In this document: piece after piece, positions 1 to 64,000 of the stretch | Layout: every line of letters starts with the position of its first letter | Numbering within the stretch: the first letter of the stretch is position 1 | Source of the DNA: Comamonadaceae bacterium CG12_big_fil_rev_8_21_14_0_65_59_15 | GTDB taxonomy: Bacteria; Pseudomonadota; Gammaproteobacteria; Burkholderiales; Burkholderiaceae_C | Assembly: GCA_002786915.1 (NCBI GenBank) | Contig: PCUV01000049.1 | Location: 155,601 to 219,600 of the forward strand | Length of the DNA stretch: 64,000 nt | Direction: 5' to 3' | The notes under the pieces: model-generated | What the model was told of the DNA's origin: nothing | The model's input: only the letters and a program-made list of their open reading frames with translations | Database searches by the model: none | Translations under genes and position numbers: made by a program

Positions 1-479
1 CGAATCACCTCCGTTATTTGTTCCACACCGGCCTGCGCCAACCACTGCGCCACACTGTCACCGCGCGTGGTGTCCATGCGCATGTCCAGCGGGCCGTTCT
101 GCCTGAAGCTAAAGCCGCGCGCCGGGTTGTCCACTTGCGGCGAGCTGATGCCCAGGTCCATCAGCACCCCCGACACACTGGCCGCAGGCAAGTCACCCAG
201 GTGGCGAAAGCCCAGGTGACGAATGGAAAAACGCGGGTCTGTGATGTCTGCTGCCGCACACAGCGCCTCCGGGTCCTTGTCAAAGGCGATGACACAAGCG
301 CGCTCTGGCAGCCGTGACAGCAGCAGGCGGCTGTGCCCCCCGCGACCAAACGTGGCATCGACAAACACCGGATCAACGTCGCCTGAGTGCGGCAGCGCGC
401 CAAGCAAAGCGTCAACCGCCTCACCCAATAGCACCGTGGTGTGTGTCCATGAGCTTTGCACTGCTACGGGCTTGTCCAT
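1..479 (-). CDS. rsmH: 16S rRNA (cytosine1402-N4)-methyltransferase RsmH, N-terminal part
   Basis: Only the first ~160 codons lie in the window; the gene runs off the left edge. Translating the minus strand gives [14 protein letters not shown], then [14 protein letters not shown] (the SAM-binding motif), AFDKDPEAL and [11 protein letters not shown], all characteristic of RsmH (MraW), which methylates C1402 in the 30S decoding centre. I chose the ATG at 479 ([16 protein letters not shown]); an in-frame ATG at 494 and a GTG a few codons downstream are alternatives, and none has a strong ribosome binding site. It follows mraZ on the same strand, the usual start of the dcw cell-division cluster. 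It is absent from the ORF track because its stop is outside the window. Confidence 0.93.
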
Positions 480-523
480 GAATAAACTGTGCATTTGACC
501 GCCGGAGTTGGGATGCAATGCTA

Positions 524-594
524 GGCGCGAAGCGCGCCGTGCAGCTCTGCTGCACAAGCGATTTGCAACAACGCAGTGCGCCCAAATCGGGCGC
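524..594. repeat. Three consecutive perfect hairpins between mraZ and rsmH
   Basis: The ~150-nt gap between mraZ and rsmH holds three perfect stem-loops: GGCGCG-AAG-CGCGCC (524-538), GTGCAG-CTCTG-CTGCAC (539-555) and GCGCCC-AAATC-GGGCGC (578-594). No U-tract follows, so they do not look like ordinary terminators. They would lie in the mraZ-rsmH mRNA and could act as a processing or attenuation region, or be a dispersed palindromic repeat. Confidence 0.55.
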
Positions 595-632
595 CACAAA
601 TGGATAGGTTGTTCGTGGACAAGCCCTCACCT

Positions 633-1070
633 TCAGAAAGCAAAGTCTTTGAAAACATCGGGCATTTCGCCCTGCATGGCCTGCGCTTCCTGCGCGTCGT
701 AGCTGGCCTTGTCCCACAGCTCGAAATAGCTCCCCATGCCCAGCAACACCGCTTCTTTGGTCAGACCGGCGGCAGCACGCAGCTCGGGCGACACCAGCAC
801 CCGGCCGGTAGCGTCCATCTCGACGTCCATGGCGTTGCCCAGAAAGATGCGCTTCCACCACTGCGCCGACATCGGCAGCGTGGCCAGGCGCTCGCGAAAC
901 TTTTCCCATTCGGGGCGGGCAAAAATCATCAGGCAACCGTGCGGGTGTTTGGTGATGGTCAACTGGCCGGACGCCGTGGCCGAGAGGACGTCACGATGCC
1001 GCGTCGGCACCGACAAGCGCCCCTTGGCATCCAGACTCAATGACGAAGCCCCTTGAAACACCGATGACAT
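633..1070 (-). CDS. mraZ: Transcriptional regulator MraZ
   Basis: A 145-aa protein with two SpoVT/AbrB-like half domains, each with the family motif: [16 protein letters not shown] near residue 10-25 and [19 protein letters not shown] in the second half. MraZ is a ring-forming DNA-binding protein that represses its own dcw operon. The start is [14 protein letters not shown] at 1070, preceded by CAAGG; the longer ORF in the track begins in the upstream regulatory region and is not supported. It is first in the operon, followed by rsmH. A four-unit direct repeat upstream is the likely autoregulatory box. Confidence 0.95.
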
Positions 1071-1105
1071 CCTTGGTTTGTTGCGTAGGCTTGAGCAGCC
1101 TAAAA

Positions 1106-1142
1106 AAGCACTTCTCACCACAAAATTGCACTTTTTTGCACT
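1106..1142 (-). promoter_or_regulatory. MraZ box: four direct repeats at exact 10-bp spacing
   Basis: On the minus strand the units AGTGCAAAAA, AGTGCAATTT, TGTGGTGAGA and AGTGCTTTTT follow each other with exactly 10-bp periodicity, 36 to 70 nt upstream of the mraZ start. MraZ is known to bind several direct repeats one helical turn apart upstream of mraZ. A possible promoter just upstream (TTGCGT, 16 nt, TACAGT) would place the repeats near the transcription start, fitting repression. Confidence 0.7.
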
Positions 1143-1171
1143 GTAACAGCAAATTTGGGCCACGCAAGCCC

Positions 1172-1494
1172 TTTTGGTACAAATTTTTACAATGAAATCA
1201 ACGACTTAGGAACGATTTTGGAGGTATTTTTAAGCCAAAAATCGTTCTAAATGAAGCACTTAGAGAGTGCTCTGAAAGTGATGGTTGAAGATTTTTGGTG
1301 GCAACAGCTCAACGCCTGCCCCGACAGAAAACCTCGACCCACGGCAGGGTGCCCGGGTCAGGCGCTGGCAGTTTTTGGGCTAAAAAAGGCTCTAACCCTT
1401 GTTATTAAAGCGCAAGACGCTATCAAAAGAGGTGCGAATTTCAGCTATTTGACCGGACAAATTCCAACTGCATCGTCCGGCCAATACAGCCCGT
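1172..1494. other. Intergenic remnant containing a copy of the AT-rich dispersed repeat
   Basis: I see no gene here. Positions ~1385-1487 match ~2464-2583 in direct orientation, through the shared stretches TATTAAAGCGCAA, GCTATCAAAA, TTCAGCTATTTG and CCAATACAGCC. This pair of direct repeats flanks the toxin-antitoxin module at 1589-2297. The first part of each repeat belongs to the AT-rich element that recurs throughout the window. Confidence 0.6.
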
Positions 1495-1570
1495 GCCTAT
1501 CTCAACGCGAGCGTTTCAACGGTACAGAAATGGGAAAACGGCGATAAAAAGCCCAGTGGGGCGGCGCTGC
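1495..1570 (+). pseudogene. Fragment of a HigA-like antitoxin gene
   Basis: These ~76 bases translate as AYLNASVSTVQKWENGDKKP followed by SGAAL. They are almost identical in DNA to positions 3066-3141 inside the intact antitoxin gene at 2884-3186. The fragment holds only the recognition helix and turn of the helix-turn-helix domain, has no start codon, and runs into unrelated sequence after AAL. It directly follows the direct repeat at 1385-1487, so it is a leftover of a duplication or recombination within this toxin-antitoxin patch. Confidence 0.75.
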
Positions 1571-1588
1571 TTTCCGAACCCGCTACAG

Positions 1589-1921
1589 CTACACCAAAAG
1601 TGCCTCGACTCCTTTGGCCTCGACCATTTGCAATAACTTTGCCGAGGTCCCGCTGGGGCGCTTGTTGGCAGCGGGCGACTCCCATTTCTGCACTGTTGAC
1701 ACGCTCACATTGAGCATCGTTGCGAAAACCGCTTGGCTGGCTTTCACAATCGTTGTGCGGATGGCCATGACGCGCTCTGGTGTGTAGGCCGGGGGCACTT
1801 CGCAAAGCGCCCGGATGCGCGCCATGTCTGTTTTAGACATGACACCGTAGCTGCTCATGTCTGCCGCTGTATCCAGCAGTTCCTGGAGCATGCGCGCTTC
1901 GTCACTGGTTTTTTTGGACAT
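1589..1921 (-). CDS. HigA-like helix-turn-helix antitoxin
   Basis: A 110-aa DNA-binding protein with an Xre-type helix-turn-helix in its second half (KASQAVFATMLNVSVSTVQKWE), the form found in antitoxins paired with RelE/HigB-like toxins. It would neutralise the toxin by direct binding and repress the operon. It lies downstream of the toxin and overlaps it by 20 nt, the toxin-first order of higBA systems. It is related to, but clearly divergent from, the antitoxin at 2884-3186 (WESPAANKRPSG against WENGDKKPSG), so it is not a recent copy. The family is clear; the exact subfamily is not. Confidence 0.85.
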   Translation of the reverse strand: MSKKTSDEARMLQELLDTAADMSSYGVMSKTDMARIRALCEVPPAYTPERVMAIRTTIVKASQAVFATMLNVSVSTVQKWESPAANKRPSGTSAKLLQMVEAKGVEALLV

Positions 1922-2297
1922 GGCATATTTCCTTTAAGAATCCGTCGAATTTCATTTCATCAATTTTTGACAGGGATTGAACTTGCAAATTGGCACCGAT
2001 CAGTTTGACCGCTTCCACAGCAGCATCAGAGAAGTCAGTGCCTGGTGAGCTCTTTTCTCTGCCGAGCAAAAAGAAAATCGCCGCCGCATGTTGTTTGGCG
2101 ACCAATGTTCTTGTTCCACCACTTTTCCCCATCCCTGGCATCGCGACCCGCTTCTTGCAAATGCCGCCACCCAAGTCCGCCTCAAACAAGCCTTGCTCTA
2201 TTTCCCGTGCAGCCCGGCACAATACGTCGTCACCCAGTAATTTCTTTGCCCACCGGTCAAAGGTCTTTGTCTTGAAAACACGTTTTTGATCCGTCAT
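1902..2297 (-). CDS. RelE/HigB-like toxin (DUF1044-type)
   Basis: A 131-aa protein starting MTDQKRVFKTKTFDRWAKKL. It has the pattern of the RelE-like killer family described by PF06296: basic N-terminus, DLGGGICKKRVAMPGMGKSGG loop, then AAAIFFLLGREKSSPGTDFSD. Members are usually ribosome-dependent mRNA interferases. It is the first gene of the pair and appears intact. Only about ten bases separate the candidate -10 box (TGCTATAGT on the minus strand) from the ATG, so the transcript may be leaderless. It is flanked on both sides by repeat copies, consistent with an acquired module. Confidence 0.82.
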   Translation of the reverse strand: MTDQKRVFKTKTFDRWAKKLLGDDVLCRAAREIEQGLFEADLGGGICKKRVAMPGMGKSGGTRTLVAKQHAAAIFFLLGREKSSPGTDFSDAAVEAVKLIGANLQVQSLSKIDEMKFDGFLKEICHVQKNQ

Positions 2298-2305
2298 AGG
2301 GCTAA

Positions 2306-2327
2306 ACTATAGCACATATTACTATAG
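2306..2327 (-). promoter_or_regulatory. Putative operator/promoter of the RelE/HigA-like pair
   Basis: Two CTATAG hexamers (2307-2312 and 2322-2327) are spaced 15 bp apart directly upstream of the toxin start. The proximal one forms TGCTATAGT on the minus strand, an extended -10 motif, so antitoxin binding here would block transcription. No convincing -35 box is seen. Confidence 0.45.
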
Positions 2328-2674
2328 AAAAAAGGCTGTTGATCAAAAACTGCCATCATGTGCGGTAGCAGCCCCAGCGGCAGCATCGGAGCCGAATTGG
2401 GAAACCCGCAAGCGGACTGTCGTGACTGACAGCAATGGGTCTTTATGCATAGCTATACATAAGGGTCTAAAACAGGCTTCAGCCCTTGCTATTAAAGCGC
2501 AATATGCTATCAAAAACGGTGTGCATTTCAGCTATTTGGACGGACAATTTCCAACTGAATCGTCTGGCCAATACAGCCAGTGATGCATACAACTCATCAA
2601 GCAGCCTTCAGATTGCTGCTGAAGATATACAGTCAGTCGATTTGTATTCATTGCACTAAGTGATACCATTAGCC
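2328..2674. other. Intergenic remnant with the second direct-repeat copy
   Basis: No gene is recognisable. Positions ~2464-2583 are the partner of the repeat at ~1385-1487. The rest is AT-rich, with stop codons in all frames that I examined. Confidence 0.5.
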
Positions 2675-2887
2675 ATGCGAGCATTCAAGACACGGACGTT
2701 TTAGCGCTGGGCCGGAGCAAAGGCCGGAGTGGTGTTTTTCCTTTTTGGATTCGAGAAGAACGACCGCAGCAACATCACGGCGAAAGAGTTGGCCCTTTAC
2801 CAGCGCTTGGCGCGTGGATTCTTGAATATGAGCGAAGTCCAGATCACGACTGCGCTGTCAGAACAAGTTTTGATGGAGGTGACATGA
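2675..2887 (+). pseudogene. RelE/HigB-like toxin with large internal deletion
   Basis: The N-terminus MRAFKTRTF is followed at once by TAG, and the C-terminal half continues downstream in another frame as GVVFFLFGFEKNDRSNITAK and then ELALYQRLARGFLNMSEVQI, ending TGA at 2887. This is the start and end of the same toxin family as 1902-2297, with the middle (~40-50 codons) deleted and the frame lost. The final codons overlap the antitoxin start (ATGA), the normal translational coupling of the pair. The toxin is therefore inactive. Confidence 0.85.
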
Positions 2888-3186
2888 TGAGCCGAATGAT
2901 CAGTGAATCGTTGGAGACGATGCGCGACCTCGAGCAAATCGGTGTCGTCAGCAAGCAGACCCTGCGTGATTTTGAAGCACAGGCTGTGCCGCCACCCACT
3001 TATACGGCTGAAGCAATCCGGCGCTTGCGCGAGCACTTTCATGTTAGTCAATCCGTATTTGCGGCCTATCTCAACGCCAGCGTTTCAACCGTACAGAAAT
3101 GGGAAAACGGCGATAAAAAGCCCAGTGGGGCGGCGCTGCGTTTGCTTTCGATCATCGAGCGGCGCGGGTTGGAAGTCTTGGTCTGA
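2884..3186 (+). CDS. HigA-like antitoxin, orphaned by toxin decay
   Basis: A 100-aa protein starting MMSRMISESLETMRDLEQIG with an Xre-type helix-turn-helix (VSQSVFAAYLNASVSTVQKW). A good ribosome binding site, GGAGG, lies about 7 nt before the ATG inside the end of the broken toxin gene. The open reading frame is intact although the toxin is deleted, so it may persist as an autoregulator or as an anti-addiction factor against related toxins. The identical core in the fragment at 1495-1570 indicates a recent partial duplication. Confidence 0.85.
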   Translation: MMSRMISESLETMRDLEQIGVVSKQTLRDFEAQAVPPPTYTAEAIRRLREHFHVSQSVFAAYLNASVSTVQKWENGDKKPSGAALRLLSIIERRGLEVLV

Positions 3187-3494
3187 AGATACTTTGACAC
3201 CATCAAGTAACACGCCCCTTGGGTAGCCGCTTGGCATTGGGTCATTGAAAGTGCGTACAGCCGCCCGTTCCAGCGCAATGTTGGCCACCCGTTACTTTGC
3301 GACAGTTTTCGCAAAAAAGTCAACCAAAAATCTACGTCAGCAATGGAGAAAATCGTAGTTCGGCAATGCAGCGTCTGCGGTCCTACGGAAGTTCAAATTG
3401 CCCGCCCGGAACCTGTCATTGGTACCAGTAGCCTTGGATTAAGAGTTTCACGGGCATTCCATTCGAGCTGTTGTTTGAGGTGGCAACCTCCGAT
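3187..3494. other. Intergenic region without recognisable gene
   Basis: The ORFs listed here on either strand look like chance frames. I found no promoter, hairpin or known repeat that I would defend. Part of 3200-3330 may be the remnant of a lost gene, but I could not assign it. Confidence 0.3.
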
Positions 3495-4264
3495 TTAGCG
3501 GAATTTGTCCCGCGTCTTGTGGTGGAAGTAGACGGCCAGCAGAACGAAGGCCAGCATGAAGCCGCCAAGGGCCATCGCGTCCACGCCAACCGTCCAATAG
3601 GCCTTCTCGCCAAAGCCGATCCGCACCAGATCGGCGCAGTAGGACAGCGGAGAGAACGGCGAGAGCCATTGGCCCCAGTTCGGCATGTCCGCATGCGGAA
3701 TGAAAACGCCGCTGACGAACATCAGCGGCAAGCGCACCAGATTCGAGAGCATCATGACCTGCGAGGGGCCTTCTGTGGCGGGGGCCGACAGCACCACACC
3801 CAACCCAGAGAAGGCCAACGCGCCCAATACAAGGCCACAGACCAGCGCGAAGGGATTTGAAACCACGGCAGAGGTAAACGCCACAGAGCCTGTCAGCGGG
3901 ACGAGCGACAAAAGCACGCCGAACAGTCCGCCAGACAACACATCACCGCCAACAATGGCAGGCAGGCCCGCCGGGGATGTGACAAGCCGCTCATAGGTGC
4001 GCGCCTGGCGCTCCCAGGGCGTCACCAATGGCCCCACCGCCGACGCCGTGAAAAACAACGCCATGGCCACGATGCCGGGCACCATCACAGCTACGGGAGC
4101 GTTATGTCCCGCAGCGAACGACAAATAGAAAAAAACGGGAACACCACACCAAAGGTCAGAACGGGCGGCTTCATGTAATAGACCATCGCGTTCTTCTTGG
4201 CGATGACCAACACCTCCCGCAGTTGCCAGCGAAGTTCGGAGAGCGCGCTAATGCTTGGCAACAT
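3495..4264 (-). pseudogene. ABC-2 type permease, split by one frameshift in a poly-T run
   Basis: The gene starts at MLPSISALSELRWQLREVLV (ATG at 4264, AGGAGG upstream) and reads to VVFPFF. The frame then changes at a run of seven T (plus-strand AAAAAAA near 4129-4135) and continues as SFAAGHNAPVAVMVPGIVAM to a stop at 3495. Adding one T restores a continuous ~256-aa protein with about six membrane segments, normal for an ABC-2 exporter permease. The start overlaps the end of the ATPase gene, so the two form one exporter. The lesion may be a true mutation, homopolymer slippage (phase variation) or a sequencing error. Confidence 0.8.
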
Positions 4265-5228
4265 CGCTGCCTCCTGCGGTGATGGAAAGAAACACCTCTT
4301 CAAGCGTCGGCGCGCGCGTGTTCAGGCTGTCAATGGACAGGCCCAAGGCTGTGGCCTTGGTCGCAATTTCTTGGGCGACGCGTCCGGGCTCGGAATCAAA
4401 CACCTGAAACCCGTGGGTGCCCATGACGACCTTGCCCCGATTTTGCGGGAGCACATCGTCAGGCGTGACACCGGTCTGCGCAAAAAGAACCTCGACCGAG
4501 CGCAGCGACGAAACGCGGCCTCGCAGAGCGGCGGGTGTGTCGATGGCGGCCAGCTTGCCCTGGTTGATGATGGCAACCCGATGACAAAGGTGGTCCGCCT
4601 CGTCCATGTTGTGGGTCGTGATGAAGACCGTCATGCCTCGCTCGCGGTTCATCCTCTGGATCACCTCGCGAATCATGTGCGAGCTGGCCACGTCGAGGCC
4701 GCTCGTGGGTTCATCGAGAAAAAGAACCTGCGGATCACTCACCAACGCCATGCACAGCATCAGCCTTTGGCGCAACCCTTTGGAAAGGTCGCGCCCTTTG
4801 TTTGCCTTGCGCGGCAGCAGGTCGAAGATGCCCAGCAACTCGTCTGCGCGGGACAGTCGCCGCGCCTTGGGCACGCCGTGCAACTCCGCCATCAGCAAGA
4901 TGTTTTGCAGCACTGTCAAATCGGCATACACGTTGGCTTCCTCGGGGACCACTCCAATGAGGCACCGTGCTGCCGATGGATGCTTGGCGACATCCAGCCC
5001 AGCGATGCAGGCCCGGCCACTGGTTGGCCGCACGAATCCCGTCAGCATGCGAGCCGTCGTGCTCTTGCCCGCGCCATTGGGGCCGAGGAAGCCAAAGACT
5101 TCGCCTTGGCCCACCTCGAAGCTCACATGTTCGACTGCAATGCGTTCGCCAAAGGCGCGCGTGAGCCCTTGTGCGACGATGGCTTGGGCTTGTATCGAAG
5201 GGGCCGGTTGCGCGTTTTGGGATATCAA
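4248..5228 (-). CDS. ABC transporter ATP-binding protein (ABC-2 exporter type)
   Basis: A 326-aa ATPase with Walker A GPNGAGKST near residue 50, Q-loop region, signature DLSKGLRQR, Walker B QVLFLDEP and the H-loop in TTHNMDEADHLCH. The ~100-residue C-terminal extension is typical of NatA/CcmA-like and multidrug-type exporters. The only in-frame start compatible with the alignment is TTG at 5228, with GAGAAG upstream. It is third in a same-strand operon (DUF4395, thioredoxin-like, ATPase, permease) with short gaps. The substrate cannot be deduced. Confidence 0.93.
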   Translation of the reverse strand: MISQNAQPAPSIQAQAIVAQGLTRAFGERIAVEHVSFEVGQGEVFGFLGPNGAGKSTTARMLTGFVRPTSGRACIAGLDVAKHPSAARCLIGVVPEEANVYADLTVLQNILLMAELHGVPKARRLSRADELLGIFDLLPRKANKGRDLSKGLRQRLMLCMALVSDPQVLFLDEPTSGLDVASSHMIREVIQRMNRERGMTVFITTHNMDEADHLCHRVAIINQGKLAAIDTPAALRGRVSSLRSVEVLFAQTGVTPDDVLPQNRGKVVMGTHGFQVFDSEPGRVAQEIATKATALGLSIDSLNTRAPTLEEVFLSITAGGSDVAKH

Positions 5229-5258
5229 GCGCTTCTCAGTGTGTTCGAACCTCGGCTG

Positions 5259-5657
5259 TCAACGGGCAGCCGATATGACCCCTTTGGCGTCATCAATGGT
5301 CCATGAACCCTTCATGTTGGGTGCGGCGGGAAAGCTTTTGAGCTCAATGGCCGCGCCATCTTTGCGAGCAAAGGCATATTTGCCATCCACCAAGATCAGA
5401 ATGGGCGCATGGCCAGTCACACCCACAGCGGCGGCGCGCTTTTCGCCAGCAGGCGTATCCATGTCGATTTCAACCACGCGCGCGTGCTTGCCTTGACTGG
5501 CCAGCCAATCGCGCAGAGGCTTCAAGGCCGACTGCACGGGCGGGTGGGCGAATGCGATGATTTCCACGACGGGTTGCGCGGCCCACGCGGCTCCCATGGA
5601 CAAAAGCAAAGCGGCGGCGGATGCGCTGCTGATCATGGTTCGGCGATTGAGGCTCAT
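5259..5657 (-). CDS. Exported thioredoxin-fold protein lacking CxxC
   Basis: A 132-aa protein. The N-terminus SLNRRTMISSASAAALLLSM with AWAAQ is a Tat-like signal peptide (twin Arg, hydrophobic stretch, AxA site). The mature part has a thioredoxin-like pattern: VVEIIAFAHPPVQSALKPL where a CxxC would sit, and the cis-proline segment GHAPILILVDGKYAF. No cysteine remains at the active site, so it is probably not a disulfide oxidoreductase and may be a binding or chaperone module. The start at 5657 has AGAAGGAAT upstream. It is second in the operon, between DUF4395 and the ABC ATPase. Confidence 0.75.
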   Translation of the reverse strand: MSLNRRTMISSASAAALLLSMGAAWAAQPVVEIIAFAHPPVQSALKPLRDWLASQGKHARVVEIDMDTPAGEKRAAAVGVTGHAPILILVDGKYAFARKDGAAIELKSFPAAPNMKGSWTIDDAKGVISAAR

Positions 5658-5707
5658 ATTTGGATTCCTTCTGATGTGTTGGTTGGGCGCGCTACAAAGG
5701 GACGCGA

Positions 5708-6466
5708 TCACTTGCAGTTGTTGTGCAGCTTCCACTTCTCTTCGTGTCCAAGCGCTTTGGCAAAGTCGGGTACCTTGCAGCGCTCGGCTTCGGCGGGATC
5801 GATGGGCGCTGCTGGCTGGACGGCGACAGGTGGCTCAAACTCGGCGGCGCGCTTGGGAGCCGTGCTGTAAACCCACTGCGCAATGGCTCCGACCGCCACG
5901 GCGAACGCGATGACAATGGCCGTTTGTGCAAGAGACGTAGACGATGCTTGGCTTACAGGCATCTCACACACACCACCGGGACAGAGCTGAGCTTTTTCCT
6001 TGTTGAAGAGGTTGTAAATCTTGCAGCCAATGCAGATGCCAAACGCCGACTCAAAAAATAGCAGGGTCAAGCACATCGAGCACACGATCAAGTTGATCGG
6101 CCCGATGACATTGTTGAGCACCACCAGATAGAGCATGGTGGCCGCCAGCACGAATCCGATGGCCCATGCGAATCTCTTTTGCGGCGCGCCGCTCCATTCC
6201 GGCTGCTGCTTGCGCACCATCCACTGCCCCAAAATCATGATCGGCGCAAAGCGTGGATTCACAAAGATTCGGATAGTGAACTCGATCAAAAAACTGACCA
6301 CGAACACCCGTGTGGGCTGAAAGTTGCCGGTGAGCCACGCATTCATGAAGACGATCAGCGCCAAGAAAAACAATATCCCCGCCGCGGCGCGAACCGCCCG
6401 CTCGTTGAGGACGGGAATCTGGTATTCGGGGCGCATTTCACCGAATTGAAGAATGGCATTGGACAT
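5708..6466 (-). CDS. DUF4395 family integral membrane protein
   Basis: A 252-aa protein starting MSNAILQFGEMRPEYQIPVL. It has four to five hydrophobic segments and the DUF4395 pattern (RFAPIMILGQWMVRKQQPEW; SAFGICIGCKIYNLF). A cysteine-rich stretch, CIGC followed by CPGGVC, lies after the fourth helix and could bind metal. A further membrane segment and a ~60-aa proline/alanine-rich tail follow. Function is unknown. It is the first gene of the operon read away from the Crp/Fnr regulator, directly downstream of two FNR-like palindromes. Confidence 0.85.
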   Translation of the reverse strand: MSNAILQFGEMRPEYQIPVLNERAVRAAAGILFFLALIVFMNAWLTGNFQPTRVFVVSFLIEFTIRIFVNPRFAPIMILGQWMVRKQQPEWSGAPQKRFAWAIGFVLAATMLYLVVLNNVIGPINLIVCSMCLTLLFFESAFGICIGCKIYNLFNKEKAQLCPGGVCEMPVSQASSTSLAQTAIVIAFAVAVGAIAQWVYSTAPKRAAEFEPPVAVQPAAPIDPAEAERCKVPDFAKALGHEEKWKLHNNCK

Positions 6467-6507
6467 AGGAATCTCACATGAATCGTTGTGCAGAGTATTG
6501 CTCACGA

Positions 6508-6535
6508 ATGATAAATATCATATGATTAAAATCAT
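6508..6535. promoter_or_regulatory. Two abutting FNR-like palindromes
   Basis: ATGATAAATATCAT (6508-6521) and ATGATTAAAATCAT (6522-6535) are perfect 6+2+6 palindromes with no base between them. Both fit TGAT-N4-ATCA, the core of the Fnr-family box TTGAT-N4-ATCAA. They sit between the divergent DUF4395 operon (start 6466) and the Crp/Fnr regulator gene (start 6554), so the regulator probably controls both directions. Confidence 0.8.
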
Positions 6536-6553
6536 ACGAACTGAGATTTACCC

Positions 6554-7171
6554 ATGTTTGCAGATGCCCTTGAAGAACTTCACCAACTGCTGCCGAAGAG
6601 TTTGATTTCCTCCTGCGAGGAGGTTGAGCTAACCAAGGGGACTTGCCTGTTCAAGGCGGGTGACAAGCCCGAGCGCATGTTTTTCGTGGTCAGCGGCGAA
6701 GTGGTCTTGGAGCGGCCCGGACTGCAAGGCTCTTCCGTCATATTGCAGCGCACGCGCAGGGGCTTCGTGAGCGAGGCGAGCCTTAAATCCGCGAAATACC
6801 ACTGCCACGGCCAGGTGGTGGCCAACGCCAAGATTGTTCAGATTCCAATTCGCAAGGTCCGCGACGCAATGGACTGCGATCCGGCCTTTGCGGGGCGCTG
6901 GATTGGCATGCTCAATAAGGAGGTTAAACGCCTGCGCCTCCAATGTGAGCGGCTATCTCTCACCAAGGTGCAGGACCGCTTCGTCCACCTGCTGGAGACC
7001 GAGGGCGTTGACGGTCACTACCCCATCGGGGCAGGCCTCAAGTCTTTGGCGGCCGAACTAGGCGTGACCCATGAAGCGCTCTATCGGTGCGTCTATGCAA
7101 TGGAAAGGCAGGGAAGGTTACTGCGCGCAGATAACAGTTTGCTCTTGGTGTCAGGCTTGATGGATACCTGA
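6554..7171 (+). CDS. Crp/Fnr family transcriptional regulator
   Basis: A 205-aa protein with an N-terminal cyclic-nucleotide-binding-type beta barrel (ELTKGTCLFKAGDKPERMFF, then VVSGEVVLERPG), a dimerisation helix (LNKEVKRLRLQCERLSLTKV) and a C-terminal winged helix (GLKSLAAELGVTHEALYRCV). The cysteine arrangement of Fnr (three near the N-terminus plus one central) is absent. A few isolated cysteines remain (residues ~21, 30, 84, 107), so a 4Fe-4S cluster of the Fnr type is unlikely. It is divergent from the DUF4395-ABC operon and separated by two Fnr-like boxes, so it is the likely local regulator. Confidence 0.9.
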   Translation: MFADALEELHQLLPKSLISSCEEVELTKGTCLFKAGDKPERMFFVVSGEVVLERPGLQGSSVILQRTRRGFVSEASLKSAKYHCHGQVVANAKIVQIPIRKVRDAMDCDPAFAGRWIGMLNKEVKRLRLQCERLSLTKVQDRFVHLLETEGVDGHYPIGAGLKSLAAELGVTHEALYRCVYAMERQGRLLRADNSLLLVSGLMDT

Positions 7172-7466
7172 AAGATACTTGCCTGATGCGACGAACGGCC
7201 TCCGGGCGGAGTTGAACGGGAGCACCGGAAAGCTGGCCTTGGTGTGTAGCCGCTTTGGGTCTTTAAGCGACCCTCAAGCGCATGATCCAGTTCGCCAGCT
7301 TTGGCCAACTACCGCGAGACAAATTGGCTGACATCGCGAGCCCCTGATCCGGGCGACAAGGCAAAAATACGCATCTTTATTGATAGCTGCTTCTGCTTAA
7401 TAGACAAGCGCTTAGGCCTGTTCTTTTACAACATTGCCATCACCCAGACCATAGCGGCTTTGTGTC
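7172..7466. other. Intergenic region with one copy of the AT-rich dispersed repeat
   Basis: No gene is seen. Positions ~7378-7430 carry TTGATAGCTGCTTCTGCTTA, then a GCGCTTAGGCC stretch, a copy of the repeat also found inside dapF, rlmI and others. It lies between the ends of convergent genes (Crp/Fnr regulator and hslU), but no terminator with a T-tract is evident. Confidence 0.5.
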
Positions 7467-8798
7467 TTAGAGGATATATCTGCTCAGGTCTTCGTTTTTG
7501 CTGAGCTCAGCCAGGCGCGATTCAACGTAGGGGGCGTCGATGTGGATGGTTTGCCCGGCCATGTCGGTGGCACCGAAGCTCACCTCGTCCAGCAGGCGCT
7601 CCATCACGGTTGAAAGCCGGCGTGCGCCGATGTTTTCGGTGCGCTCGTTCACGTCAAAGGCAATCTGCGCCAGTCGCCCGATGCCGTCGTCGGCAAACTC
7701 CACTTGCACCTGCTCGGTGGCCAGCAAAGCCTGGTACTGCTTGACCAGCGACGCGTCGGTCTGCGTCAGGATGGCCACAAAATCGGCCACCGACAACGAT
7801 TGCAACTCGACCCGGATCGGAAAGCGCCCTTGCAACTCAGGAATCAGGTCGCTGGGCTTGCTCAGGTGAAACGCACCCGAGGCAATAAAAAGAATATGGT
7901 CGGTCTTGACCATGCCGTACTTGGTGGACACGCTGGTGCCTTCCACCAGCGGCAACAGGTCGCGCTGCACGCCCTGGCGCGACACCTCGGCGCCATTGCC
8001 CTCAGCGCGCGACGTAACCTTGTCAATCTCGTCGATGAAGACGATGCCGTTTTGTTCCAGCATCTGCAGCGCACGCGTTTTGATGTCTTCGTCGTTGACC
8101 AGCTTGGCGGCTTCTTCGTCGGTCAGTTGCTTGAGCGCGTCAGCAATGCGCAGCTTGCGCGTCTGCTTCTTGTTCTGGTTGAGCTGGCCAAACATGCCGC
8201 GCAATTGCTCGGTCATTTCTTCCATACCGGCCGGACCCATGATCTCCAGTTGGGGCGCGGACTGCGCCAGATCGACTTCAATTTCGCGCTCGTTGAGTTG
8301 GCCTTCACGCAACTTTTTGCGAAAGGTCTGGCGTGCCGCGCTTTCGGGCTCGTTGGCAGGCACCACGCCAAATTCGGCGCGCGGCATTGGGATCAGGATG
8401 TCAAGCACCCGGTCTTCGGCCGCGTCTTGGGCGCGCTGGCGCACTTTCTGTGTTTCGGCCAGGCGCGTCTGCTTGACCGCCACGTCGGCCAGGTCGCGAA
8501 TGATGGCATCCACGTCCTTGCCCACATAGCCCACTTCGGTGAACTTGGTGGCTTCCACCTTGATGAACGGCGCATCGGCCAACCTGGCCAGGCGACGCGC
8601 AATCTCGGTTTTACCGACCCCTGTGGGGCCGATCATCAGGATGTTTTTGGGCGTGATCTCGGCGCGCAGGTCAATCTGCACCTGTTGGCGGCGCCAGCGG
8701 TTACGCAGCGCAATGGCCACCGCGCGCTTGGCCTGCTGCTGGCCGACGATGTGGCGATCAAGTTCGGCAACAATTGCCTGGGGAGTCAGTGAGGACAT
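7467..8798 (-). CDS. hslU: HslU, ATPase subunit of the HslVU protease
   Basis: A 443-aa AAA+ unfoldase. Walker [10 protein letters not shown] lies near residue 60, the pore motif GYVG follows shortly after, Walker [10 protein letters not shown] is near residue 255, and the sensor arginines lie in the C-terminal domain. The C-terminus ends EDLSRYIL, the tail that inserts into HslV. The start [20 protein letters not shown] at 8798 matches the family; the longer ORF extends into the gap after hslV. It is transcribed with hslV, 43 nt upstream. Confidence 0.97.
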
Positions 8799-8841
8799 GG
8801 TTCGGATGAATGAAAAAAAAGCGACCCCACCCACCAGTGCA

Positions 8842-9396
8842 TCAGTCGCCTGACAGCACTTCAATGGTGTGGTTCATGTTGGTGTAAATGCAAATCTCGG
8901 CGGCAATTTCGAGCGACTTGCGCACAATCGCTTCGGCCGACTGGTCGGTGTGGCTCAGCAGGGCCATGGCCGCGGCCTGCGCGTAAGCGCCCCCCGAGCC
9001 AATGGCCACAATGCCATCTTCGGGCTCGAGTACGTCGCCATTGCCGGTGATGATCAGCGACGCCTGTGCGTCGGCCACCGCCAGCATGGCTTCCAGGCGA
9101 CGCAGTACGCGGTCGGTGCGCCAGTCTTTGGTGAGTTCGATGGCGGCACGCGTCAGGTGGCCTTGATGTTTTTCAAGCTTGGCCTCAAAACGCTCAAACA
9201 ACGTAAAAGCGTCCGCTGTGGCACCGGCAAAACCGGCCAGCACCTTGCCATGGTAGAGCTTGCGCACCTTGCGCGCCGTGCCTTTCACAACGATGTTGCC
9301 GAGCGTGACCTGCCCGTCGCCGCCGATGGCCACTTGCACGCCCTGCGCAGTCTTGCGCCGCACGCTGATGATGGTAGTTCCGTGAAATTGTTCCAT
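8842..9396 (-). CDS. hslV: HslV, peptidase subunit of the HslVU protease
   Basis: A 184-aa threonine protease of the proteasome beta-subunit type. The start [14 protein letters not shown] shows the catalytic Thr of the TTIISV motif exposed after processing; GDGQVTLGN and [12 protein letters not shown] are family motifs. It forms the double-ring peptidase that degrades substrates unfolded by HslU. Encoded directly upstream of hslU. The gene upstream (STAS protein) ends 15 nt before it on the same strand, so the three may be co-transcribed. Confidence 0.97.
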
Positions 9397-9411
9397 GTCG
9401 CGACGCGAGTC

Positions 9412-11091
9412 CTAAATAGTGCGCACCATGATGCGGACGTGTTCGTTGATGCCGATCAGGCTGAAAAAGGCAGCCACCAAGCGCGGCACCCGCACAAACT
9501 CTGTCTGCTGCCCCTGAGTATGACGCGCCGCAGCCCAGTTCAAAATGCTCCCGGCGGCGGCAAAATCAACACGCACGAGCCGATCGCAAACAACACGAAG
9601 TGCCTCCCCGGTTTGCCCGGGTGCAGGAATGCTGCGCAACTGTAGCGTCAGGTCACCGGAAAGTTCGCCTGAGAGTTCCGCTTGTACATCAACCTCAAGT
9701 TCACTGGGCACTGTCACGACAAACGCGGTGTTTTGAACAACGACCGTGGATGTGACGCGTCTGCTTTGAGGCGTGCGCCAGGACGGTGGCGACACCTCGT
9801 AGGTAATGCAGTAATCCATGGAAACCGCTTCAAACTCACTTTGCTGCCCCAACATGCACAGCGCATCCAGCCGCGCCCTCCACCAGGCAGGATCAATACG
9901 ATTGTTACCAACGGGTGTCTGAGCGCGCAAAAAATTGGCCAAGGCAGTTTCGCCCTCAATCAGCAGCAGCAACGGCTGTTCACAGCAACGACGCAGGCAA
10001 TCAGCCAGCGGCGACACCAGTTCAGAAGGTACAAATTCGAGCTTGCGCCAATCGAGCCTGACCTGACCAGAGACGACGCCAAGCACTTGGTCGAGTTGGC
10101 CCACGTCTGAAGGGGTCAAATGGGTTGGACAAACCCAAAGACGACCGGACTGCGCCTGGCCAGGCAGCAACGCCCCGTTCTCCGATCGGCCCAATACGCC
10201 GGGCGTCGCGCACCACGTGGGTGCAGTTCTCCCGAAGCGTTGCGCGAAATCCAACGCAAAAATATCAAACCGCTGCTGCTGCCCAAGGCCGCGATACAAG
10301 TCAAACAAGGCCGCAGCCCAGGTATCTGCTTCAGAGGCCTGTACGGCAGGCGAGCGCAGGGCCTCCAACAAGATTTTTTCAGCACCCGCATCATCGCCAT
10401 TGGCGAACCGCACCGCTGCGTCTTCCAGCGTGGAATCAGACAACGTCTGCCCCATGTCAATTGACATCATCTTCGACACAGAAAAAACACGATTACCCGC
10501 CAACTCAAACCGGCGTTCCGATGCCACATGGGTGTTGCCATTGCTACCTGGGCCCTGCCCATAACGCCCGGCCAGTTCCAGTGCATCATCGTCAGCAAAT
10601 GACCCAAGATTGGTCGGAACCGTCGCAGCAAAAGACGCCAGGGTATCCACTTCAGAATCAGAACCCGGACTTTGCGGTTCGTTGTTCAACACAGATGCTT
10701 GCCCCGCCGCCCCGGCTGCGCTATCCGCTTGGCCTTTTTCCCACCATTGCCGGGACATCAAGGCTTCAATTTCGTCGATTTTTTTGAGTGTGCTGGCGCG
10801 CTCCTCAAGCATGGAAAAACTGGAACTCTCAAGAAAAAATGAATCCTGTTCTGCCAATTTGACAGCCTCCGCCGCCGAAACCTGCCTCAACTTGCGCAAT
10901 TGGGCAAATTCACGCTTGCGCACCGTGTCGTTGTGCGCCTTGCGTTCAAGCACACGTTTGATCGCATGAGCGCTGTTTTCAGCAGGCCTGGATACTTGTG
11001 CCGCATCGTTACTGACGGCAACAGGCGCTGCGCTGCGTACAAAATTGGCAACCCTTGAAAACAAACCTGTGCTGTTGCTCGTTGTAGCCAT
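9412..11091 (-). CDS. STAS-domain protein of unknown function
   Basis: A 559-aa protein with no close named family that I recognise. The N-terminal ~130 residues are charged and predicted helical, with several Lys/Arg clusters. A low-complexity acidic linker follows, then a helical middle (DDAGAEKILLEALRSPAV, TPR-like) and a C-terminal region (GEALRVVCDRLVRVDFAAAG, RLVAAFFSLIGINEHVRI) that resembles a STAS anti-sigma-antagonist fold. It lies between dksA and hslVU on the same strand, a position I associate with other Burkholderiales. A regulatory or scaffolding role is only an inference. Confidence 0.75.
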   Translation of the reverse strand: MATTSNSTGLFSRVANFVRSAAPVAVSNDAAQVSRPAENSAHAIKRVLERKAHNDTVRKREFAQLRKLRQVSAAEAVKLAEQDSFFLESSSFSMLEERASTLKKIDEIEALMSRQWWEKGQADSAAGAAGQASVLNNEPQSPGSDSEVDTLASFAATVPTNLGSFADDDALELAGRYGQGPGSNGNTHVASERRFELAGNRVFSVSKMMSIDMGQTLSDSTLEDAAVRFANGDDAGAEKILLEALRSPAVQASEADTWAAALFDLYRGLGQQQRFDIFALDFAQRFGRTAPTWCATPGVLGRSENGALLPGQAQSGRLWVCPTHLTPSDVGQLDQVLGVVSGQVRLDWRKLEFVPSELVSPLADCLRRCCEQPLLLLIEGETALANFLRAQTPVGNNRIDPAWWRARLDALCMLGQQSEFEAVSMDYCITYEVSPPSWRTPQSRRVTSTVVVQNTAFVVTVPSELEVDVQAELSGELSGDLTLQLRSIPAPGQTGEALRVVCDRLVRVDFAAAGSILNWAAARHTQGQQTEFVRVPRLVAAFFSLIGINEHVRIMVRTI

Positions 11092-11127
11092 GACAGCGCT
11101 TGAAATCGCCCCGGTCAGAGTGGGAGC

Positions 11128-12408
11128 TCAATCCCCAAACATTTTTTGCTTGAGCTCACGGCGCTGCTGTGCCTCCAGCGACAACGTGGCGGTGGGGCGC
11201 GCCAGCAGCCGCGCCACGCCGATGGGTTCCCCTGTTTCGTCGCAATAGCCATAGTCGCCAGCGTCGATGCGGTTGATCGATTGCTCAATCTTCTTGAGCA
11301 ACTTGCGTTCACGATCTCGCGTACGCAACTCCAGCGCATGCTCTTCCTCAATGGTGGCGCGATCCGCAGGATCAGGAACAACGACCGTATCTTCACGCAG
11401 ATGCTCGGTGGTTTCGCCCGCGTTGTTGAGGATGGCGTCCTTCAGGCTCACCAACTTCTGGCGAAAAAAAGCCATCTGGGTGTCGTTCATGTACTCCTGG
11501 TCAGGCATGGCGATCACCTCTTCATCGGTCAGATCCGCCACTGCCTTCTTTTTCCAGTTGTTGGCCAGCTTGGGGTCTTTCTTGACGTGGGCAGCCGTGG
11601 GCGAAGCAATCTGCTGCGTCGCGGTGATCTGGGTAAAACTCGACTTGGCGGCATTGGACGCCACCGACTGCGCCATCGACGGCACGGTCAGTTGGGCCAG
11701 ACGCGACGAAGGCCGACCAGAACGTACCGGCACCCCCAATGAGGTCAGCGCGGCCGCGCCTGGCACAGCGACTGGCTTGGCAACCGCCTTGTGCGTCGGC
11801 ACAGGGCTGGCTACAGCCGGGGATTTTTTGTCACTTTTGACAGTTTGGGAAGCAATGGCTTTGGTTTCAACGACAGGGGTCACGGGTTCGGATTTCTTTT
11901 GGCAATGAACGGGCATTGGCCGCGCCACTGGCGCAACCGGTTTGGACACAGCAACAGGTTTGTTACTCTTGGGCACCGCCTTGACCGGCGGTGGGGCAGA
12001 CTTTTTGACAGCCGCTACAGGCGCAGGTTTCTTGGCGGTCACCGCCTTGACAACAGCGGCTTTTACTGTCGGCTTGGCTGGCGGCTTGACAGATTTCTTG
12101 ACTACAGCCGTCCTTACCGTTGTGGCCGCCTTGACAGACTTGGCAGGTTCGGCAGCTTGAACTGCTTTGCTACCCTTGGTTGCAGGCGCTGAATTGGCAG
12201 TTACTTTTTTGGACGAGTCGGATGCAGACTTCACGGTGGACCTCCTGGGGGGTTGCTCCTGAACGGGGGACGACGGTACCCGCCCTTTGGACGGTGCACC
12301 AGCGGCAGCGCTTGGCTTGACAGCCCGCGCGGCGGTTTTTTCTTTGGCGGGCGAGTGTAGCGGCTTGGCGGCCGGAAATCCCATCAGTTGCAAAATCGAA
12401 CCAAACAT
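11128..12408 (-). CDS. dksA: DksA-type RNA polymerase-binding protein with H1-like N-terminal extension
   Basis: A 426-aa protein. The last ~140 residues are DksA: EYMNDTQMAFFRQKLVSLKD, the coiled-coil tip DPADRAT and the helix RTRDRERKLLKKIEQSINRI. The zinc finger is degenerate: GYCDETGEPIG and TATLSLEAQQ keep only one of four cysteines. The first ~280 residues are Ala/Lys/Pro/Val-rich repeats (KPTVKAAVVKAVTAKKPAPV), resembling histone H1 tails; normal DksA is ~150 aa. It modulates rRNA and stress promoters with ppGpp at the RNA polymerase secondary channel. Its upstream neighbour is a COG0523 GTPase, 30 nt away on the same strand. Confidence 0.9.
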   Translation of the reverse strand: MFGSILQLMGFPAAKPLHSPAKEKTAARAVKPSAAAGAPSKGRVPSSPVQEQPPRRSTVKSASDSSKKVTANSAPATKGSKAVQAAEPAKSVKAATTVRTAVVKKSVKPPAKPTVKAAVVKAVTAKKPAPVAAVKKSAPPPVKAVPKSNKPVAVSKPVAPVARPMPVHCQKKSEPVTPVVETKAIASQTVKSDKKSPAVASPVPTHKAVAKPVAVPGAAALTSLGVPVRSGRPSSRLAQLTVPSMAQSVASNAAKSSFTQITATQQIASPTAAHVKKDPKLANNWKKKAVADLTDEEVIAMPDQEYMNDTQMAFFRQKLVSLKDAILNNAGETTEHLREDTVVVPDPADRATIEEEHALELRTRDRERKLLKKIEQSINRIDAGDYGYCDETGEPIGVARLLARPTATLSLEAQQRRELKQKMFGD

Positions 12409-12438
12409 GCGTCGTCCATTCCGTGGTGGGTCGGGTCA

Positions 12439-13497
12439 TCAGACCAGGCTTTGCTCCATGCCTTGCAAAAAGATGTCTTGCGGCAGGTCGATGCCGATGA
12501 ACACCATTTTGCTGCAGGGCTTTTCGTCTTGGCCCCACTCGGGGCCCAGGTCGCTGCCCATCAACTGGTGCACGCCCTGAAAAATCACTTTGCGATCGGT
12601 GCCCTGCATGTACAGCACACCCTTGTAACGCAGCATCCGCGGACCATAAATGTTGACCACTGCACCCAGAAAATCTTCCAGCTTAGCCGGGTCAAAGGCG
12701 CGATCCGACCTGAACACAAAACTCTTCACATCATCGTCGTGATGGTGGTGATGCGCATGACCGTGGTGGTTGCAGCTTTCGCCTGGCGCGTGATCATGGC
12801 CGCAGTGGTCATGGTCATGATCGCCATGGTCATGATCTTCCTCTTTCAGAAAATCCGGGTCGATGTCGAGCTTGGTATTGAGGTTGAAGCCACGCAGGTC
12901 AAACACCTCGCTCAACGCCACCTCGCCAAAATGCACCGCTTTTTGTGGCGCGCGCGGGTTCATGTGTTTCAGGCGATGCATCAGATCGGCGGTTTCGTCG
13001 GCGGACACCAGGTCGGTCTTGCTGATAAATATCTGGTCGGCAAAGCCCACCTGGCGGCGCGCTTCCTGGCGCGTGTCAAGCTGCTGGTTGGCGTGCTTGG
13101 CATCGACCAGCGTCAAAATCGAATCAAGCAGATAGCTCTCGGCGATTTCGTCGTCCATGAAAAAAGTCTGCGCCACCGGGCCGGGGTCGGCCACACCGGT
13201 GGTCTCGATCACCACTCGGTCAAAGTCGAGCAAGCCCTTGCGTTTTTTGGCCGCCAGCAGTTGCAGTGCCTCGCGCAGGTCTTCACGGATGGTGCAGCAA
13301 ATGCAGCCGTTGCTCATCTGGATGATCTGCTCCTTGGAGTCGGTCACCAGAATGTCGTTGTCGATGTTTTCCTCACCAAACTCGTTCTCGATCACGGCAA
13401 TCTTCTGACCGTGGGCCTCCGATAGCACGCGTTTGAGGAGCGTGGTCTTGCCAGAGCCGAGAAAGCCGGTAAGGATGGTGGCGGGAATAAGGCTCAT
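12439..13497 (-). CDS. COG0523 (CobW/YjiA-like) GTPase, putative metallochaperone
   Basis: A 352-aa G3E-family GTPase. The N-terminus SLIPATILTGFLGSGKTTLL has Walker A GFLGSGKTT; the metal motif CICC is in NGCICCTIREDLREAL; the GTP-base motif SKTD is present. A His/Asp/Cys-rich insert (about residues 225-265, including DHDHGDHDHDHCGHDH) can bind Zn, Co or Ni. These proteins deliver zinc or cobalt to client enzymes, often under zinc limitation. The start at 13497 is chosen by alignment; the ORF track begins far upstream. It precedes the zinc-site-less dksA on the same strand. Confidence 0.93.
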   Translation of the reverse strand: MSLIPATILTGFLGSGKTTLLKRVLSEAHGQKIAVIENEFGEENIDNDILVTDSKEQIIQMSNGCICCTIREDLREALQLLAAKKRKGLLDFDRVVIETTGVADPGPVAQTFFMDDEIAESYLLDSILTLVDAKHANQQLDTRQEARRQVGFADQIFISKTDLVSADETADLMHRLKHMNPRAPQKAVHFGEVALSEVFDLRGFNLNTKLDIDPDFLKEEDHDHGDHDHDHCGHDHAPGESCNHHGHAHHHHHDDDVKSFVFRSDRAFDPAKLEDFLGAVVNIYGPRMLRYKGVLYMQGTDRKVIFQGVHQLMGSDLGPEWGQDEKPCSKMVFIGIDLPQDIFLQGMEQSLV

Positions 13498-13619
13498 GTT
13501 GCGGTGACTTGGAAAGGCAGCGAGTGTAACGATACCCGCCTGAAGCCTCCTTACAGGGGGCATCCGCCCTTTGGTGCCGGGCCATCCAGCCTCCATGACC
13601 CCTTGGCGACAACACAACT

Positions 13620-13658
13620 GTTTTCCCTTTGTTACATTCAGCCCTTTTAAGGGAAAAC
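13620..13658 (+). promoter_or_regulatory. Perfect 10-bp inverted repeat overlapping the SD of the CoA-transferase gene
   Basis: GTTTTCCCTT (13620-13629) is the exact reverse complement of AAGGGAAAAC (13649-13658), and the second arm contains the likely Shine-Dalgarno AAGGG about 9 nt before the ATG at 13663. A competing small hairpin, CCCTTTTAAGGG, shares the same SD bases. If both arms are transcribed, the hairpin would hide the ribosome binding site. Alternatively it is an operator. Confidence 0.5.
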
Positions 13659-13662
13659 CCGT

Positions 13663-14958
13663 ATGTCCGTCCAACAACTCTATGCCCAGAAAAAAATGAA
13701 CGCCAGCGATGCTGTGCAGCTGGTTCACGACGGCGACCTGATCATCGTCCCGACCGGCGTGGGCGAACCGCCCACGCTGCTGACGGCCCTGTCCGAACAG
13801 CGCCGCAGCTTTCACGATGTCAAGGTGGCCCAAATCCTAGCGATCCGCAAATTTGGCTATATCGACCCCGAGACGGTACAGCATGTGCGTCACGTGGCGC
13901 TGTTTTATGGTGCAGCCACCCGCGCGGGTGGCCAGGCGGGCTGGATTGACTTTATTCCCAACTATTTCTCTGAAATTCCGAGTCTGATCAGTCGCCAGCA
14001 GATGCCCGCTGACGTGGTGTTCAGCATGGCTTCGCCCATGGACGCGCACGGCTATTTCTCGCTCAGCCTGGGGGCTGACTACACCATGGCAGCAGTCGCC
14101 AAAGCGCGTGCCGTGGTGTTGGAGGTCAACCCGAACGTGCCTTTTGCCTACGGCAATTGCCACGTGCATATTTCGCAGGTGGCAGGGTTGGTGGAAAACA
14201 GCGAGCCTGTGTTCGAAGTCGGACTGCCCAAAATTGGCCCGGTCCAGGAAGCCATCGGGAAATACGTGGCCGACCTGATTGATGACGGTTCGACCCTACA
14301 GATTGGCTACGGCGGCATCCCGGACGCGGTGGTCATGCAGCTCACGCACAAGCATGACCTGGGCATCCACACCGAAATGATCGGTGACGGCATCCTGACC
14401 CTGCTGGAAAGCGGTGCGGTCACCAACCGGCGCAAAAACTATTGGCCGGGCAAGATGCTGGCCACTTTCGCGTTGGGCTCCAGCAAGCTTTACAAATTCA
14501 TGGATCGAAATCCCGCGCTGGAAATTCATCCGGTGGATGTCACCAATACGCCCGCTTTGGCCGGTAAAAATGACAAGCTGATGGCCATCAACGCCACCTT
14601 GCAGATTGATCTGCTGGGGCAATGCGGCTCGGAAAGTCTGGGGCATTTGCCGTATTCGGGCACCGGCGGCCAGGCCGATTTTGTGCGTGCCGCCAATCTG
14701 TCCCAAGGTGGCAAAGCGTTCATCGTTTTGCCTTCCACGGCCAAAGGCGATAGCATTTCGCGCATCGTACCCACCCTGTCGCCTGGCACGCACGTCAGCA
14801 CCAGCAAGAACGACATCAACTACGTAGTGACCGAATTTGGCGTCGCGCAACTGCGCGGCAAATCGGCCAAACAGCGTGCGGCCGAGTTGATTGGCATTGC
14901 CCACCCCAACTTTCGCTCAGAACTGACCGAGCAGGCCAAACGCATGGGCGTTTTCTAA
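13663..14958 (+). CDS. Acetyl-CoA hydrolase/transferase family protein (4-hydroxybutyrate CoA-transferase-like)
   Basis: A 431-aa class I CoA-transferase of the Cat1/Cat2 type. Motifs include DLIIVPTGVGEPPTLLTAL, LQIGYGGIPDAV and the conserved SGTGGQADFVRAA and VTEFGVAQLRGKS. It moves CoA between acetyl-CoA and a short carboxylate such as 4-hydroxybutyrate or a related acid; the exact acid cannot be told from sequence. ATG at 13663 with AAGGG upstream. It is a single gene, divergent from the COG0523 GTPase and convergent with rlmI. Confidence 0.88.
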   Translation: MSVQQLYAQKKMNASDAVQLVHDGDLIIVPTGVGEPPTLLTALSEQRRSFHDVKVAQILAIRKFGYIDPETVQHVRHVALFYGAATRAGGQAGWIDFIPNYFSEIPSLISRQQMPADVVFSMASPMDAHGYFSLSLGADYTMAAVAKARAVVLEVNPNVPFAYGNCHVHISQVAGLVENSEPVFEVGLPKIGPVQEAIGKYVADLIDDGSTLQIGYGGIPDAVVMQLTHKHDLGIHTEMIGDGILTLLESGAVTNRRKNYWPGKMLATFALGSSKLYKFMDRNPALEIHPVDVTNTPALAGKNDKLMAINATLQIDLLGQCGSESLGHLPYSGTGGQADFVRAANLSQGGKAFIVLPSTAKGDSISRIVPTLSPGTHVSTSKNDINYVVTEFGVAQLRGKSAKQRAAELIGIAHPNFRSELTEQAKRMGVF

Positions 14959-14989
14959 AAAGGGCAAGCCTCGCCGTTTTACGCCCGTT

Positions 14990-16174
14990 TTACGCGCGCC
15001 GCATCACCACAAGCCCTTTGAGGTATTCGCCCTCGGGGAAAGCCAGCGTCATCGGGTGGTCGGGCGCACCCCCCAGACGCTCATGAATGTAGCCGTCCAC
15101 GCCCGCATCACAACCTGCCGAGGCGACAATTTTGTGGAACAGGTCGGCACTGATACCCCCTGAGCAACTGTAGGTAAACAGTACGCCACCGGGTGCCAGC
15201 AGCTTGAAAGCCAACCGGTTGATGTCTTTGTAGGCGCGTGCGGCGCGATCCGCGTGCGCCACGGTAGAGGCAAACTTGGGGGGGTCCAGCACAATGGCAT
15301 CAAAACTGCGCCCTTGTTCAATGAACGCTCGCAAACAAGCGTTCACGTCTGCATCCATGAAAGTAGCCCGGGCGCTATCCAGACCGTTGAGCGCCAGGTT
15401 GGCTGCGGCTTTAACCAACGCGGGCCCCGACGAGTCAATGGAGATGACATGCTGTGCGCCACCCATCAGCGCAGCTACGGTAAAGCCGCCGGTGTAGCAA
15501 TAACAATTGAGCACCTGTCCAAACTTCAGACGCTGGGTGTAGTCAAAAAAGCGCTTGCGGCTGTCGCGCTGGTCCAGGTAAAAGCCCGTCTTGTGGCCTT
15601 CGGCAATGTTGACCGCCATTTGCCAGTCATGCTCTTGCAGCACCAGGGCCACCTCGCCCTGGCCGCGCAACCAGCCCTTGGCCTGCGGCAAACCTTCCAG
15701 CGCGCGGCTGTTGGCGTCGCTACGTTCGTAGAGTTTGGTGAGATGGGTGGCTTGCAGCAGCGCGTCCGCCAGCACGGTTTTCCAGCGCTCAGCCCCAGCC
15801 GAGGTGAACTGCGCCACCAGCGTGTCACCGTACCGGTCAACGATCAAACCGGGCAGGCCGTCGGATTCGCCATGCACCAGTCTGACACCGTTGCTTTGAA
15901 TAGCAAATCGGTCTCTGGCTCTTACTGAATGAGCGCAAGCAGCTATAAAAAATGGGGGGTCAATGCGTTGCTTTTCGTCAAAGCTCCAGACCCGGGCGCG
16001 GATTTTGGAGGCCGGACTGAACGCGGCCCAGGCCAGAAAATGGCCCTCAAAAGACTCGATCCGGACCGTTTCACCGGCATCGGCACTGCCCTTGGCAATA
16101 GCAGACTCAAAAATCCAGGGATGACGGCGCAGCAGTGATTTTTCTTTGCCTGCGCGCAGGCGTATTGACTTCAA
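14990..16174 (-). CDS. rlmI: 23S rRNA (cytosine-C5)-methyltransferase, RlmI-like
   Basis: About 394 aa. An N-terminal PUA-like domain (SIRLRAGKEKSLLRRHPWIF) is followed by a Rossmann-fold methyltransferase: VLNCYCYTGGFTVAALMGGA as motif I and AIVLDPPKFA as the substrate-binding motif. RlmI-type enzymes make m5C in 23S rRNA. Both candidate starts are TTG (16183 and 16174); I prefer 16174 because 16183 falls in the edge of a dispersed repeat. Residues near 85-100 (IAACAHSVRARDRFAIQS) are encoded by a copy of the AT-rich dispersed element. Confidence 0.9.
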   Translation of the reverse strand: MKSIRLRAGKEKSLLRRHPWIFESAIAKGSADAGETVRIESFEGHFLAWAAFSPASKIRARVWSFDEKQRIDPPFFIAACAHSVRARDRFAIQSNGVRLVHGESDGLPGLIVDRYGDTLVAQFTSAGAERWKTVLADALLQATHLTKLYERSDANSRALEGLPQAKGWLRGQGEVALVLQEHDWQMAVNIAEGHKTGFYLDQRDSRKRFFDYTQRLKFGQVLNCYCYTGGFTVAALMGGAQHVISIDSSGPALVKAAANLALNGLDSARATFMDADVNACLRAFIEQGRSFDAIVLDPPKFASTVAHADRAARAYKDINRLAFKLLAPGGVLFTYSCSGGISADLFHKIVASAGCDAGVDGYIHERLGGAPDHPMTLAFPEGEYLKGLVVMRRA

Positions 16175-16181
16175 GGCATTC

Positions 16182-16279
16182 AATCAGTTGAGGACAGAGC
16201 AACTCTTGATCTGCCCCGCATTTTTAATCAGTTGGGGACAGAGCAAGCTCGCTGCGCGTAGCCTTGGTCTGTCCCGCAA
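16182..16279. repeat. Tandem pair of GGGACAGA hairpin repeats
   Basis: AATCAGTTGAGGACAGAGC starts at 16182 and AATCAGTTGGGGACAGAGC at 16226. The second copy is complete and ends GGTCTGTCCCGC, pairing GGGACAGA with TCTGTCCC. A third copy lies between sucD and sucC (35509-35562). All are in gaps within leftward-transcribed gene strings. Confidence 0.75.
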
Positions 16280-16283
16280 AATC

Positions 16284-16598
16284 TCAGTAGGTAATCGCCA
16301 TGGCCGGCACATCGACACGAATCATCGGCTTGCCCAACGCCGCGCTGACAGCGGCCACGTACTCGGACGACCATTTGGCGTCGCCCAGCAACTTGGCACC
16401 GGCCGCTTGCGTGACCACCAGAATCTTGTCGGCAGTGAGCACCTTGCCGCTGGCGCGCAGGGGCTCGCACTCGAGGGTGGTGAATTGCTGGTCCAGCCAG
16501 GCACGGGCTGCGTCGTGCGCCAGCGGTGCCGTTCCGGCCGGAACGTGGAAGGTGAATTCAACACCCTTGTCCAACATCACACTGATTTGCTTTTGCAT
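16284..16598 (-). CDS. Conserved small protein of unknown function
   Basis: A 104-aa soluble protein, MQKQISVMLDKGVEFTFHVP, with alternating hydrophobic positions and a central helix (AHDAARAWLDQQFTTLE), but no motif or membrane segment that I can name. It lies in the string dapF-DUF484-xerC on the same strand, 33 nt downstream of xerC. The reading frame has normal codon use and an ATG start. A copy of a GGGACAGA repeat separates it from rlmI. Confidence 0.7.
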   Translation of the reverse strand: MQKQISVMLDKGVEFTFHVPAGTAPLAHDAARAWLDQQFTTLECEPLRASGKVLTADKILVVTQAAGAKLLGDAKWSSEYVAAVSAALGKPMIRVDVPAMAITY

Positions 16599-16631
16599 AG
16601 ATCGTCCGTTGAAGAAAATTGAGAAAGTACG

Positions 16632-17606
16632 CTATTTTGACCCAGTTGGTTTGAGGTGCGCACGCGGATGCGCTGCATCGTAGGTTTTGGCCAGGTGGCT
16701 AAAGTCAAGCCGAGTGTAAATCTGCGTGGTGCTGATGTTGGCGTGACCCAGCAGTTCCTGCACACCGCGCAGATCACAGCTGGACTGCAACACATGGCTG
16801 GCAAACGAATGCCGCAGCATGTGCGGGTGCACTGGCGCGGCCAGCCCGGCCTGCAAACTGCGTGCACGCACGCGCTTCCAGATCGACTGCGCGGTCAGCC
16901 GCTGGCCGCCGCGACCAATGAACAACGCCGGCGACACCGCGCCCAGCGCGCGGCCAGGCTCGTCTGCACCCAGCGCCGCCACAGGCCGCTTTGGATGGCG
17001 CACCTGCAACCAGCGCTCTATCGCCCGCACCGCCTGCGCGCCCACGGGCACCACCCGGCGCTTGCTGCCCTTGCCCAGCACATGCGCTTCACCGGCTTGC
17101 AGGTCAACCCAGCCACGCGCTTCAGTACTGGCCTGCACATCCAGCCCGGTCACTTCGCCCAGCCGCAGACCGCCGCCATAGAGCAATTCCACCAGCGCCT
17201 GGTCGCGCGCTTCCAGCCAGGGATCGGCACCGGCGCTGGCAAAACTGGCCAGGCGCACCGCGTCATCGACACTCAGCGCCTTGGGCAGAGGTTTGGATGC
17301 CTTGGGGGCGCGCACGTCCGCCAAAGGGTTGCTGGGCACCAGACCCTCTCGCCCAGCCCAGCTATAAAAACCACGCCAGCCCGACAAAATCAGCGCAATG
17401 CCGCGCGCACTGCGCCCACCGCTGTGCATCTGCGCCACCCAGCGCCGCACCTGCGCGGGCTGCACTTGCACCAGTGTCAGGCCGGCTTGTTGTGCGTAGC
17501 GGCAGAGTTTGTCCAAGTCCAGCGCGTACAGGGTAACGGTGCGCTCGGCCAGGCGTTTTTCAAAGCGTACATGGTCCAGGTAGCGCGCAACCAGCGGGTC
17601 TGACAT
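16632..17606 (-). CDS. xerC: Tyrosine recombinase XerC
   Basis: A 324-aa site-specific recombinase starting MSDPLVARYLDHVRFEKRLA. The N-terminal SAM-like core-binding domain is followed by the catalytic domain with the R-H-R-H-Y residues: GGGLRLGEVTGLD, HPHMLRHSFASHVLQ, LLGHANISTTQIYTR. With XerD it resolves chromosome dimers at dif. The start at 17606 lies 4 nt after the DUF484 stop; the longer ORF overlaps that gene. The dapF-DUF484-xerC order matches other proteobacteria. Confidence 0.95.
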   Translation of the reverse strand: MSDPLVARYLDHVRFEKRLAERTVTLYALDLDKLCRYAQQAGLTLVQVQPAQVRRWVAQMHSGGRSARGIALILSGWRGFYSWAGREGLVPSNPLADVRAPKASKPLPKALSVDDAVRLASFASAGADPWLEARDQALVELLYGGGLRLGEVTGLDVQASTEARGWVDLQAGEAHVLGKGSKRRVVPVGAQAVRAIERWLQVRHPKRPVAALGADEPGRALGAVSPALFIGRGGQRLTAQSIWKRVRARSLQAGLAAPVHPHMLRHSFASHVLQSSCDLRGVQELLGHANISTTQIYTRLDFSHLAKTYDAAHPRAHLKPTGSK

Positions 17607-17610
17607 GGTC

Positions 17611-18321
17611 TTACCGCAGCGGCGACAGCGCAGCGCTGGCCAAATCCGCGATGCGCGCCAGAAAATCGGTGCCCATGGTGCTGTTGAAGCGCTGCGCGTC
17701 AGGCGAGGCCAGCACCAGCAGCCCAAAGGCCGCAGCCACGCCCTGTGCTGCATCCGCAGGCAAGGCGCGCAGCGGCAAAATCGCCAGGGAGACCGCTGCT
17801 TGCGGTTCGGGCAACCAGTTGATGGCCTCCAACCCGGCGTTGACGCCGCAATACGGCTCGGTCAGCGAGGTAGCAAACAGCTTGGCGTCGTCGCTCACGC
17901 CCTGGGAAAAGTCGCATCCGGCGTAGGCGGGGGCCACGCCCCAGACTTTGATGCCTACCTGCGGCACCGAAAACTGGTTGGCCAGTTCACCGGCCATCAA
18001 CTGCGGCAGATCACGCGGGTCGGTGGCCAAAAACAAGGCACGCGCCCACAGCAGCAATTTGTCGGACAGCACCATGTTTTCATTCACGTTGCGGATCATG
18101 TCCATGATGCGCTGCTCGAGCATGCGAATCTTGTCGCGCAGCATCTGGGCCTGACGCTCTTGCAGGCTGACCGTGCGCTGGCTGTGCGGACTGGACAACT
18201 GCACCGTGGCCAACAGCTCGGCATGACGCTCAAAAAAATCGGGCGTGTTGACCAGGTAGTTGGCAATGTCGTCTTCGGTGATCGGGTTGGCAATCGCGCT
18301 GGGCAGGGATGATTGGGGCAT
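17611..18321 (-). CDS. DUF484 family protein (GAF-like)
   Basis: A 236-aa protein. The N-terminal pattern ITEDDIANYLVNTPDFFERH and the coiled segment RQAQMLRDKIRMLEQRIMDM are the DUF484 signature, followed by a GAF-like domain. The function is unknown, but it is usually encoded between dapF and xerC, as here. ATG at 18321 (MPQSSLPSAI). It lies 19 nt after dapF and 4 nt before xerC, indicating one operon. Confidence 0.92.
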   Translation of the reverse strand: MPQSSLPSAIANPITEDDIANYLVNTPDFFERHAELLATVQLSSPHSQRTVSLQERQAQMLRDKIRMLEQRIMDMIRNVNENMVLSDKLLLWARALFLATDPRDLPQLMAGELANQFSVPQVGIKVWGVAPAYAGCDFSQGVSDDAKLFATSLTEPYCGVNAGLEAINWLPEPQAAVSLAILPLRALPADAAQGVAAAFGLLVLASPDAQRFNSTMGTDFLARIADLASAALSPLR

Positions 18322-18340
18322 GACGGTGACTCGCAAAAAA

Positions 18341-19219
18341 TCAGGACAGGTTGGACGGTAGTTCAATGGTGCCACGAAACACGGTGGTGGCCGGGCCGGT
18401 CATCATGACCGGGGCGTCGCCACCCGCCCAGGCGATGGTCAACACGCCGCCGTGCGTGTGCACGTCCACCGTATCATCAAGCAACCCGAAACGGATGCCC
18501 GCCACCACCGCCGCGCACGCGCCAGACCCACACGCCAGCGTTTCACCGGCACCGCGCTCGTACACACGCAGGCGAATCTGACGGCGTGATTGCACCTGCA
18601 TAAAGCCCGCATTGACACGGTTTGAAAAAAACGCGTGGTGCTCAATCAGCGGACCTTGTTGCAGCACCGGGGCCGTGTCCACATCGTCCACCACCTGCAC
18701 CGCGTGCGGGTTACCCATCGACAAAACTGCTACATCAACCGTAGCTGTCTGCGCTTTATCAGCAAGCGCTAGAGGCCATTTTTGCCATAAGCCTTGGGGC
18801 ACGGGCCGGGCCGTACCCGGCGTAAACGGAATGCGCGCCAGATCAAACACTGGCCGCCCCATGTTGACGGTGACGCGGCCGTCGGGCCGCAAAACAGGCT
18901 CGATCACCCCGCCCTGGGTTTGCACCCGGATCGCGTCTTTGTCGGTTAGCCCAGCGTCGCGCACAAAGCGGGCAAAACAACGCGCACCGTTGCCGCATTG
19001 CTCCACCTGGGCACCGTCGGCGTTGTGGATGACGTACTCAAAATCAATGCCCGGCGCAGGCGATGGGCGCACCGTCAGAATCTGGTCAGCGCCCACGCCA
19101 AAGTGCCGGTCAGCCAAAAAACGGAACTGCGCGGCAGACAATCCATAGCACGTCTGGGTTTCGTCCAGCACCACAAAGTCGTTTCCGGCGCCGTGCATTT
19201 TGGTGAAGGGAATCTGCAT
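18341..19219 (-). CDS. dapF: Diaminopimelate epimerase
   Basis: A 292-aa enzyme converting LL- to meso-diaminopimelate for lysine and peptidoglycan synthesis. [20 protein letters not shown] is the family N-terminus. The two catalytic cysteines are in [13 protein letters not shown] and [11 protein letters not shown]. It is about 15-20 residues longer than usual: [18 protein letters not shown] is encoded by a copy of the AT-rich dispersed repeat (18720-18785), inserted in frame. First gene of dapF-DUF484-xerC, divergent from the Nudix-MBL gene. Confidence 0.97.
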
Positions 19220-19318
19220 GACACGGATTATCTACTCGAGAGTACAAGCCAACCGGTCACAAACTGCACGCCAAAAACGGCCCGTAGGCGCTGGCGCGCC
19301 GTGACTGATAATTTGCCC

Positions 19319-20998
19319 ATGCTCCGCCCTACCCAGCTCTTGCACCCTGCCCGCCCCCCCGCACCCGCACGCGCCGCCGCCACGGTGCTGTTGCTGCGCG
19401 ACACCCTCGAGGGCATCGAGGTACTGATGACCCGCCGCTCGGCCAAAGCCAGTTTTGTGCCCGGCGCGTTCGTCTTCCCCGGTGGCGGCATCGACGCGGC
19501 CGACGGCTGCTGTTTTGACGTGGCCACGCGCCGCGCCACGCAAAGTGACGCAGCCTTGACCGAAGCCATTGCTGCCATCCGTGAAAGCTTTGAAGAGCTG
19601 GGCATTTTGCTGGCGCAGCGCCGTGACGGCAGTTGGGCCACACAAACGGATATCGACACGATGGACCGCCACGCCCCGTTTGCCGCCCAATGCGCCGCGC
19701 ACGGTCTGCGGCTGGTGGCAGACCAGGTGCAGGTGCTGGCGCGCTGGGTGACCGACCGCGACCTGCCCAAACGCTTTGACGTGCCCTTTCTGGTGGCACG
19801 CATGCCGCCCGGACAAACGCCAGTGGCCGACGAGGCGGAGCAGTTCGAGCCGGTCTGGGTGCGCCCGGTCGACGCGCTGGCGCAGCATCAGGCGGGCCAC
19901 TTTTTCATGATCTTTCCGACCATCAGGACGCTGGAGCGGCTACAGGGCTTTGCCACCGTACAGGCAGTACTGGACGCCTGCGCGGTGTCTGAAGACCCGC
20001 TGTTTGTGAGCTGTCCGCGCGCCGGGCTGCTGGGCGGGCGCGAGGCGCGCTACATGGAGCACGACTTGCCGTTTGGCGAACTGGCGCTGGTGTGCCCCGA
20101 CGGCCAGATCGTGCACCCGCTAGACTGGCAAAGCGATCACCCGGTGCCGCTGCTCAAAAACGTTCTGCGCCTGACCGCGCCCAACCCCGGCGCCATGACC
20201 GGCCCGGGCACCAACAGTTACCTGGTGGGCGAGCCCGCCACCGGCTACATCGCCATCGATCCCGGACCGGCCGACGCCGAGCACCTGGACAAACTGTGGC
20301 GCGCCGCAGGCGGCGATATACGCGCCATTGTCTGCACGCACTCGCACCCCGACCACGCCCCCGGCGCCTTGCCGTTGCAAGCGCTGTGCCGCGACGCCGG
20401 GCAAGGCGTACCACCGATTCTGGGCCTACCCAGTGCCGCCACGGCACGCGCCGCCAGTGCTTTTGCGCCCGACAAAACGCTACAAAATAACGAGCTGCTT
20501 ACGCTTGTTCCACCTGTGCTGGAGGGTGATTTGGCATATAAAGCCGGGCACACGCTACGCGTCATCCATACGCCCGGCCACGCCGCCAACCATGTGTGTC
20601 TGGTGTTGCTGCAAGACGGTCTGCTGTTTTCTGGCGACCATATTCTGAACGGCAGCACCACGGTGGTGGACCCGCCCGACGGCGACATGAACGACTACCT
20701 GGCGTCGCTGGATCTGTTGCGCGCGATTTGTGTGGAGCACAACGTGCACTTCATCCTGCCCGCGCACGGCTACGCCATGGGCGGCCCGGGCACTGAGGCG
20801 CTGGCCGTGATCGACCAGCTCAAGGCGCACCGCCTGGCGCGCGAAGCCAAGGTGCTGGATGCCATGCAAGCCCTGCCAGACGGCACGCTGGACGACTGGC
20901 TGGCATGCGTTTACGACGACGTACCGCAGCGCCTCTGGCCGGTGGCCATGCGCTCGCTGATGGCGCACGTCGATCGCATCGAGTCGCTGCGCACATGA
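19319..20998 (+). CDS. Nudix hydrolase-metallo-beta-lactamase fusion protein
   Basis: A 559-aa two-domain protein starting MLRPTQLLHPARPPAPAR. Residues ~20-260 resemble a Nudix domain (GAFVFPGGGIDAAD; EAIAAIRESFEELGIL, close to the Nudix box GX5EX7REUXEEXGU). Residues ~280-559 form an MBL-fold hydrolase with THSHPDHAPG (HxHxDH) and FSGDHIL, resembling LACTB2-type enzymes. Residues near 385-400 (TLQNNELLTLV) come from the AT-rich repeat. The track start at 18998 is in dapF antisense; ATG at 19319 fits. Its stop overlaps the next start (ATGA). Confidence 0.88.
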   Translation: MLRPTQLLHPARPPAPARAAATVLLLRDTLEGIEVLMTRRSAKASFVPGAFVFPGGGIDAADGCCFDVATRRATQSDAALTEAIAAIRESFEELGILLAQRRDGSWATQTDIDTMDRHAPFAAQCAAHGLRLVADQVQVLARWVTDRDLPKRFDVPFLVARMPPGQTPVADEAEQFEPVWVRPVDALAQHQAGHFFMIFPTIRTLERLQGFATVQAVLDACAVSEDPLFVSCPRAGLLGGREARYMEHDLPFGELALVCPDGQIVHPLDWQSDHPVPLLKNVLRLTAPNPGAMTGPGTNSYLVGEPATGYIAIDPGPADAEHLDKLWRAAGGDIRAIVCTHSHPDHAPGALPLQALCRDAGQGVPPILGLPSAATARAASAFAPDKTLQNNELLTLVPPVLEGDLAYKAGHTLRVIHTPGHAANHVCLVLLQDGLLFSGDHILNGSTTVVDPPDGDMNDYLASLDLLRAICVEHNVHFILPAHGYAMGGPGTEALAVIDQLKAHRLAREAKVLDAMQALPDGTLDDWLACVYDDVPQRLWPVAMRSLMAHVDRIESLRT

Positions 20999-21759
20999 AG
21001 ACGCCTCTGCCCGAGGCGGGGGAGCGCCTGGCCAAGCGCGTGGCGCAGTTGAGCGGTCGCTCGCGCCGCGAGGCCGAACAACTCATCGAAGGCGGTTGGG
21101 TGCAGGTCAACGGCGTGGTGGTTGAAGAGCCCATGGCGCGTGTGACCGACCAAACCGTGGTGATTGACCCAGCTGCCAGCCCGATGGCGCTGACTGACGT
21201 GACGCTGCTGCTGCACAAGCCGCCGGGGCTGGACGCCATGGCCGCGCTGGGTGGCGCCAACCGGCACGTCAAGCCCGCGCAGCAGTTGCTGCAGGCGGCA
21301 ACGCACTGGGCACAAGACCCAGCCGGCCAGCGCGCGCTCAAACGTCACCTGAGCAAGCTCACCCCGGCTATGCCGCTGGAAACTGCCGCCAGCGGGCTGG
21401 TGGTGTTCACGCAAGACTGGCGCGTGCTGCGCAAGCTCACCGATGATGCGGCATTCATTGAGCATGAATTTCTGGTGGAGGTGCAAGGCGAGATCAGCGC
21501 CGAGCCATTGCACCATCTCAACGCCCTGGGGGTGATGGAAAAACTGCCGCCGTTCAAGGCCAGCGTGAACAGCACGCATGAGGGCCTCACGCGGCTGCGC
21601 TTTGCCGTCAAGGGCGCGCACCCAGGGTTGATCGCCTACCTGTGCGAGCGCGCAGGGCTGCACATGGTGTCGATGAAGCGCCTGCGCATCGGGCGCGTTA
21701 CGCTGGCCCATTTGCCCGAGGGGCTGTGGCGCTATCTGGGGGATGGGGAGCGGTTTTAG
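20995..21759 (+). CDS. RsuA/RluB-like pseudouridine synthase homologue, catalytic Asp missing
   Basis: A 254-aa protein starting MKTPLPEAGERLAKRVAQLS. The N-terminal S4 RNA-binding domain is RSRREAEQLIEGGWVQVNGV. The synthase domain has LLLHKPPGLDAM and the C-terminal RAGLHMVSMKRLRIGRVTL of the RsuA/RluB/RluF group. At the catalytic motif, normally RLDxxSxGL, it reads MPLETAASGLVVF, with Glu at residue ~129 in place of Asp. It may be inactive as a synthase or act as an RNA-binding factor. Start overlaps the MBL stop by 4 nt. Confidence 0.85.
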   Translation: MKTPLPEAGERLAKRVAQLSGRSRREAEQLIEGGWVQVNGVVVEEPMARVTDQTVVIDPAASPMALTDVTLLLHKPPGLDAMAALGGANRHVKPAQQLLQAATHWAQDPAGQRALKRHLSKLTPAMPLETAASGLVVFTQDWRVLRKLTDDAAFIEHEFLVEVQGEISAEPLHHLNALGVMEKLPPFKASVNSTHEGLTRLRFAVKGAHPGLIAYLCERAGLHMVSMKRLRIGRVTLAHLPEGLWRYLGDGERF

Positions 21760-21836
21760 GAAGCTACCGCCTGATCGGAAACTTGATCTGGTCTCGCATG
21801 CTGGACGAGGTAAAGCAGCCGCTTTCGGTTGAACCC

Positions 21837-21912
21837 GCGCAGCGGCTGCCTTGGGCGGTCTCCTCATACTGGAGTACCAGAAATCGTCAACCGCCCAAGC
21901 CAGCCACTGCGC
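21837..21912. repeat. Conserved-loop hairpin repeat, copy A
   Basis: Arms 21837-21859 and 21890-21912 pair at 21 of 23 positions (GCGCAGCGGCTGCCTTGGGC with its complement). The loop contains CATACTGGAGTACCAGAAAT, the core shared with copies B (22028-22103) and C (63185-63262). The stem sequence is unlike those of the other copies. Confidence 0.85.
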
Positions 21913-21965
21913 TAGACGCTACAAATAAAAAAGCAGCAGTCGCCCTCAAATCGAGGGCTGTGGGG
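21905..21965. other. AT-rich repeat-like tract in a gap without genes
   Basis: The 480-bp gap 21760-22239 has no gene. Next to hairpin copy A it holds GCGCTAGACGCTACAAATAA, a partial copy of the AT-rich dispersed repeat. Hairpin copy B and a CCGG-palindrome repeat fill most of the remainder. Confidence 0.45.
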
Positions 21966-22027
21966 CAAATCGGGCCATCCCAACGGGTTGCCTTCTGACT
22001 CAAACACCGCCCGCCTACCCACACATC

Positions 22028-22103
22028 GCGTGGTAACCGGTGGCGGCGAACACCGATTTCTGGTACTCCAGCATGAGGGGTTCGCTGCTACCGGTTGCCG
22101 CGC
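22028..22103. repeat. Conserved-loop hairpin repeat, copy B (inverted)
   Basis: Arms 22028-22054 and 22077-22103 pair over 27 positions with five differences, several of them G-U compatible. The 22-nt loop, read on the minus strand, is identical to that of copy C and includes CATGCTGGAGTACCAGAAAT. Confidence 0.85.
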
Positions 22104-22150
22104 GGGGCGCACCAATGATGTCTGCCGTACTGAAGTGATCCCAAGTCCAT

Positions 22151-22176
22151 GGATGCCGGATCAAGTCCGGCATGAC
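22151..22176. repeat. CCGG-palindrome dispersed repeat
   Basis: GGATGCCGGATCAAGTCCGG followed by CATGAC forms a short palindrome. Related copies occur at 54922-54947 (opposite orientation) and, degenerate, at 63945-64000. This GTCATGCCGG-type repeat is common between genes in many proteobacteria. Confidence 0.6.
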
Positions 22177-22239
22177 AACACTTGCTGTCACGGCAAAAAA
22201 CATGCAGGCAACCCGAAAATCCACGCCGATCAATCTTCA

Positions 22240-23136
22240 TCACTCCCCAAACAATTGCCCCCGCGCGGCGTCGGTGATGGCCAGCACGCAGGGGTGGCTG
22301 ATGCGTCGCTCCACCGACACGGCATAGAACTCTTCCACTAGCTCGTCGGTGCGCCCGATCACCTGCACGCCAAACTGGGCGCGGGTTTCGTCCTCCAAAA
22401 CGGTGGGGGCCATGAACACACCCTGCCCTTCGCGGCCAAAGGCTTTCATTAGTGCGGCGTCGTCAAATTCGCCCACCACCACCGGCGCCACCTGGTGCCG
22501 GGCAAACCAACCCTCCAACTGCTGGCGTACCGACGCCGACGCACCCGGCACCAGCATTGGCACGCCGTCCAGACACGCAGGGAAACCGCCCTGGATGCGC
22601 GGCGCCAACACCGGCGCGCAGAAAAAACTCAGGGCGCTGCGGCCCAACGCATGGTTGAACGCCTTCACACTCACACGTTTGTGCATGGGTTCGTCGGTAA
22701 TCACCAGGTCCAGCCGATGCAGCGCCAATGCGGCCAGCAGGTCGTCAAACTTGCCCTCGCTGGCCAGCAACTTCACGGGTTGATCAATTTGCAAGGCCGG
22801 TTCCAGCAAGCGGTAGGCGACCGATTTGGAGACCGAGTCCGCCACACCCACCCGAAAGTCCAGCCGCTTTTGCGCGCCGCGCACCTGGCGCAACGCACTC
22901 TCCAGGTCTTGCCCCAGACTGAATATCTGGTCGGCGTAACCTAGCGCCAGACGGCCGTGCTCGGTCAGCTCCAACTGGCGCCCGGACTTGCGAAACAGCT
23001 TGCGCCCCAGCCAGTCTTCGAGCAGCTTGATCTGACCCGAGAGCGTTTGTGGCGTGGTGTGCAGTTGCTCACCGGCGCGCATGATGCCACCGGCGCGCGC
23101 CGTAACCCAAAAATAGTAAAGATGCTTGAAATTCAT
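22240..23136 (-). CDS. nhaR: LysR-type regulator, NhaR-like
   Basis: A 298-aa LysR-family activator. MNFKHLYYFWVTARAGGIMR with HTTPQTLSGQIKLLEDWLGR is the NhaR-type winged helix-turn-helix; a periplasmic-binding-like effector domain follows. NhaR controls Na+/H+ antiporter genes in enterobacteria, but no antiporter is adjacent here, so the target is unknown. ATG at 23136 is chosen by family alignment. It is divergent from the IscR-like gene, with palindromes between them. Confidence 0.85.
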   Translation of the reverse strand: MNFKHLYYFWVTARAGGIMRAGEQLHTTPQTLSGQIKLLEDWLGRKLFRKSGRQLELTEHGRLALGYADQIFSLGQDLESALRQVRGAQKRLDFRVGVADSVSKSVAYRLLEPALQIDQPVKLLASEGKFDDLLAALALHRLDLVITDEPMHKRVSVKAFNHALGRSALSFFCAPVLAPRIQGGFPACLDGVPMLVPGASASVRQQLEGWFARHQVAPVVVGEFDDAALMKAFGREGQGVFMAPTVLEDETRAQFGVQVIGRTDELVEEFYAVSVERRISHPCVLAITDAARGQLFGE

Positions 23137-23163
23137 CGGATCAACCTCAATTACCCGCACAAC

Positions 23164-23215
23164 ACTTCGTGTTTATCGAAGTTTAATTGTTACAAATTCG
23201 AATTTACACGAAGTG
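23164..23215. promoter_or_regulatory. Palindromes between nhaR-like and iscR-like genes
   Basis: ACTTCG-TGTTTAT-CGAAGT (23164-23182) is a perfect 6-bp inverted repeat of LysR-box type. Its left part CACTTCGTGT recurs as the reverse complement ACACGAAGTG at 23206-23215, giving a longer inverted pair about 40 bp apart. It lies ~30 bp upstream of the NhaR-like start and is a likely autoregulatory site. Confidence 0.55.
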
Positions 23216-23239
23216 AATTGAACTTTACAGTTGCGCCCT

Positions 23240-23259
23240 GTGTCCACTGTTTCGGACAC
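23240..23259. promoter_or_regulatory. Perfect inverted repeat upstream of the Rrf2/IscR-like gene
   Basis: GTGTCC-ACTGTTTC-GGACAC is a perfect 6+8+6 palindrome ending just before the ribosome binding site (CAGGAG) of the regulator at 23277. It may be the regulator's own operator or an mRNA hairpin. It does not match the IscR type 1 or type 2 consensus that I know. Confidence 0.5.
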
Positions 23260-23276
23260 TGACAGGAGATACCACC

Positions 23277-23798
23277 ATGCGTTTAAGTACCAAAGGCCGT
23301 TTTGCCGTTACCGCCATGATTGACGTTGCCCTGCGCGAAAAGCTCGGGCCGGTACCGCTGTCCGACATTTCTGCGCGCCAGCAAATCTCGCTGTCGTATC
23401 TGGAGCAGATGTTCAGTCGCCTGCGCCAGCAGGGGCTGGTCGCCAGCACACGCGGCCCGGGCGGCGGCTACACACTGGGCCAGCGCACCGACGCCATCAC
23501 CGTGGCCGACATCATCAGCGCGGTGGAAGACGCTCCGGCCAAGACCAAGACCGAGCCAGCGGCCACCAAAGACATGGCGCAAGACCTGTGGGATTCGATG
23601 AACGCCCGGGTGGCAGAGTTCATGCAGTCGGTCACGCTGCGTAGCCTGGTGCTGGAGCAACTGGCCAAGGGCGTCAAGATCGAGCAAAAACCGGCGCCCA
23701 ACCGCGGTGTCTTCAAAAAGCCCGCACAACAAACGGTGCGCACCACCGCGCCCAATTCGGTGTTTGCCCTGGGGCAATCGCTGCTGGCACGCGGTTAA
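23277..23798 (+). CDS. Rrf2-family regulator, IscR-like without cluster ligands
   Basis: A 173-aa protein. MRLSTKGRFAVTAMIDVALR, ISLSYLEQMFSRLRQQGLVA and TRGPGGGYTLG are almost identical to the IscR winged helix. The segment that carries three cysteines and a histidine ligating 2Fe-2S in IscR is replaced by EDAPAKTKTEPAATKDMAQD, and the whole protein has neither Cys nor His. It should therefore bind DNA without an iron-sulfur cluster, like apo-IscR. No isc genes are nearby, so it is probably a paralogue. SD CAGGAG lies before the ATG. Confidence 0.9.
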   Translation: MRLSTKGRFAVTAMIDVALREKLGPVPLSDISARQQISLSYLEQMFSRLRQQGLVASTRGPGGGYTLGQRTDAITVADIISAVEDAPAKTKTEPAATKDMAQDLWDSMNARVAEFMQSVTLRSLVLEQLAKGVKIEQKPAPNRGVFKKPAQQTVRTTAPNSVFALGQSLLARG

Positions 23799-23858
23799 AC
23801 ATAAAAAACACGGTCCTGCCCTGATAGCATCTGTACAAGGTGCTATCAAAATAAAAGT

Positions 23859-24214
23859 GTGAAGCCCACCGATAAGCCGGATTCTGTGCATTGAGGTTGC
23901 CCTCAATGTGACTGCCATTCATCTGGGCTGTGGGTCACCCCACAGCTCGGTGCTACCTACCCGCACACTCCGGGGGCCCCATCAACGTGTGCCTATTTGG
24001 TATTGCTGCGCGTAGAGATTGCCCGTTTCACCCGCACCGGGTTGCCCCAGCGCGACTCGTCTCTGTTGCTCTGATCCTCACCTTATAGCCCCGCACTTGC
24101 GTGCGCGGCCTTTCAGTGGACAGCCGTTAGCTGCTACGCTGCCCTATGCAGTCCGGACGTTCCTCCAGTGCCTGGTTTCCCAGCTTGCACCAGCGGCAGT
24201 CTGGCGGGCTTCAC
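23859..24214 (-). ncRNA. rnpB: RNase P RNA, bacterial type A
   Basis: The minus strand shows GAGGAACGTCCGGACTGCAT near the 5' end and ends with the 3' strand GGTGGGCTTCAC, which pairs with the 5' GTGAAGCCCGCC to close helix P1. Other recognisable RNase P stretches include GGAAACCAGGCACTGG and CAGAATCCGGCTTATCGG. The RNA is the catalytic subunit that removes tRNA 5' leaders. A GATAAT -10 box lies at 24223-24228. The long plus-strand ORF over it is spurious. Confidence 0.96.
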
Positions 24215-24243
24215 GGAGCGGGATTATCGGGGCATCCGCCGGG

Positions 24244-24606
24244 TTAACCCCTTGCGGCGGCAACAATTCCCTTCGGGTTGAAATAAGCCCGCGCCCGTGG
24301 CGTAAGCAACAGCAACGCGGACAGCGCCGTCAGCGCGGCCACTGCGCCCAGAATCAAGGCCAGCCGCGTCCAGGGCTGCTCCATGGCCGAGCGCTCCTGC
24401 ACCAGCAGCACCCCGGTGCGCAACCATTCCAGCGCACCCAAGACCAGCGCCACTTGCAGCACCGGGGGAACCCAGCGTTGGCGCAGCGCCAGCAGACCCA
24501 ACAACGCCAGCGCCGCAGCCACCATGACAGCGTTGTCAGCGTGCATGAAGTGCGCGCTCAGCAGCAAAAACGACACGCCCACCGGGCTCAGATAGACAAA
24601 AGTCAT
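24244..24606 (-). CDS. Small integral membrane protein of unknown function
   Basis: A 120-aa hydrophobic protein, MTFVYLSPVGVSFLLLSAHF, with about four predicted membrane helices separated by short charged loops. No family motif is recognised. It is a single gene, upstream of and on the same strand as rnpB, and divergent from the flavoprotein gene at 24680. The ATG start and even codon use support a real gene. Confidence 0.65.
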   Translation of the reverse strand: MTFVYLSPVGVSFLLLSAHFMHADNAVMVAAALALLGLLALRQRWVPPVLQVALVLGALEWLRTGVLLVQERSAMEQPWTRLALILGAVAALTALSALLLLTPRARAYFNPKGIVAAARG

Positions 24607-24679
24607 AGCAGGTCTCGCAGATAGTAAAGGGCCACGGGCAGATTATCATGGTGACCTGCCCGATCACCACGAGCCTGCC

Positions 24680-26491
24680 ATGATTCGCCTCTCCGAACTC
24701 AAACTGCCCCTGTCGGCCCTGCCTGCGGTCACGCGCCGCGCCGCCGATGCACCCGCAGAAACCGACGCTGACCGCGCCCCGGTGGCGCACCCACTGCCCG
24801 CGCTGCGCCAGCTGGCCGCGCAGACGCTGGGCGTGGCCGAAGCTGACCTGGCTGAGCTGCACGTTTTCAAACGCAGCTTTGATGCGCGCCAGGCCGACAT
24901 TCGCGCGGTGTATATCGTGGATGCGACGTTGGCCAACCCGGCGCGTGAAGCGCAGCTACTGGACAAATTCAAGACCAACCCGCACATCCAGCCTACGCCC
25001 GACATGGCTTACCGGCTGGTGGCCCAGGCGCCCGCCCACTTGCCGCTGCGCCCGGTGGTGGTGGGTTTTGGTCCCTGCGGCATTTTCGCCGCGCTGCTGC
25101 TGGCGCAGATGGGCTTCAAACCGATTGTGCTGGAGCGCGGCCGCCCGGTGCGCGAACGCACGCAAGACACCTGGGGCCTGTGGCGCAAGCATGTGCTCAC
25201 ACCCGAGTCGAACGTGCAGTTTGGCGAAGGCGGTGCTGGCACGTTCTCGGACGGCAAGCTGTGGAGCCAGATTCGCGACCCGCGCCACCTGGGGCGCAAG
25301 GTGATGCAAGAGCTGGTGCAGGCCGGCGCGCCAGCCGACATTCTGTATGAAGCGCATCCGCACATTGGCACGTTCAAGCTGGTCAAGGTGGTGGAAGCGC
25401 TGCGCGCGCGCATCATCGCGCTGGGTGGCGAGGTGCGCTTTGGCCAGCGCGTGACCGATGTGCATATTGAGCCCGAAGGCGGCCAGCGCCATGTGCGCGG
25501 ACTGAGCGTACTCAACCAGGCCAGCGGGCAGACCGAAGAACTGCGCGCCGACCACGTCATTCTGGCGCTGGGCCACAGCGCACGCGACACCTTTGCCATG
25601 CTGCACGAACGCGGCGTGGCGCTGCAGGCGAAGGCGTTCTCAGTCGGCTTTCGCATTGAACATCCGCAGAGCGTGATCGACCGCGCGCTGTGGGGTCGCC
25701 ACGCGGGCCACCCGGTGCTGGGTGCTGCCGCTTACAAGCTGGTGCACCACGCCAGGAACGGTCGTGCGGTGTACAGCTTTTGCATGTGCCCAGGCGGCAC
25801 GGTGGTGGCAGCCACGTCGGAGCCAGGGCGCGTGGTGACCAACGGCATGAGCCAGTATTCACGCAACGAACGCAACGCCAACGCCGGTATCGTGGTGGGC
25901 ATCGAGCCCGCAGATTTTCCGCAGAAGGCGGCTGATTTTGATAAGGCTTTTGGGCCTCTGGCCGCCGCCAGCCATGCGCAAGAAGCTATTGAATTAAGGG
26001 CGCTTGACGCGCACGCCGTGCACCCGCTGGCGGGCATCAACCTGCAACGCGCGCTGGAGGCCAACGCCTATGTGCTGGGCGGGAGCAATTACAACGCACC
26101 GGGGCAGTTGGTGGGCGACTTCATCGCCGGGCGGTCGTCTACCGCCTTGGGCGCTGTGCTGCCGTCCTACAAGCCCGGGGTTCAGCTGGGCGACCTGCAC
26201 TGCGCTTTGCCCAGCTACGCGATCGAGGCCATGGTCGAGGCCCTGCCGGTGTTTGGCAAGAAGATCAAAGGTTTTGACATGATGGATGCGGTGCTGACCG
26301 GGGTCGAGACGCGCACCTCCAGCCCCTTGCGCATCCCACGCGGGGAGGATTTTCAGAGCACCAACACGGCCGGGCTGTACCCCGGTGGCGAAGGCGCAGG
26401 CTACGCCGGGGGCATTTTGTCGGCCGGGGTGGATGGCATCAAGCTGGCCGAGGCACTGGCAGGTGCGGTCATTGCGGCAAATTCGCGCTGA
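24680..26491 (+). CDS. FAD-dependent dehydrogenase-like protein (COG2509)
   Basis: A 603-aa flavoprotein. A ~100-residue N-terminal domain is followed by the dinucleotide fold VVVGFGPCGIFAALLLAQMG near residue 127, the QFGEGGAGTFSDGKLWSQI motif typical of this group, and a C-terminal FAD-closing motif YPGGEGAGYAGGILSAGVDG. The substrate is not established for this family. Residues in PLAAASHAQEAIELRALDA are encoded by a copy of the AT-rich repeat. ATG at 24680. Confidence 0.88.
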   Translation: MIRLSELKLPLSALPAVTRRAADAPAETDADRAPVAHPLPALRQLAAQTLGVAEADLAELHVFKRSFDARQADIRAVYIVDATLANPAREAQLLDKFKTNPHIQPTPDMAYRLVAQAPAHLPLRPVVVGFGPCGIFAALLLAQMGFKPIVLERGRPVRERTQDTWGLWRKHVLTPESNVQFGEGGAGTFSDGKLWSQIRDPRHLGRKVMQELVQAGAPADILYEAHPHIGTFKLVKVVEALRARIIALGGEVRFGQRVTDVHIEPEGGQRHVRGLSVLNQASGQTEELRADHVILALGHSARDTFAMLHERGVALQAKAFSVGFRIEHPQSVIDRALWGRHAGHPVLGAAAYKLVHHARNGRAVYSFCMCPGGTVVAATSEPGRVVTNGMSQYSRNERNANAGIVVGIEPADFPQKAADFDKAFGPLAAASHAQEAIELRALDAHAVHPLAGINLQRALEANAYVLGGSNYNAPGQLVGDFIAGRSSTALGAVLPSYKPGVQLGDLHCALPSYAIEAMVEALPVFGKKIKGFDMMDAVLTGVETRTSSPLRIPRGEDFQSTNTAGLYPGGEGAGYAGGILSAGVDGIKLAEALAGAVIAANSR

Positions 26492-26545
26492 CCCCATGCA
26501 ACGCTGTCACCGATGTATGCTGCAACGGCACGGTAAGGAGTGCAC

Positions 26546-27013
26546 ATGAACGACTGGACCGCTCAAAGCAATCCGTCCAAGCAAACTTGGATGGTCGCAA
26601 TGTTGACCGCCATGAGCTTGGTGTTGCTCTACGCTTGTCGCCATTTCAGTAATATCAACACCAAGGCGGGGTTCTTGCTGGGGCTTTTGTTGCTGGTGCT
26701 GGGCGCGTGGGGGCTGCTGACCCGCAGCACGCAAACCATTGTCATTGACGCCCAAAAACGGCGCATCACCGTCACGGACAAGTCCCGCACGGGAAGCAGC
26801 GAGCGCGTGATCCGGTTTGATGACATCACCCATGTGGGCATGGGCTACCTGGGTAAACGCTCCAATTTTGTTCAGTGGCACTACCTGAGCCTGTTGCTGC
26901 GCAGCGGCGAACGCTACCCCCTGTTTGCGCCCGGTCGCTTTTATGAAGGCAGCAGCGACGAGCGCACCGTGCAAGGCTGGCGCGACCGGCTGGAGACCAT
27001 GCTGCGCGCTTGA
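26546..27013 (+). CDS. Two-helix membrane protein with PH-like cytoplasmic domain
   Basis: A 155-aa protein. The strong SD AAGGAG lies 5 nt before ATG 26546, so the GTG at 26540 in the track is rejected. Two membrane helices (WMVAMLTAMSLVLLYACRHF; GFLLGLLLLVLGAWGLL) are followed by a ~90-residue beta-rich region (TIVIDAQKRRITVTDKSRTG, RVIRFDDITHVGMG) resembling bacterial PH-like domains. Function unknown. It follows the flavoprotein gene by 54 nt and may be co-transcribed. Confidence 0.75.
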   Translation: MNDWTAQSNPSKQTWMVAMLTAMSLVLLYACRHFSNINTKAGFLLGLLLLVLGAWGLLTRSTQTIVIDAQKRRITVTDKSRTGSSERVIRFDDITHVGMGYLGKRSNFVQWHYLSLLLRSGERYPLFAPGRFYEGSSDERTVQGWRDRLETMLRA

Positions 27014-27097
27014 CGGATGCGGATGAGCGTGGAAGCATGTGCTACATGTCCTTGTTTACTTTGGAGTAATTCCGAGGCGCTGTACGGCTGCTTATCA

Positions 27098-27116
27098 GTG
27101 TGCATAAAATGCACAC
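27098..27116. promoter_or_regulatory. Operator palindrome abutting the BrnT-like toxin start
   Basis: GTGTGCAT-AAA-ATGCACAC is a perfect 8+3+8 palindrome, with the ATG of the toxin gene beginning at the next base (27117). This is the expected place for autorepression by the CopG/BrnA-type antitoxin. The close spacing suggests a leaderless or very short-leader mRNA. Confidence 0.75.
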
Positions 27117-27401
27117 ATGCCAAGTTCCAAAATATTCAACTGGGATGCCGACAAAAACCAATTATTGATACGTGAGCGCGGTATTTCGTTTGAAAGAATT
27201 GTTTTTGAAATCGCCAATGGACAAGAGCTGACCGTGCTTGAACACCCCAACCAGGAAAAGTACCCGGGGCAAAAAATTTCCATGGTCCAGGTTGACGATT
27301 ACGTTTACGCAGTGCCCTTCGTCGAGACAGAAACAGGGATTTTTTTGAAAACCATCATTCCAAGCCGCAAGGCAACCAGGCAATACAGGAGGAAACCATG
27401 A
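27117..27401 (+). CDS. BrnT-like toxin
   Basis: A 94-aa protein, MPSSKIFNWDADKNQLLIRE, containing the pattern FNWDxxKNxxLxxERGISFE and a C-terminal basic tail IIPSRKATRQYRRKP. This resembles BrnT, a RelE-fold ribonuclease toxin. The stop overlaps the start of the antitoxin gene by four bases (ATGA). A perfect operator palindrome abuts its start. Low similarity means the exact family could be a BrnT relative. Confidence 0.78.
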   Translation: MPSSKIFNWDADKNQLLIRERGISFERIVFEIANGQELTVLEHPNQEKYPGQKISMVQVDDYVYAVPFVETETGIFLKTIIPSRKATRQYRRKP

Positions 27402-27676
27402 AAAAAAATCTCATCTATGACGATGAAGAGTTGGAAATACTCAAGGCTTGGGAAGCTGGCACGCTCAAACCCGTCAGTGGCGTGGCGAAACAGATCAAAG
27501 CCCATCAAACCGCTGCCGAGGCCACCTTCAAAAAAGATCAGCGACTGAATATCCGTATTTCAAGCCGCGATTTAAGGAATTTACAGGCATGCGCTCTGGC
27601 CGAGGGGATACCTTACCAAACGTTTGCTGCCAGTTTATTGCATCAATTTGTCAGCGGCCGGTTGGTCAAGGCCTAG
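27398..27676 (+). CDS. CopG/BrnA-like antitoxin
   Basis: A 92-aa protein, MKKNLIYDDEELEILKAWEA. Its C-terminal half (KDQRLNIRISSRDLRNLQAC, ALAEGIPYQTFAASLLHQFV) is a ribbon-helix-helix DNA-binding domain typical of CopG-like antitoxins. The N-terminal half presumably wraps the toxin. AGGAGG precedes the start inside the toxin gene. Together the pair forms a compact, apparently intact type II module. Confidence 0.85.
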   Translation: MKKNLIYDDEELEILKAWEAGTLKPVSGVAKQIKAHQTAAEATFKKDQRLNIRISSRDLRNLQACALAEGIPYQTFAASLLHQFVSGRLVKA

Positions 27677-27731
27677 ACGCTTGTCGGAATTTGAGCGTTC
27701 CCAAGCATCATTCGATGTTTGTGTATTCGCG

Positions 27732-28361
27732 TTACTGAGCCCGTTTGAAAAACGCCAGTGCTGAACCGGCCAGTACAAACAGGCTGCCAAAGGTGCGGTT
27801 CATGGCGCGGATGTGCGCGGGCTCCTTGAGCGCGCCCAGCACCCGCGAGGCCAAAGCGGTGTAGCCCGACATCACCACCATGTCGGTAAAGGCCAGCGTG
27901 GCCCCGATGATCAGGTACTGCGGCCACAGGGGTTGATGCAAATTCATGAACTGCGGCACCACCGCCAGCAAAAACACCGTGCCCTTGGGGTTGACCACGT
28001 TGATCATCCAGGCTTTGACGATCAGCGCGCGCTGTGTCACCACCTCACCCGTGTCTGACACCGCCACCATGGGCCGCGCTGGCGCGCGCCACTGCGCTAT
28101 GCCCAGCCACACCAGATACGCCACGCCCAGCCACTTGACCACGGTAAACGCGGTGGCCGATGCCGCAATCAGCGCCCCCAGACCGGCACCGACGATCAGC
28201 AGTTGAGTCCAGATGCCCAGCACCAGGCCGAAGATGGTGACGTAGCCGTATCTGAAGCCGTGGTTCAGCCCCGCGCTCATCGAGGCAATGGCACCCGGCC
28301 CAGGTGAGATGCTGATGGCCCAGGACGCCGCAAAAAAAGCCAACCAAGTAGAAAATTCCAT
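27732..28361 (-). CDS. LysE/RhtB family amino-acid exporter
   Basis: A 209-aa membrane protein. The N-terminus FFAASWAISISPGPGAIASM contains the SPGP motif of the LysE superfamily, followed by the usual hydrophobic segments and NVVNPKGTVFLLAVVPQF. These carriers export amino acids or derivatives such as homoserine, threonine or lysine; the substrate cannot be told. It is divergent from the glutamine-synthetase-like gene, only ~25 nt apart, so the two may share control. Confidence 0.9.
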   Translation of the reverse strand: MEFSTWLAFFAASWAISISPGPGAIASMSAGLNHGFRYGYVTIFGLVLGIWTQLLIVGAGLGALIAASATAFTVVKWLGVAYLVWLGIAQWRAPARPMVAVSDTGEVVTQRALIVKAWMINVVNPKGTVFLLAVVPQFMNLHQPLWPQYLIIGATLAFTDMVVMSGYTALASRVLGALKEPAHIRAMNRTFGSLFVLAGSALAFFKRAQ

Positions 28362-28386
28362 GTGTCGAGTCTAATACGGCATCCAG

Positions 28387-29763
28387 ATGATTCTCGAAAG
28401 ACATGAGATGACACACACGAAAGATGCAGCATCAAACAACCCGTTGTCAGACTTTTTCAGACAGCATGGTGTGCGCGAGGTTGAATGCATTTTTGCCGAC
28501 ATCACAGGTTATCCACGCGGCAAACTCATGCCTGCAGCCAGCTTTGCCGCGGGCGCTGAACTGCGCATTTGCCAGGCGATTCCGATGCAGGCCGTCACGG
28601 GCGACTACTCCTACAACCCGGTGTTCCCCGACGCAGACCCCGACGTGCGCATGGATCCCGACTACCGCACGCTGACGCTGGCACCTTGGGCCAGCGTGCC
28701 GCGTGCCGTGGCACTGCACGATTGCGTCGAGCTCAACGGTGACCCCTGCGTGTTTGCGCCGCGCAGCGTTCTCAAAAGAGTGCTGGCGAGTTACCAGGCA
28801 CGCGGTTGGACCCCGGTGGTGGCACCCGAGATTGAGTTTTACCTCACCGCTGCCAACGCCGATCCGGCGCAGCCGCTAGCTGCACCGCTATTGCGCGCTG
28901 GGCGTCCCGAGGTGGGGCAAAGCGCGTTCAGCACGAACGCGCTCAACGACCTGGCACCGTTCTGGGACGAATTCCGTTCGGCATTGGCCACGCTGAACGT
29001 CGCTGCCGATACCTGGCTGCACGAAGTGGGCACCAGCCAGTATGAAATCAACCTGTTGCATGGCGATGCGGTCGCGGTGGCAGATCAGGCGTTTTTGTTC
29101 AAGTACGCCGCGCGTGAGATTGCGCTCAAGCATGGGCTGAACGCGGTGTTCATGGCCAAACCGATCGCGGGCAGCCCCGGCAGCTCGATGCACCTGCACC
29201 AGAGCGTGGTGGACGCGCAAGGGCGCAACATTTTCAGCCTGCCCGACGGCGCGCAAAGTCCTTTGCTGGAGCAGTTCATGGCCGGTTTGCAGGCCTATAT
29301 CCCTGATCTGATGCTGATGCTGGCGCCCAACGTCAATTCTTATCGACGCTACGTAGCAGGCAGTCAGGCGCCCATCAACCTGCAGTGGGGGTATGACAAC
29401 CGCACGGCCGGGCTGCGCGTGCCTGCCAGCACACCTGTAGCGCGGCGCGTGGAGAACCGTGTGGCCGGTGCCGACGCCAACCCTTATCTGGCCATTGCAG
29501 CCTCTTTGGCAGCGGGTCTGGCCGGCATGGAGCAGCACCTGCAAGCCACACCTGCGCTCACTGGTAACGGCTACAAGGAAACGGGCGCTCTGCCACAGCA
29601 GATGAGCGATGCGCTAGAAAAAATGGAGCACAGTTCCTTTGCAAGGCAAGCGCTTGGCCATGATTTTGTAACAGGTTACACGGCCGTCAAGAGGCTTGAA
29701 CTGGGCCAGTTTTCAAGCGAAATCAGCGCTTGGGAGCGCCGCTATTTGTTGCCGCAGGTGTGA
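28387..29763 (+). CDS. Glutamine synthetase family protein (gamma-glutamylpolyamine/amine ligase-like)
   Basis: A 458-aa type I glutamine-synthetase fold. VREVECIFADITGYPRGKLM is the N-terminal pattern of PuuA-like ligases, APEIEFYL carries the metal-binding Glu, and GSSMHLHQS and NSYRRYVAGSQAP are catalytic-domain motifs. Such proteins join glutamate to putrescine, ethanolamine or other amines. No puu genes are adjacent, so the amine is unknown. The start may be ATG 28387 or 28408; neither has a strong SD. Confidence 0.88.
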   Translation: MILERHEMTHTKDAASNNPLSDFFRQHGVREVECIFADITGYPRGKLMPAASFAAGAELRICQAIPMQAVTGDYSYNPVFPDADPDVRMDPDYRTLTLAPWASVPRAVALHDCVELNGDPCVFAPRSVLKRVLASYQARGWTPVVAPEIEFYLTAANADPAQPLAAPLLRAGRPEVGQSAFSTNALNDLAPFWDEFRSALATLNVAADTWLHEVGTSQYEINLLHGDAVAVADQAFLFKYAAREIALKHGLNAVFMAKPIAGSPGSSMHLHQSVVDAQGRNIFSLPDGAQSPLLEQFMAGLQAYIPDLMLMLAPNVNSYRRYVAGSQAPINLQWGYDNRTAGLRVPASTPVARRVENRVAGADANPYLAIAASLAAGLAGMEQHLQATPALTGNGYKETGALPQQMSDALEKMEHSSFARQALGHDFVTGYTAVKRLELGQFSSEISAWERRYLLPQV

Positions 29764-29797
29764 GCGGCCGTGGTGCTAACGCTTACGACCAGCCGCA

Positions 29798-32167
29798 CTA
29801 CTTGATACAGACCGAGCGCACCATTTTCAGGTCCGTCAGGCCCATCATGACTTTTTCCATGCCGTCCATCTTGAGAGTGCGCATGCCGCCCTCAACCGCG
29901 GCGGCAAAAACCTGGGCCACCCGTGCGCGCTCCTGAATCAGCTTCTTGATGCCTTCGTCGGCAATCAGCAGTTCGTGCAGGCCCACGCGGCCCTTGTAGC
30001 CGGTCTGGTTGCACTTATCACAACCCACGTGGCGGTAAAACTTGAGCTCGCCGTCCTGAGCGTACTGCGTCTTCCAACTGGCGATGAGCTTGTCCAGTTC
30101 GGTGTCAAAGTTGCCTTGCCAGGCCGCTGAATGACGCAGCTCCTCAGCATATTCAGTGGCGAACAGGCGCAGTTCATCGTCGTCGGGCACATAAGCTTCT
30201 TTGCAGGCGCAAAGTTTTTTGGCCAGCCGCTGCGCCAAAATACCCAGCAAGGCGTCGGCAAAATTGAACGGATCCATGCCCATGTCAAGCAAACGGGTGA
30301 TCGACTCCGGGGCTGAATTGGTATGCAAGGTGGAAAAAACCAGGTGACCGGTCAGCGACGCTTCCACACCCATGGCCACGGTTTCATGGTCGCGCGACTC
30401 ACCCACCATGATGATGTCGGGGTCGGCACGCAAAAACGCACGCATAACCAGCGCAAAATCAATGCCCGCCTTGCGGTTGATCTGCACCTGACGCAGACCC
30501 TTTTGCGTGATTTCAACCGGGTCTTCGGCGGTCCAGATTTTGGTGTCGGGCTTGTTCAGGTGCTTCAGGATCGAATGTAGCGTGGTGGTCTTGCCGGACC
30601 CGGTAGGACCGCACACGTAGAACAGCCCATAGGGTTTCTCGACCGTTCGCAGCACACGATCCATGTTGTGTGCGGTCAACCCGAGCTTGTCCAGCGGGAT
30701 CGGCTCTCCTGCGGCCAGAATCCGCATGACGACATCCTCAACACCACCGGCTGAAGGGATGGTTGCAACGCGCAGTTCAATATCCGCCGGGCCGTATTTT
30801 TTGAACTTGATCTTGCCGTCTTGCGGCTTGCGGCGCTCAGAAATATCCAGGTCACACATGATCTTCAGGCGCGTGACCATGGCCTGCCTAAAGTGCGATG
30901 GCACCTCAATGTAAGGTTGCAGCGAACCGTCCACCCGGAACCGGATGCCCGTTTTGAGCTTACCTGGCATGGGCTCGATATGGATGTCAGACACCCCCTG
31001 GTGATAAGCGTCCAGGATCACCTTGTTGACAAACTTGACCAGCTCGTTGTCGGCAGCGGCCGATTCAAGAGAGTCGTCAACACTGCCGTCTTCCATTGGC
31101 GCGCTGTCCATGTCGGCCAGCATTTCATCAATGCTGCCACCGGCATTTTCCAGTCCAAAAATCTGATTGAGCGTGTCCTGAAACTCAGCGTGCGTTGTAA
31201 CACGGTAAACAAATTTGGTGAGGCGCGGAAATACCTGCGTGACAATTCGGGAGCTACGCACTGCTTCCGGATCCAGACACATCACAATCAGCCCCTCGGG
31301 CGAGTCTTCCAGGGGAACCCAACCCTGTTCTTCTATGAACTCCCGTTTGAGAGCGCCATGCAGCGCCTCGGCCCGGATGCGGCCCTCTGCCCAAGGTTCA
31401 TAAGTCACACCAAAAAATTTGGCCAGCGAAGACCCGATCTGGCCGGACCGCACCTGGTATTGCGTGCGCAAGACATGCTCTACGGATTGTCCTTGTTCAC
31501 GCGCATCTTGCAGGCATTTTTGTAGTTCGGCGGCAGTCATGACACCTTCTGCGACCAATCCGTCGTATTTGGTGGACATGCGATAGACGCCGTCTTCGGC
31601 CCCGTGGATGCGGTGTCGAATGGCCGTGGCCAGCGTCTTGCACAGCTGTGACATGCCTTCGATCTCAAGTCCACCAAAGGTCTCGTTGTTCTTGTTGTTG
31701 ATGACCTGCAGCACACCAAAAAGAGTATCACCGTCAAGAATGGGCGACACCATCATCTGACGGGTACGGTAACCCGAGCGCTTGTCCACCTCTTTCAGGA
31801 ACGTCAGCTGCGGGTGAATTTTCTTGAGCGCATCGTCGTCATACACATCCGCAAGATTGACCGAGTCACGGCTGTAAGCGACATAGCCCGCAATGCTTTG
31901 TGGCGTGATCGGGAGTTTGAGATCGCGGCTGCTGTTGAGCCCCGTTTTCACCTTGGAAACAATGGCGGTCTGGTCATCGTTGACCACGTACAGGGTCAGA
32001 CGGTCGGCATTGAACAGCTTACAGATCTCCGCGCTTGCATCGAGCATGATTTGTTCGATGTTCTCGGTTTCGTGAATTTGCGCAGTGACATGCTGAAGTT
32101 GTTTGTAAAACAACGCTTCAAATGTCATGCCAGAGCTTTCAGTGGACGTTTTCACAGGCAGACTCAT
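29798..32167 (-). CDS. GAF domain-GspE/PilB-type secretion ATPase
   Basis: A 789-aa protein. Residues ~15-185 form a GAF sensor domain (ICKLFNADRLTLYVVNDDQT; PILDGDTLFGVLQVINNKNN). A GspE N-terminal-like region follows, then the hexameric ATPase with Walker A GPTGSGKTTT (~520), Asp box TAEDPVE, Walker B-type RADPDIIMVGE, and the tetracysteine zinc site (CACK and CDKC). GspE/PilB enzymes power pili or type II secretion, but no pilin or secretin gene is nearby. It is followed upstream by FHA and PP2C genes on the same strand, implying phospho-signal control. Confidence 0.92.
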   Translation of the reverse strand: MSLPVKTSTESSGMTFEALFYKQLQHVTAQIHETENIEQIMLDASAEICKLFNADRLTLYVVNDDQTAIVSKVKTGLNSSRDLKLPITPQSIAGYVAYSRDSVNLADVYDDDALKKIHPQLTFLKEVDKRSGYRTRQMMVSPILDGDTLFGVLQVINNKNNETFGGLEIEGMSQLCKTLATAIRHRIHGAEDGVYRMSTKYDGLVAEGVMTAAELQKCLQDAREQGQSVEHVLRTQYQVRSGQIGSSLAKFFGVTYEPWAEGRIRAEALHGALKREFIEEQGWVPLEDSPEGLIVMCLDPEAVRSSRIVTQVFPRLTKFVYRVTTHAEFQDTLNQIFGLENAGGSIDEMLADMDSAPMEDGSVDDSLESAAADNELVKFVNKVILDAYHQGVSDIHIEPMPGKLKTGIRFRVDGSLQPYIEVPSHFRQAMVTRLKIMCDLDISERRKPQDGKIKFKKYGPADIELRVATIPSAGGVEDVVMRILAAGEPIPLDKLGLTAHNMDRVLRTVEKPYGLFYVCGPTGSGKTTTLHSILKHLNKPDTKIWTAEDPVEITQKGLRQVQINRKAGIDFALVMRAFLRADPDIIMVGESRDHETVAMGVEASLTGHLVFSTLHTNSAPESITRLLDMGMDPFNFADALLGILAQRLAKKLCACKEAYVPDDDELRLFATEYAEELRHSAAWQGNFDTELDKLIASWKTQYAQDGELKFYRHVGCDKCNQTGYKGRVGLHELLIADEGIKKLIQERARVAQVFAAAVEGGMRTLKMDGMEKVMMGLTDLKMVRSVCIK

Positions 32168-32226
32168 AAAAAGGTGACGTCAATCAAGCCATTTGATAAC
32201 GCCAAAAATCCAACACGAATCACCAT

Positions 32227-32862
32227 TCAGGCCTGAAAAAACTGCATTTCTATCCCCGCGAGCTTGATTCGGTCGCCTGACTTCAAAACACAGGGGCTTT
32301 CGCCAATACTTTCATCATTGATCAACATGCGCTCCGTCCCCTCGACATGATGCACAAAATAACTGCTACGGCGCTGCGTGATGACTGCAACCGACACACC
32401 GGGCTTACCGATGGTGGTGACGACCTTGGTCAACGCCATTTCCCGTCCAGCCAACGGGCCGGACAACACTTTGACCAAACCGCGAAGTGACTCTGTTGCA
32501 GGGGCTGCGGCAGGCCGCTGGGACGCAGCCAATTCAGCCGATTCAGCCAACGTGGGAGACCTCGGAGCGACCGCCGACTCTACCTCAAATTTCAGTCGGT
32601 ACTTACCCATTTCAAGGATATCGCCATGCCGCAGTTCTTCTCTGGTGATGGACTTGCCGCCAAGATAGGTTCCGTTGGTGCTGTGAAGGTCTTCGACAGT
32701 TACATGACCGCCCAGCCTATGTAAAACAGCGTGTTCACCGCTGACAGTCAAATTATCAAGCACAATGTCGTTGTACGGCCTGCGCCCCAACGTGGTCAAT
32801 TCTTTGGTCAGTGTCACCTCGTTCAGGACTGCTCCGTCCATCATGATTGTTACTTTGGGCAT
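32227..32862 (-). CDS. Double FHA-domain protein
   Basis: A 211-aa protein with two forkhead-associated domains. The first has GRRPYNDIVLDNLTVSGEHA and HSTNGTYLGG (the Arg, Ser-x-x-His and Asn phosphothreonine-binding residues). The second, after a Pro/Ala linker (~105-125), is degenerate: TIGKPGVSVAVITQRRSSYF. FHA domains bind phosphothreonine. It lies between the PP2C phosphatase and the GAF-GspE ATPase on one strand, so it may connect Ser/Thr phosphorylation to the ATPase. Confidence 0.92.
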   Translation of the reverse strand: MPKVTIMMDGAVLNEVTLTKELTTLGRRPYNDIVLDNLTVSGEHAVLHRLGGHVTVEDLHSTNGTYLGGKSITREELRHGDILEMGKYRLKFEVESAVAPRSPTLAESAELAASQRPAAAPATESLRGLVKVLSGPLAGREMALTKVVTTIGKPGVSVAVITQRRSSYFVHHVEGTERMLINDESIGESPCVLKSGDRIKLAGIEMQFFQA

Positions 32863-32957
32863 GGAAACCTCCTGTCAGGTGCAGTATATTGGTTTTGCAC
32901 AGGTTGAGGACACTCTCTGCATCACTCTGGCGTGCTGCCATGCACGAAACACCCCTG

Positions 32958-33716
32958 TCAAGCCGCCCCAAGGGTTTGCGGTTGCACCCAGATCAACACA
33001 ACGCTGACATTGTCGCGCCCCCCATGTGCAATCGCCTGCCTGACCAGCGCATCGGCTTGCCTGGCCAGGTCAGGCTTGCCGTCCAAAATAGCTGCAATCT
33101 CGGCGTCTGAAACCATGTCATTGAGACCGTCTGAACACATCAGGTAAAGATCATCTTCTTGAACAATGTGTGTATGAATTTCTAGCCGAATGTCGGTTTC
33201 AACACCGAGTGCCCGCGTCAACAAATGACGCCCGGGCGCAACGGCTGCTTGCGCGCTTGTGAGCAAGCCGGCGTCCACCTGCTCCTGCAAAAATGAATGG
33301 TCCTTGGTGATTTGTTCAAGTCGCCCGTCGCGCAAACGATAGCAGCGTGAATCACCTATATGGCCGAGCACCAGATGCGAACCCCTGAAAACGCCCACAA
33401 CCAGGGTCGTTCCCATGCCTGCACACTGGGAATGGGCACTGGCCGCGTTCAAAATAGCCCGATTGACCTGCTCGGTAAAAAACTGAAGCTTGCTGACGAT
33501 GTGCTGGGGCACAAGATGATCACCGGTGGTCAGCCAACCAGCCAACGCGTTGTGAAGTAAGCCGGTGGCCATGCCGCTGGCGACTTCACCGGCGTTGTAA
33601 CCGCCCATACCGTCAGCCAGCACAACAATGCCTTGATCGGCATTGATGGCCAGTGCATCTTCGTTGTTGGAACGAACGGAACCGGCGTCGGTCAGGCCGT
33701 AAAAACGGTATTGCAT
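32958..33716 (-). CDS. PP2C-type serine/threonine protein phosphatase
   Basis: A 252-aa enzyme with the bacterial Stp/PrpC pattern: GLTDAGSVRSNNEDALAINA, VLADGMGGYNAGEVAS (metal-binding Asp-Gly), LGHIGDSRCYRLRDG, DLYLMCSDGLNDMV and GGRDNVSVVLI. It removes phosphate from Ser/Thr residues in a Mn/Mg-dependent way. I prefer MQYRFYGLTDAG at 33716; the GTG at 33788 adds 24 weakly conserved residues. It begins the leftward set PP2C-FHA-GAF-GspE. No Ser/Thr kinase is in the window. Confidence 0.93.
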   Translation of the reverse strand: MQYRFYGLTDAGSVRSNNEDALAINADQGIVVLADGMGGYNAGEVASGMATGLLHNALAGWLTTGDHLVPQHIVSKLQFFTEQVNRAILNAASAHSQCAGMGTTLVVGVFRGSHLVLGHIGDSRCYRLRDGRLEQITKDHSFLQEQVDAGLLTSAQAAVAPGRHLLTRALGVETDIRLEIHTHIVQEDDLYLMCSDGLNDMVSDAEIAAILDGKPDLARQADALVRQAIAHGGRDNVSVVLIWVQPQTLGAA

Positions 33717-33791
33717 CGTGGCGTCGGGTACACAGATGGTGTTGTCGCCCTCATTGTGGCAGGCAGGAACGCCATTTTGGGTCTGCACCAG

Positions 33792-34499
33792 TCACGTCGC
33801 CTGACGTGGTTTGCCCTGCGCCCGGCGTTTCAAAAAAGTGCCTATCAGCAGCACCAGTACGGTGCCAATCAGCCCCAGCGCGTAATGCCAGGGGCGGCCT
33901 TGTGGCACATATGCCGTCAGCGCCGGATCGGAGTGCGCCATGGTCAGGGCGATCCAGCCCAGCAGCATGCCACCGAGGTTGATGATGAACGGGAAACGGT
34001 CCATCAGCTTCAAAATCAATTGGCTGCCGCCGATGATCAGCGGAATACTGACCAGCAGACCAAAAATGACCAGCGTCAACTGATGTTGCTCCCCTGCGGT
34101 GGTGGCGGCACCGGCAATCGCCATCACGTTATCCAGGCTCATCACCAAGTCGGCAATGATGACGGTTTTGACCGCGGTCCAGAGCTTGGCGCTGGTTTGC
34201 AGGGTGGAGTGTCCTTCTTCTTGCGGCACCATCAGCTTTACCCCGATCCAGAACAGCAAGGCCGCGCCCACCAGCTTCAGGTAGGGAATTTGCAGCAGCG
34301 TCAGCGCAAAGGCAATCAGAATGACGCGCAACACAATCGCCCCCGCCGTGCCCAGCATGATGCCCTTGAGCCGCTGATGTGCAGGCAACCCCCGGCAAGC
34401 CATGGCAATCACCACAGCGTTGTCACCCCCAAGCAGGATGTCGATCAAAATGATCTGGCCTACGGCAACCCAGAAGTGAACGGTCAGAAATTCTTCCAT
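33792..34499 (-). CDS. TerC family membrane protein (YjbE-like)
   Basis: A 235-aa protein with about seven membrane helices. Signature segments IDILLGGDNAVVIAMACRGL and VMSLDNVMAIAGAA carry the acidic residues characteristic of TerC proteins, which are linked to metal (manganese) efflux and metalation of exported enzymes. Start at MEEFLTVHFW (34499). It lies downstream of the sucCD terminator and before PP2C. I looked for a manganese riboswitch upstream and found none. Confidence 0.9.
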   Translation of the reverse strand: MEEFLTVHFWVAVGQIILIDILLGGDNAVVIAMACRGLPAHQRLKGIMLGTAGAIVLRVILIAFALTLLQIPYLKLVGAALLFWIGVKLMVPQEEGHSTLQTSAKLWTAVKTVIIADLVMSLDNVMAIAGAATTAGEQHQLTLVIFGLLVSIPLIIGGSQLILKLMDRFPFIINLGGMLLGWIALTMAHSDPALTAYVPQGRPWHYALGLIGTVLVLLIGTFLKRRAQGKPRQAT

Positions 34500-34550
34500 G
34501 ACAGATGGTCTGCGGCAGGTTTCCAGGAATCGCCCATGCTGGGCGCACAA

Positions 34551-34587
34551 AATAAAAGCCGGATTGTCCCTCAGGGCATCCGGCTTG
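34551..34587 (-). terminator. Rho-independent terminator of sucCD
   Basis: On the minus strand AAGCCGGAT, a 13-nt loop and ATCCGGCTT are followed by TTATTTT, about 20 nt after the sucD stop. The 9-bp perfect stem and U-rich tail are classic. Confidence 0.9.
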
Positions 34588-34604
34588 CGTGGGATTAACC
34601 GCTA

Positions 34605-35498
34605 TTACAGCATGGCCTTGAGCAGTCTGCCCATTTCAGACGGGTTGCGCGTGACCTTGAAGCCGCATTCTTCCATCACCGCCAATTTGGCTTCTGCGGT
34701 GTCACCACCGCCCGAGATCAGCGCACCGGCGTGGCCCATGCGCTTGCCAGCGGGTGCCGTTACGCCAGCGATAAAGCCGACGATGGGTTTTTTCATGTTG
34801 GCTTTGCACCAGCGCGCCGCCTCGGCTTCGTCCGGACCGCCGATTTCACCAATCATGATCACGGCGTCGGTATCGGGGTCGTCGTTGAAGGCGCGCATCA
34901 CGTCGATGTGCTTCAAGCCATTGATCGGGTCGCCGCCAATGCCTACAGCGCTGCTTTGGCCAATGCCCAACTCGGTGAGTTGCGCCACGGCTTCGTAGGT
35001 CAGCGTACCGGAGCGGCTCACCACACCGACACGGCCTTTGCGGTGGATGTGACCGGGCATGATGCCGATCTTGATTTCGTCAGGCGTAATCAAACCCGGG
35101 CAATTCGGGCCCAGCAGCAGGGTCTTTTTGCCGCCTGCGGCTTCTTTGGCTTTCATGCGGTTGCGCACTTCGAGCATGTCGCGGATTGGAATGCCTTCGG
35201 TAATGCAGATGGCCAGATCCAGGTTGGCCTCGGCGGCCTCCCAGATGGCGGCAGCGGCACCGGCCGGCGGCACATAAATCACGCTAACAGTGGCACCCGT
35301 GGCGGCAGCAGCGTCTTTGACCGAGGCGTAAATCGGGATGTTGAAGATCGATTCGCCGGCCTTTTTTGGGTTCACACCAGCGACAAAACAGTTTTTGCCG
35401 TTCGCGTATTCCTGGCATTTTTCAGTATGAAATTGCCCGGTCTTGCCGGTAATCCCCTGGGTGATGACTTTGGTGTCTTTATTGATGAAGATGGACAT
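34605..35498 (-). CDS. sucD: Succinyl-CoA synthetase alpha subunit
   Basis: A 297-aa TCA-cycle enzyme. The N-terminal CoA-binding fold TKVITQGITGKTGQFHT is followed by GPNCPGLITPDEIKIGIMPG and the phosphohistidine loop GKRMGHAGALISGGGDTAEA. With SucC it makes ATP or GTP from succinyl-CoA. ATG at 35498. It lies downstream of sucC with a 73-nt gap filled mostly by a GGGACAGA hairpin repeat, and ends before a strong terminator. Confidence 0.97.
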   Translation of the reverse strand: MSIFINKDTKVITQGITGKTGQFHTEKCQEYANGKNCFVAGVNPKKAGESIFNIPIYASVKDAAAATGATVSVIYVPPAGAAAAIWEAAEANLDLAICITEGIPIRDMLEVRNRMKAKEAAGGKKTLLLGPNCPGLITPDEIKIGIMPGHIHRKGRVGVVSRSGTLTYEAVAQLTELGIGQSSAVGIGGDPINGLKHIDVMRAFNDDPDTDAVIMIGEIGGPDEAEAARWCKANMKKPIVGFIAGVTAPAGKRMGHAGALISGGGDTAEAKLAVMEECGFKVTRNPSEMGRLLKAML

Positions 35499-35508
35499 TT
35501 TTGATCCT

Positions 35509-35562
35509 AATCAGTTGAGGACAGAGCTGGCTCGTTGCACGTAGCTGCGGTCTGTCCCGCAA
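35509..35562. repeat. GGGACAGA hairpin repeat between sucC and sucD
   Basis: AATCAGTTGAGGACAGAGC at the left and GGTCTGTCCCGC at the right match the repeat at 16226-16279. It fills the gap between sucC and sucD, so it is transcribed in the operon mRNA and forms a stem there. Confidence 0.8.
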
Positions 35563-35571
35563 GGTTTCACA

Positions 35572-36735
35572 TTATTTGGCCACCGCTTTGACAGACGCTT
35601 GCGCCGCGTCTGCCATGGTGTCCACCGAGATGATGGGCAGACCACTGTCGGCCAGCAGCTTTTTGCCCAGCTCTTCGTTGGTGCCCTTCATGCGCACGAT
35701 CAGTGGCACGCTCAGGTTGGTCGCCTTGCAAGCAGCGATGATGCCAGTGGCAATGGTGTCGCAGCGCATGATGCCGCCAAAAATATTCACCAGAATGGCC
35801 TTGACCTTGGGGTTCTTGAGCATGATCTTGAACGCTTCGGTGACCTTTTCGGGAGTGGCGCCGCCGCCCACGTCCAAAAAGTTGGCCGGCTCGGCGCCAA
35901 ACAGCTTGATGGTGTCCATCGTGGCCATGGCCAAACCAGCACCGTTGACCAGGCAGCCAATGCTGCCGTCCAGGCTGATGTAGGCCAGGTCAAATTTGGA
36001 GGCTTCGATCTCGGCCGGGTCTTCTTCGTCCAGATCGCGCAGGGCGGTGATTTCCGGATGCCGGAACATCGCGTTGTCGTCAAAGTTGAACTTGGCGTCC
36101 AGGGCGATGATGTTGCCTTTGCCGTCACGATTGAGCGGATTGATCTCGACCAGCGACGCGTCGGTGTCCATGTAGCACTTGTAGAGCTTTTGGCAGACGT
36201 CGATGAACTGCGCCTGCGAATCGGCGGGCATGGCCACGCCGCGTGCAATTTCCTCACCTTGCGCCTGCGTCAAACCCACCAGCGGATCGACAAACACCTT
36301 GGCAATTTTTTCGGGAGTCTTGCTCGCCACTTCCTCGATGTCCATGCCGCCTTCGCTGGAGGCAATGAAGGCTACTTTTTGCGACGCACGATCGGTCACC
36401 ACCGACAGGTAATACTCTTTCTGGATGTCGGCACCGTCTTCGATGTAGAGGCGGCGCACCTTCTGGCCGAACGGTCCGGTTTGGTGCGTTTTGAGCTGCA
36501 TGCCCAGAATCTCGCCCGCCAGACGACGCACGTCATCGATGGTCTTGGCCACTTTAACGCCACCGCCCTTGCCACGGCCACCAGCATGAATTTGAGCCTT
36601 GACGACCCACACCGGGCCGCCGAGTTTTTGTGCGGCTTCCACCGCTTCTTGAACGGTGAAAGCTGCGATGCCGCGTGGCACTGGTACACCGAACTGACGC
36701 AAGATCTCCTTGCCTTGGTACTCGTGAATTTTCAT
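35572..36735 (-). CDS. sucC: Succinyl-CoA synthetase beta subunit
   Basis: A 387-aa ATP-grasp enzyme. [20 protein letters not shown] is the family N-terminus; [15 protein letters not shown] is in the nucleotide-binding region; [20 protein letters not shown] and [12 protein letters not shown] form the C-terminal domain. It pairs with SucD. ATG at 36735 with GAAAGAGC upstream. First gene of the leftward sucCD operon and divergent from argC. Confidence 0.97.
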
Positions 36736-36899
36736 GAGCTCTTTCTCTCAGAAATGAATAAGAAAAGTCGCTACGCGCAAGCCTGGTAGGCGTGGGCAGT
36801 GGCCGCCGATTGAAACAGCTTCGGACTGTATCATGGTGCACTGCGTCAATCTTGAAGCAGTCTTACAACGCAGCCACTTTTCGACCCCTCTCATTCACC

Positions 36900-37835
36900 A
36901 TGCAAAAAATTTTTATCGACGGCGAAGCCGGTACCACGGGTTTGCAAATTCGTGAACGCCTGCAACACCTGCCGGGCATTGAGTTGCTGGGCATTGCTGC
37001 GGAACAACGTAAAAACCCCCACGTCAAACGCGCGGTAATGGCGCAAGCCGACCTGGTGGTGCTGTGCCTGCACGACGACGCTGCTATTGAATCTGTTGCA
37101 ATGATCGACCAGATGGCAGGGGCTAGTGGTCAAAAAGGTCCAAAGATTATTGATGCCTCCACGGCGCACCGCACGGCACCAGGCTGGGTGTATGGCTTTG
37201 CCGAGCTGGCCCCTGGGCAGCGCGATGCGATTCGCAAGTCGCGCCGCGTGGCCAACCCGGGCTGTTATGCCACCGGGGCCATCGCGCTGATCCGCCCGCT
37301 GGTGGACGCAGCGCTGCTGCCGCGCGACTTTCCGCTGTGTTTGCCCGCTGTCAGCGGGTTTTCTGGCGGCGGACGGCAGATGATCGAGGCTTATGAGCAA
37401 GGTGCCGCGCCCGCTTACGAACTCTACGGACTGGGTCTGAAGCACAAGCATGTCCCCGAGATCATGGCCTGCACTGGCCTGACGCGTCGCCCGCTGTTTG
37501 TGCCATCGGTGGGCAATTTCAAGCAAGGCATGCTGGTGCAGCTGCCCCTCCATCTGGATCTGCTGCCGGGCAAGCCAACGGTGGCCGATCTGCAAGAGGC
37601 GCTGGTGCGTCATTACGCGGGCAGTACCTGGGTCAGGGTGATGGACGTCCCACCCGACAACAAGCTCGACGCTGTGGCGCTGGCCGGGCAGGACGTGATG
37701 GAGTTGCGCGTTTTTGGCAACCGGGATGCCGCCGACGGTTTCCGGCACGCGCTGCTGGTGGCGCGTCTGGACAATTTGGGCAAGGGCGCCAGTGGTGCCG
37801 CTGTGCAAAACCTTCAGTTGATGCTGGGGCTGTAG
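36900..37835 (+). CDS. argC: N-acetyl-gamma-glutamyl-phosphate reductase (short form)
   Basis: A 311-aa arginine biosynthesis enzyme of the shorter ArgC type. [20 protein letters not shown] is the NADP-binding N-terminus, [18 protein letters not shown] contains the catalytic cysteine, and [14 protein letters not shown] and [12 protein letters not shown] are typical of this form. Residues [20 protein letters not shown] appear to be encoded by a diverged copy of the AT-rich repeat (37075-37145). The start at 36900 fits the family; the track extension does not. Confidence 0.95.
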
Positions 37836-37858
37836 CCCTGCGCCTCGGTGTCTGGCGC

Positions 37859-38308
37859 TCAGTCGTCGCTGCCTCCAGCAAGCACACGCTGGATCACGTC
37901 GCCGCCAAAACCGCGAGACGCCAAAAAGCGCGACTGACGGGCGCGTTCGTTGCCGTCGGCGGGCGGGGATCCGAATTTTTTGCGCCAGATTTCCTGGGCG
38001 CGCTTTTGTTCGGTCTGGCGCAATTGCCCGACGGCGTCATCCACGGCGTCTGAACCCAGCCCCTTGCCGGACAGCTCCTGGCGGATGCGCGCGGCACCGA
38101 ATTTGCCAGCGCGCCGATGCACGACCGACGCAATGACCCGCTCTTCGCTGATGAAGCCCTTGGCCTGCAGATCGTCCAGCACGGCCGCGAGCTGCCCCGG
38201 TTGCTCTTCAAAACGCGCCAGCTTGCGTTCCAGCTCGCGCCGGGAATGCTCGCGCATGCTTTGCAGCTTGAGTGCGCGACCGGTCAGCGACAGGGTGGGG
38301 AAAGCCAT
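37859..38308 (-). CDS. recX: Regulatory protein RecX
   Basis: A 149-aa all-helical modulator of RecA filaments. SLTGRALKLQSMREHSRREL and AKGFISEERVIASVVHRRAG match the RecX three-helix repeats, with IRQELSGKGLGSDAVDDAV after. It is encoded directly downstream of recA on the same strand (55 nt), the usual arrangement. Confidence 0.94.
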   Translation of the reverse strand: MAFPTLSLTGRALKLQSMREHSRRELERKLARFEEQPGQLAAVLDDLQAKGFISEERVIASVVHRRAGKFGAARIRQELSGKGLGSDAVDDAVGQLRQTEQKRAQEIWRKKFGSPPADGNERARQSRFLASRGFGGDVIQRVLAGGSDD

Positions 38309-38311
38309 GGA

Positions 38312-38363
38312 TTGCGCTCAATTGCTACAAATAAAATAACTACATGTGCTTTATTTATAAGGG

Positions 38364-38372
<9 letters not shown>
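38312..38372. repeat. AT-rich dispersed repeat between recA and recX
   Basis: TTGCTACAAATAAAATAACT and GCTTTATTTATAAGGGCTAG make a copy of the AT-rich element. Its end overlaps the last recA codons, so it sits in the recA-recX mRNA. Confidence 0.55.
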
Positions 38373-39446
<1,074 letters not shown>

Positions 39447-39495
39447 GGTGGCTCTCCTGAAAAATGGGTGGGGAAAATGGTTGGTTCGGCGTCTT

Positions 39496-39511
39496 CTGTT
39501 TTTAACAACAG
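39496..39511 (-). promoter_or_regulatory. SOS (LexA) box of recA
   Basis: On the minus strand CTGTTGTTAAAAACAG matches the CTGT-N8-ACAG form of the LexA operator. It lies 50-65 nt upstream of the recA ATG, where LexA repression is expected. Confidence 0.85.
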
Positions 39512-39592
39512 GCTGGATGCGTGAACAGTAGTTTACGGCTCAATCAAGAAGTAATATAAAAATTATTGGTCAAATTGGTTTACTATTTGCAA

Positions 39593-40066
39593 ATGAATCA
39601 CCTTGTCTCGGATCCATTGTGGCGTCGGTCGCACCTCGGGCATTGGCTGGCGTTGGCATTGCAACGATTTGACCAGCGCGTGCTGGCGCTGATGGCCGCC
39701 AACGACCGCATGCCGCTAGCGCTGTCCCACTTGTGCGCGCGCGGTAGTCTGACCGCAGCGCACATCCACATCACGCGTCACCTGGACGTGACCGGCCTGC
39801 GCCTGACCGAACTGGCCCAGCGCGCCGGCGTGAGCAAACAGGCCATGGGCAAGCTGGTGGACCAGTGCGAAGCCTGGGCGCTGGTGCAGCGCCAGCCGGA
39901 TGCCCAGGATGCGCGGGCGCGCCGGGTGGTTTTTACCGACGTTGGCTTTGCGTGGCTCCAGGCTTATGAAGAGGCGGTGCGCCAGACCGAAGCCGAACTG
40001 CGCGACGCGGTCGGCGCCGAAGTGGCCGCAGTGATTGCGATCGGGCTGGAGGCGTATGCCGCCTAA
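39593..40066 (+). CDS. MarR family transcriptional regulator
   Basis: A 157-aa winged-helix protein. Start MNHLVSDPLWRRSHLGHWLA; the helix-turn-helix is LRLTELAQRAGVSKQAMGKL, and QPDAQDARARRVVFTDVG is the wing. The ATG lies within a perfect ATTTGCAAAT palindrome (39585-39594), a candidate autoregulatory site. It is divergent from recA and followed after 29 nt by the response regulator gene, with which it may be co-transcribed. The ligand is unknown. Confidence 0.88.
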   Translation: MNHLVSDPLWRRSHLGHWLALALQRFDQRVLALMAANDRMPLALSHLCARGSLTAAHIHITRHLDVTGLRLTELAQRAGVSKQAMGKLVDQCEAWALVQRQPDAQDARARRVVFTDVGFAWLQAYEEAVRQTEAELRDAVGAEVAAVIAIGLEAYAA

Positions 40067-40095
40067 AATGAATTCAAAACCCTACAGGAGACACC

Positions 40096-40770
40096 ATGCG
40101 GATATTGATTGCCGAAGATGATCAGGTTCTGGCTGACGGCCTGTTGCGCACCCTGCGTAGTTCGGGTGCGGCAGTGGATCATGTGGCCAGCGGCACCGAG
40201 GCCGACGCCGCACTCATGACCAATACCGAATTTGACTTGCTGATCCTAGACCTGGGCTTGCCCAAAATGCACGGTCTGGAAGTGCTGAAGAAACTGCGCG
40301 CGCGCGGCTCATCCTTGCCGGTGCTGATTCTGACCGCCGCTGACAGCGTGGAAGAGCGCGTCAAGGGGTTGGACTACGGTGCCGACGACTACATGGCCAA
40401 GCCGTTCAGCCTGCAAGAGCTACAGGCACGGGTGCGCGCTTTGAGCCGACGCGGCATGGGCGCGGCCAGTAGCACCATCAAGCACGGCCCGCTGGTGTAC
40501 GACCAGGGCGGCCGCGTAGCCACCATCGATGGTGTGATGGTGGAACTGTCCGCGCGTGAACTGGGCCTGCTGGAAGTGCTGCTGCAGCGCGCGGGCCGTT
40601 TGGTCAGCAAGGACCAACTGGTCGAACGTCTATGCGAATGGGGCGAAGAAGTCAGCAACAATGCGATCGAGGTGTACATCCACCGCCTGCGCAAGAAGAT
40701 TGAAAAGGGACCAATCCGTATCGCCACCGTCCGTGGTCTGGGTTATTGCCTGGAAAAAATCCCCGGGTAA
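40096..40770 (+). CDS. OmpR/PhoB-family response regulator (TctD/QseB-like)
   Basis: A 224-aa regulator. The receiver domain has the acidic pocket EDD, phospho-acceptor DLLILDLGLPKMHGLEVLKK, and Lys in YMAKPFSLQEL. The C-terminal winged helix has LSARELGLLEVLLQRAGRLV and NAIEVYIHRLRKKIEKGPIR. ACAGGAGA precedes the ATG. The sensor kinase follows on the same strand after a ~200-nt gap occupied by a dispersed repeat. Confidence 0.95.
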   Translation: MRILIAEDDQVLADGLLRTLRSSGAAVDHVASGTEADAALMTNTEFDLLILDLGLPKMHGLEVLKKLRARGSSLPVLILTAADSVEERVKGLDYGADDYMAKPFSLQELQARVRALSRRGMGAASSTIKHGPLVYDQGGRVATIDGVMVELSARELGLLEVLLQRAGRLVSKDQLVERLCEWGEEVSNNAIEVYIHRLRKKIEKGPIRIATVRGLGYCLEKIPG

Positions 40771-40775
40771 AGATG

Positions 40776-40935
40776 CCCCCACGCTTGTCATTTCATGTAC
40801 TGCGCTGGACGTGCCCACGTCTGAGTCGTGGGCTCTTCGCGCTGTCCCCATGTGCGCAGGCGCATGGGAAGCCGCAGCACTCAGCCCCATGGGGGCTGTT
40901 TCGGCTTGGGGCGGCCCGGCGCCGAAACGTGCTCT
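40776..40935. repeat. Comamonadaceae-type dispersed repeat between response regulator and kinase genes
   Basis: The gap contains CCCCCACGCTTGTCATTTCA near its left end, ACTGCGCTGGACGTG, then GGGGGCTGTTTCGGCTTGGG and GCGGCCCGGCG. I recognise this order from intergenic repeats of Acidovorax, Variovorax and relatives. It also contains short hairpins such as CCCACGTCTGAGTCGTGGG. It separates the two genes of one two-component operon. Confidence 0.6.
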
Positions 40936-40969
40936 GCGATGGTACACAGCGTAGCCAGTCACATACGCC

Positions 40970-42424
40970 GTGAACATCTTTCAGCGCGAACAGCGCTCGC
41001 TGTTTGGTGAAATCCTGGACTGGATGCTCACGCCACTACTGTTGCTGTGGCCCATCAGCCTGGTATTGACCTGGCTGGTGGCGCAAAGCATTGCCGGCAA
41101 ACCGTTCGACCGTGCGCTGGAATACAACGTGCGCGCCATGGCGCAACTCATCACCGTGCGTCACAGCAAGGCCCACTTTGTGCTGCCGAGGCCGGCGCGC
41201 GAACTGCTGCGTGCCGACGACTCCGACACCGTCTACTACCAGGTGATTGGACCCGGTGGCGAGTTTCTGAGCGGCGAGCGCGAACTACCCCCGCCGCCCA
41301 ACATCAACCGGGTCACCCTCGACGAGGTGCAAATCCGTGACGACGTGGTCAAGGGCTATGACGTGAAAGTGGCCTATGCCTGGGTGCGGCTACCTGGCAT
41401 GGAGGCGCAACCCGCCCTGGTACAGGTGGCAGAAACGCTGGAAAAGCGTTCCGTGCTGGCGACCGAAATCGTCAAAGGCGTGATGCTGCCGCAGTTTGTC
41501 ATCTTGCCGCTGGCGGTGCTGCTGGTCTGGCTGGCGCTGGTGCAGGCGATCAAACCGCTGCACCAGCTCGAAGACCGCATCCGCGCGCGCAAACCCGACG
41601 ACCTGAGCCCGATCGACGCCGAATCAGTACCGCTGGAAGTGTCGCCTCTGGTGGACTCTGTGAATGACCTGTTGCTGCGCCTGACCGAGTCGATTGCCAC
41701 CCAAAAACGTTTTTTGGCGGACGCCGCGCACCAGCTCAAAACGCCCTTGGCCGGGCTGCGCATGCAGGCCGACCTGGCCCAGTTGGAAGGTGCCAGCGCA
41801 GAAGACCTGAAGCAGTCGTTGCGCCAGATCGGGCGCGCCAGCGTGCGCGCCACGCACAGCGTGAACCAGTTGCTGGCGCTGGCACGGGCTGAGAGCAGCG
41901 GCAGCGCCATGCAGCGCAGCGTGTGCGACCTGGCCGAGTTGTGCATGTCGGTGGTGCGCGACTGCGTGCCGCGGGCGTTGGACAAGCACATTGACCTGGG
42001 TTACGAAGGCACACAGCCAGACACCCCGGGCTGCACCGTGTGGGGCAACGCCACCTTGCTCAAAGAGATGGTGCGCAACCTGGTGGACAACGCCATCAAC
42101 TACACCCCGTCCTTTGAAGAGCGTCCAGGCATCATCACCGCCCGGGTCTTGACCGACCCGTTTGGGCGCACGCTGGTGTTACAGGTGGAAGACAACGGCC
42201 CGGGCGTGTCGCAAACCGAGCGCGAACTGATTTTTCAGCCGTTTTACCGGGCGCTGGGCACCGAAGCTGACGGCTCCGGGCTAGGGCTGCCGATCGTGCT
42301 TGAAATTGCGCAGCAACACGGTGCCAGCGTCAGTATGGAAGACACCCGACCCGGGCAGAATCCACCAGGCGCACGCTTTGTCGTGCGGTTTACCGCCACC
42401 GCGCAAGAGCCATCGGATACCTGA
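40970..42424 (+). CDS. Two-component sensor histidine kinase (TctE-like)
   Basis: A 484-aa membrane kinase with GTG start at 40970. A membrane helix (~20-42), a ~125-residue periplasmic sensor and a second helix (~165-190) are followed by the HisKA box FLADAAHQLKTPLAGLRMQA with the phospho-His. The ATPase N, G1 and G2 boxes follow: NLVDNAINYTP, VEDNGPGVSQ, GSGLGLPIV. This layout matches TctE-type tricarboxylate sensors, but no transport genes are adjacent, so the signal is unknown. It ends immediately before the SPOR gene, which is convergent. Confidence 0.93.
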   Translation: MNIFQREQRSLFGEILDWMLTPLLLLWPISLVLTWLVAQSIAGKPFDRALEYNVRAMAQLITVRHSKAHFVLPRPARELLRADDSDTVYYQVIGPGGEFLSGERELPPPPNINRVTLDEVQIRDDVVKGYDVKVAYAWVRLPGMEAQPALVQVAETLEKRSVLATEIVKGVMLPQFVILPLAVLLVWLALVQAIKPLHQLEDRIRARKPDDLSPIDAESVPLEVSPLVDSVNDLLLRLTESIATQKRFLADAAHQLKTPLAGLRMQADLAQLEGASAEDLKQSLRQIGRASVRATHSVNQLLALARAESSGSAMQRSVCDLAELCMSVVRDCVPRALDKHIDLGYEGTQPDTPGCTVWGNATLLKEMVRNLVDNAINYTPSFEERPGIITARVLTDPFGRTLVLQVEDNGPGVSQTERELIFQPFYRALGTEADGSGLGLPIVLEIAQQHGASVSMEDTRPGQNPPGARFVVRFTATAQEPSDT

Positions 42425-43141
42425 TCAACGCTCGTTCCGAGGTGCGCAGGGGGTCAGTTCCAGCGTTGCCAGCGCCGCTCCCAAGGCCTGCACCGGCGCT
42501 TGTGCAGGATCGGCTGCCTTGAGCAGCAGGCGGTAGGTGGGTAGCGCGTCCTGCACCTGTATCAGCCGCGCAGTGCGCACGCCACGCTGCGACAAGACAG
42601 CCAAAGCGGCACTGGCCGCCTTCTGTGTGGGGAAAATACCCAATGAAAATCCGAGTTCCAGCTCGGCGACCTTCACCGCCTCAAATGCCACTTTCAGCGC
42701 CACCAATTGAGCGCGTTTTTTGGCCTGGTCAGCCTTGTTGGCAAACTTGCCCAAGTACAGCATCCAGCGCACCGCAGGCAAGAGTTCGTCGATCTGCCAG
42801 GCGTCTGCCTCGAACTGGCTCTGCAACACGGGTCGTAGAACGTCTGCCTGCGCTGCGTCGAGCGCGTTACTTTGCAAACATGTGCGCACAGGTGCGCTGG
42901 CAATGACGTCGGGCGCACTGGCTGGCTGGATCGGGTTGGCGGGGGTGGGCGCAGCGCCAGCGGCACTGGCGACAGCCGACTGCGGCAACACCGTCAGCGC
43001 TTGAGGGTTGACTTGCTGCGTCAGCCGTTCGGGTTCGCGCAGCTGCTCCGGCGCCCAACCGTAAGCGCGCAGCCAGCCTTCGCTCCAGGCAAAGTAGCCC
43101 ACATTCAGCAGCAGCAACAGCAAAACGACCAGGCGCAACAC
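42425..43141 (-). CDS. Membrane-anchored SPOR-like protein
   Basis: A 238-aa protein. A single N-terminal membrane helix (LRLVVLLLLLLNVGYFAWSE) is followed by an Ala/Pro-rich linker and a C-terminal SPOR-like region (RWMLYLGKFANKADQAKKRA; ELGFSLGIFPTQKAASAALA) of the type that binds denuded peptidoglycan. Located 12 nt downstream of birA on the same strand. Function is inferred from the fold only. Confidence 0.75.
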   Translation of the reverse strand: MLRLVVLLLLLLNVGYFAWSEGWLRAYGWAPEQLREPERLTQQVNPQALTVLPQSAVASAAGAAPTPANPIQPASAPDVIASAPVRTCLQSNALDAAQADVLRPVLQSQFEADAWQIDELLPAVRWMLYLGKFANKADQAKKRAQLVALKVAFEAVKVAELELGFSLGIFPTQKAASAALAVLSQRGVRTARLIQVQDALPTYRLLLKAADPAQAPVQALGAALATLELTPCAPRNER

Positions 43142-43153
43142 GGTGGCAGATCT

Positions 43154-43972
43154 TCAGGCGTGAGGCGCCATGGGTGGGTGCAGCGCGCGCACGCTGACCT
43201 CAGCGCTGGTGATGCGATGCAGGCCGGAGCTGGTTGCCACCAGCAGTGCGCCGTCGGTGTCCACGCCCCGCGCCATACCTTGCGTGCCGTCGCTCAGGGT
43301 AACGCTCACCTGCGCCAGCGCGTCACGCGCGTTAAAGGCGCGTTGCAGTGGCGCAAAACCACGCCGTTCAAACTGCTGTACAGCCGCGACCAGCGGCGCG
43401 GCCACGTAGTGCAGCGCCTGTGATGCCGTGATGTCAGGTAGCAGATCAGTCAATCCGGCAGGTGCAGTGTGCAGGCCATCGGCCGACGGACACACGATGT
43501 TGATGCCGACGCCAATCACCACATAGCGCTGTGGCCCACCCGGATGCCCACCCCAGTTGAGCGTCTCCACCAACACACCAGCGAGCTTGCGGTCTCGCCA
43601 CCATAAATCGTTGGGCCACTTCAGGCGGATGTCGGCGTGCAGACTGTGCGCCAGACTCAACCCCACAGCCAGCGATAAACCAGACCAGTCCGCAGGCGCC
43701 AGCGCTAGTCCCAACGAAAACATCAGGCTACCGGTGCGACCTGTAGCCACGCGCTGATCGATCCACTGTCGCCCCAGTCGGCCACGCCCGGCGTGTTGGT
43801 GTTCGGCCACCAGCAAAACCGGCTCGGTCTGGCCAGCGCGCGCGCGGCGCATCAACTCGGCGTTGGTGGAGTCGATCTCGCGCAGCACCTCCACGGTAAA
43901 GCCGGGCAGACCCGGTTCGATCGCCTGCCAGATATCCTCGCAAGGCCAAGCGGACAGATCAGGCACGGCCAT
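43154..43972 (-). CDS. birA: Biotin-[acetyl-CoA-carboxylase] ligase (no DNA-binding domain)
   Basis: A 272-aa monofunctional biotin ligase. VLREIDSTNAELMRRARAGQ, AEHQHAGRGRLGRQW (the biotinyl-AMP loop GRGRxGRxW), LKWPNDLWWRDRKLAGVLVE and VVIGVGINI are the catalytic motifs. It lacks the N-terminal helix-turn-helix of E. coli BirA, so it does not repress bio genes directly. It attaches biotin to carboxyl carrier proteins. Same strand as the SPOR gene downstream. Confidence 0.95.
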   Translation of the reverse strand: MAVPDLSAWPCEDIWQAIEPGLPGFTVEVLREIDSTNAELMRRARAGQTEPVLLVAEHQHAGRGRLGRQWIDQRVATGRTGSLMFSLGLALAPADWSGLSLAVGLSLAHSLHADIRLKWPNDLWWRDRKLAGVLVETLNWGGHPGGPQRYVVIGVGINIVCPSADGLHTAPAGLTDLLPDITASQALHYVAAPLVAAVQQFERRGFAPLQRAFNARDALAQVSVTLSDGTQGMARGVDTDGALLVATSSGLHRITSAEVSVRALHPPMAPHA

Positions 43973-43981
43973 GTCAGCAGC

Positions 43982-44467
43982 TTATTTGCCCGCACGCGGC
44001 TTGCGTTTGGGCGCCAGCAGTGTGCCGCGACAGGTGGGCGCACCGCACCAGCAGGGGTAGTCGGCCTTGAGCTTGGGGGTGTAGCGCTCGTCGATGATCA
44101 GGCCGTAGTCGTAATGCAACTCCTCGCCTGCGGCAATGTCGCGCAAGGCTTTGATGAAGATGCGCCCCCCCACCTCTTCGGCTTCGCAATTGCCGTCGCA
44201 CGAATGGTTGATCCAGCGCGACGAGTTGCCGCCGTGCAGCGCGTCAATCACACGGTGCTCGTCAATATGAAAGTAAAACGTGTGATTGGGGTCAGTCGGG
44301 TCGTGCGGATGCCGCGCCTGCGCCTCTTTCCAGCTAATGACCTCACCGACGTATTCAATAATGGTCTCGCCCGCCGCTATTGGCTGCACGGCATAGACGC
44401 CCTTGCCATGTATGCCCGAGCGGCGGACCTGGATGCGACGGGTTTTTGAAGCGGATTTTTTGGGCAC
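43982..44467 (-). CDS. SET domain protein-lysine methyltransferase
   Basis: A 161-aa protein with a complete SET domain: RRIQVRRSGIHGKGVYAVQP at the start, the SAM-binding/catalytic RWINHSCDGNCEAEE, GEELHYDYGL, and a post-SET zinc motif CWCGAPTCRG. SET enzymes methylate lysines of histones and other proteins in eukaryotes; bacterial homologues are patchy. The start is GTG at 44467 (PKKSASKTRR). It is divergent from topB, 73 nt away. Targets are unknown, but the neighbouring TopB has a lysine-rich H1-like linker. Confidence 0.93.
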   Translation of the reverse strand: MPKKSASKTRRIQVRRSGIHGKGVYAVQPIAAGETIIEYVGEVISWKEAQARHPHDPTDPNHTFYFHIDEHRVIDALHGGNSSRWINHSCDGNCEAEEVGGRIFIKALRDIAAGEELHYDYGLIIDERYTPKLKADYPCWCGAPTCRGTLLAPKRKPRAGK

Positions 44468-44540
44468 GGTAAAAATTTGGTATCGTGAACTCGTATGGGT
44501 GCGCGCGTGTGCGCCCGCGAGGGAAAAGGATTGTAGTCAG

Positions 44541-47500
44541 ATGAATGCCACAGCAACTTCCAAAACATTGGTCATCGCCGAAAAGCCATCGGTGGCACAA
44601 GACATCGTGCGCGCCTTGACGCCACTGGCGGGCAAGTTCGAAAAACACGACGAGCACTTTGAAAACGACACGTACGTGGTCACCAGCGCGGTCGGTCACC
44701 TGGTTGAAATCGAAGCGCCAGAACAATACGACGTGAAACGCGGCAAGTGGAGCTTTGCCCACCTGCCGGTGATTCCGCCGCACTTTGACCTCAAACCCGT
44801 GGACAAGACCAAGACGCGCCTGAATGCTGTGGTGCGGCTGGCCAAGCGCAAGGACGTGGGCTTGCTCATCAACGCCTGCGATGCCGGGCGCGAGGGCGAG
44901 CTGATCTTTCGCCTGATCGAGCAATACGCGGGCGGTGTCAAACCACTGGGCAAACCGGTGCAGCGCCTGTGGCTGCAAAGCATGACGCCGCAAGCCATCC
45001 GCGACGGCTTTCAACACCTGCGTAGCAACGCCCAAATGCAGCCGCTGGCCGACGCCGCGCGCTGCCGCTCTGAGGCCGACTGGCTGGTGGGCATCAATGG
45101 CACACGCGCCATGACCGCGTTTAACTCGCGTGACGGCGGCTTCTTTTTAACCACGGTGGGCCGGGTGCAAACGCCCACACTCAGCGTGGTGGTGGAGCGC
45201 GAGGAGCAAATTCGCGCTTTTGTCAGCCGCGACTATTGGGAAATCCACGCCACTTTTGCTGCTCAGGCCGGCCAATATCCCGGCAAATGGTTTGACCCGG
45301 CCTGGAAGAAAGAGGCCGACGATGCCGAGAAGAAGGCCGACCGTGTCTGGTCTGCCGCACAGGCGCAAGCCATTGCCGATGCGGTGCGCGGCCAGGCCGC
45401 CACGGTCACAGAAGAAAGCAAACCCACCACGCAAGCCAGCCCGCTGCTGTTTGACCTGACCAGTTTGCAGCGCGAGGCCAACGGCAAATTTGGTTTCAGT
45501 GCCAAGGCCACCTTGCAAATCGCGCAAAGCCTGTATGAGCGCCACAAGGCCCTGACCTACCCGCGTACCGACGCGCGCGCCCTGCCTGAAGACTATCTGC
45601 CGGTGGTCAAGCAGACCTTTGAGATGCTGGCCGACTCCGGCATGAAGCACCTGGCACCGCACGCACGCACGGCGTTGAACCACAGTTACCTGCGCTTTAG
45701 CAAGCGCATCTTTGACAACAGCAAGATCAGCGATCACTTTGCCATCATCCCCACGCTGCAAGCGCCCAACGGGCTCTCAGAAGCAGAGCAGAAGCTGTAC
45801 GATTTGGTGGTGCGCCGCTTCATGGCGGTGTTTTTCCCCAGCGCCGAATACCAGGTGACGACGCGCATCAGCAAGGTGCAGCAGCACAGTTTTAAAACAG
45901 AAGGCAAGGTGCTGGTCAAGCCAGGCTGGTTGGCCATTTATGGCAAAGAAGCCGCTGACGAGGTGGCGGATGCCAAAGACGGCGACAAGGGCCAGAACCT
46001 GGTGCCGGTGCTGCCGGGTGAACACCCAGCGGCGGACAGTACCGAAGCGCGTGGCCTCAAAACCCGCCCTCCGGCGCGTTACTCTGAAGCCACCTTGCTC
46101 GGGGCCATGGAAGGCGCGGGAAAAACCGTGGAAGACGACGAACTGCGTGAAGCCATGCAAGAAAAAGGCCTGGGCACGCCCGCCACCCGCGCCAGCATCA
46201 TCGAAGGCCTGATTGCCGAAAAATACATGCTGCGCGAAGGCCGCGAGCTGATCCCGACCGCGAAGGCGTTCCAGCTCATGACGTTGCTGCGCGGGCTCGA
46301 TGTGCAAGAGCTGTCACGCGCCGACCTGACCGGCGAGTGGGAATACAAGCTCAACCAGATGGAGCACGGCAAGCTCAGCCGCGCCAGCTTCATGGCCGAG
46401 ATTGCCGCCATGACCGAGCGCATGGTCAAAAAGGCCAAGGAATACGACCACGACACCGTGCCCGGCAACTACGCCACGCTGACCGCTCCGTGTCCGAACT
46501 GTGGTGGCGTGGTGAAAGAAAACTACCGCCGGTACGCCTGTAGCGGCGCCGACGGTCAGAGCGAGGGCTGTGGCTTTTCGTTTGGCAAAACCCCGGCCGG
46601 ACGCACCTTTGAGCTGGCCGAGGTGGAGCAATTTTTGCGCGACAAACACATCGGTCCGCTGGACGGTTTTCGCTCCAAGGCGGGCTGGCCGTTCAGTGCC
46701 GAGATGGTCATCAAGTTCGACGACGAAACCAAAAACTACAAGCTGGAATTTGACTTTGGCGACGACAAAAAGGGTGAGGACAGCGGTGAACTGATCGACT
46801 TTTCAGCCCAGGAGCCGCTGGGAGCCTGTCCCAAATGCGGCGCTGGCACTGGAGCTGCCACAGGTGGCAGGGTCTTTGAGCACGGCAAGAACTACGTGTG
46901 TGAAAAATCCGTGCCGACGCTGCAGCAAGCCACGCCCAGCTGCGACTTCAAAACCGGCCAGATCATCCTGCAGCAACCCATTGAGCGCGCGCAAATGGTC
47001 AAGCTGCTGGCCACCGGCAAAACCGATTTATTAGACAAGTTCGTATCCATGCGCACGCGGCGCGCCTTCAAGGCCATGCTGGCCTGGGACGCAGCAGCGG
47101 GCAAGGTCAACTTTGAATTTGCACCAAGCAAATTCCCTCCCCGCAAAACCGCCGCCACACCTTTGACCAAAGCCGCGGTCGCTTCAAAATCAGGAGTTCT
47201 TCGCACAACATCCACGGGGGCTACAGCCTCAAAAGCCTTAAAAACTGCAAAACCTGCAGTCAAGAAGGTGGCCAAGGCGACAGCAGCCAAAACGCCGCGC
47301 AAAGCCCCTGCAGCAGGTGCTGGCTCCACACCCAGTGCGGCCCTGGCGGCGGTGATTGGTGCCGAGCCCATCACACGCCCGCAAGCCATCAAAAAATTGT
47401 GGGAGTACATCAAGGCGAACAACCTGCAAGACCCCAAGGACAAGCGCAACATCAACGCCGACGCCAAGCTGCAAGCGGTGCTGGGCCAGCCCACTGTGGG

Positions 47501-47543
47501 CATGTTTGCGCTCACCGGATTGGTGGGCAAACATCTGGGGTGA
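44541..47543 (+). CDS. topB: DNA topoisomerase III with H1-like linker and C-terminal SWIB domain
   Basis: A 1000-aa type IA topoisomerase. Toprim domain TLVIAEKPSVAQDIVRAL with DAGREGELIFR; catalytic Tyr in ALTYPRTDARALPEDY; zinc-binding regions PCPNCGGVVKE and GACPKCGAG after residue ~640. From ~870 a Lys/Ala/Pro-rich linker (KTAKPAVKKVAKATAAKTPR) leads to a SWIB/MDM2-type domain in the last ~65 residues: ITRPQAIKKLWEYIKANNLQ, then DPKDKRNINADAKLQAV. E. coli TopB lacks this tail (~650 aa). ATG at 44541 with AAAGGA upstream. It decatenates DNA; the tail may add chromatin or protein binding. Confidence 0.93.
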   Translation: MNATATSKTLVIAEKPSVAQDIVRALTPLAGKFEKHDEHFENDTYVVTSAVGHLVEIEAPEQYDVKRGKWSFAHLPVIPPHFDLKPVDKTKTRLNAVVRLAKRKDVGLLINACDAGREGELIFRLIEQYAGGVKPLGKPVQRLWLQSMTPQAIRDGFQHLRSNAQMQPLADAARCRSEADWLVGINGTRAMTAFNSRDGGFFLTTVGRVQTPTLSVVVEREEQIRAFVSRDYWEIHATFAAQAGQYPGKWFDPAWKKEADDAEKKADRVWSAAQAQAIADAVRGQAATVTEESKPTTQASPLLFDLTSLQREANGKFGFSAKATLQIAQSLYERHKALTYPRTDARALPEDYLPVVKQTFEMLADSGMKHLAPHARTALNHSYLRFSKRIFDNSKISDHFAIIPTLQAPNGLSEAEQKLYDLVVRRFMAVFFPSAEYQVTTRISKVQQHSFKTEGKVLVKPGWLAIYGKEAADEVADAKDGDKGQNLVPVLPGEHPAADSTEARGLKTRPPARYSEATLLGAMEGAGKTVEDDELREAMQEKGLGTPATRASIIEGLIAEKYMLREGRELIPTAKAFQLMTLLRGLDVQELSRADLTGEWEYKLNQMEHGKLSRASFMAEIAAMTERMVKKAKEYDHDTVPGNYATLTAPCPNCGGVVKENYRRYACSGADGQSEGCGFSFGKTPAGRTFELAEVEQFLRDKHIGPLDGFRSKAGWPFSAEMVIKFDDETKNYKLEFDFGDDKKGEDSGELIDFSAQEPLGACPKCGAGTGAATGGRVFEHGKNYVCEKSVPTLQQATPSCDFKTGQIILQQPIERAQMVKLLATGKTDLLDKFVSMRTRRAFKAMLAWDAAAGKVNFEFAPSKFPPRKTAATPLTKAAVASKSGVLRTTSTGATASKALKTAKPAVKKVAKATAAKTPRKAPAAGAGSTPSAALAAVIGAEPITRPQAIKKLWEYIKANNLQDPKDKRNINADAKLQAVLGQPTVGMFALTGLVGKHLG

Positions 47544-47604
47544 GGTGGTCGCACCTTGCGACCGCCTTGTCAAAGTGACAGCAACGGTTTGATATGACGT
47601 CGAA

Positions 47605-48186
47605 ATGAGCACTGACATCCAAGACACCACATCCGCATTGCCTGGCATTGCAGTTTCAATACGAACATTGAGAGAACAGCGTGTCATTCTGGACTCTGAC
47701 CTTGCCGCGCTGTACGGTGTTGAAACCAAGCGGTTTAATGAGCAAATCAAGCGGAATCTGGGTCGATTTCCGACAGATTTCATGTTCCGTTTATCTTCCG
47801 AGGAATTTGAATCTTTAAGGTCGCAATTTGCGACCTTAAAGCAGGGCAGAGGGCAACATCGCAAATACTTGCCCTACGCATTCACCGAGCATGGAGCGAT
47901 CATGGCAGCCATGGTGCTGGGCAGTGACCGAGCCATAGAGGTCTCGGTTCATGTGGTACGGGCCTTTGTGCAGTTGCGCCAAGCCGCCGTCACGCACGCA
48001 GATTTGGCCCAACGCCTCTATGAACTTGAAATGAAAGTAGAGGGTGTGGAAATCAAAACCGACGCTTTTGCCCATAACACGCGCAACCAACTCAGACAGG
48101 TTTTTGATGCCCTGCGCGCGCTCACGCAGCCGCCAGACCCACCCCAGCGGGCCATTGGCTTCATCCTGCCCCCTGACAAACCTTGA
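47605..48186 (+). CDS. ORF6N domain DNA-binding protein
   Basis: A 193-aa protein. Residues ~15-110 match the ORF6N domain: IRTLREQRVILDSDLAALYG, VETKRFNEQIKRNLGRFP, then YAFTEHGAIMAAMVLGSDRA. The C-terminal part is helical. ORF6N proteins occur in phages and accessory islands and are thought to bind DNA. It lies just upstream of the MmeI-like restriction-modification gene (48-nt gap), so it may belong to that accessory locus. Confidence 0.88.
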   Translation: MSTDIQDTTSALPGIAVSIRTLREQRVILDSDLAALYGVETKRFNEQIKRNLGRFPTDFMFRLSSEEFESLRSQFATLKQGRGQHRKYLPYAFTEHGAIMAAMVLGSDRAIEVSVHVVRAFVQLRQAAVTHADLAQRLYELEMKVEGVEIKTDAFAHNTRNQLRQVFDALRALTQPPDPPQRAIGFILPPDKP

Positions 48187-48234
48187 TCCACTACCGTCTG
48201 AACTAACCCGCAACGAAAAGACTGATCTACCACC

Positions 48235-51137
48235 ATGCCTCTTGACTGGAAAGAAATTGCCAACCGTGCCCGGGCTTTCTCCAATGACTGGCAGCACGTC
48301 GAGCGCGAAGACGCTGATGCCAAAAGCTTTTGGGACGAGTTCTTTGAAGTCTTTGGCATCAAGCGGCGCAAGGTGGCCACTTTTGAGAAGCGCGTCAAAA
48401 AGTTTGACGACAAAGATGGCTATATCGACTTGCTGTGGAAAGGCACGCTGTTGATCGAGCACAAAAGCCGGGGCAAGGATTTGGCGCGGGCCTATAGGCA
48501 GGCCAGAGACTACTTTCCGGGTCTGCAACCGGACGAAGAGCCGCGTTACATCCTGTTGTGCGATTTCTGGCAATTTGAGCTGCACGACCTTGATGAAGAC
48601 CTCGTTCACCGCTTCACGCTACCCGAGCTGGACAAGCATCTGCGGCTTTTCTATTTCATCGCCGGTTACCGCAAGCAGCGCATCCGGGTTGAAGAAGCCA
48701 TTAACCGCGTGGCGGTGGATGCCCTGGGCGAGCTGCACGATGCGCTAAAAAAAGACGGTTACAGCGGCCATCATTTGGAAGTATTCCTGGTGCGTCTGCT
48801 GTTTTGCCTGTTTGCCGATGACACCGGTATTTTTCAGCCCAAAGACAGTTTTCACGACCTGATCGACTTCCACACCCATGAGGACGGCTCGAATGTGGGC
48901 GCGGTGCTCGACACCCTGTTTGTCACGCTTAACAAAGACACTCCAGCACGACAGACCTCACTGGCTGAACAATTCAGTTTGTTCCCCTACATCAATGGCC
49001 GTCTGTTTGAAGAGCGCATTGACCCGCCCGCCTTCACCGCCGCCATGCGCCGCCAGCTCATCACTCTGTGCCAGCGCAACTGGGGCAACATTTCGCCAGC
49101 TTCGGTGCGATGTTCCAGCGCGTGATTGAGCTTGATGCTGCAGAGCGCCGCCGTGAACTGGGTGCGCACTACACCAGTGAAACCAACATCCTGAAACTGA
49201 TTCACCCCTTGTTTCTGGATGAGTTGCGTGCTGAATTTGAAAAAGTCAAAGGCGACGCCAATCGCCTGTTTGCATTCCATAAAAAGCTGCAAACTCTGAC
49301 TTTTCTTGACCCGGCCTGCGGCTGCGGCAACTTTTTAGTGGTGGCCTACCGTGAGCTACGCAAGCTGGAGCTTGACGTGATGCGCGCGGCCAGCCACTTT
49401 GGCAGCCGCATCGGCCATGTGTTCGACTTTCTCAAGGTCGATGTGGATCAGTTTTACGGCATCGAATACGAAGAATTTCCGGCGCAAGTGGCGCAGGTGG
49501 CCATGTGGCTCACCGACCACCAGATGAACGTGGAGGCAGGTACCGAATTTGGCGAACCCATGCTGCGCGTGCCCTTGAAGCGCAGCGCCCACATCCGCCA
49601 CGGCAACGCCTTGCGCATTGACTGGGCCGATTTTGTGCCGCCCACCCAGTTGAACTACATCCTGGGCAACCCGCCGTTTGTGGGCAAGCAACACCAGTCG
49701 GATGAGCAAAAAGAAGACATGGAAACCGTTTGTACGGGTATGAAAGGAGCCGGTGTGCTGGACTATGTGGCCGGCTGGTACATCAAAGCGGCACGTTACA
49801 TCACCACCGCACCGGACAGCTTTGCTGGTATCAACGCAGCGGCCAGCCGCGACCGCAAAAAGTTCAAGGACGTGAAGTTTGGCGGCGCGGCCACTGGCTT
49901 TGGTGACATGTTTGCCGACGTGGACCGGGCGGAAACGCTGGCTCGGCGTAAGGTGCGCTGCGGTTTTGTCTCCACCAACAGTATCACCCAGGGCGAGCAG
50001 GTTGCGCCACTGTGGGGCTGGATGCTGAACGCTGGCATGCACATCCAGTTTGCACACCGCACGTTTCAGTGGAGCAACGACGCGCCGGGCAAAGCGGCAG
50101 TGCATTGCGTCATCGTCGGCTTTGGGGTCGACAAGCCCAGAAAAGTGCCGCTGGCCGATTATGAAACCGTCAAGTCCGAGCCGGTGATTTCCGATGTAAG
50201 CAACATCAACCCCTATTTGGTCGAAGCGGCCGACTTGGTGCTTGACAAACGCCGCACCCCAATTTGTCCGGTGCCTGAGATTGTTTTCGGTTCCATGCCC
50301 AATGATGGCGGGTATTTGCTGCTTTCAACCCCAGAGCGTGATGAACTGCTGGCCAAAGAGCCAAATGCCGCACCGTGGATTCGTCGCTTTCTGGGTGCCG
50401 ACGAATTCATCAATGGGCTGGAGCGCTGGTGTCTGTGGCTGGTGGAATGCCCGGCGGCGGAACTCAAAGCCATGCCGGAGGTGATGAAGCGGGTGCGCGC
50501 CGTGGAGCAGCAGCGCCGCGCCAGCACGCGACCCGCCACGCAAGCGCTGGCCGACCGACCGCATTTGTTTGGCGAAATTCGCCAACCCAGCGGGCGCTAT
50601 ATCCTTTTGCCAGCCCATTCTTCCGAGCGGCGTAGCGTCATTCCAATTGGCTTCATGCCGCCCGATGTGATCGTCGGCAACGCCAACCTGTGCATCCCGA
50701 ATGCGGGCCTGTATGAGTTTGGCATCTTGACCTCACGGATGCACATGGCTTGGGTCAGCCATGTCTGCGGTCGCATCAAGAGCGACTACCGCTACACCAA
50801 CCAGATTGTTTACAACAACTTCCCCTGGCCCGATTTCTCTCAAAGTTTCAAGTCAAATCAGCCTCCATCCCATGTAGAACAAGCGCAAGCAGCTATCGAA
50901 ACTACAGTAAAAGCGGTGCTCGATGCGCGTGCCATGGAGGTGGGTGCGACGCTGGCCGACCTGTATAACCCGCCCATGCCAACGGCCCTGCTCAAGGCGC
51001 ACCGGGCGCTGGATGCAGCGGTCGATGCGGCCTACGCCCTGAACGGTGGCAAGAAAAACTGGAAGACCGATGCCGAGCGTGTCGCCTTTTTGTTTGGCCG
51101 CTACGAGGCCCTGACCAACATAGGGCACTCCGCCTGA
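48235..51137 (+). pseudogene. MmeI-like (type IIL) restriction endonuclease-methyltransferase, frameshifted
   Basis: ORFs 48235-49125 and 49068-51137 are two parts of one ~965-aa protein. The N-terminal part has a PD-(D/E)xK-like site (GYIDLLWKGTLLIEHKSRGK). The second part has SAM motif LTFLDPACGCGNFLVVAYRE, catalytic NPPF in LNYILGNPPFVGK, and a C-terminal target-recognition region. One base (modulo 3) is missing near 49095-49105, where NISPA should continue into FGAMFQRV. Such enzymes cut near and methylate their own site. The second ORF could still make the methylase part if reinitiated. A copy of the AT-rich repeat lies near 50876-50925. Confidence 0.85.
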
Positions 51138-51166
51138 AGCCAAAAGAGGCCAAGCCAAACCAACAC

Positions 51167-51784
51167 CTACTGATCCAGCCACTGGCAAATCGGCTGCCAC
51201 TGCGCCAGGTCGCGCGCCACGCGTTCGGGGGCCAGGTCGAACACGGTCAGGCCGTGCGCGGCCAGTTGCACGTAGTTTTGTGTGTCGCGCAGCGTGCCCA
51301 ACACCGGCAGACCGGTACTGACCACAAAATTGCGCAACTGTTCGGCCGCGCGGGTGCGCTCATCGACCCGCATGGCGACGATGCCCACCTGTGTTTTATC
51401 GGTCTTGACGCGTTCGGCCAACTCGTCCAGAAAGTCGCGCGTGGCAAAGATGTCAAACACGCTAGGTTGTAGCGGCACCACCACCTTGTGCGCCAGCCTG
51501 AGCACGTCTTTGAGCCGCTTGCCGTGCAGCCCGGCCGAGGTGTCAATCACCGCGTGCGTGGTGCCCTTCGGCGGCTTGGCAATCTGGTCGTCATTGATGT
51601 CCCAACTGGCGATCGGCTGTGCTGTGGCCGGGCGAAGCGACAACCACAGTTGGCTGGACTGCTGGCGATCTGCATCGCCCAGCATCACGCGCTGGCTCTG
51701 GCTGGCAAAGTAACCCGCGATGTGGGTGGACAGCGTGGACTTGCCCACGCCGCCTTTTGGGTTGGCAACAACAATGACTGGCAT
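51167..51784 (-). CDS. ParA family ATPase
   Basis: A 205-aa deviant Walker ATPase. Start MPVIVVANPKGGVGKSTLST with the ParA-type KGGVGKST; HAVIDTSAGLHGKRLKDVL in place of Walker B; LGTLRDTQNYVQLAAHGLTV near the C-terminus. It is smaller than chromosomal ParA and has no ParB neighbour, so it resembles the stand-alone ParA/MipZ or PpfA-type position-control ATPases. ATG at 51784. Convergent with the MmeI-like gene. Confidence 0.88.
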   Translation of the reverse strand: MPVIVVANPKGGVGKSTLSTHIAGYFASQSQRVMLGDADRQQSSQLWLSLRPATAQPIASWDINDDQIAKPPKGTTHAVIDTSAGLHGKRLKDVLRLAHKVVVPLQPSVFDIFATRDFLDELAERVKTDKTQVGIVAMRVDERTRAAEQLRNFVVSTGLPVLGTLRDTQNYVQLAAHGLTVFDLAPERVARDLAQWQPICQWLDQ

Positions 51785-51965
51785 GGATGAACCCTCCGGC
51801 AATGCAACAGCCGCCATGTTATCGGCAAGCACGATGTAGGGAAAACCCTTGCGACAGCGTGCCCGGCGGACATCAGAATGTCACGCGGCTGACATAACAG
51901 GGCTCTTTCAGGCAAGGCTGCTGAAATCTGTACCGGCCCCATTGAGCTCACCTCAAGGAAGCACC

Positions 51966-52305
51966 ATGAAATTGCGCTATTCACTGATTGCCACGGGCGT
52001 TGCCGCGCTCCTGTGTACCGGCTCTGCGCTTGGCCCAGGCCGCAGAACAAGCATCCGTTTCAGCGCCTGTAGCCATTCCAAACAATCGTGTTCGCGCGAC
52101 GCCCCCCGGCGTGCGCCGCGCGCGTGATGACGAGCTGGTACAAAAGTGGGTAAGAGCAGACTCCCCCGCCATTCAAGGCGCGGCGCCGCGTCCTAACCCC
52201 TCGCTCAACCGGAGCACCAACGGCAGGCCACCAGGCCCGGTCTGGCGGTACGCGGTACATTTTCGTCAGCCCGGGCCTGGCGTCCTGCCGCTGGCGCCCG
52301 GTTAG
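51966..52305 (+). pseudogene. Small exported protein, frameshifted, ending inside an attC-like hairpin
   Basis: Translation begins MKLRYSLIATGVAALLCTGS with a Sec signal peptide. At TCTGCGCTTGGCCCAGG one extra T shifts the frame; without it the protein continues ALAQAAEQASVSAPVAIPNN, with a good cleavage site. The restored frame runs into the attC-like element and stops at 52305. No family is recognised. The ORF ending in the hairpin is reminiscent of an integron cassette. Confidence in the frameshift is good; in the identity low. Confidence 0.6.
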
Positions 52306-52317
52306 CTCGAGCGTTCA
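52192..52317. repeat. attC-like (59-base-element-like) hairpin
   Basis: Outer boxes CCTAACCCCTCGCTCAACCG and CGGTTAGCTCGAGCG are imperfect complements resembling integron attC ends (CTAAC...; ...GTTAG, with GAGCG). The inner arms 52221-52240 and 52271-52290 pair at 18 of 20 positions around a 30-nt loop. The right-hand core GTTCAAA departs from GTTRRRY. No integrase is in the window. Confidence 0.6.
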
Positions 52318-52400
52318 AACCGCACGCGAAACACGTTGCCGTTGAATGAAGCTGCTCAATAAACCATGCAAAACCTCCAACTAATGGATAAACTACATGG

Positions 52401-53606
52401 ATGTATAAACGGATTATCAACCAGCAGCTCGGCGAGCTATTGACCCAGTTTCCGGCGGTTGCGCTCTTGGGGCCGCGCCAGGCAGGCAAGACCACACTGG
52501 CCATCGCTCAAAAGGAAAGCCATCCCGATGCGCTTTACCTGGATTTGGAGTTGCCCTCTGCCCAAAGACAGCTTGACGACCCTGAGGCGTTCTTTTTGGC
52601 GCACCCCAAGCAACTGGTAATCCTGGATGAAGTTCAGCGTCTGCCGGGGATATTCAGCATCCTGCGGGGCGTGATCGATCAACGCCGCCGTCAGGGTGAA
52701 GACGCTGGTCAATTTCTTTTGCTGGGGTCGGCATCGGGTGCGCTGCTGCAACAGTCCAGTGAAAGTCTCGCAGGGCGGGTGGCTCAAGTGGAGCTGACCC
52801 CTTTTCAGGCCCGCGAGGTGCTCGCAAACGATTTCAGCGCCGCCGACATGGATACCTTGTGGGTGCGCGGTGGCTTCCCCTTGGCATGGCTGGCTCACAG
52901 CGCTGCCACCAGCATGACCTGGCGCGAGGTGTTCATCACCACCTATCTTGAAAAAGACATTCCGGCACTAGGCCCCAGAATACCAGCAACCACCTTGCGC
53001 AGGTTGTGGACTATGCTGGCTCACAATCAGGGTGCGTTGCTGGACCAGTCCAAACTGGCCGCCGCCCTAGCCATCAGCGGCCAAACGGTGGGGCGTTATG
53101 TGGATTTGCTTTGCGATTTGATGCTGGTGCGGCGTTTGCCAGCTTGGAGCGGCAACGTCGGCAAGCGGCTGATTCGTGCGCCTAAGGTCTACGTGCGCGA
53201 CAGCGGACTGGTTCACGCCTTGCTTGGCTTGCCGGACCTGGATGCGGTGTTGAGCCACCCAGTGGCTGGTGTCAGTTGGGAGGGTTTTGTGGTTGAGCAG
53301 CTTATCAACGCCGCTCCCGGTGGACAGGCCAGCTTTTACAGAACCAGCAATGGTGCAGAAGTTGATCTTGTACTGGAGTTTCGCAGCGGGCAAACCTGGG
53401 TCATTGAAGTCAAACGATCTTCTGCGCCCACCGTGTCAAAAGGGTTTCACCTGGCCGCCCAGGATTTAAGCGCCTCGCGCAAGTTGCTGATAGCGCCAGT
53501 TCAACAGGCTTACCCCATAAAGGAAGGTATTGAAGTCATGAACCCAATGCAAGCCGCCCAAATGATTGCACTGAACGTAGCCAAAGCGAATCAACCTGCA
53601 ATCTGA
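52401..53606 (+). CDS. ATPase of the DUF4143 family
   Basis: A 401-aa protein. The AAA-like N-terminal half has Walker A LLGPRQAGKTTLA and Walker B QLVILDEVQRLPG. The C-terminal DUF4143 domain contains AEVDLVLEFRSGQTWVIEVK, a PD-(D/E)xK-like nuclease pattern. These proteins are widespread in accessory regions, and their role is not settled. Intact reading frame. It follows the attC-like element and precedes the eutB remnant. Confidence 0.9.
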   Translation: MYKRIINQQLGELLTQFPAVALLGPRQAGKTTLAIAQKESHPDALYLDLELPSAQRQLDDPEAFFLAHPKQLVILDEVQRLPGIFSILRGVIDQRRRQGEDAGQFLLLGSASGALLQQSSESLAGRVAQVELTPFQAREVLANDFSAADMDTLWVRGGFPLAWLAHSAATSMTWREVFITTYLEKDIPALGPRIPATTLRRLWTMLAHNQGALLDQSKLAAALAISGQTVGRYVDLLCDLMLVRRLPAWSGNVGKRLIRAPKVYVRDSGLVHALLGLPDLDAVLSHPVAGVSWEGFVVEQLINAAPGGQASFYRTSNGAEVDLVLEFRSGQTWVIEVKRSSAPTVSKGFHLAAQDLSASRKLLIAPVQQAYPIKEGIEVMNPMQAAQMIALNVAKANQPAI

Positions 53607-53685
53607 AGAAATGATTTTCAGACTACAGGCTATTGTTGCGTTGCCGCTGGGTTAAAGTGCCATCCAAAGACTGAAGTCAAAGACC

Positions 53686-54894
53686 ATGCCCTGCGCCCAC
53701 ACCATCAGCGCACAAAACTATCACTTCAATAGCTTGAAAGATCTGCTGGCCAGGGCCAACCCGCTGCGCTCGGGCGACCAGTTGGCGGGCGTGGCGGCGG
53801 CCGATGAGCAAGCTGTGCCGCCCGCAAGACCTGGTGCTGATCGCGCGCAATTGCCGGGTGGTCACACGCTTTCGCAGCACCATCGGCCTGCCCGGCCACC
53901 TGGCCACGCGCTTGCAGCCCAACCACCCCACAGACGACGCGCAAGGCATTGCCGCCAGCCTGCTTAACGGCTTGCTGCTGGGCAGTGGCGATGCGGTCAT
54001 CGGCATCAACCCGGCCAGCGCCAACACCGCGCAGGTGGTGCGGCGGCTGCACTTGCTGGATGAATTGATTGGCCATTACGCCATTACCACTTAGAGCTGT
54101 GTGCTCACGCACGTGACCCACACGCTACAGGCGATCGGACGCGGCGCGCCAGTGGATTTGGTGTTCCAGTCCATCGGCGGCACCGAGGCCACCAATACCA
54201 GCTTGCTGGCGCTGCTGCAAGAGGCGCGCGAGGCGGCCCTGTTGCTGCATCGCGCCAAGCTGTTGGACAAGTCTGGCCAGCGCAGCGCCAACGTGATGTA
54301 TTTCGAAACCGGCCAAGGCAGCGCGCTGTCTGCCAACGCGCATCACGACTGCGACCAGCAAACCATTGAGGCGCGCGCCTACGCCGTGGCGCGGCATTTC
54401 AAACCCTTGCTGGTCAACACCGTGGTTGGCTTCATCGGGCCAGAGTATTTGTTCAACCTGGATTCCTCAGTTGGACGCGCCCGAGTGGGCTGCTGGCGGC
54501 GTGTCCGGGTAGGCGCGACAACGCTGCAGGCTCATGCCCGCGAGGCGGAGCAACGACCCCGGGCGCGTTGCCAGTGGCTCAATCGGGTGCGTAGCGCTGT
54601 CACCCAAAAGGTGAACAGTGTCGAAGCTGAAATAGTCAATGTTCATCAGGAGTTATCGAAGAAATCAAGCGGTCAACTGAGGAATCCAGGTTCAACGGTA
54701 AGCAGATCACCCGTGCCGGTCTGGAAGACCACTTTTGCGGCAAGCTGCTGGGCCTGCGCGCCGCGCCCGAGTTTGAAGCCTGGCAGCAAGCCCTGGGCAT
54801 CACCACGGCGGGCGACGGACCGCGGTTGGCCGACCACGTGCCCGCTGCTTTTGTGCCGACGCTGCGAGATTTGCGAGATGGCCAAGGCACTTGA
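53686..54894 (+). pseudogene. eutB: Ethanolamine ammonia-lyase large subunit, heavily decayed
   Basis: Segments of EutB are recognisable in order: NYHFNSLKDLLARANPLRSG and DQLAGVAAADEQ; then RSTIGLPGHLATRLQPNHPT, SGDAVIGINP; CVLTHVTHTLQAIGRGAP, MYFETGQGSALSAN, LLVNTVVGFIGPEYLFN; and ITRAGLEDHFCGKLLGLRAA. Damage: ~100 codons missing after residue ~40 with a frame change; an amber TAG at 54092 in place of the expected Gln; a 234-bp inverted-repeat insertion at 54457; ~60 codons missing after FCGKL, including the substrate and cobalamin region. The adenosylcobalamin enzyme cannot be made. Confidence 0.9.
54457..54690. mobile_element. 234-bp MITE-like element inserted in eutB (IS1380-like ends)
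   Basis: The ends CCTGGATTCCTCAGTTG and its exact complement CAACTGAGGAATCCAGG are 17-bp perfect terminal inverted repeats. They are flanked by direct repeats TTCAA at 54452-54456 and 54691-54695. Removing the element plus one TTCAA restores GPEYLFNGKQITRAGLEDHF, matching EutB. It holds no transposase. The CCTGGATTC start and 5-bp duplication resemble IS1380-family ends such as ISEcp1. Confidence 0.88.
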
Positions 54895-54921
54895 CCATGG
54901 CACGGTGCCTGCCGCAGCTTT

Positions 54922-54947
54922 GTCATGCCGGGCACGACCCGGCATCC
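54922..54947. repeat. CCGG-palindrome dispersed repeat between eutB remnant and eutC
   Basis: GTCATGCCGGGCACGACCCG followed by GCATCC is the inverse orientation of the repeat at 22151-22176. It fills most of the gap between eutB and eutC. Confidence 0.6.
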
Positions 54948-55010
54948 AGGAAGCCGGCTGGTCGTGGATTGTGGGTCAAACCTGCAAAAACTTTCTGGGA
55001 CAAGACGAAC

Positions 55011-55850
55011 ATGAAAACTGCTTCCCCATTCATCCTGCCACCCCTGATCACCCCGACGCCGTGGGACGCGTTGCGCCAGTTCACAGACGCACGCATTGCC
55101 CTGGGGCGCGCCGGGGTCAGCCTCCCCACCAACGCACATCTGGCGTTTCAGCTGGCGCACGCGCAGGCGCGAAATGCGGTGCATTTGCCGCTGGATGCCA
55201 GCGGTGTGGCCGCCAGCCTGCAAGCGTTGGGCCTGACCACGCTGCTGCTGCACAGCCAGGCGGCAGACCGCGCCACCTATTTGCAGCGGCCAGACCGGGG
55301 GCGACGGCTGGATGCGGCATCGTTGCACACGCTGGCACGGTGGCAAGCTTTGGCACGCAATATGGCCCAACCCGCAGGCGATGCGGCATTTGACCTGGCC
55401 CTGGTGGTGGCCGACGGCCTGAGCGCCCGGGCCATTCATGAAAACGCCGTGCCCTTGCTGACCCACCTGTTGCAGCGCTTGCAAAACGGCCGCACCCCTG
55501 GCTGGCGTATTGCGCCGGTGGCGGTGGTCGAGCAGGCCCGTGTGGCCATCGGCGACGAAGTCGGTGAGCGGCTGGGCGCAAGCCTGGTAGTGGTACTGAT
55601 CGGTGAGCGCCCGGGTTTGAGCTCGCCCGACAGCTTGGGGCTCTACCTCACCTGGGCGCCCCAAGTTGGCAAGATGGACGCGCAGCGAAACTGCATCTCC
55701 AACGTGCGCCCGGCGGGCTTGTCCGTTGACGCCGCTGCCCAAACGCTGCACCGACGGATGTCTCAGGCACACCACAAACAGCTCAGCGGCGTGGGGTTGA
55801 AAGACGACACGGACACCGCGCTCGCACCCACTGCCGCAGGCATCCAGTAG
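55011..55850 (+). CDS. eutC: Ethanolamine ammonia-lyase small subunit
   Basis: A 279-aa protein. DALRQFTDARIALGRAGVSL, AFQLAHAQARNAVHLPLDAS, ADGLSARAIHENAVPLLTHL, RVAIGDEVGERLGASLVVVL and QRNCISNVRPAGLSVDAAAQ are the conserved EutC blocks. EutC pairs with EutB to convert ethanolamine to acetaldehyde and ammonia with adenosylcobalamin. The frame is intact from ATG 55011, yet its partner EutB is destroyed, so it is probably a relic. No other eut genes are present. Confidence 0.9.
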   Translation: MKTASPFILPPLITPTPWDALRQFTDARIALGRAGVSLPTNAHLAFQLAHAQARNAVHLPLDASGVAASLQALGLTTLLLHSQAADRATYLQRPDRGRRLDAASLHTLARWQALARNMAQPAGDAAFDLALVVADGLSARAIHENAVPLLTHLLQRLQNGRTPGWRIAPVAVVEQARVAIGDEVGERLGASLVVVLIGERPGLSSPDSLGLYLTWAPQVGKMDAQRNCISNVRPAGLSVDAAAQTLHRRMSQAHHKQLSGVGLKDDTDTALAPTAAGIQ

Positions 55851-55856
55851 CTCGGT

Positions 55857-56282
55857 CTATTCGAGCCCAGAATCTGCAGCCGGCTCGGTCCCATCGATGT
55901 ACAGCCAGCGCCCGGCTTCGCGCACAAAGCGGCTGATTTCATGAAGGCGCACGCCGCGCCCGTTATCGCGCCAGCGCGCCACGAATTCCACCACGCCGGC
56001 GTCCCCCGTGACCTGCGCGTGGCGCACTTCCAGACCCAGCCATTTCACCGGCGACAAATCCAATTCACCCGGTGCGGTGCTGGGGTGCCAGGTCGCCAGC
56101 AGGTAGTCGATCAGCCCCAACACATAGGCGCTGTAGCGTGAGCGCATCAAGGCTTCCGGTGTGGACGGATAAGCGCCAACTACAGCGCCTGCGTGCCAGC
56201 GCCCACAACAGTCGCCATAGGTGTGATCGCTGCCACACGGGCAGGGTGCGTCGGCGCGCAGGGTGTGCATGCTTGCTTTCAT
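55857..56282 (-). CDS. YchJ-like SEC-C motif protein (UPF0225)
   Basis: About 141 aa. The N-terminal ADAPCPCGSDHTYGDCCGRW is a SEC-C-type zinc-binding motif, and TPEALMRSRYSAYVLGLIDY with LATWHPST are the YchJ family pattern, an NTF2-like fold. Function unknown. The start is MKASMHTLRA at 56282; MHTL at 56270 is an alternative. It is convergent with eutC, 6 nt apart. Confidence 0.9.
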   Translation of the reverse strand: MKASMHTLRADAPCPCGSDHTYGDCCGRWHAGAVVGAYPSTPEALMRSRYSAYVLGLIDYLLATWHPSTAPGELDLSPVKWLGLEVRHAQVTGDAGVVEFVARWRDNGRGVRLHEISRFVREAGRWLYIDGTEPAADSGLE

Positions 56283-56526
56283 GGCCCGGATTGTCCACGC
56301 GCCCTGCCCTCTACCTCTTGCATAAATCAAATTTCCGCCCTTGGCATTACCGCGTAACCGCGATACTTGACGCATTCCCACTCAAGCTACGTGCAAGCAT
56401 GGCCGATAACACAGACAAGCCTGTCCATTTGATGACGATGGCTTGGTAGCTCACATGAATTCCTTTCACACCAAGACCCCTTCACTATTCACTGTGCCAA
56501 CCCATGGGTGTTGCCGATGGTTGGTA

Positions 56527-57786
56527 ATGGGCAAAAGGATGCGTTTTTTGCGGGTCGGTCTGCTCTTTGCAGCACTGATGCCCTGGTTCTCAGGTGCCAA
56601 CGCTGTCGAACCTGCCGTTACCCACGCGCCAGCTGTCGCATCCAAAACCAGTGCCGTGGCCAAGGTTGACTCAAGATCAGCCACCGCAGGCGCCACCGCA
56701 GGCGAAACCGCTGCGCCGCTGATTGACCTGAAGAAAGCCCTGCGTGAACAAGTGTTCGGCAAGAAGAAGCTGACTCTTGTCATCAGTGATAAGCCTGAGT
56801 CGGCGCCTAGAGCGAGCGCAACTGCCACGTCAGCCAACAAGACAGCCAGCACCAAGAGTCTGACCGCGTCTCAAGCGCACGTCACCGTCCCGCACGAAAC
56901 CTCTGCACACACCGCGCAGCCACGCCACGAAACTCCGGCCAATGCGCATCCAGTGGCCGTAGCTGTGTCAAGCAAGAAGCCAACGCGTACGTCAGTGGTG
57001 AACGCGCGCGCGAGTCGGGACTACATCCAAGCCAAAGCGGCCGCCCTGGCCGGGCACGGTGAGCCAGCAGCAACTGACGCCCACAAGGCGTCCGAACATA
57101 CTGGCGCACATTGGTCTTATGTCGGCGCCACCGGACCCGAGGCTTGGGGCCAACTGCAACCTGAATTTGGCGTCTGCGCCACCGGCAAACGGCAATCCCC
57201 GATCAATATTGAGGAATCCAATACGCTGCAAGGTCCGGCCGAGCCTCTGTTGTTCAATTACACGCCGTCCAATGGCACGGTGATCAATAACGGCCACACG
57301 GTGCAGGTGGACGTGCAAGGCGGCAACACACTCACCGTGCGCGGTTCGAACTACGCACTGGTGCAGGTGCACTTTCACAGTCCGTCTGAAGAGCAGATCA
57401 ACTTTCGCAACTACGCGATGGTGGCGCACTTGGTGCACAAGAACCCTGATGGCCAACTGGCCGTGGTGGCGGTGCTGCTGGAGCCAGGGCAGGCCAACGC
57501 CTTCATCGACAGCGTTTGGACCTACATGCCGTTGGACGTGAACGACCAGGTACGCATGCCCGCAGGCCTGTTCGACCTGAAAGGCTTGTTGCCGCAAGAC
57601 CAGCGCTACTACCAGTTTCTGGGATCACTGACCACGCCACCGTGCACCGAAGGCGTGCTGTGGATGGTGCTCAAAACATCGGTGCAAATCAGCGCCGCGC
57701 AATTGCGACTGTTTCAGCAGCTCTACCCCAACAACGCGCGGCCGGTGCAGCCCGCGAATAACCGGCCGGTGCGCAACGCACAGTAA
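56527..57786 (+). CDS. Periplasmic alpha-carbonic anhydrase with long linker
   Basis: About 419 aa. A Sec signal peptide (MGKRMRFLRVGLLFAALMPW to SGANA) is followed by a ~180-residue Ala/Thr/Ser-rich linker and then an alpha-carbonic anhydrase: HWSYVGATGPEAWGQLQPEF, RQSPINIEES, zinc histidines in VQVHFHSPSEEQ and MVAHLVHK, and GSLTTPPCTEGVLWMV. It interconverts CO2 and bicarbonate in the periplasm. The start at 56527 is chosen because it gives a normal-length signal peptide; ATG 56455 is also possible. Confidence 0.88.
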   Translation: MGKRMRFLRVGLLFAALMPWFSGANAVEPAVTHAPAVASKTSAVAKVDSRSATAGATAGETAAPLIDLKKALREQVFGKKKLTLVISDKPESAPRASATATSANKTASTKSLTASQAHVTVPHETSAHTAQPRHETPANAHPVAVAVSSKKPTRTSVVNARASRDYIQAKAAALAGHGEPAATDAHKASEHTGAHWSYVGATGPEAWGQLQPEFGVCATGKRQSPINIEESNTLQGPAEPLLFNYTPSNGTVINNGHTVQVDVQGGNTLTVRGSNYALVQVHFHSPSEEQINFRNYAMVAHLVHKNPDGQLAVVAVLLEPGQANAFIDSVWTYMPLDVNDQVRMPAGLFDLKGLLPQDQRYYQFLGSLTTPPCTEGVLWMVLKTSVQISAAQLRLFQQLYPNNARPVQPANNRPVRNAQ

Positions 57787-57834
57787 ACGCCATTACGCCA
57801 AGCGCCGGGTGAGCTGCCCGGACGCGACGACTTG

Positions 57835-58698
57835 TCAGGCGCGCAGCTGGCGCGCCAGCCACTGGCTCAAGCCGCTATCGGGGCGTTCAAAGCCGTGGAT
57901 GCCGATGTAGTGGTTGGCCCCCGGCAAGGCGCTGAGCTCACCCTGGTTGCCTGCCGCCTGCCACGCATCATGAAACAAGTGCGCCTGGCGCTCAAACTCC
58001 GGGGTTTCTTCGCCGCCCCACGTGGTCCAGACAGGCGTGGCAGATGGCCGCACACCAAAAGCCGGTGAATTGCGTGCCACCATTCCTTGATCGAGCTGGA
58101 TCATCGGCTGCAGGTAGCTGTAACGCAGCGGCGCAATGTCGTAGATACCGCTGACCAGCAACGCCGCCGCCACGGGGTCCTGCGGCAGACTATATGCGGC
58201 ATCCCACGGCGTTTGCAGACACATGGCAGCCAGGTGTGCACCAGCAGAATGTCCGCCCAGTGCAATGCGTGATGGATCTCCGCCGTAGGCACCCACATTG
58301 CGAAAGGTCCAGGCCACAGCGGCGCGCACCTGGCGCGTGATCTCGTCCACCGTGACGTGTGGGCACAGCGCATAGTTGACCACCACCGTGGTGATACCCA
58401 GAGGTTGCAAGCCCAACGCCACACAGCTGAAGTCCTTGCTGGAAAAGGCGCGCCAGTAGCCACCGTGCAAAAACACAAACACAGGCGCGTTTGGCCTATC
58501 GGCCGAAAAAATATCCAACGTCTCGACCAAGGTCGGCCCATAGGGCACACCCAGCGTACACGGCAATTGCGTGCGCGCATCGCCAGAGCGCTGTGCGTAA
58601 TGCCGCGCAGGCTGCGTCGGGTCAGCCAATTGAATGGCCGGGTTGTACTGCGCGTCAATCTGCGCTTGGGTTTCAAATTGCCGATACAGAGTGGGCAT
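57835..58698 (-). CDS. Alpha/beta hydrolase, kynurenine formamidase/esterase-like
   Basis: A 287-aa hydrolase. VFVFLHGGYWRAFSSKDFSC contains the oxyanion HGGYW motif, ALGGHSAGAHLAAMCL the nucleophile Ser, and a late ANHYIGIHGFE the catalytic His. This pattern is shared by arylformamidases and related carboxylesterases. No kynurenine genes are adjacent, so the substrate is uncertain. The start is MPTLYRQFET at 58698. Confidence 0.85.
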   Translation of the reverse strand: MPTLYRQFETQAQIDAQYNPAIQLADPTQPARHYAQRSGDARTQLPCTLGVPYGPTLVETLDIFSADRPNAPVFVFLHGGYWRAFSSKDFSCVALGLQPLGITTVVVNYALCPHVTVDEITRQVRAAVAWTFRNVGAYGGDPSRIALGGHSAGAHLAAMCLQTPWDAAYSLPQDPVAAALLVSGIYDIAPLRYSYLQPMIQLDQGMVARNSPAFGVRPSATPVWTTWGGEETPEFERQAHLFHDAWQAAGNQGELSALPGANHYIGIHGFERPDSGLSQWLARQLRA

Positions 58699-58761
58699 GG
58701 AGATACCTTTTACTTTCAAATGCTGGGAGCACGCTGGGGGCCACCGGTGTGTGTCAGCCCA

Positions 58762-59334
58762 CTACCGCGCCAGACTTTTGAGCGCCAGCTTGATGCCGTC
58801 GCTCACCCCCACGTCTGGTGGCAAGGCTTTGAGCGCGCTGGCGGCTTCTTTCTCGCTGTAGCCCAGCGCCAGCAACGCCTGCAAAATATCAGACTGCGCA
58901 CCGCTGGTCACGCTGGCCACCGCGCCAATGTCCGGGCCAAGCTTGCCTTTGAGCTCCAGCAACAGGCGTTCTGCTGTCTTCTTGCCGATGCCCGGCACCT
59001 TGATCAAGCGCCCTAGCTCTTGCAATGTGATCGCCTGCGCCAACTCGGACACGCTCATGCCGGAAAGCACTGCCAGCGCCGTGCGCGGCCCGATGCCACT
59101 GATCTTGATCAACTCTCGGAACGCTTCACGCTCGGTGGCACTGGCAAAGCCATACAGAATCTGCGCGTCCTCACGCACCACAAAATGCGTCAGCAGACTA
59201 ATTTTTGTTCCCAATTCCGGCAGGTTGTAAAACGTGCTCATGGGCACCTGCACCTCATAGCCGACTCCGTGGCAGTCGATGATGACTTGCGGTGGATTTT
59301 TGCTGTCGAGAAAACCTGTGAGTTTGCCGATCAT
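58762..59334 (-). CDS. ruvA: Holliday junction DNA helicase subunit RuvA
   Basis: A 190-aa protein with [20 protein letters not shown], two helix-hairpin-helix motifs ([40 protein letters not shown]) and a C-terminal UBA-like domain ([20 protein letters not shown]) that binds RuvB. RuvA clamps four-way junctions. ruvB and ruvC are not in the window. No LexA box is obvious upstream. Confidence 0.96.
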
Positions 59335-59375
59335 TTTTTGCCTATCATGGAGATCAATTTTTTGGAATTATCAAC

Positions 59376-60326
59376 GTGATTCTCAGACACCTCTTTTCAC
59401 CACCCAATAACACCCGCCTGGTGCATTTGTGCGGCCCATTGGACGCCCATTTGCGCACCATCGAAGCGGCACTGCAGGTCAAGATCGCGCATCGGCATGA
59501 GCAGTTCAAGGTGGACGGGCTCAAGGTGCGCGCCCAGCGCGCCATGGAGCTCTTGCAGGCCCTGTATGAAATGGCCGCGCGCCCGATTGAGCCACGCACG
59601 GTGCAACTGATGCTCTCGGGTGACGGTGAGGTAGGTGGTGCCGACACCCCACAGCTCAAAACGCGCCGCGCCGACCTGAAACCGCGCTCAATGAACCAGG
59701 CGCATTACCTGGACTGCATCGCCAGCCACGACATCACGCTGGGCATCGGCCCGGCCGGTACCGGCAAGACTTACCTGGCGGTGGCCATGGCCGTCGATGC
59801 GCTCCAGCGCAGCACGGTGCAGCGCATCGTGCTGACGCGCCCGGCGGTCGAAGCGGGTGAGCGCCTGGGCTATCTGCCCGGCGACCTGGCACAAAAAATT
59901 GATCCCTACCTGCGCCCACTCTACGACGCGCTGTACGACCTGATGGGTTTTGACGCGGTGCAAAAAGCGTTTGAGCGCCAAACCATTGAAGTCGCGCCAC
60001 TGGCGTTCATGCGCGGCAGGACGCTCAACACCGCGTTCGTGATTCTGGACGAGGCGCAAAACACCACGCCCGAGCAGATGAAAATGTTTTTGACGCGCAT
60101 CGGCTTTGGTTCCAAAGCGGTGGTGACCGGCGACGTGAGCCAGATCGACCTGCCCAGCGCGCAACTTAGTGGCCTGATTGACGCCGAGCGTGTGCTCAAA
60201 AGCGTCGAGGGCATCGCCATCTGCCGCCTGACCAGTGCGGACGTGGTACGGCACCCACTGGTGGCGCGCATCGTTGACGCCTACGACGCGCCGGTGCGCG
60301 CACGCTCCGCGACAATCGGCGCATGA
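59376..60326 (+). CDS. PhoH-like ATPase (YbeZ type)
   Basis: A 316-aa P-loop protein, GTG start at 59376. Walker [36 protein letters not shown] and [20 protein letters not shown] (Walker B with the Q motif) define the PhoH family; [20 protein letters not shown] follows. YbeZ normally works with the RNase YbeY in rRNA maturation, but ybeY does not follow here; the next gene is a TRIC channel overlapping by 4 nt. Confidence 0.93.
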
Positions 60327-60961
60327 ACAATTTTCAACAATGGGGCGACACGCTACGTTTGCTGGTTGAGCTTGCGGGTACCGCCGCCTTTGCGTTGTCC
60401 GGGGTGCTGGAAGGCGCGCGCAAACGGCTGGACGCGGTGGGCATTTTTGTGGTCGGATTTCTAGCCGCTTTTGGCGGCGGCACGCTGCGCGACCTGTTGC
60501 TGGACGAGCGCCCCTTCTTCTGGGTGCGCCACGTGGAAATGCTGTGGGGTGTGCTGGCGCTGTGCTTGCTGGCCATGCTGTTTATGCGCCGCCATCACTT
60601 TGAAGCCACCCAGCGCGGGATCGCCCTGCCAGACGCGCTGGGGCTGGGTCTGTTTACCGCCACCGGTGTGCACCAGGCGCTGCTCACAGGCATGCCTGCA
60701 TTGGTAGCCGTGCTGATGGGGCTGATCACTGGCGTCTTTGGTGGTGTGCTGCGCGACATCGTCTGCAACCAGATTCCCGCTACCTTCAGCGACCATCAAC
60801 CGTACGCGGTGTGCGCTTTTGCTGGCGGCTGGGTGTACGTAGGTGCCTGGCAACTGGGCGCGCCGGGTTGGCTGGCGCTGCTGGCATGCGTTGGCTTCAC
60901 CGCCGGGCTTCGGATGCTGGCGCTGTGGCGCAACTGGCGTCTGCCGACCTGGCAAACCTGA
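60323..60961 (+). CDS. TRIC cation channel family protein (UPF0126)
   Basis: A 212-aa membrane protein with about seven helices in two repeats. Each repeat has the glycine-rich pattern: FLAAFGGGTLRDLLLDERPF and LITGVFGGVLRDIVCNQIP. Members form trimeric cation-selective channels or related carriers. Its ATG overlaps the PhoH-like stop (ATGA), so the two are translationally coupled. Confidence 0.92.
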   Translation: MNNFQQWGDTLRLLVELAGTAAFALSGVLEGARKRLDAVGIFVVGFLAAFGGGTLRDLLLDERPFFWVRHVEMLWGVLALCLLAMLFMRRHHFEATQRGIALPDALGLGLFTATGVHQALLTGMPALVAVLMGLITGVFGGVLRDIVCNQIPATFSDHQPYAVCAFAGGWVYVGAWQLGAPGWLALLACVGFTAGLRMLALWRNWRLPTWQT

Positions 60962-60992
60962 GCCCCATCGTATCAACTCTTGCCGTCTTGCC

Positions 60993-61427
60993 ATGTTCAA
61001 CCCCTCACAAGCTGATGTGCGCCGCTTTTTCTGTGCGGTGTATGCCAAGCGTACATCGGGCGAACCCATGCAGGCCATTGAAACACTGGCATCGCTGTGG
61101 ATCGACGAACACCCTGAATATCACGCGGACCTGGCCGACGTGGACAGCGCGCTGGCCACCATGACGCAGGAGCAAGAGGGCAAAAGCAACGGTTTTCTGC
61201 ATCTGTCCATGCACTTGTCGATCAGCGAACAATGCAGCATCGACCAGCCCCGCGGCATCCGCCAGGCCACTGAATTGCTTACACGGCGCCTGGACGGTCT
61301 GCATGACGCGCATCACGCGGTCATGGAATGCCTGGGACAAATGATCTGGGAAAGCCAGCGCTCCGGTCGCCCACCGGACGGGCAAGCCTACGTGGCCTGC
61401 GTACAGCGCAGGGCCACGGAAGACTGA
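60993..61427 (+). CDS. DUF1841 family protein
   Basis: A 144-aa protein. MFNPSQADVRRFFCAVYAKR and FLHLSMHLSISEQCSIDQPR are the DUF1841 signatures; HHAVMECLGQMIWESQRSGR is the C-terminal helix. The family is common in beta- and gammaproteobacteria, and its function is unknown. The start at 60993 fits the family; the longer ORF overlaps the TRIC gene. Confidence 0.92.
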   Translation: MFNPSQADVRRFFCAVYAKRTSGEPMQAIETLASLWIDEHPEYHADLADVDSALATMTQEQEGKSNGFLHLSMHLSISEQCSIDQPRGIRQATELLTRRLDGLHDAHHAVMECLGQMIWESQRSGRPPDGQAYVACVQRRATED

Positions 61428-61433
61428 GGATAT

Positions 61434-62084
61434 TTACTTGACGCGCGCGCGCTGGATGGTCTGCAGTTCGCCCGGCAGGCTACCGACGTATTCCGCCAAC
61501 ACCTTCAGCTCTGCGTTCGAAAACTGCGCCGCAATGCCACCCATGATCGGCTGGCTGCGGCCAATTAACGGCTTGTCGGTGGTCTTGTAGGACTTGAGCG
61601 CCACGTAGAGGTAGTCGGGATGCTGACCTGCAATCTTGGGGTAAGTCGGGCTGATCGGCTTGCTGAAATTGGCGCCGTGGCAGGAGGTGCATCCGGCCTT
61701 GGCCACCAAAGCGGCAGCAGCAGGCGAGCCTTCTTTTGCGGTGGGAGGCAAGGTGGCTCCGGTGCCGGTGGATTCATAGTACGCGGCCAGGTCAGCAATG
61801 TCCTGCTCCTTGAGCGACGACGCCGTCGTGCGCATGGACGGATGTTTGCGCTCACCGCTCTGGTAGGCATGCAGCGCCGCCGAGATATACCCCGCACTCT
61901 GGCCCGACAACTTGGGCACCCGGTGCGTCTCAGGGAACGCCGTGTGGAAGCCCTTGATACCGTGACAACCCATACACACCGCGATTTTGCGCGAACCCGC
62001 CAGTGGATCACCCTGGACATCTTGCGCCAGCGCAGGCAGGGAACACACCACGGTCAACAACAAGGGGGCAAGTTTTTTCATCAT
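61434..62084 (-). CDS. Dihaem cytochrome c (c4 type)
   Basis: A 216-aa periplasmic cytochrome. Signal peptide MMKKLAPLLLTVVCSLPALA, then two c-type haem sites, CMGCH (near residue 37) and CTSCH (near 132), each with a distal Met region (HPSMRTTASSL; SQPIMGGIAAQFSN). Two similar halves are typical of cytochrome c4, an electron donor to terminal oxidases. It is convergent with DUF1841, 6 nt apart. Confidence 0.93.
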   Translation of the reverse strand: MMKKLAPLLLTVVCSLPALAQDVQGDPLAGSRKIAVCMGCHGIKGFHTAFPETHRVPKLSGQSAGYISAALHAYQSGERKHPSMRTTASSLKEQDIADLAAYYESTGTGATLPPTAKEGSPAAAALVAKAGCTSCHGANFSKPISPTYPKIAGQHPDYLYVALKSYKTTDKPLIGRSQPIMGGIAAQFSNAELKVLAEYVGSLPGELQTIQRARVK

Positions 62085-62254
62085 TTGGCAAGGAAAATAG
62101 CAGTAAAACCACGCATGGTTTGATAAATGTCAAAGAATTATAGGGATACTGCGAGCAAGAAAACGTTGGCGTAAACCCGATGCTGAACCCCTTTTCAACT
62201 GGGTGGTGCAACTGGCGCTAAGCTCTGCCCTTCCAGAAAAATCACATCAGCCCC

Positions 62255-63109
62255 ATGAAATTCCAAGGAACCCCCAACTACGTCGCCACCTCCGACCTGA
62301 TGCTGGCCGTCAACGCCGCCATCACCCTACAGCGCCCGCTGCTGGTCAAGGGCGAACCCGGCACCGGCAAGACCATGCTGGCCGAAGAAGTGGCAGGCGC
62401 CCTGAAACTGCCGCTGCTGCAATGGCACATCAAAAGCACCACCAAGGCGCAGCAAGGGTTGTATGAATACGACGCCGTCAGTCGCCTGCGCGACTCGCAA
62501 CTGGCCGATGTCGATGGCGGCGAACGCGTCAAAAACATCCACAACTACATCGTCAAAGGCGTCTTGTGGCAAGCCTTCACGGCCGACCAACCGGTGGCGC
62601 TGCTGATTGACGAAATTGACAAGGCCGACATCGAGTTCCCGAACGACTTGCTGCGCGAGATCGACCGCATGGAGTTCTACTGCTACGAAACCCGTGAGCT
62701 GATCCGCGCCAAACACCGCCCGCTGGTGTTCATCACCTCCAACAACGAAAAAGAGCTGCCCGACGCCTTTTTGCGCCGCTGCTTCTTCCACTACATCAAG
62801 TTCCCCGATGCCACCACCATGAAGCAAATCGTGGACGTGCACTTTCCCGGCCTGAAGGCCGAGTTGCTCAGTGCCGCCATGAAAACGTTTTTTGACGTTC
62901 GCAATCTGCCGGGCCTGAAGAAAAAGCCATCCACCAGCGAACTGCTGGACTGGCTGAAACTGCTGATGGCGCAAGACATCCCAGCGTCTGTTTTGCAGAC
63001 TGCCGACGACAAGGTGGCGGTGCCGCCGCTGGTGGGTGCATTGTTGAAGAACGAGCAGGACGTGACGCTGTTTGAGAAGCTGGTGTTCATGCAGAGCCGC
63101 AACCGCTGA
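62255..63109 (+). CDS. MoxR family AAA+ ATPase
   Basis: A 284-aa ATPase. Walker A VKGEPGTGKTMLAEEVAGAL, Walker B ALLIDEIDKADIEFPNDLLR, sensor 1 FITSNNEKELPDAFLRRC. MoxR proteins act as chaperones, usually with a VWA protein encoded next to them. Here the next feature is a hairpin repeat and a GNAT gene, so the VWA partner is missing from the expected place. Confidence 0.93.
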   Translation: MKFQGTPNYVATSDLMLAVNAAITLQRPLLVKGEPGTGKTMLAEEVAGALKLPLLQWHIKSTTKAQQGLYEYDAVSRLRDSQLADVDGGERVKNIHNYIVKGVLWQAFTADQPVALLIDEIDKADIEFPNDLLREIDRMEFYCYETRELIRAKHRPLVFITSNNEKELPDAFLRRCFFHYIKFPDATTMKQIVDVHFPGLKAELLSAAMKTFFDVRNLPGLKKKPSTSELLDWLKLLMAQDIPASVLQTADDKVAVPPLVGALLKNEQDVTLFEKLVFMQSRNR

Positions 63110-63184
63110 AGACGCATGACGCTATTCATGGTGTATCCGTGCGCAAACAGTAGGGGCACCCGCGCGGGCTGTATCTGTGCTCCC

Positions 63185-63262
63185 CGCGCGGTAGCCGGTA
63201 TGGGCAGCCCCCTCATGCTGGAGTACCAGAAATCGGGGGTTGCCCATACCGACTACCACGCG
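63185..63262. repeat. Conserved-loop hairpin repeat, copy C
   Basis: Arms 63185-63212 and 63235-63262 pair over 28 positions with three differences, all compatible with G-U pairs in RNA. The 22-nt loop includes CATGCTGGAGTACCAGAAAT and is identical to copy B. The stem sequence is unrelated to copies A and B. It lies between the MoxR and GNAT genes. Confidence 0.87.
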
Positions 63263-63309
63263 ATACCTTTGTCTGGCTTGCAGCTTAGGGAACCTTTTGG
63301 AGACTTTGA

Positions 63310-63903
63310 ATGACATTTGTTGAACCTGTCATCCTGTCCGCGCGCGGCATCACCCTGCTGCCATTGGCACTCGACCACGAAGCCGGCTTGCGCGCTGCTG
63401 CTGCTGACGGTGCGTTGTGGAATATTCGCGTCACCTCTGTGCCCGAGCCCGAGCACACGCGCCAGTACATCGAAGACGCGCTGGCCATGCGCCAGGCGGG
63501 TAACCGCTTTGCTTTTGCCGTCACGCAAGCCGACTCTGGCCAGGTGCTGGGCAGCAGCAGCTACCACGACATCATCCCGGCCGTGAAGCGCGTCGAGATT
63601 GGCTACACCTGGTATGCCAAAAGCGTGCAGCGCAGCTTTGTGAACACCACTTGCAAGCTGCTGCTGTTGACCCATGCTTTCGAAACTTTGGGATGCAACG
63701 TGGTGGGCTGGCGCACCGACAACTTCAACTTTGCCTCGCAAGCAGCCATCGAGCGCCTGGGCGCCCACAAAGACGGCGTGATCCGTGGCCACGCCCTGCG
63801 CCGCGACGGAACCATCCGCGACACCGTGATGTACAGCCTGCGCGCGGGCGAATGGCCTGAAGTCAAAGCGCAGCTGCTGTATTTGCTGGACAGGCAGCGC
63901 TAA
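63310..63903 (+). CDS. GNAT family N-acetyltransferase (RimJ/RimL-like)
   Basis: A 197-aa acetyltransferase. RGITLLPLALDHEAGLRAAA is the N-terminus, VEIGYTWYAKSVQRSFVNTT contains the CoA-binding region, and VGWRTDNFNFASQAAIERLG with AHKDGVIRGHALRRDGTIRD are typical of RimJ/RimL-type proteins. The substrate is unknown. GGAGA lies upstream of ATG 63310. Confidence 0.92.
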   Translation: MTFVEPVILSARGITLLPLALDHEAGLRAAAADGALWNIRVTSVPEPEHTRQYIEDALAMRQAGNRFAFAVTQADSGQVLGSSSYHDIIPAVKRVEIGYTWYAKSVQRSFVNTTCKLLLLTHAFETLGCNVVGWRTDNFNFASQAAIERLGAHKDGVIRGHALRRDGTIRDTVMYSLRAGEWPEVKAQLLYLLDRQR

Positions 63904-63944
63904 CTGCCATGGCAGTCAAGCCACCCCGAAGCATGCAAGTCGGC

Positions 63945-64000
63945 TGTCATTGCGGACCACGATCCGCAATCCATGGCCCCGCATTCATGGATGCCGGGTC
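63945..64000. repeat. Degenerate CCGG-palindrome dispersed repeat at the right edge
   Basis: The end of the window has GTCATTGCGGACCACGATCC and then ATTCATGGATGCCGGGTC. The order resembles the repeats at 22141-22180 and 54922-54947. It continues beyond the window. Confidence 0.45.

Follow-up and report, generated by a model that had tools for sequence, protein, structure and literature searches.

Layout of the divergent locus

The window, a 64,000-nucleotide stretch of DNA analysed here at its full length, contains a gene for a Crp/Fnr-family regulator (hereafter REG) and, divergent from it, an operon headed by a gene for a DUF4395 membrane protein. The features of the locus are as follows.

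6554-7171, + strand: REG, Crp/Fnr-family regulator, 205 aa (PF00027, 40 bits)
6522-6535, no strand assigned: box 2, REG-proximal, ATGATTAAAATCAT, part of the 16-mer TATGATTAAAATCATA
6508-6521, no strand assigned: box 1, DUF4395-proximal, ATGATAAATATCAT
6494-6499, - strand: predicted -10 hexamer AATACT of the DUF4395 promoter, with constant spacing to the box in 20/20 loci
6487, - strand: predicted transcription start of DUF4395, from the hexamer position
5708-6466, - strand: DUF4395 membrane protein, 252 aa (PF14340, 104 bits; alignment of 58; model pLDDT 80.9)
5259-5657, - strand: exported 132-aa protein with a thioredoxin-like pattern, no significant family or structure match
4248-5228, - strand: DrrA-like ABC ATPase (PF00005, 104 bits; TIGR01188, E 2.8e-87, below the cut-off of that model)
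3495-4262, - strand: ABC-2 permease, frame broken (PF01061, 80 bits on the 3' part; intact in 7 relatives)

The genes named in the original prediction (a Crp/Fnr regulator, DUF4395, a CxxC-less exported protein and an ABC-2 exporter) were identified correctly. Two RelE/HTH toxin-antitoxin-like pairs (1589-2297 and 2729-3186) adjoin the end of the operon; the RelE protein of the latter matches just the last 50 profile positions and looks truncated.

Both boxes read ATGAT-N4-ATCAT and lie in the gap between the divergent REG and DUF4395 genes. They had been described as two abutting, perfect 14-bp palindromes of the form TGAT-N4-ATCA. The location was correct but the perfection was not: the 5-base arms are perfect in both, while the N4 centres are not self-complementary, leaving each box symmetric at 12 of 14 positions. 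The REG-proximal box can be extended to the 16-mer TATGAT-N4-ATCATA. TGAT-N4-ATCA occurs six times in the window against 0.39 expected, a number reached in no shuffle, and ATGAT-N4-ATCAT is present at eight places across the 4.34-Mb genome, two of them being the boxes described here; the backwards-pattern control gave 0 in the whole genome. A chance occurrence of the box in AT-rich DNA was ruled out by the window shuffles, the genome counts and the counts at the starts of homologues.

Pairing of the box with REG and geometry of the promoter

Among 72 REG homologues from alpha-, beta- and gammaproteobacteria, TGA[TC]-N4-[AG]TCA was found at the REG start in 51, against 0.57 expected from base shuffling; the boxed homologues extend down to 27% identity, and the half-site consensus over the set is [TC]ATGAT. 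In the 80 loci obtained by scanning for relatives of DUF4395, TATGAT-N4-ATCATA nearly always lies between DUF4395 and any REG homologue divergent to it. DUF4395 loci devoid of REG, if extending far enough, are also devoid of the box, with the exceptions of L028, L059 and L075, in which the REG threshold or contig limits may hide a regulator. This pairing bears out the earlier assumption that the adjacent regulator uses the boxes as its operators, a role which is predicted here from sequence comparison.

A survey of 301 family genomes, with a threshold of E<=1e-15 for REG, revealed the regulator in 19 and the exact 16-bp box in 30. The 16-mer is present in nine of the 19 REG genomes, in all nine within about 100 bases of REG, and several other REG genomes bear a one-base variant, TATGAT-N4-GTCATA, in the same place; the 16-bp matches in genomes lacking REG are mostly GATGATCATCAT-like. 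Since the exact 16-mers of REG genomes adjoin REG, the control appears to be local, as was originally suggested, rather than exerted over a wide regulon. A genome-wide regulon was ruled out, the remaining sites in the window's own genome lacking the full 16 bp; the nearest other site, in L003, falls across the start of an unrelated gene. A search of three further genomes from the genus of the window found REG in none of them, which makes the distribution of the cassette patchy.

The 12 box-less rows, all of family f39, form their own clade in the REG tree (L191, L186, L197-L201, L205, L207, L209, L212, L213). This clade is distant, mostly keeps the Tyr-His-Cys (YHC) motif discussed below and has no ATGAT box, and its recognition helix reads AHETFYR or AHETLYR in the rows aligned. 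As both the helix differs and the box is absent, the f39 operator is probably different.

With the centre of the REG-proximal box as the alignment anchor and DUF4395 as the direction of reading, a hexamer of the AATACT, AATAAT or GACACT type started at position 30/31 in 20/20 boxed DUF4395 loci, with its core, AYAMT, at index 31/32 in all 20 (shuffle mean 0.25, maximum 2). The same core stands at that index in 7/12 other betaproteobacterial targets (shuffle mean 0.12) and in 0/17 alpha- and gammaproteobacterial homologues. Because of the latter result, and because a flanking TTGCC might there be the -35 element of REG itself, the assignment to class II is limited to betaproteobacteria. Relative to the predicted start at 6487, the box centres in the window fall at about -41.5 (REG-proximal) and -27.5 (DUF4395-proximal), and a consensus sigma-70 promoter was not found within 6400-6620. 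A box near -41.5, a -10 element and no recognisable -35, counted from a predicted start site, would together constitute a class II activation geometry at the DUF4395 promoter; the class II arrangement near -41.5 is known for both FNR and CRP. The possibility that CAATACT is a -35 element of REG instead of the -10 of DUF4395 was considered and appears less likely, as TTG is not conserved in the betaproteobacterial loci. Positions 2, 4 and 6 of the -10 are conserved in these loci, which supports its assignment to DUF4395.

The prediction that two boxes control the operon needs modification: the box at about -41.5 is the conserved unit, whereas the abutting second one is confined to a single clade. 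Box 1 was detected only in the window and in L010-L014 among the loci compared. These six double-box loci form one Rhodoferax-like clade, to which the single-box L026 is sister, so the second box was gained once and then kept, and is a derived feature of that clade. The boxes are 14 bp apart, centre to centre, a spacing at which two Crp-type dimers should clash, and a dimer bound at -27.5 would sit under RNA polymerase. We propose that the second box has a damping or band-pass role.

Nearly all box-bearing homologues have the box next to or close to the start of REG itself, which indicates that REG probably controls its own level. In L157, L160, L161, L164, L192 and others, the box overlaps with the start codon of REG or immediately adjoins it, an arrangement that would suit a leaderless or very short-leader REG mRNA.

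Products of the operon and neighbourhoods of their relatives

The DUF4395 protein is a member of PF14340 (104.1 bits against a gathering cut-off of 24.5). Eight Cys and two His residues are invariant among 58 DUF4395 relatives, the invariant His lying in the tail; it is this invariant Cys/His tail (ERCKVP...GHEEKWKLHNNC) that the form found in the window adds to the PF14340 family. The predicted model consists of five long helices (pLDDT 80.9), with CxxC pairs at 129/132 and 145/148, and gave no significant match to PDB folds. No published function of DUF4395 was found in the open-access literature, a coverage that leaves most subscription journals outside. The mature part of the exported protein contains no Cys and has an invariant HPP where CxxC would be expected (AF[AT]HPPVQ in relatives); a twin-arginine-like start characterizes its family. 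Pfam gave nothing significant for it, the best hint being Glutaredoxin (E 0.027, in 3/9), nor did any solved structure match. Its membership among thioredoxins was rejected, as it has no CxxC and no significant match.

The order DUF4395-exported protein-ABC ATPase-permease recurs in L017, L020, L034 and L046, and with inserts in L009; the unit delineated in the original prediction, with its thioredoxin-like second gene, is thus found in relatives. Some such operons are extended by a LolD/FtsX/LolA-like set, and other DUF4395 genes precede a HlyD-MacB-like set. The ABC exporter is a frequent but exchangeable companion of DUF4395. In the window the ATPase frame is intact, and that of the permease is interrupted at seven consecutive T within 4122-4138, a region which seven relatives read through; the original prediction did not mention this break. 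The exporter of this genome could be inactive, or else a one-base assembly error could be responsible.

Sulfane-sulfur genes occur in 24 of the 42 full-length DUF4395 loci and in 0 of 20 controls (p=4e-6, for query families that were picked after inspecting these same loci). They include rhodaneses, ArsR-rhodanese fusions, persulfide-dioxygenase-like MBL proteins and DsrE; octaheme cytochromes of the tetrathionate-reductase family are also found at DUF4395 loci. In L039, L048, L058, L086 and others, DUF4395 is preceded by all or part of a recurrent cassette, whose members are a TIGR04315 octaheme cytochrome, cytochrome b561, DUF3373 and a triple-rhodanese protein. On a Microbacterium plasmid, TauE/SafE, DUF4395 and rhodanese are annotated together, and on a Methylobacterium plasmid the annotated order is DUF411-DUF4395-P-type ATPase. 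The role that best fits these surroundings would be protection of thiols and sulfur under soft-metal or sulfur stress. The context of DUF4395 points more to sulfane-sulfur or thiol chemistry than to the exporter or envelope-maturation unit imagined at first.

DUF4395 loci lacking REG have other local regulators, either a two-component pair about 0.9 kb upstream or ArsR-rhodanese fusions. In L037, L038, L046, L052, L053, L061, L062 and L064, all without REG, a divergent response regulator is located about 0.9 kb upstream, accompanied in most of them by a histidine kinase. Such a pair would be a different local controller for the DUF4395 operon.

The gene divergent from REG is DUF4395 in one set of relatives and encodes other proteins elsewhere. 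These are an HMA protein (L142, L143, L146), a Spy/CnrX-like 'periplasmic heavy metal sensor' (L145, L149, L157, L162, L188, L194, L210), Met/His-rich exported proteins (e.g. L150, L154, L155, L160, L161, L192, L202) and, at L185, what we take from its motif to be DUF2892. Metal genes were found near 11/12 plasmid-borne REG homologues and in 0/8 control stretches of the same plasmids (p=7e-5), under a generous scoring that counted SCO, CDF or DUF411 within 5 kb and with loci that are not all independent, two being from S. meliloti. The neighbours comprise CusAB, P-type ATPases, CsoR/CDF, DUF411, multicopper oxidase and mercury genes. In the family genomes, 6/18 REG loci matched an independent metal query set, compared with 1/20 control windows. 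The DUF4395-type REG loci add few of these matches, and CopA is near DUF4395-target REG loci only in L017, L035 and L141, so most of the support for a metal link comes from other branches of the REG family. The DUF4395 label needs three changes on the REG tree, which suggests that the pairing of REG with DUF4395 was made or lost more than once. As the neighbours of the REG branch are mainly copper and heavy-metal genes, copper and sulfur compounds move up among the inducers originally listed, and low oxygen and nitric oxide move down.

The regulator, the proposed switch and its relation to known systems

REG belongs to the Crp/Fnr superfamily, PF00027 scoring over its cut-off and the model and PDB matches spanning both domains, a beta-roll of the cNMP-binding type and a C-terminal helix-turn-helix. 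Alignment with CRP and FNR shows that its recognition helix (THEALYR) has retained the Glu and Arg which read TGA in those two proteins. The ligand pocket contains Tyr82-His83-Cys84. His83-Cys84 occupy the positions of CRP Arg82-Ser83 in all 22 aligned REG proteins, and YHC is invariant. Both the N-terminal extension bearing FNR 4Fe-4S cysteines and an equivalent of C122 are absent from REG in the alignment, in accordance with the original view that the regulator probably does not sense oxygen by 4Fe-4S; oxygen sensing of the FNR type was ruled out on this basis, as was cAMP as a ligand, R82/S83 being lost. REG belongs to a wider Tyr-His-Cys branch of Crp/Fnr that looks undescribed. No report of a copper-responsive Crp/Fnr protein or of a matching subfamily was found within open-access coverage, most subscription journals lying outside it. 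The superfamily and the promoter mechanism are known, and we rate the pocket, the operator and the target set as undescribed.

Our preferred reading, to which we assign a probability of roughly 0.55, is that REG responds to soft-metal or sulfane-sulfur stress as a class II activator of local scope. The architecture of this switch is strongly supported at the level of sequence by the box-regulator pairing, the local scope, the fixed promoter spacing, the lost ligand residues of FNR and CRP, and the metal and sulfur neighbourhoods. Binding, activation, autoregulation, the function of the second box, the inducer and the chemistry of DUF4395 are what we infer from it. REG and the DUF4395 operon would form a self-contained divergent switch, in which a dimer of the Tyr-His-Cys pocket branch would bind ATGAT-N4-ATCAT. 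The inducer is most likely soft metal (copper), or linked sulfane-sulfur or thiol stress, presumably sensed through H83/C84. At box 2 (about -41.5), REG would recruit RNA polymerase and turn on the DUF4395 operon; once abundant, it might also fill box 1 (-27.5), and since two dimers should not fit together, occupancy of box 1 should damp the promoter. The Cys-rich DUF4395 protein, its CxxC-less exported partner and the accessory ABC exporter would then protect or re-set envelope thiols and sulfur.

A more speculative elaboration, which we regard as tentative, is that Cu(I) or sulfane sulfur is sensed by an unnamed but widespread branch of Crp/Fnr, via a His-Cys pair in the old cAMP pocket, and that the regulators of this branch are local class II activators with a single operator. 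For sulfane sulfur or for copper-thiol repair, DUF4395 would then serve as a transmembrane cysteine relay, and its promoter would be limited by the tandem boxes to a response within a band of regulator activity.

The same architecture could also operate with reactive sulfur (sulfide, polysulfide or tetrathionate) as the inducer, C84 as a persulfide-sensing thiol and the metal genes as passengers of resistance islands. The sulfur enzymes and octaheme cytochromes at DUF4395 loci, the Microbacterium grouping and the REG relative facing DUF2892 are consistent with such a scheme. However, HMA, Spy/CnrX-like or Met/His-rich exported proteins are the more frequent divergent targets across the REG family, and metal genes flank nearly all the plasmid homologues, which makes this version rather unlikely. 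That REG is a sensor of nitric oxide or of oxygen/redox, of the DNR/NnrR or FNR type, merely located beside these genes, appears improbable: DNR is its closest solved structure (3dkw, E 1.3e-13), the TGAT-N4-ATCA core is common to FNR and DNR boxes and two distant homologues face weak cytochrome c' matches, but the FNR cysteines are absent, the outer base of the half-site is A, not T, and the targets have to do with metals or sulfur, denitrification genes being absent from those neighbourhoods that were read. It is equally hard to believe that REG is chiefly a repressor, with TATGAT of the box being -10-like and the inducer freeing one or both divergent genes, for although the box abuts or overlaps the REG start codon in most homologues and the alphaproteobacterial TTGCC, about 18 bp from [CT]ATGAT, could belong to REG's own promoter, in betaproteobacteria the conserved hexamer on the target side agrees with activation from -41.5, and reading the other way reveals no conserved TTG.

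If local activation in response to metal or sulfur stress is true, a further sensor type would be added, namely a branch of Crp/Fnr, spread over three proteobacterial classes, whose operator is fixed, whose pocket is altered and whose targets are metal or sulfur genes. Bacterial metal sensing is usually assigned to the CsoR, CueR/MerR, CopY, ArsR and two-component families. With one regulator, one box and one promoter, the locus is a ready test system, and the DUF4395 membrane family gains a regulator, a predicted start site and candidate inducers.

Among curated Crp/Fnr equivalogs, FtrB (NCBIfam NF006901) is the best for REG, which scores 37.1 bits against a cut-off of 211 and is not a member. 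With E. coli CRP, REG has in common the fold, E72 and the recognition-helix Glu/Arg, but His-Cys replaces the cAMP-phosphate-holding R82-S83, and the half-site is TGAT instead of TGTGA, the homologue set reading [TC]ATGAT. With E. coli FNR, it shares the Crp/Fnr fold, the recognition-helix Glu and Arg, the TGAT half-site and the predicted class II position near -41.5; unlike FNR, it has neither the N-terminal cysteines nor a C122 equivalent, and therefore no 4Fe-4S oxygen sensing of that kind. The DNR/NnrR group (P. aeruginosa DNR) resembles REG in fold, in being devoid of Fe-S cysteines and in the TGAT-N4-ATCA core. REG differs from this group in the invariant YHC pocket, in the outer half-site base (A in 54/57 boxes, whereas the DNR/NnrR box is TTGAT-N4-ATCAA), and in having one predicted local target and metal or sulfur neighbours instead of denitrification genes.

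What the first reader, a model, noticed from the sequence alone, without database searches (positions are those of the whole stretch)
21837..22103. Hairpin family with an invariant loop and freely varying, self-complementary stems
Three copies (21837-21912, 22028-22103 inverted, 63185-63262) share an almost identical ~22-nt loop containing CATGCTGGAGTACCAGAAAT (one base differs in copy A; B and C are identical). Their 23-28-bp stems have unrelated sequences, yet each pairs almost perfectly with itself. The loop also contains CTGG-AGTA-CCAG, a small apical hairpin. Conserved loop plus covarying stem argues for selection on a folded single strand (RNA or ssDNA), for example a protein-binding RNA hairpin or a structure-recognised recombination site. 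I know of no name for it.
Basis: seen in the sequence. Interest (0 to 1): 0.8.

Follow-up and report, generated by a model that had tools for sequence, protein, structure and literature searches.

The report
Dispersed hairpins, fixed tip, interchangeable stems
Bacteria of one family (Comamonadaceae and close kin) carry up to about 60 copies per genome of a DNA hairpin whose tip is nearly unchanging while its 26-29 bp stem can have almost any sequence as long as it pairs with itself, which means something in the cell recognises the folded single strand; it has no name that I could find.

Summary
The window's genome (Rhodoferax-like) has 46 copies; 38 of 251 sampled genomes of its family carry them; none was found outside that family, in viral contigs or in plasmids. 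Across 43 mutually dissimilar stems, 94% of pair cells are paired and all 27 stem pairs change on both sides (0/500 shuffles). The apical mini-helix covaries too; what is invariant is a 5x5 internal loop, GATTT/YATGA. Copies occur as inverted pairs of unlike hairpins (91 with functional strands diverging, 0 converging), in intergenic DNA, rarely between divergent promoters. In one Polaromonas the whole unit is dispersed in about 28 copies; in Limnohabitans the hairpin lies inside RAYT-type inverted tags. Best reading: a non-autonomous REPIN/MITE-like element with a structure-recognised, strand-specific single-stranded DNA hairpin, partner protein unknown. An RNA reading is not excluded.

The parts
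21837..21912 (-). Hairpin A; the strand under folding selection is the minus strand (5'-stem-CGATTTCTGGTACTCCAGTATGAG-stem-3'); left member of a pair
   Evidence: fold z -6.3; CM hit window:21830-21919 93.3 bits; strand
21920..22020 (.). Spacer between the two hairpins of the pair; compared between pairs of this genome, spacers are mostly not alike
22028..22103 (+). Hairpin B; strand under folding selection is plus; right member of the pair with A (functional strands diverge)
   Evidence: fold z -5.3; CM hit window:22021-22110 86.2 bits
63185..63262 (-). Hairpin C; single copy between two co-directional genes; functional strand is minus, antisense to both genes
   Evidence: fold z -8.1; CM hit window:63179-63268 95.6 bits; gene context

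Best explanation
A family of non-autonomous, mobile intergenic DNA elements. Each hairpin is a structure-recognised site: a 26-29 bp stem that must pair but need not have a given sequence, topped by an invariant internal loop (5'-GATTT / 5'-YATGA, i.e. C-G, tandem G.A/A.G, T.T, T-A, T.Y) and a short apical helix. One strand only (GATTT...YATGA) is the one recognised when single-stranded. The basic unit is two unlike hairpins in inverted orientation with the functional strands pointing outwards, comparable to a REPIN or BIME; it spreads in trans by a transposase or recombinase not identified here, and survives mainly downstream of genes because insertions into genes and promoters are removed. 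SHOWN: the fold, its covariation, the strand, the pair geometry, intergenic placement, dispersal of a whole unit in one genome, nesting in RAYT-type tags in Limnohabitans. INFERRED: that the single strand is DNA, that a protein binds the internal loop, that this serves mobility.
For: Covariation 27/27 stem pairs. Strand asymmetry A.C 320 vs G.T 39 on the quoted strand, opposite to the flanks, and equal for elements sense or antisense to neighbouring genes (90:5 and 91:6 G.U:A.C on the functional strand), so it does not depend on local mRNA. Functional strand the more stable in 272 of 289 (RNA parameters) and 250 of 289 (DNA parameters). 91 diverging pairs, 0 converging; partner stems never 80% alike. 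Few in divergent intergenic regions: 9/157 vs 106/282 without elements. Polaromonas G129: about 28 dispersed copies of a 240-264 bp unit, 76-95% alike, with a conserved spacer. 31 elements enclosed by inverted GGGGTCAGATCAACATTAATTT, the tag class that flanks RAYT genes.
Against: No partner gene found: none within about 1.5 kb of Y1 transposases in 30 loci, and some carriers (e.g. G172, G165) have no Y1 match listed. No target duplication or clean empty site shown. Retention at the same locus in different species fits a host function at least as well. G.T tolerance and tandem G.A/U.U are at least as natural for RNA. No replication-strand bias, although lagging-strand exposure is the usual route for ssDNA transposons.
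Confidence: 0.45

Rival explanations
1. The hairpin is an RNA: the GATTT...YATGA strand is transcribed (3' UTR, antisense or read-through RNA) and a protein binds the internal loop, as in other tandem-G.A internal-loop motifs, to set RNA 3' ends, stability or termination.
For: About 7% G.U and many G.A/G.G mismatches on one strand, typical of structural RNA; the internal loop reads as tandem G.A plus U.U; elements lie 40-70 nt from stop codons and are enriched between convergent genes; retained at orthologous loci.
Against: Strand constraint is the same whether the element is sense or antisense to its neighbours; pairs point in both directions; no conserved promoter-like or T-run flank in the logo; canonical terminators equally frequent in intergenic regions with and without elements; no Rfam match at gathering score or convincing weaker one.
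Confidence: 0.25
2. A host-maintained chromosomal DNA site: the extruded hairpin is bound by a housekeeping protein (nucleoid, replication-restart or repair factor), and dispersal is incidental.
For: Same position kept across species while stems turn over; no copies in 2.9 million viral contigs with either pattern nor, for one 42-nt query, in plasmids; compensatory and wobble changes continue at orthologous loci.
Against: Patchy: 38 of 251 family genomes, 29 of 141 genera, 0 to about 60 copies; several near-complete genomes of the same genus have none; no replication-strand bias.
Confidence: 0.2
3. Neutral quasi-palindrome correction: template switching copies one arm onto the other, so arms stay complementary without selection, and the tip is constant by chance or recent copying.
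For: The tip is found flipped relative to its surroundings in Limnohabitans units, so arm-arm exchange does happen; many changes affect both arms.
Against: Does not predict the 8:1 A.C:G.T and 7:1 pyrimidine:purine mispair bias on one strand, nor an invariant internal loop between genera whose stems share nothing.
Confidence: 0.07
4. An integron-attC-like recombination site whose bottom strand is recombined by a tyrosine recombinase.
For: Strand-specific folded site, stem sequence free.
Against: attC sites have conserved ends and variable tips, the reverse of this; no arrays of cassettes, copies are scattered pairs in inverted orientation.
Confidence: 0.03

Closest known systems
REP / BIME / REPIN elements and their RAYT (TnpA-REP) transposases (PMC3116915, PMC2817692, PMC8266576)
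   Same: Intergenic palindromic repeats, inverted pairs with a spacer, many copies, patchy between relatives; in Limnohabitans the hairpin is physically inside RAYT-type GGGGTCAGA tags.
   Different: REPs are described as 20-40 bp palindromes, most with a constant tag at one end (PMC3733652); here the hairpin is about 76 nt, the tip is constant and the stem free, partners of a pair are unlike, and outside Limnohabitans no RAYT tag encloses them.
IS200/IS605 family ends (subterminal structures recognised by the transposase on single-stranded DNA; PMC6006769)
   Same: Strand-specific hairpin recognition.
   Different: Both ends of such an IS lie on one strand (own knowledge); here the two functional strands are opposite. 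No transposase within the units; no gene shared by loci with hairpins 300-4500 bp apart.
Integron attC sites (own knowledge)
   Same: Folded single strand recognised by structure, with free stem sequence.
   Different: Constant ends and variable loop in attC; constant tip here.
Beta-proteobacterial repeat element BRE (PMC3110155)
   Same: About 90 bp, intergenic, reported in Polaromonas and Rhodoferax.
   Different: Found there by sequence identity (>70%), i.e. sequence conserved. Not compared letter for letter here.

Membership tests
REP/REPIN (RAYT-mobilised) | Intergenic, multi-copy palindromic hairpins, often as inverted pairs | tested here: met
REP/REPIN (RAYT-mobilised) | Conserved tag at the foot of the stem, shared with the flanks of a RAYT gene | tested here: not met
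   Met for 31 of 297 elements only; the others show no such enclosing tags; no conserved foot motif over all
REP/REPIN (RAYT-mobilised) | RAYT gene in the same genome | tested here: inconclusive
   PF01797 in 188 of 251 family genomes and most element carriers, but no match listed for some carriers such as G172 and G165; also present in genomes without elements
IS200/IS605 end or derived MITE | Both hairpins on the same strand | tested here: not met
   91 of 98 neighbouring pairs are diverging, with opposite functional strands; only 7 are same-direction
attC site | Conserved boxes at stem ends, variable apical loop, arrays with cassettes | tested here: not met
   tip constant, stem ends variable; scattered, no arrays
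Intrinsic terminator | Hairpin followed by T-run, on the mRNA strand | tested here: not met
   no T-run in flank logo; constraint independent of gene strand
Known Rfam RNA family | Covariance-model match at gathering score | tested here: not met
   only RNase P in the window; weak chance-level hits only in four loci
Mobile element in general | Dispersed, closely similar copies of a whole unit | tested here: met
   Polaromonas G129, about 28 copies of a 240-264 bp unit
Mobile element in general | Empty site / target duplication | tested here: inconclusive
   flanks of Polaromonas copies continue as mosaic repeats, no clean duplication; its genus holds one genome only

The most novel reading that the evidence does not exclude
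A new class of chromosomal site recognised through a single-stranded internal-loop code (GATTT/YATGA), where the stem is an interchangeable handle, selection acts on one strand of the DNA itself irrespective of transcription, and two unlike hairpins of opposite polarity form the working unit, served by a protein family not yet known.
Probability: 0.3. Interest if true: 0.9.

Novelty: new variant of a known kind. Interest (0 to 1): 0.74.

Why it matters
Repeats are normally found by sequence identity; this family would be split into dozens of unrelated repeats by such methods and is visible only by its tip and its pairing. It gives a natural library of hundreds of compensated stems around one constant internal loop, so the binding partner and the RNA-or-DNA question can be tested directly with a labelled oligonucleotide. 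If the partner is a transposase, it adds a recognition mode (tip read-out, free stem, opposite strands) unlike REP, IS200/IS605 or attC.

Tried and rejected
Y1 transposase neighbourhood: no model hit in 30 loci of about 1.7-3.4 kb. RAYT as general partner: the RAYT gene is bracketed by its own GGGGTCAGA tags, which enclose only 31 of 297 elements. Autonomous version: ORFs between diverging hairpins 300-4500 bp apart are ordinary and not shared. Terminator role: canonical terminators no rarer where elements occur. Replication-strand bias by local GC skew: none (noisy proxy). Phage or plasmid carriage: none found. Literature: tip sequences not found in relevant papers; broader searches gave only REP/REPIN work, BRE and a motif survey in which Rhodoferax ferrireducens had the most significant spaced motif pairs, 140 (PMC5217627), possibly partly this element; its supplement could not be read. 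A family scan of RAYT translations failed on frame and was not repeated.

Full report
OBSERVATION. The three copies are at the stated places (expected by chance 0.00 with up to 3 mismatches) and fold far better than shuffled sequence. One correction: the stems of B and C are relatives (81% complementary over 88 nt as inverted arms).

A GENOME-WIDE FAMILY. Twelve exact CTGGAGTACCAG words in the own genome all lie in such hairpins. A covariance model from 14 copies (R1) finds 46 places in the genome. Among 61 genomes (own and relatives), 28 carry it, all of the same genus, and none of 24 from other families of the order. A sample of the whole family gives 38 of 251 genomes, 29 of 141 genera (conservative, few candidates scored per genome). 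A second, more general model (R2) finds nothing outside the family in samples of the order (300 genomes) and class (274) (the same caveat). Named carriers are Rhodoferax, Polaromonas, Limnohabitans, Curvibacter and unclassified Comamonadaceae; one contig labelled Singulisphaera also turned up and is probably a binning error. Copy numbers: Polaromonas G129 62, own genome 46, Rhodoferax G013 34 and G005 31, Limnohabitans-like G145 26. No match in 2.9 million viral contigs or, for one query, in plasmids.

ANATOMY. In functional orientation: a 26-29 bp stem; C-G closing pair; internal loop GATTT / YATGA; apical helix of 3-4 bp that covaries (CTGG/CCAG, CGGG/CCCG, GTGG/CCAC, CTGC/GCAG, GTGC/GCAC) with a variable loop, mostly TACY. 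In 43 stems chosen to be mutually less than 62% alike, 94.4% of cells are standard pairs, all 27 stem pairs have changes on both sides, covariation score 0.909 against 0.188 +/- 0.012 in shuffles and at most 0.178 in slid registers. These stems were chosen partly for pairing, but of 215 distinct tip matches found by the tip alone, 181 had at least 17 of 25 positions paired.

WHICH STRAND. The flanks just outside the stem show the reverse bias (G.T more common than A.C), so composition does not explain it; and the detection rule in that call favoured G.T on the quoted strand. Read on the complement these are G.T(U) wobbles and G.A/G.G, i.e. the complement is the strand selected to fold. It is the more stable strand in 272 of 289 elements with RNA parameters and 250 of 289 with DNA parameters.

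NOT A NEIGHBOUR'S mRNA. The bias is the same in every transcription context: tandem antisense 91:6, tandem sense 90:5, convergent pairs 56:8, convergent singles 27:3 (G.U:A.C; here the detection rule slightly favours G.U). An element selected as part of the neighbouring gene's transcript should show it only in the sense orientation. This favours a DNA-level single strand; it does not exclude independent transcription of the elements.

ARRANGEMENT. Adjacent copies are inverted, with functional strands diverging: 91 diverging, 0 converging, 7 same-direction; the partners' stems are never 80% identical; spacer 24-193 nt. Regions with elements are convergent 41, tandem 107, divergent 9, against 21, 155 and 106 for intergenic regions of at least 100 bp without elements in the same loci (home-made gene finder). 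Tandem singles are antisense 37, sense 18, as if the member nearer the downstream promoter is lost more often (inference).

MOBILITY AND PERSISTENCE. In Polaromonas G129 a 240-264 bp unit, hairpin-spacer-hairpin, is dispersed in about 28 copies at 76-95% identity with fixed hairpin spacing; outer flanks continue as mosaics. In the own genome, stems fall into a few families while spacers look mostly unlike. In Limnohabitans-type genomes 31 elements sit flush within inverted GGGGTCAGATCAACATTAATTT arms, in both orientations of the tip; the same GGGGTCAGA tag brackets the RAYT gene in G145, G248, G129 and G000. Elements are also retained at orthologous loci: with flanks 82-91% identical, stems may be only 30-50% identical and still pair; one-sided changes are WC-GU 260 against WC-AC 48 (pairs of sequences not independent, and detection slightly favours GU). 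So pairing stays under selection after insertion, or stems are replaced wholesale.

INTERPRETATION. Most likely a non-autonomous REPIN/MITE-like element built on a strand-specific, structure-recognised hairpin, read as single-stranded DNA, with an unknown partner. The step from 'folded single strand' to 'DNA' rests and on the mobile context; the step to 'protein' is inference from the invariant internal loop. An RNA role and a host DNA site remain open. Nothing matching was found in Rfam or the open-access literature.

Noticed in passing
window 16225-16286 and 35508-35569: 62-bp repeat (82% alike) with inverted GGGGACAGA ... TCTGTCCC ends, resembling the tag class of RAYT-associated repeats.
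   Followed up: no
window 1381, 2468, 15904, 50854: 48-nt repeat family containing GCGCAAGCAGCTATNAAAA; possibly the published BRE or the ATAGCT(N)22CAAAAG motif of Polaromonas naphthalenivorans (PMC3110155, PMC5217627).
   Followed up: no
window 54451-54478 and 54669-54696: 28-nt inverted repeat, 89% complementary, 190 bp apart (GTTCAACCTGGATTCCTCAGTTGGACGC): a possible separate palindromic element.
   Followed up: no
window 1377-1573, 2464-2582, 3064-3142: Duplications (119 nt at 85%, 79 nt at 96%) near the start of the window.
   Followed up: no
window 23857-24212, minus strand: RNase P RNA, bacterial class A (203 bits), 1.7 kb from the hairpin pair.
   Followed up: no
L070 2999, L075 3024, L076 2962, L077 3058, L089 2787: Subtype with about 22 extra nt (CGAAGTTTCGGCGAAGCC-like, itself a small hairpin) inserted next to the AAATCG side of the tip.
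   Followed up: partly
L282 2597-3457 (also L283, L284, L285): RAYT-type Y1 gene bracketed by inverted GGGGTCAGA tags in several genera; tag extensions differ between genera.
   Followed up: partly
L236 2381-2644 and other G129 (Polaromonas) units: Spacer is itself palindromic (GTAGCGCGCTACCGGTA ... TACCGGTAGCGCGCTAC) and occurs in both orientations relative to the two stem types.
   Followed up: partly
L193 (CALPYQ020000011.1, labelled Singulisphaera): A contig labelled as a planctomycete carries a Limnohabitans-type unit; likely mis-binned.
   Followed up: no
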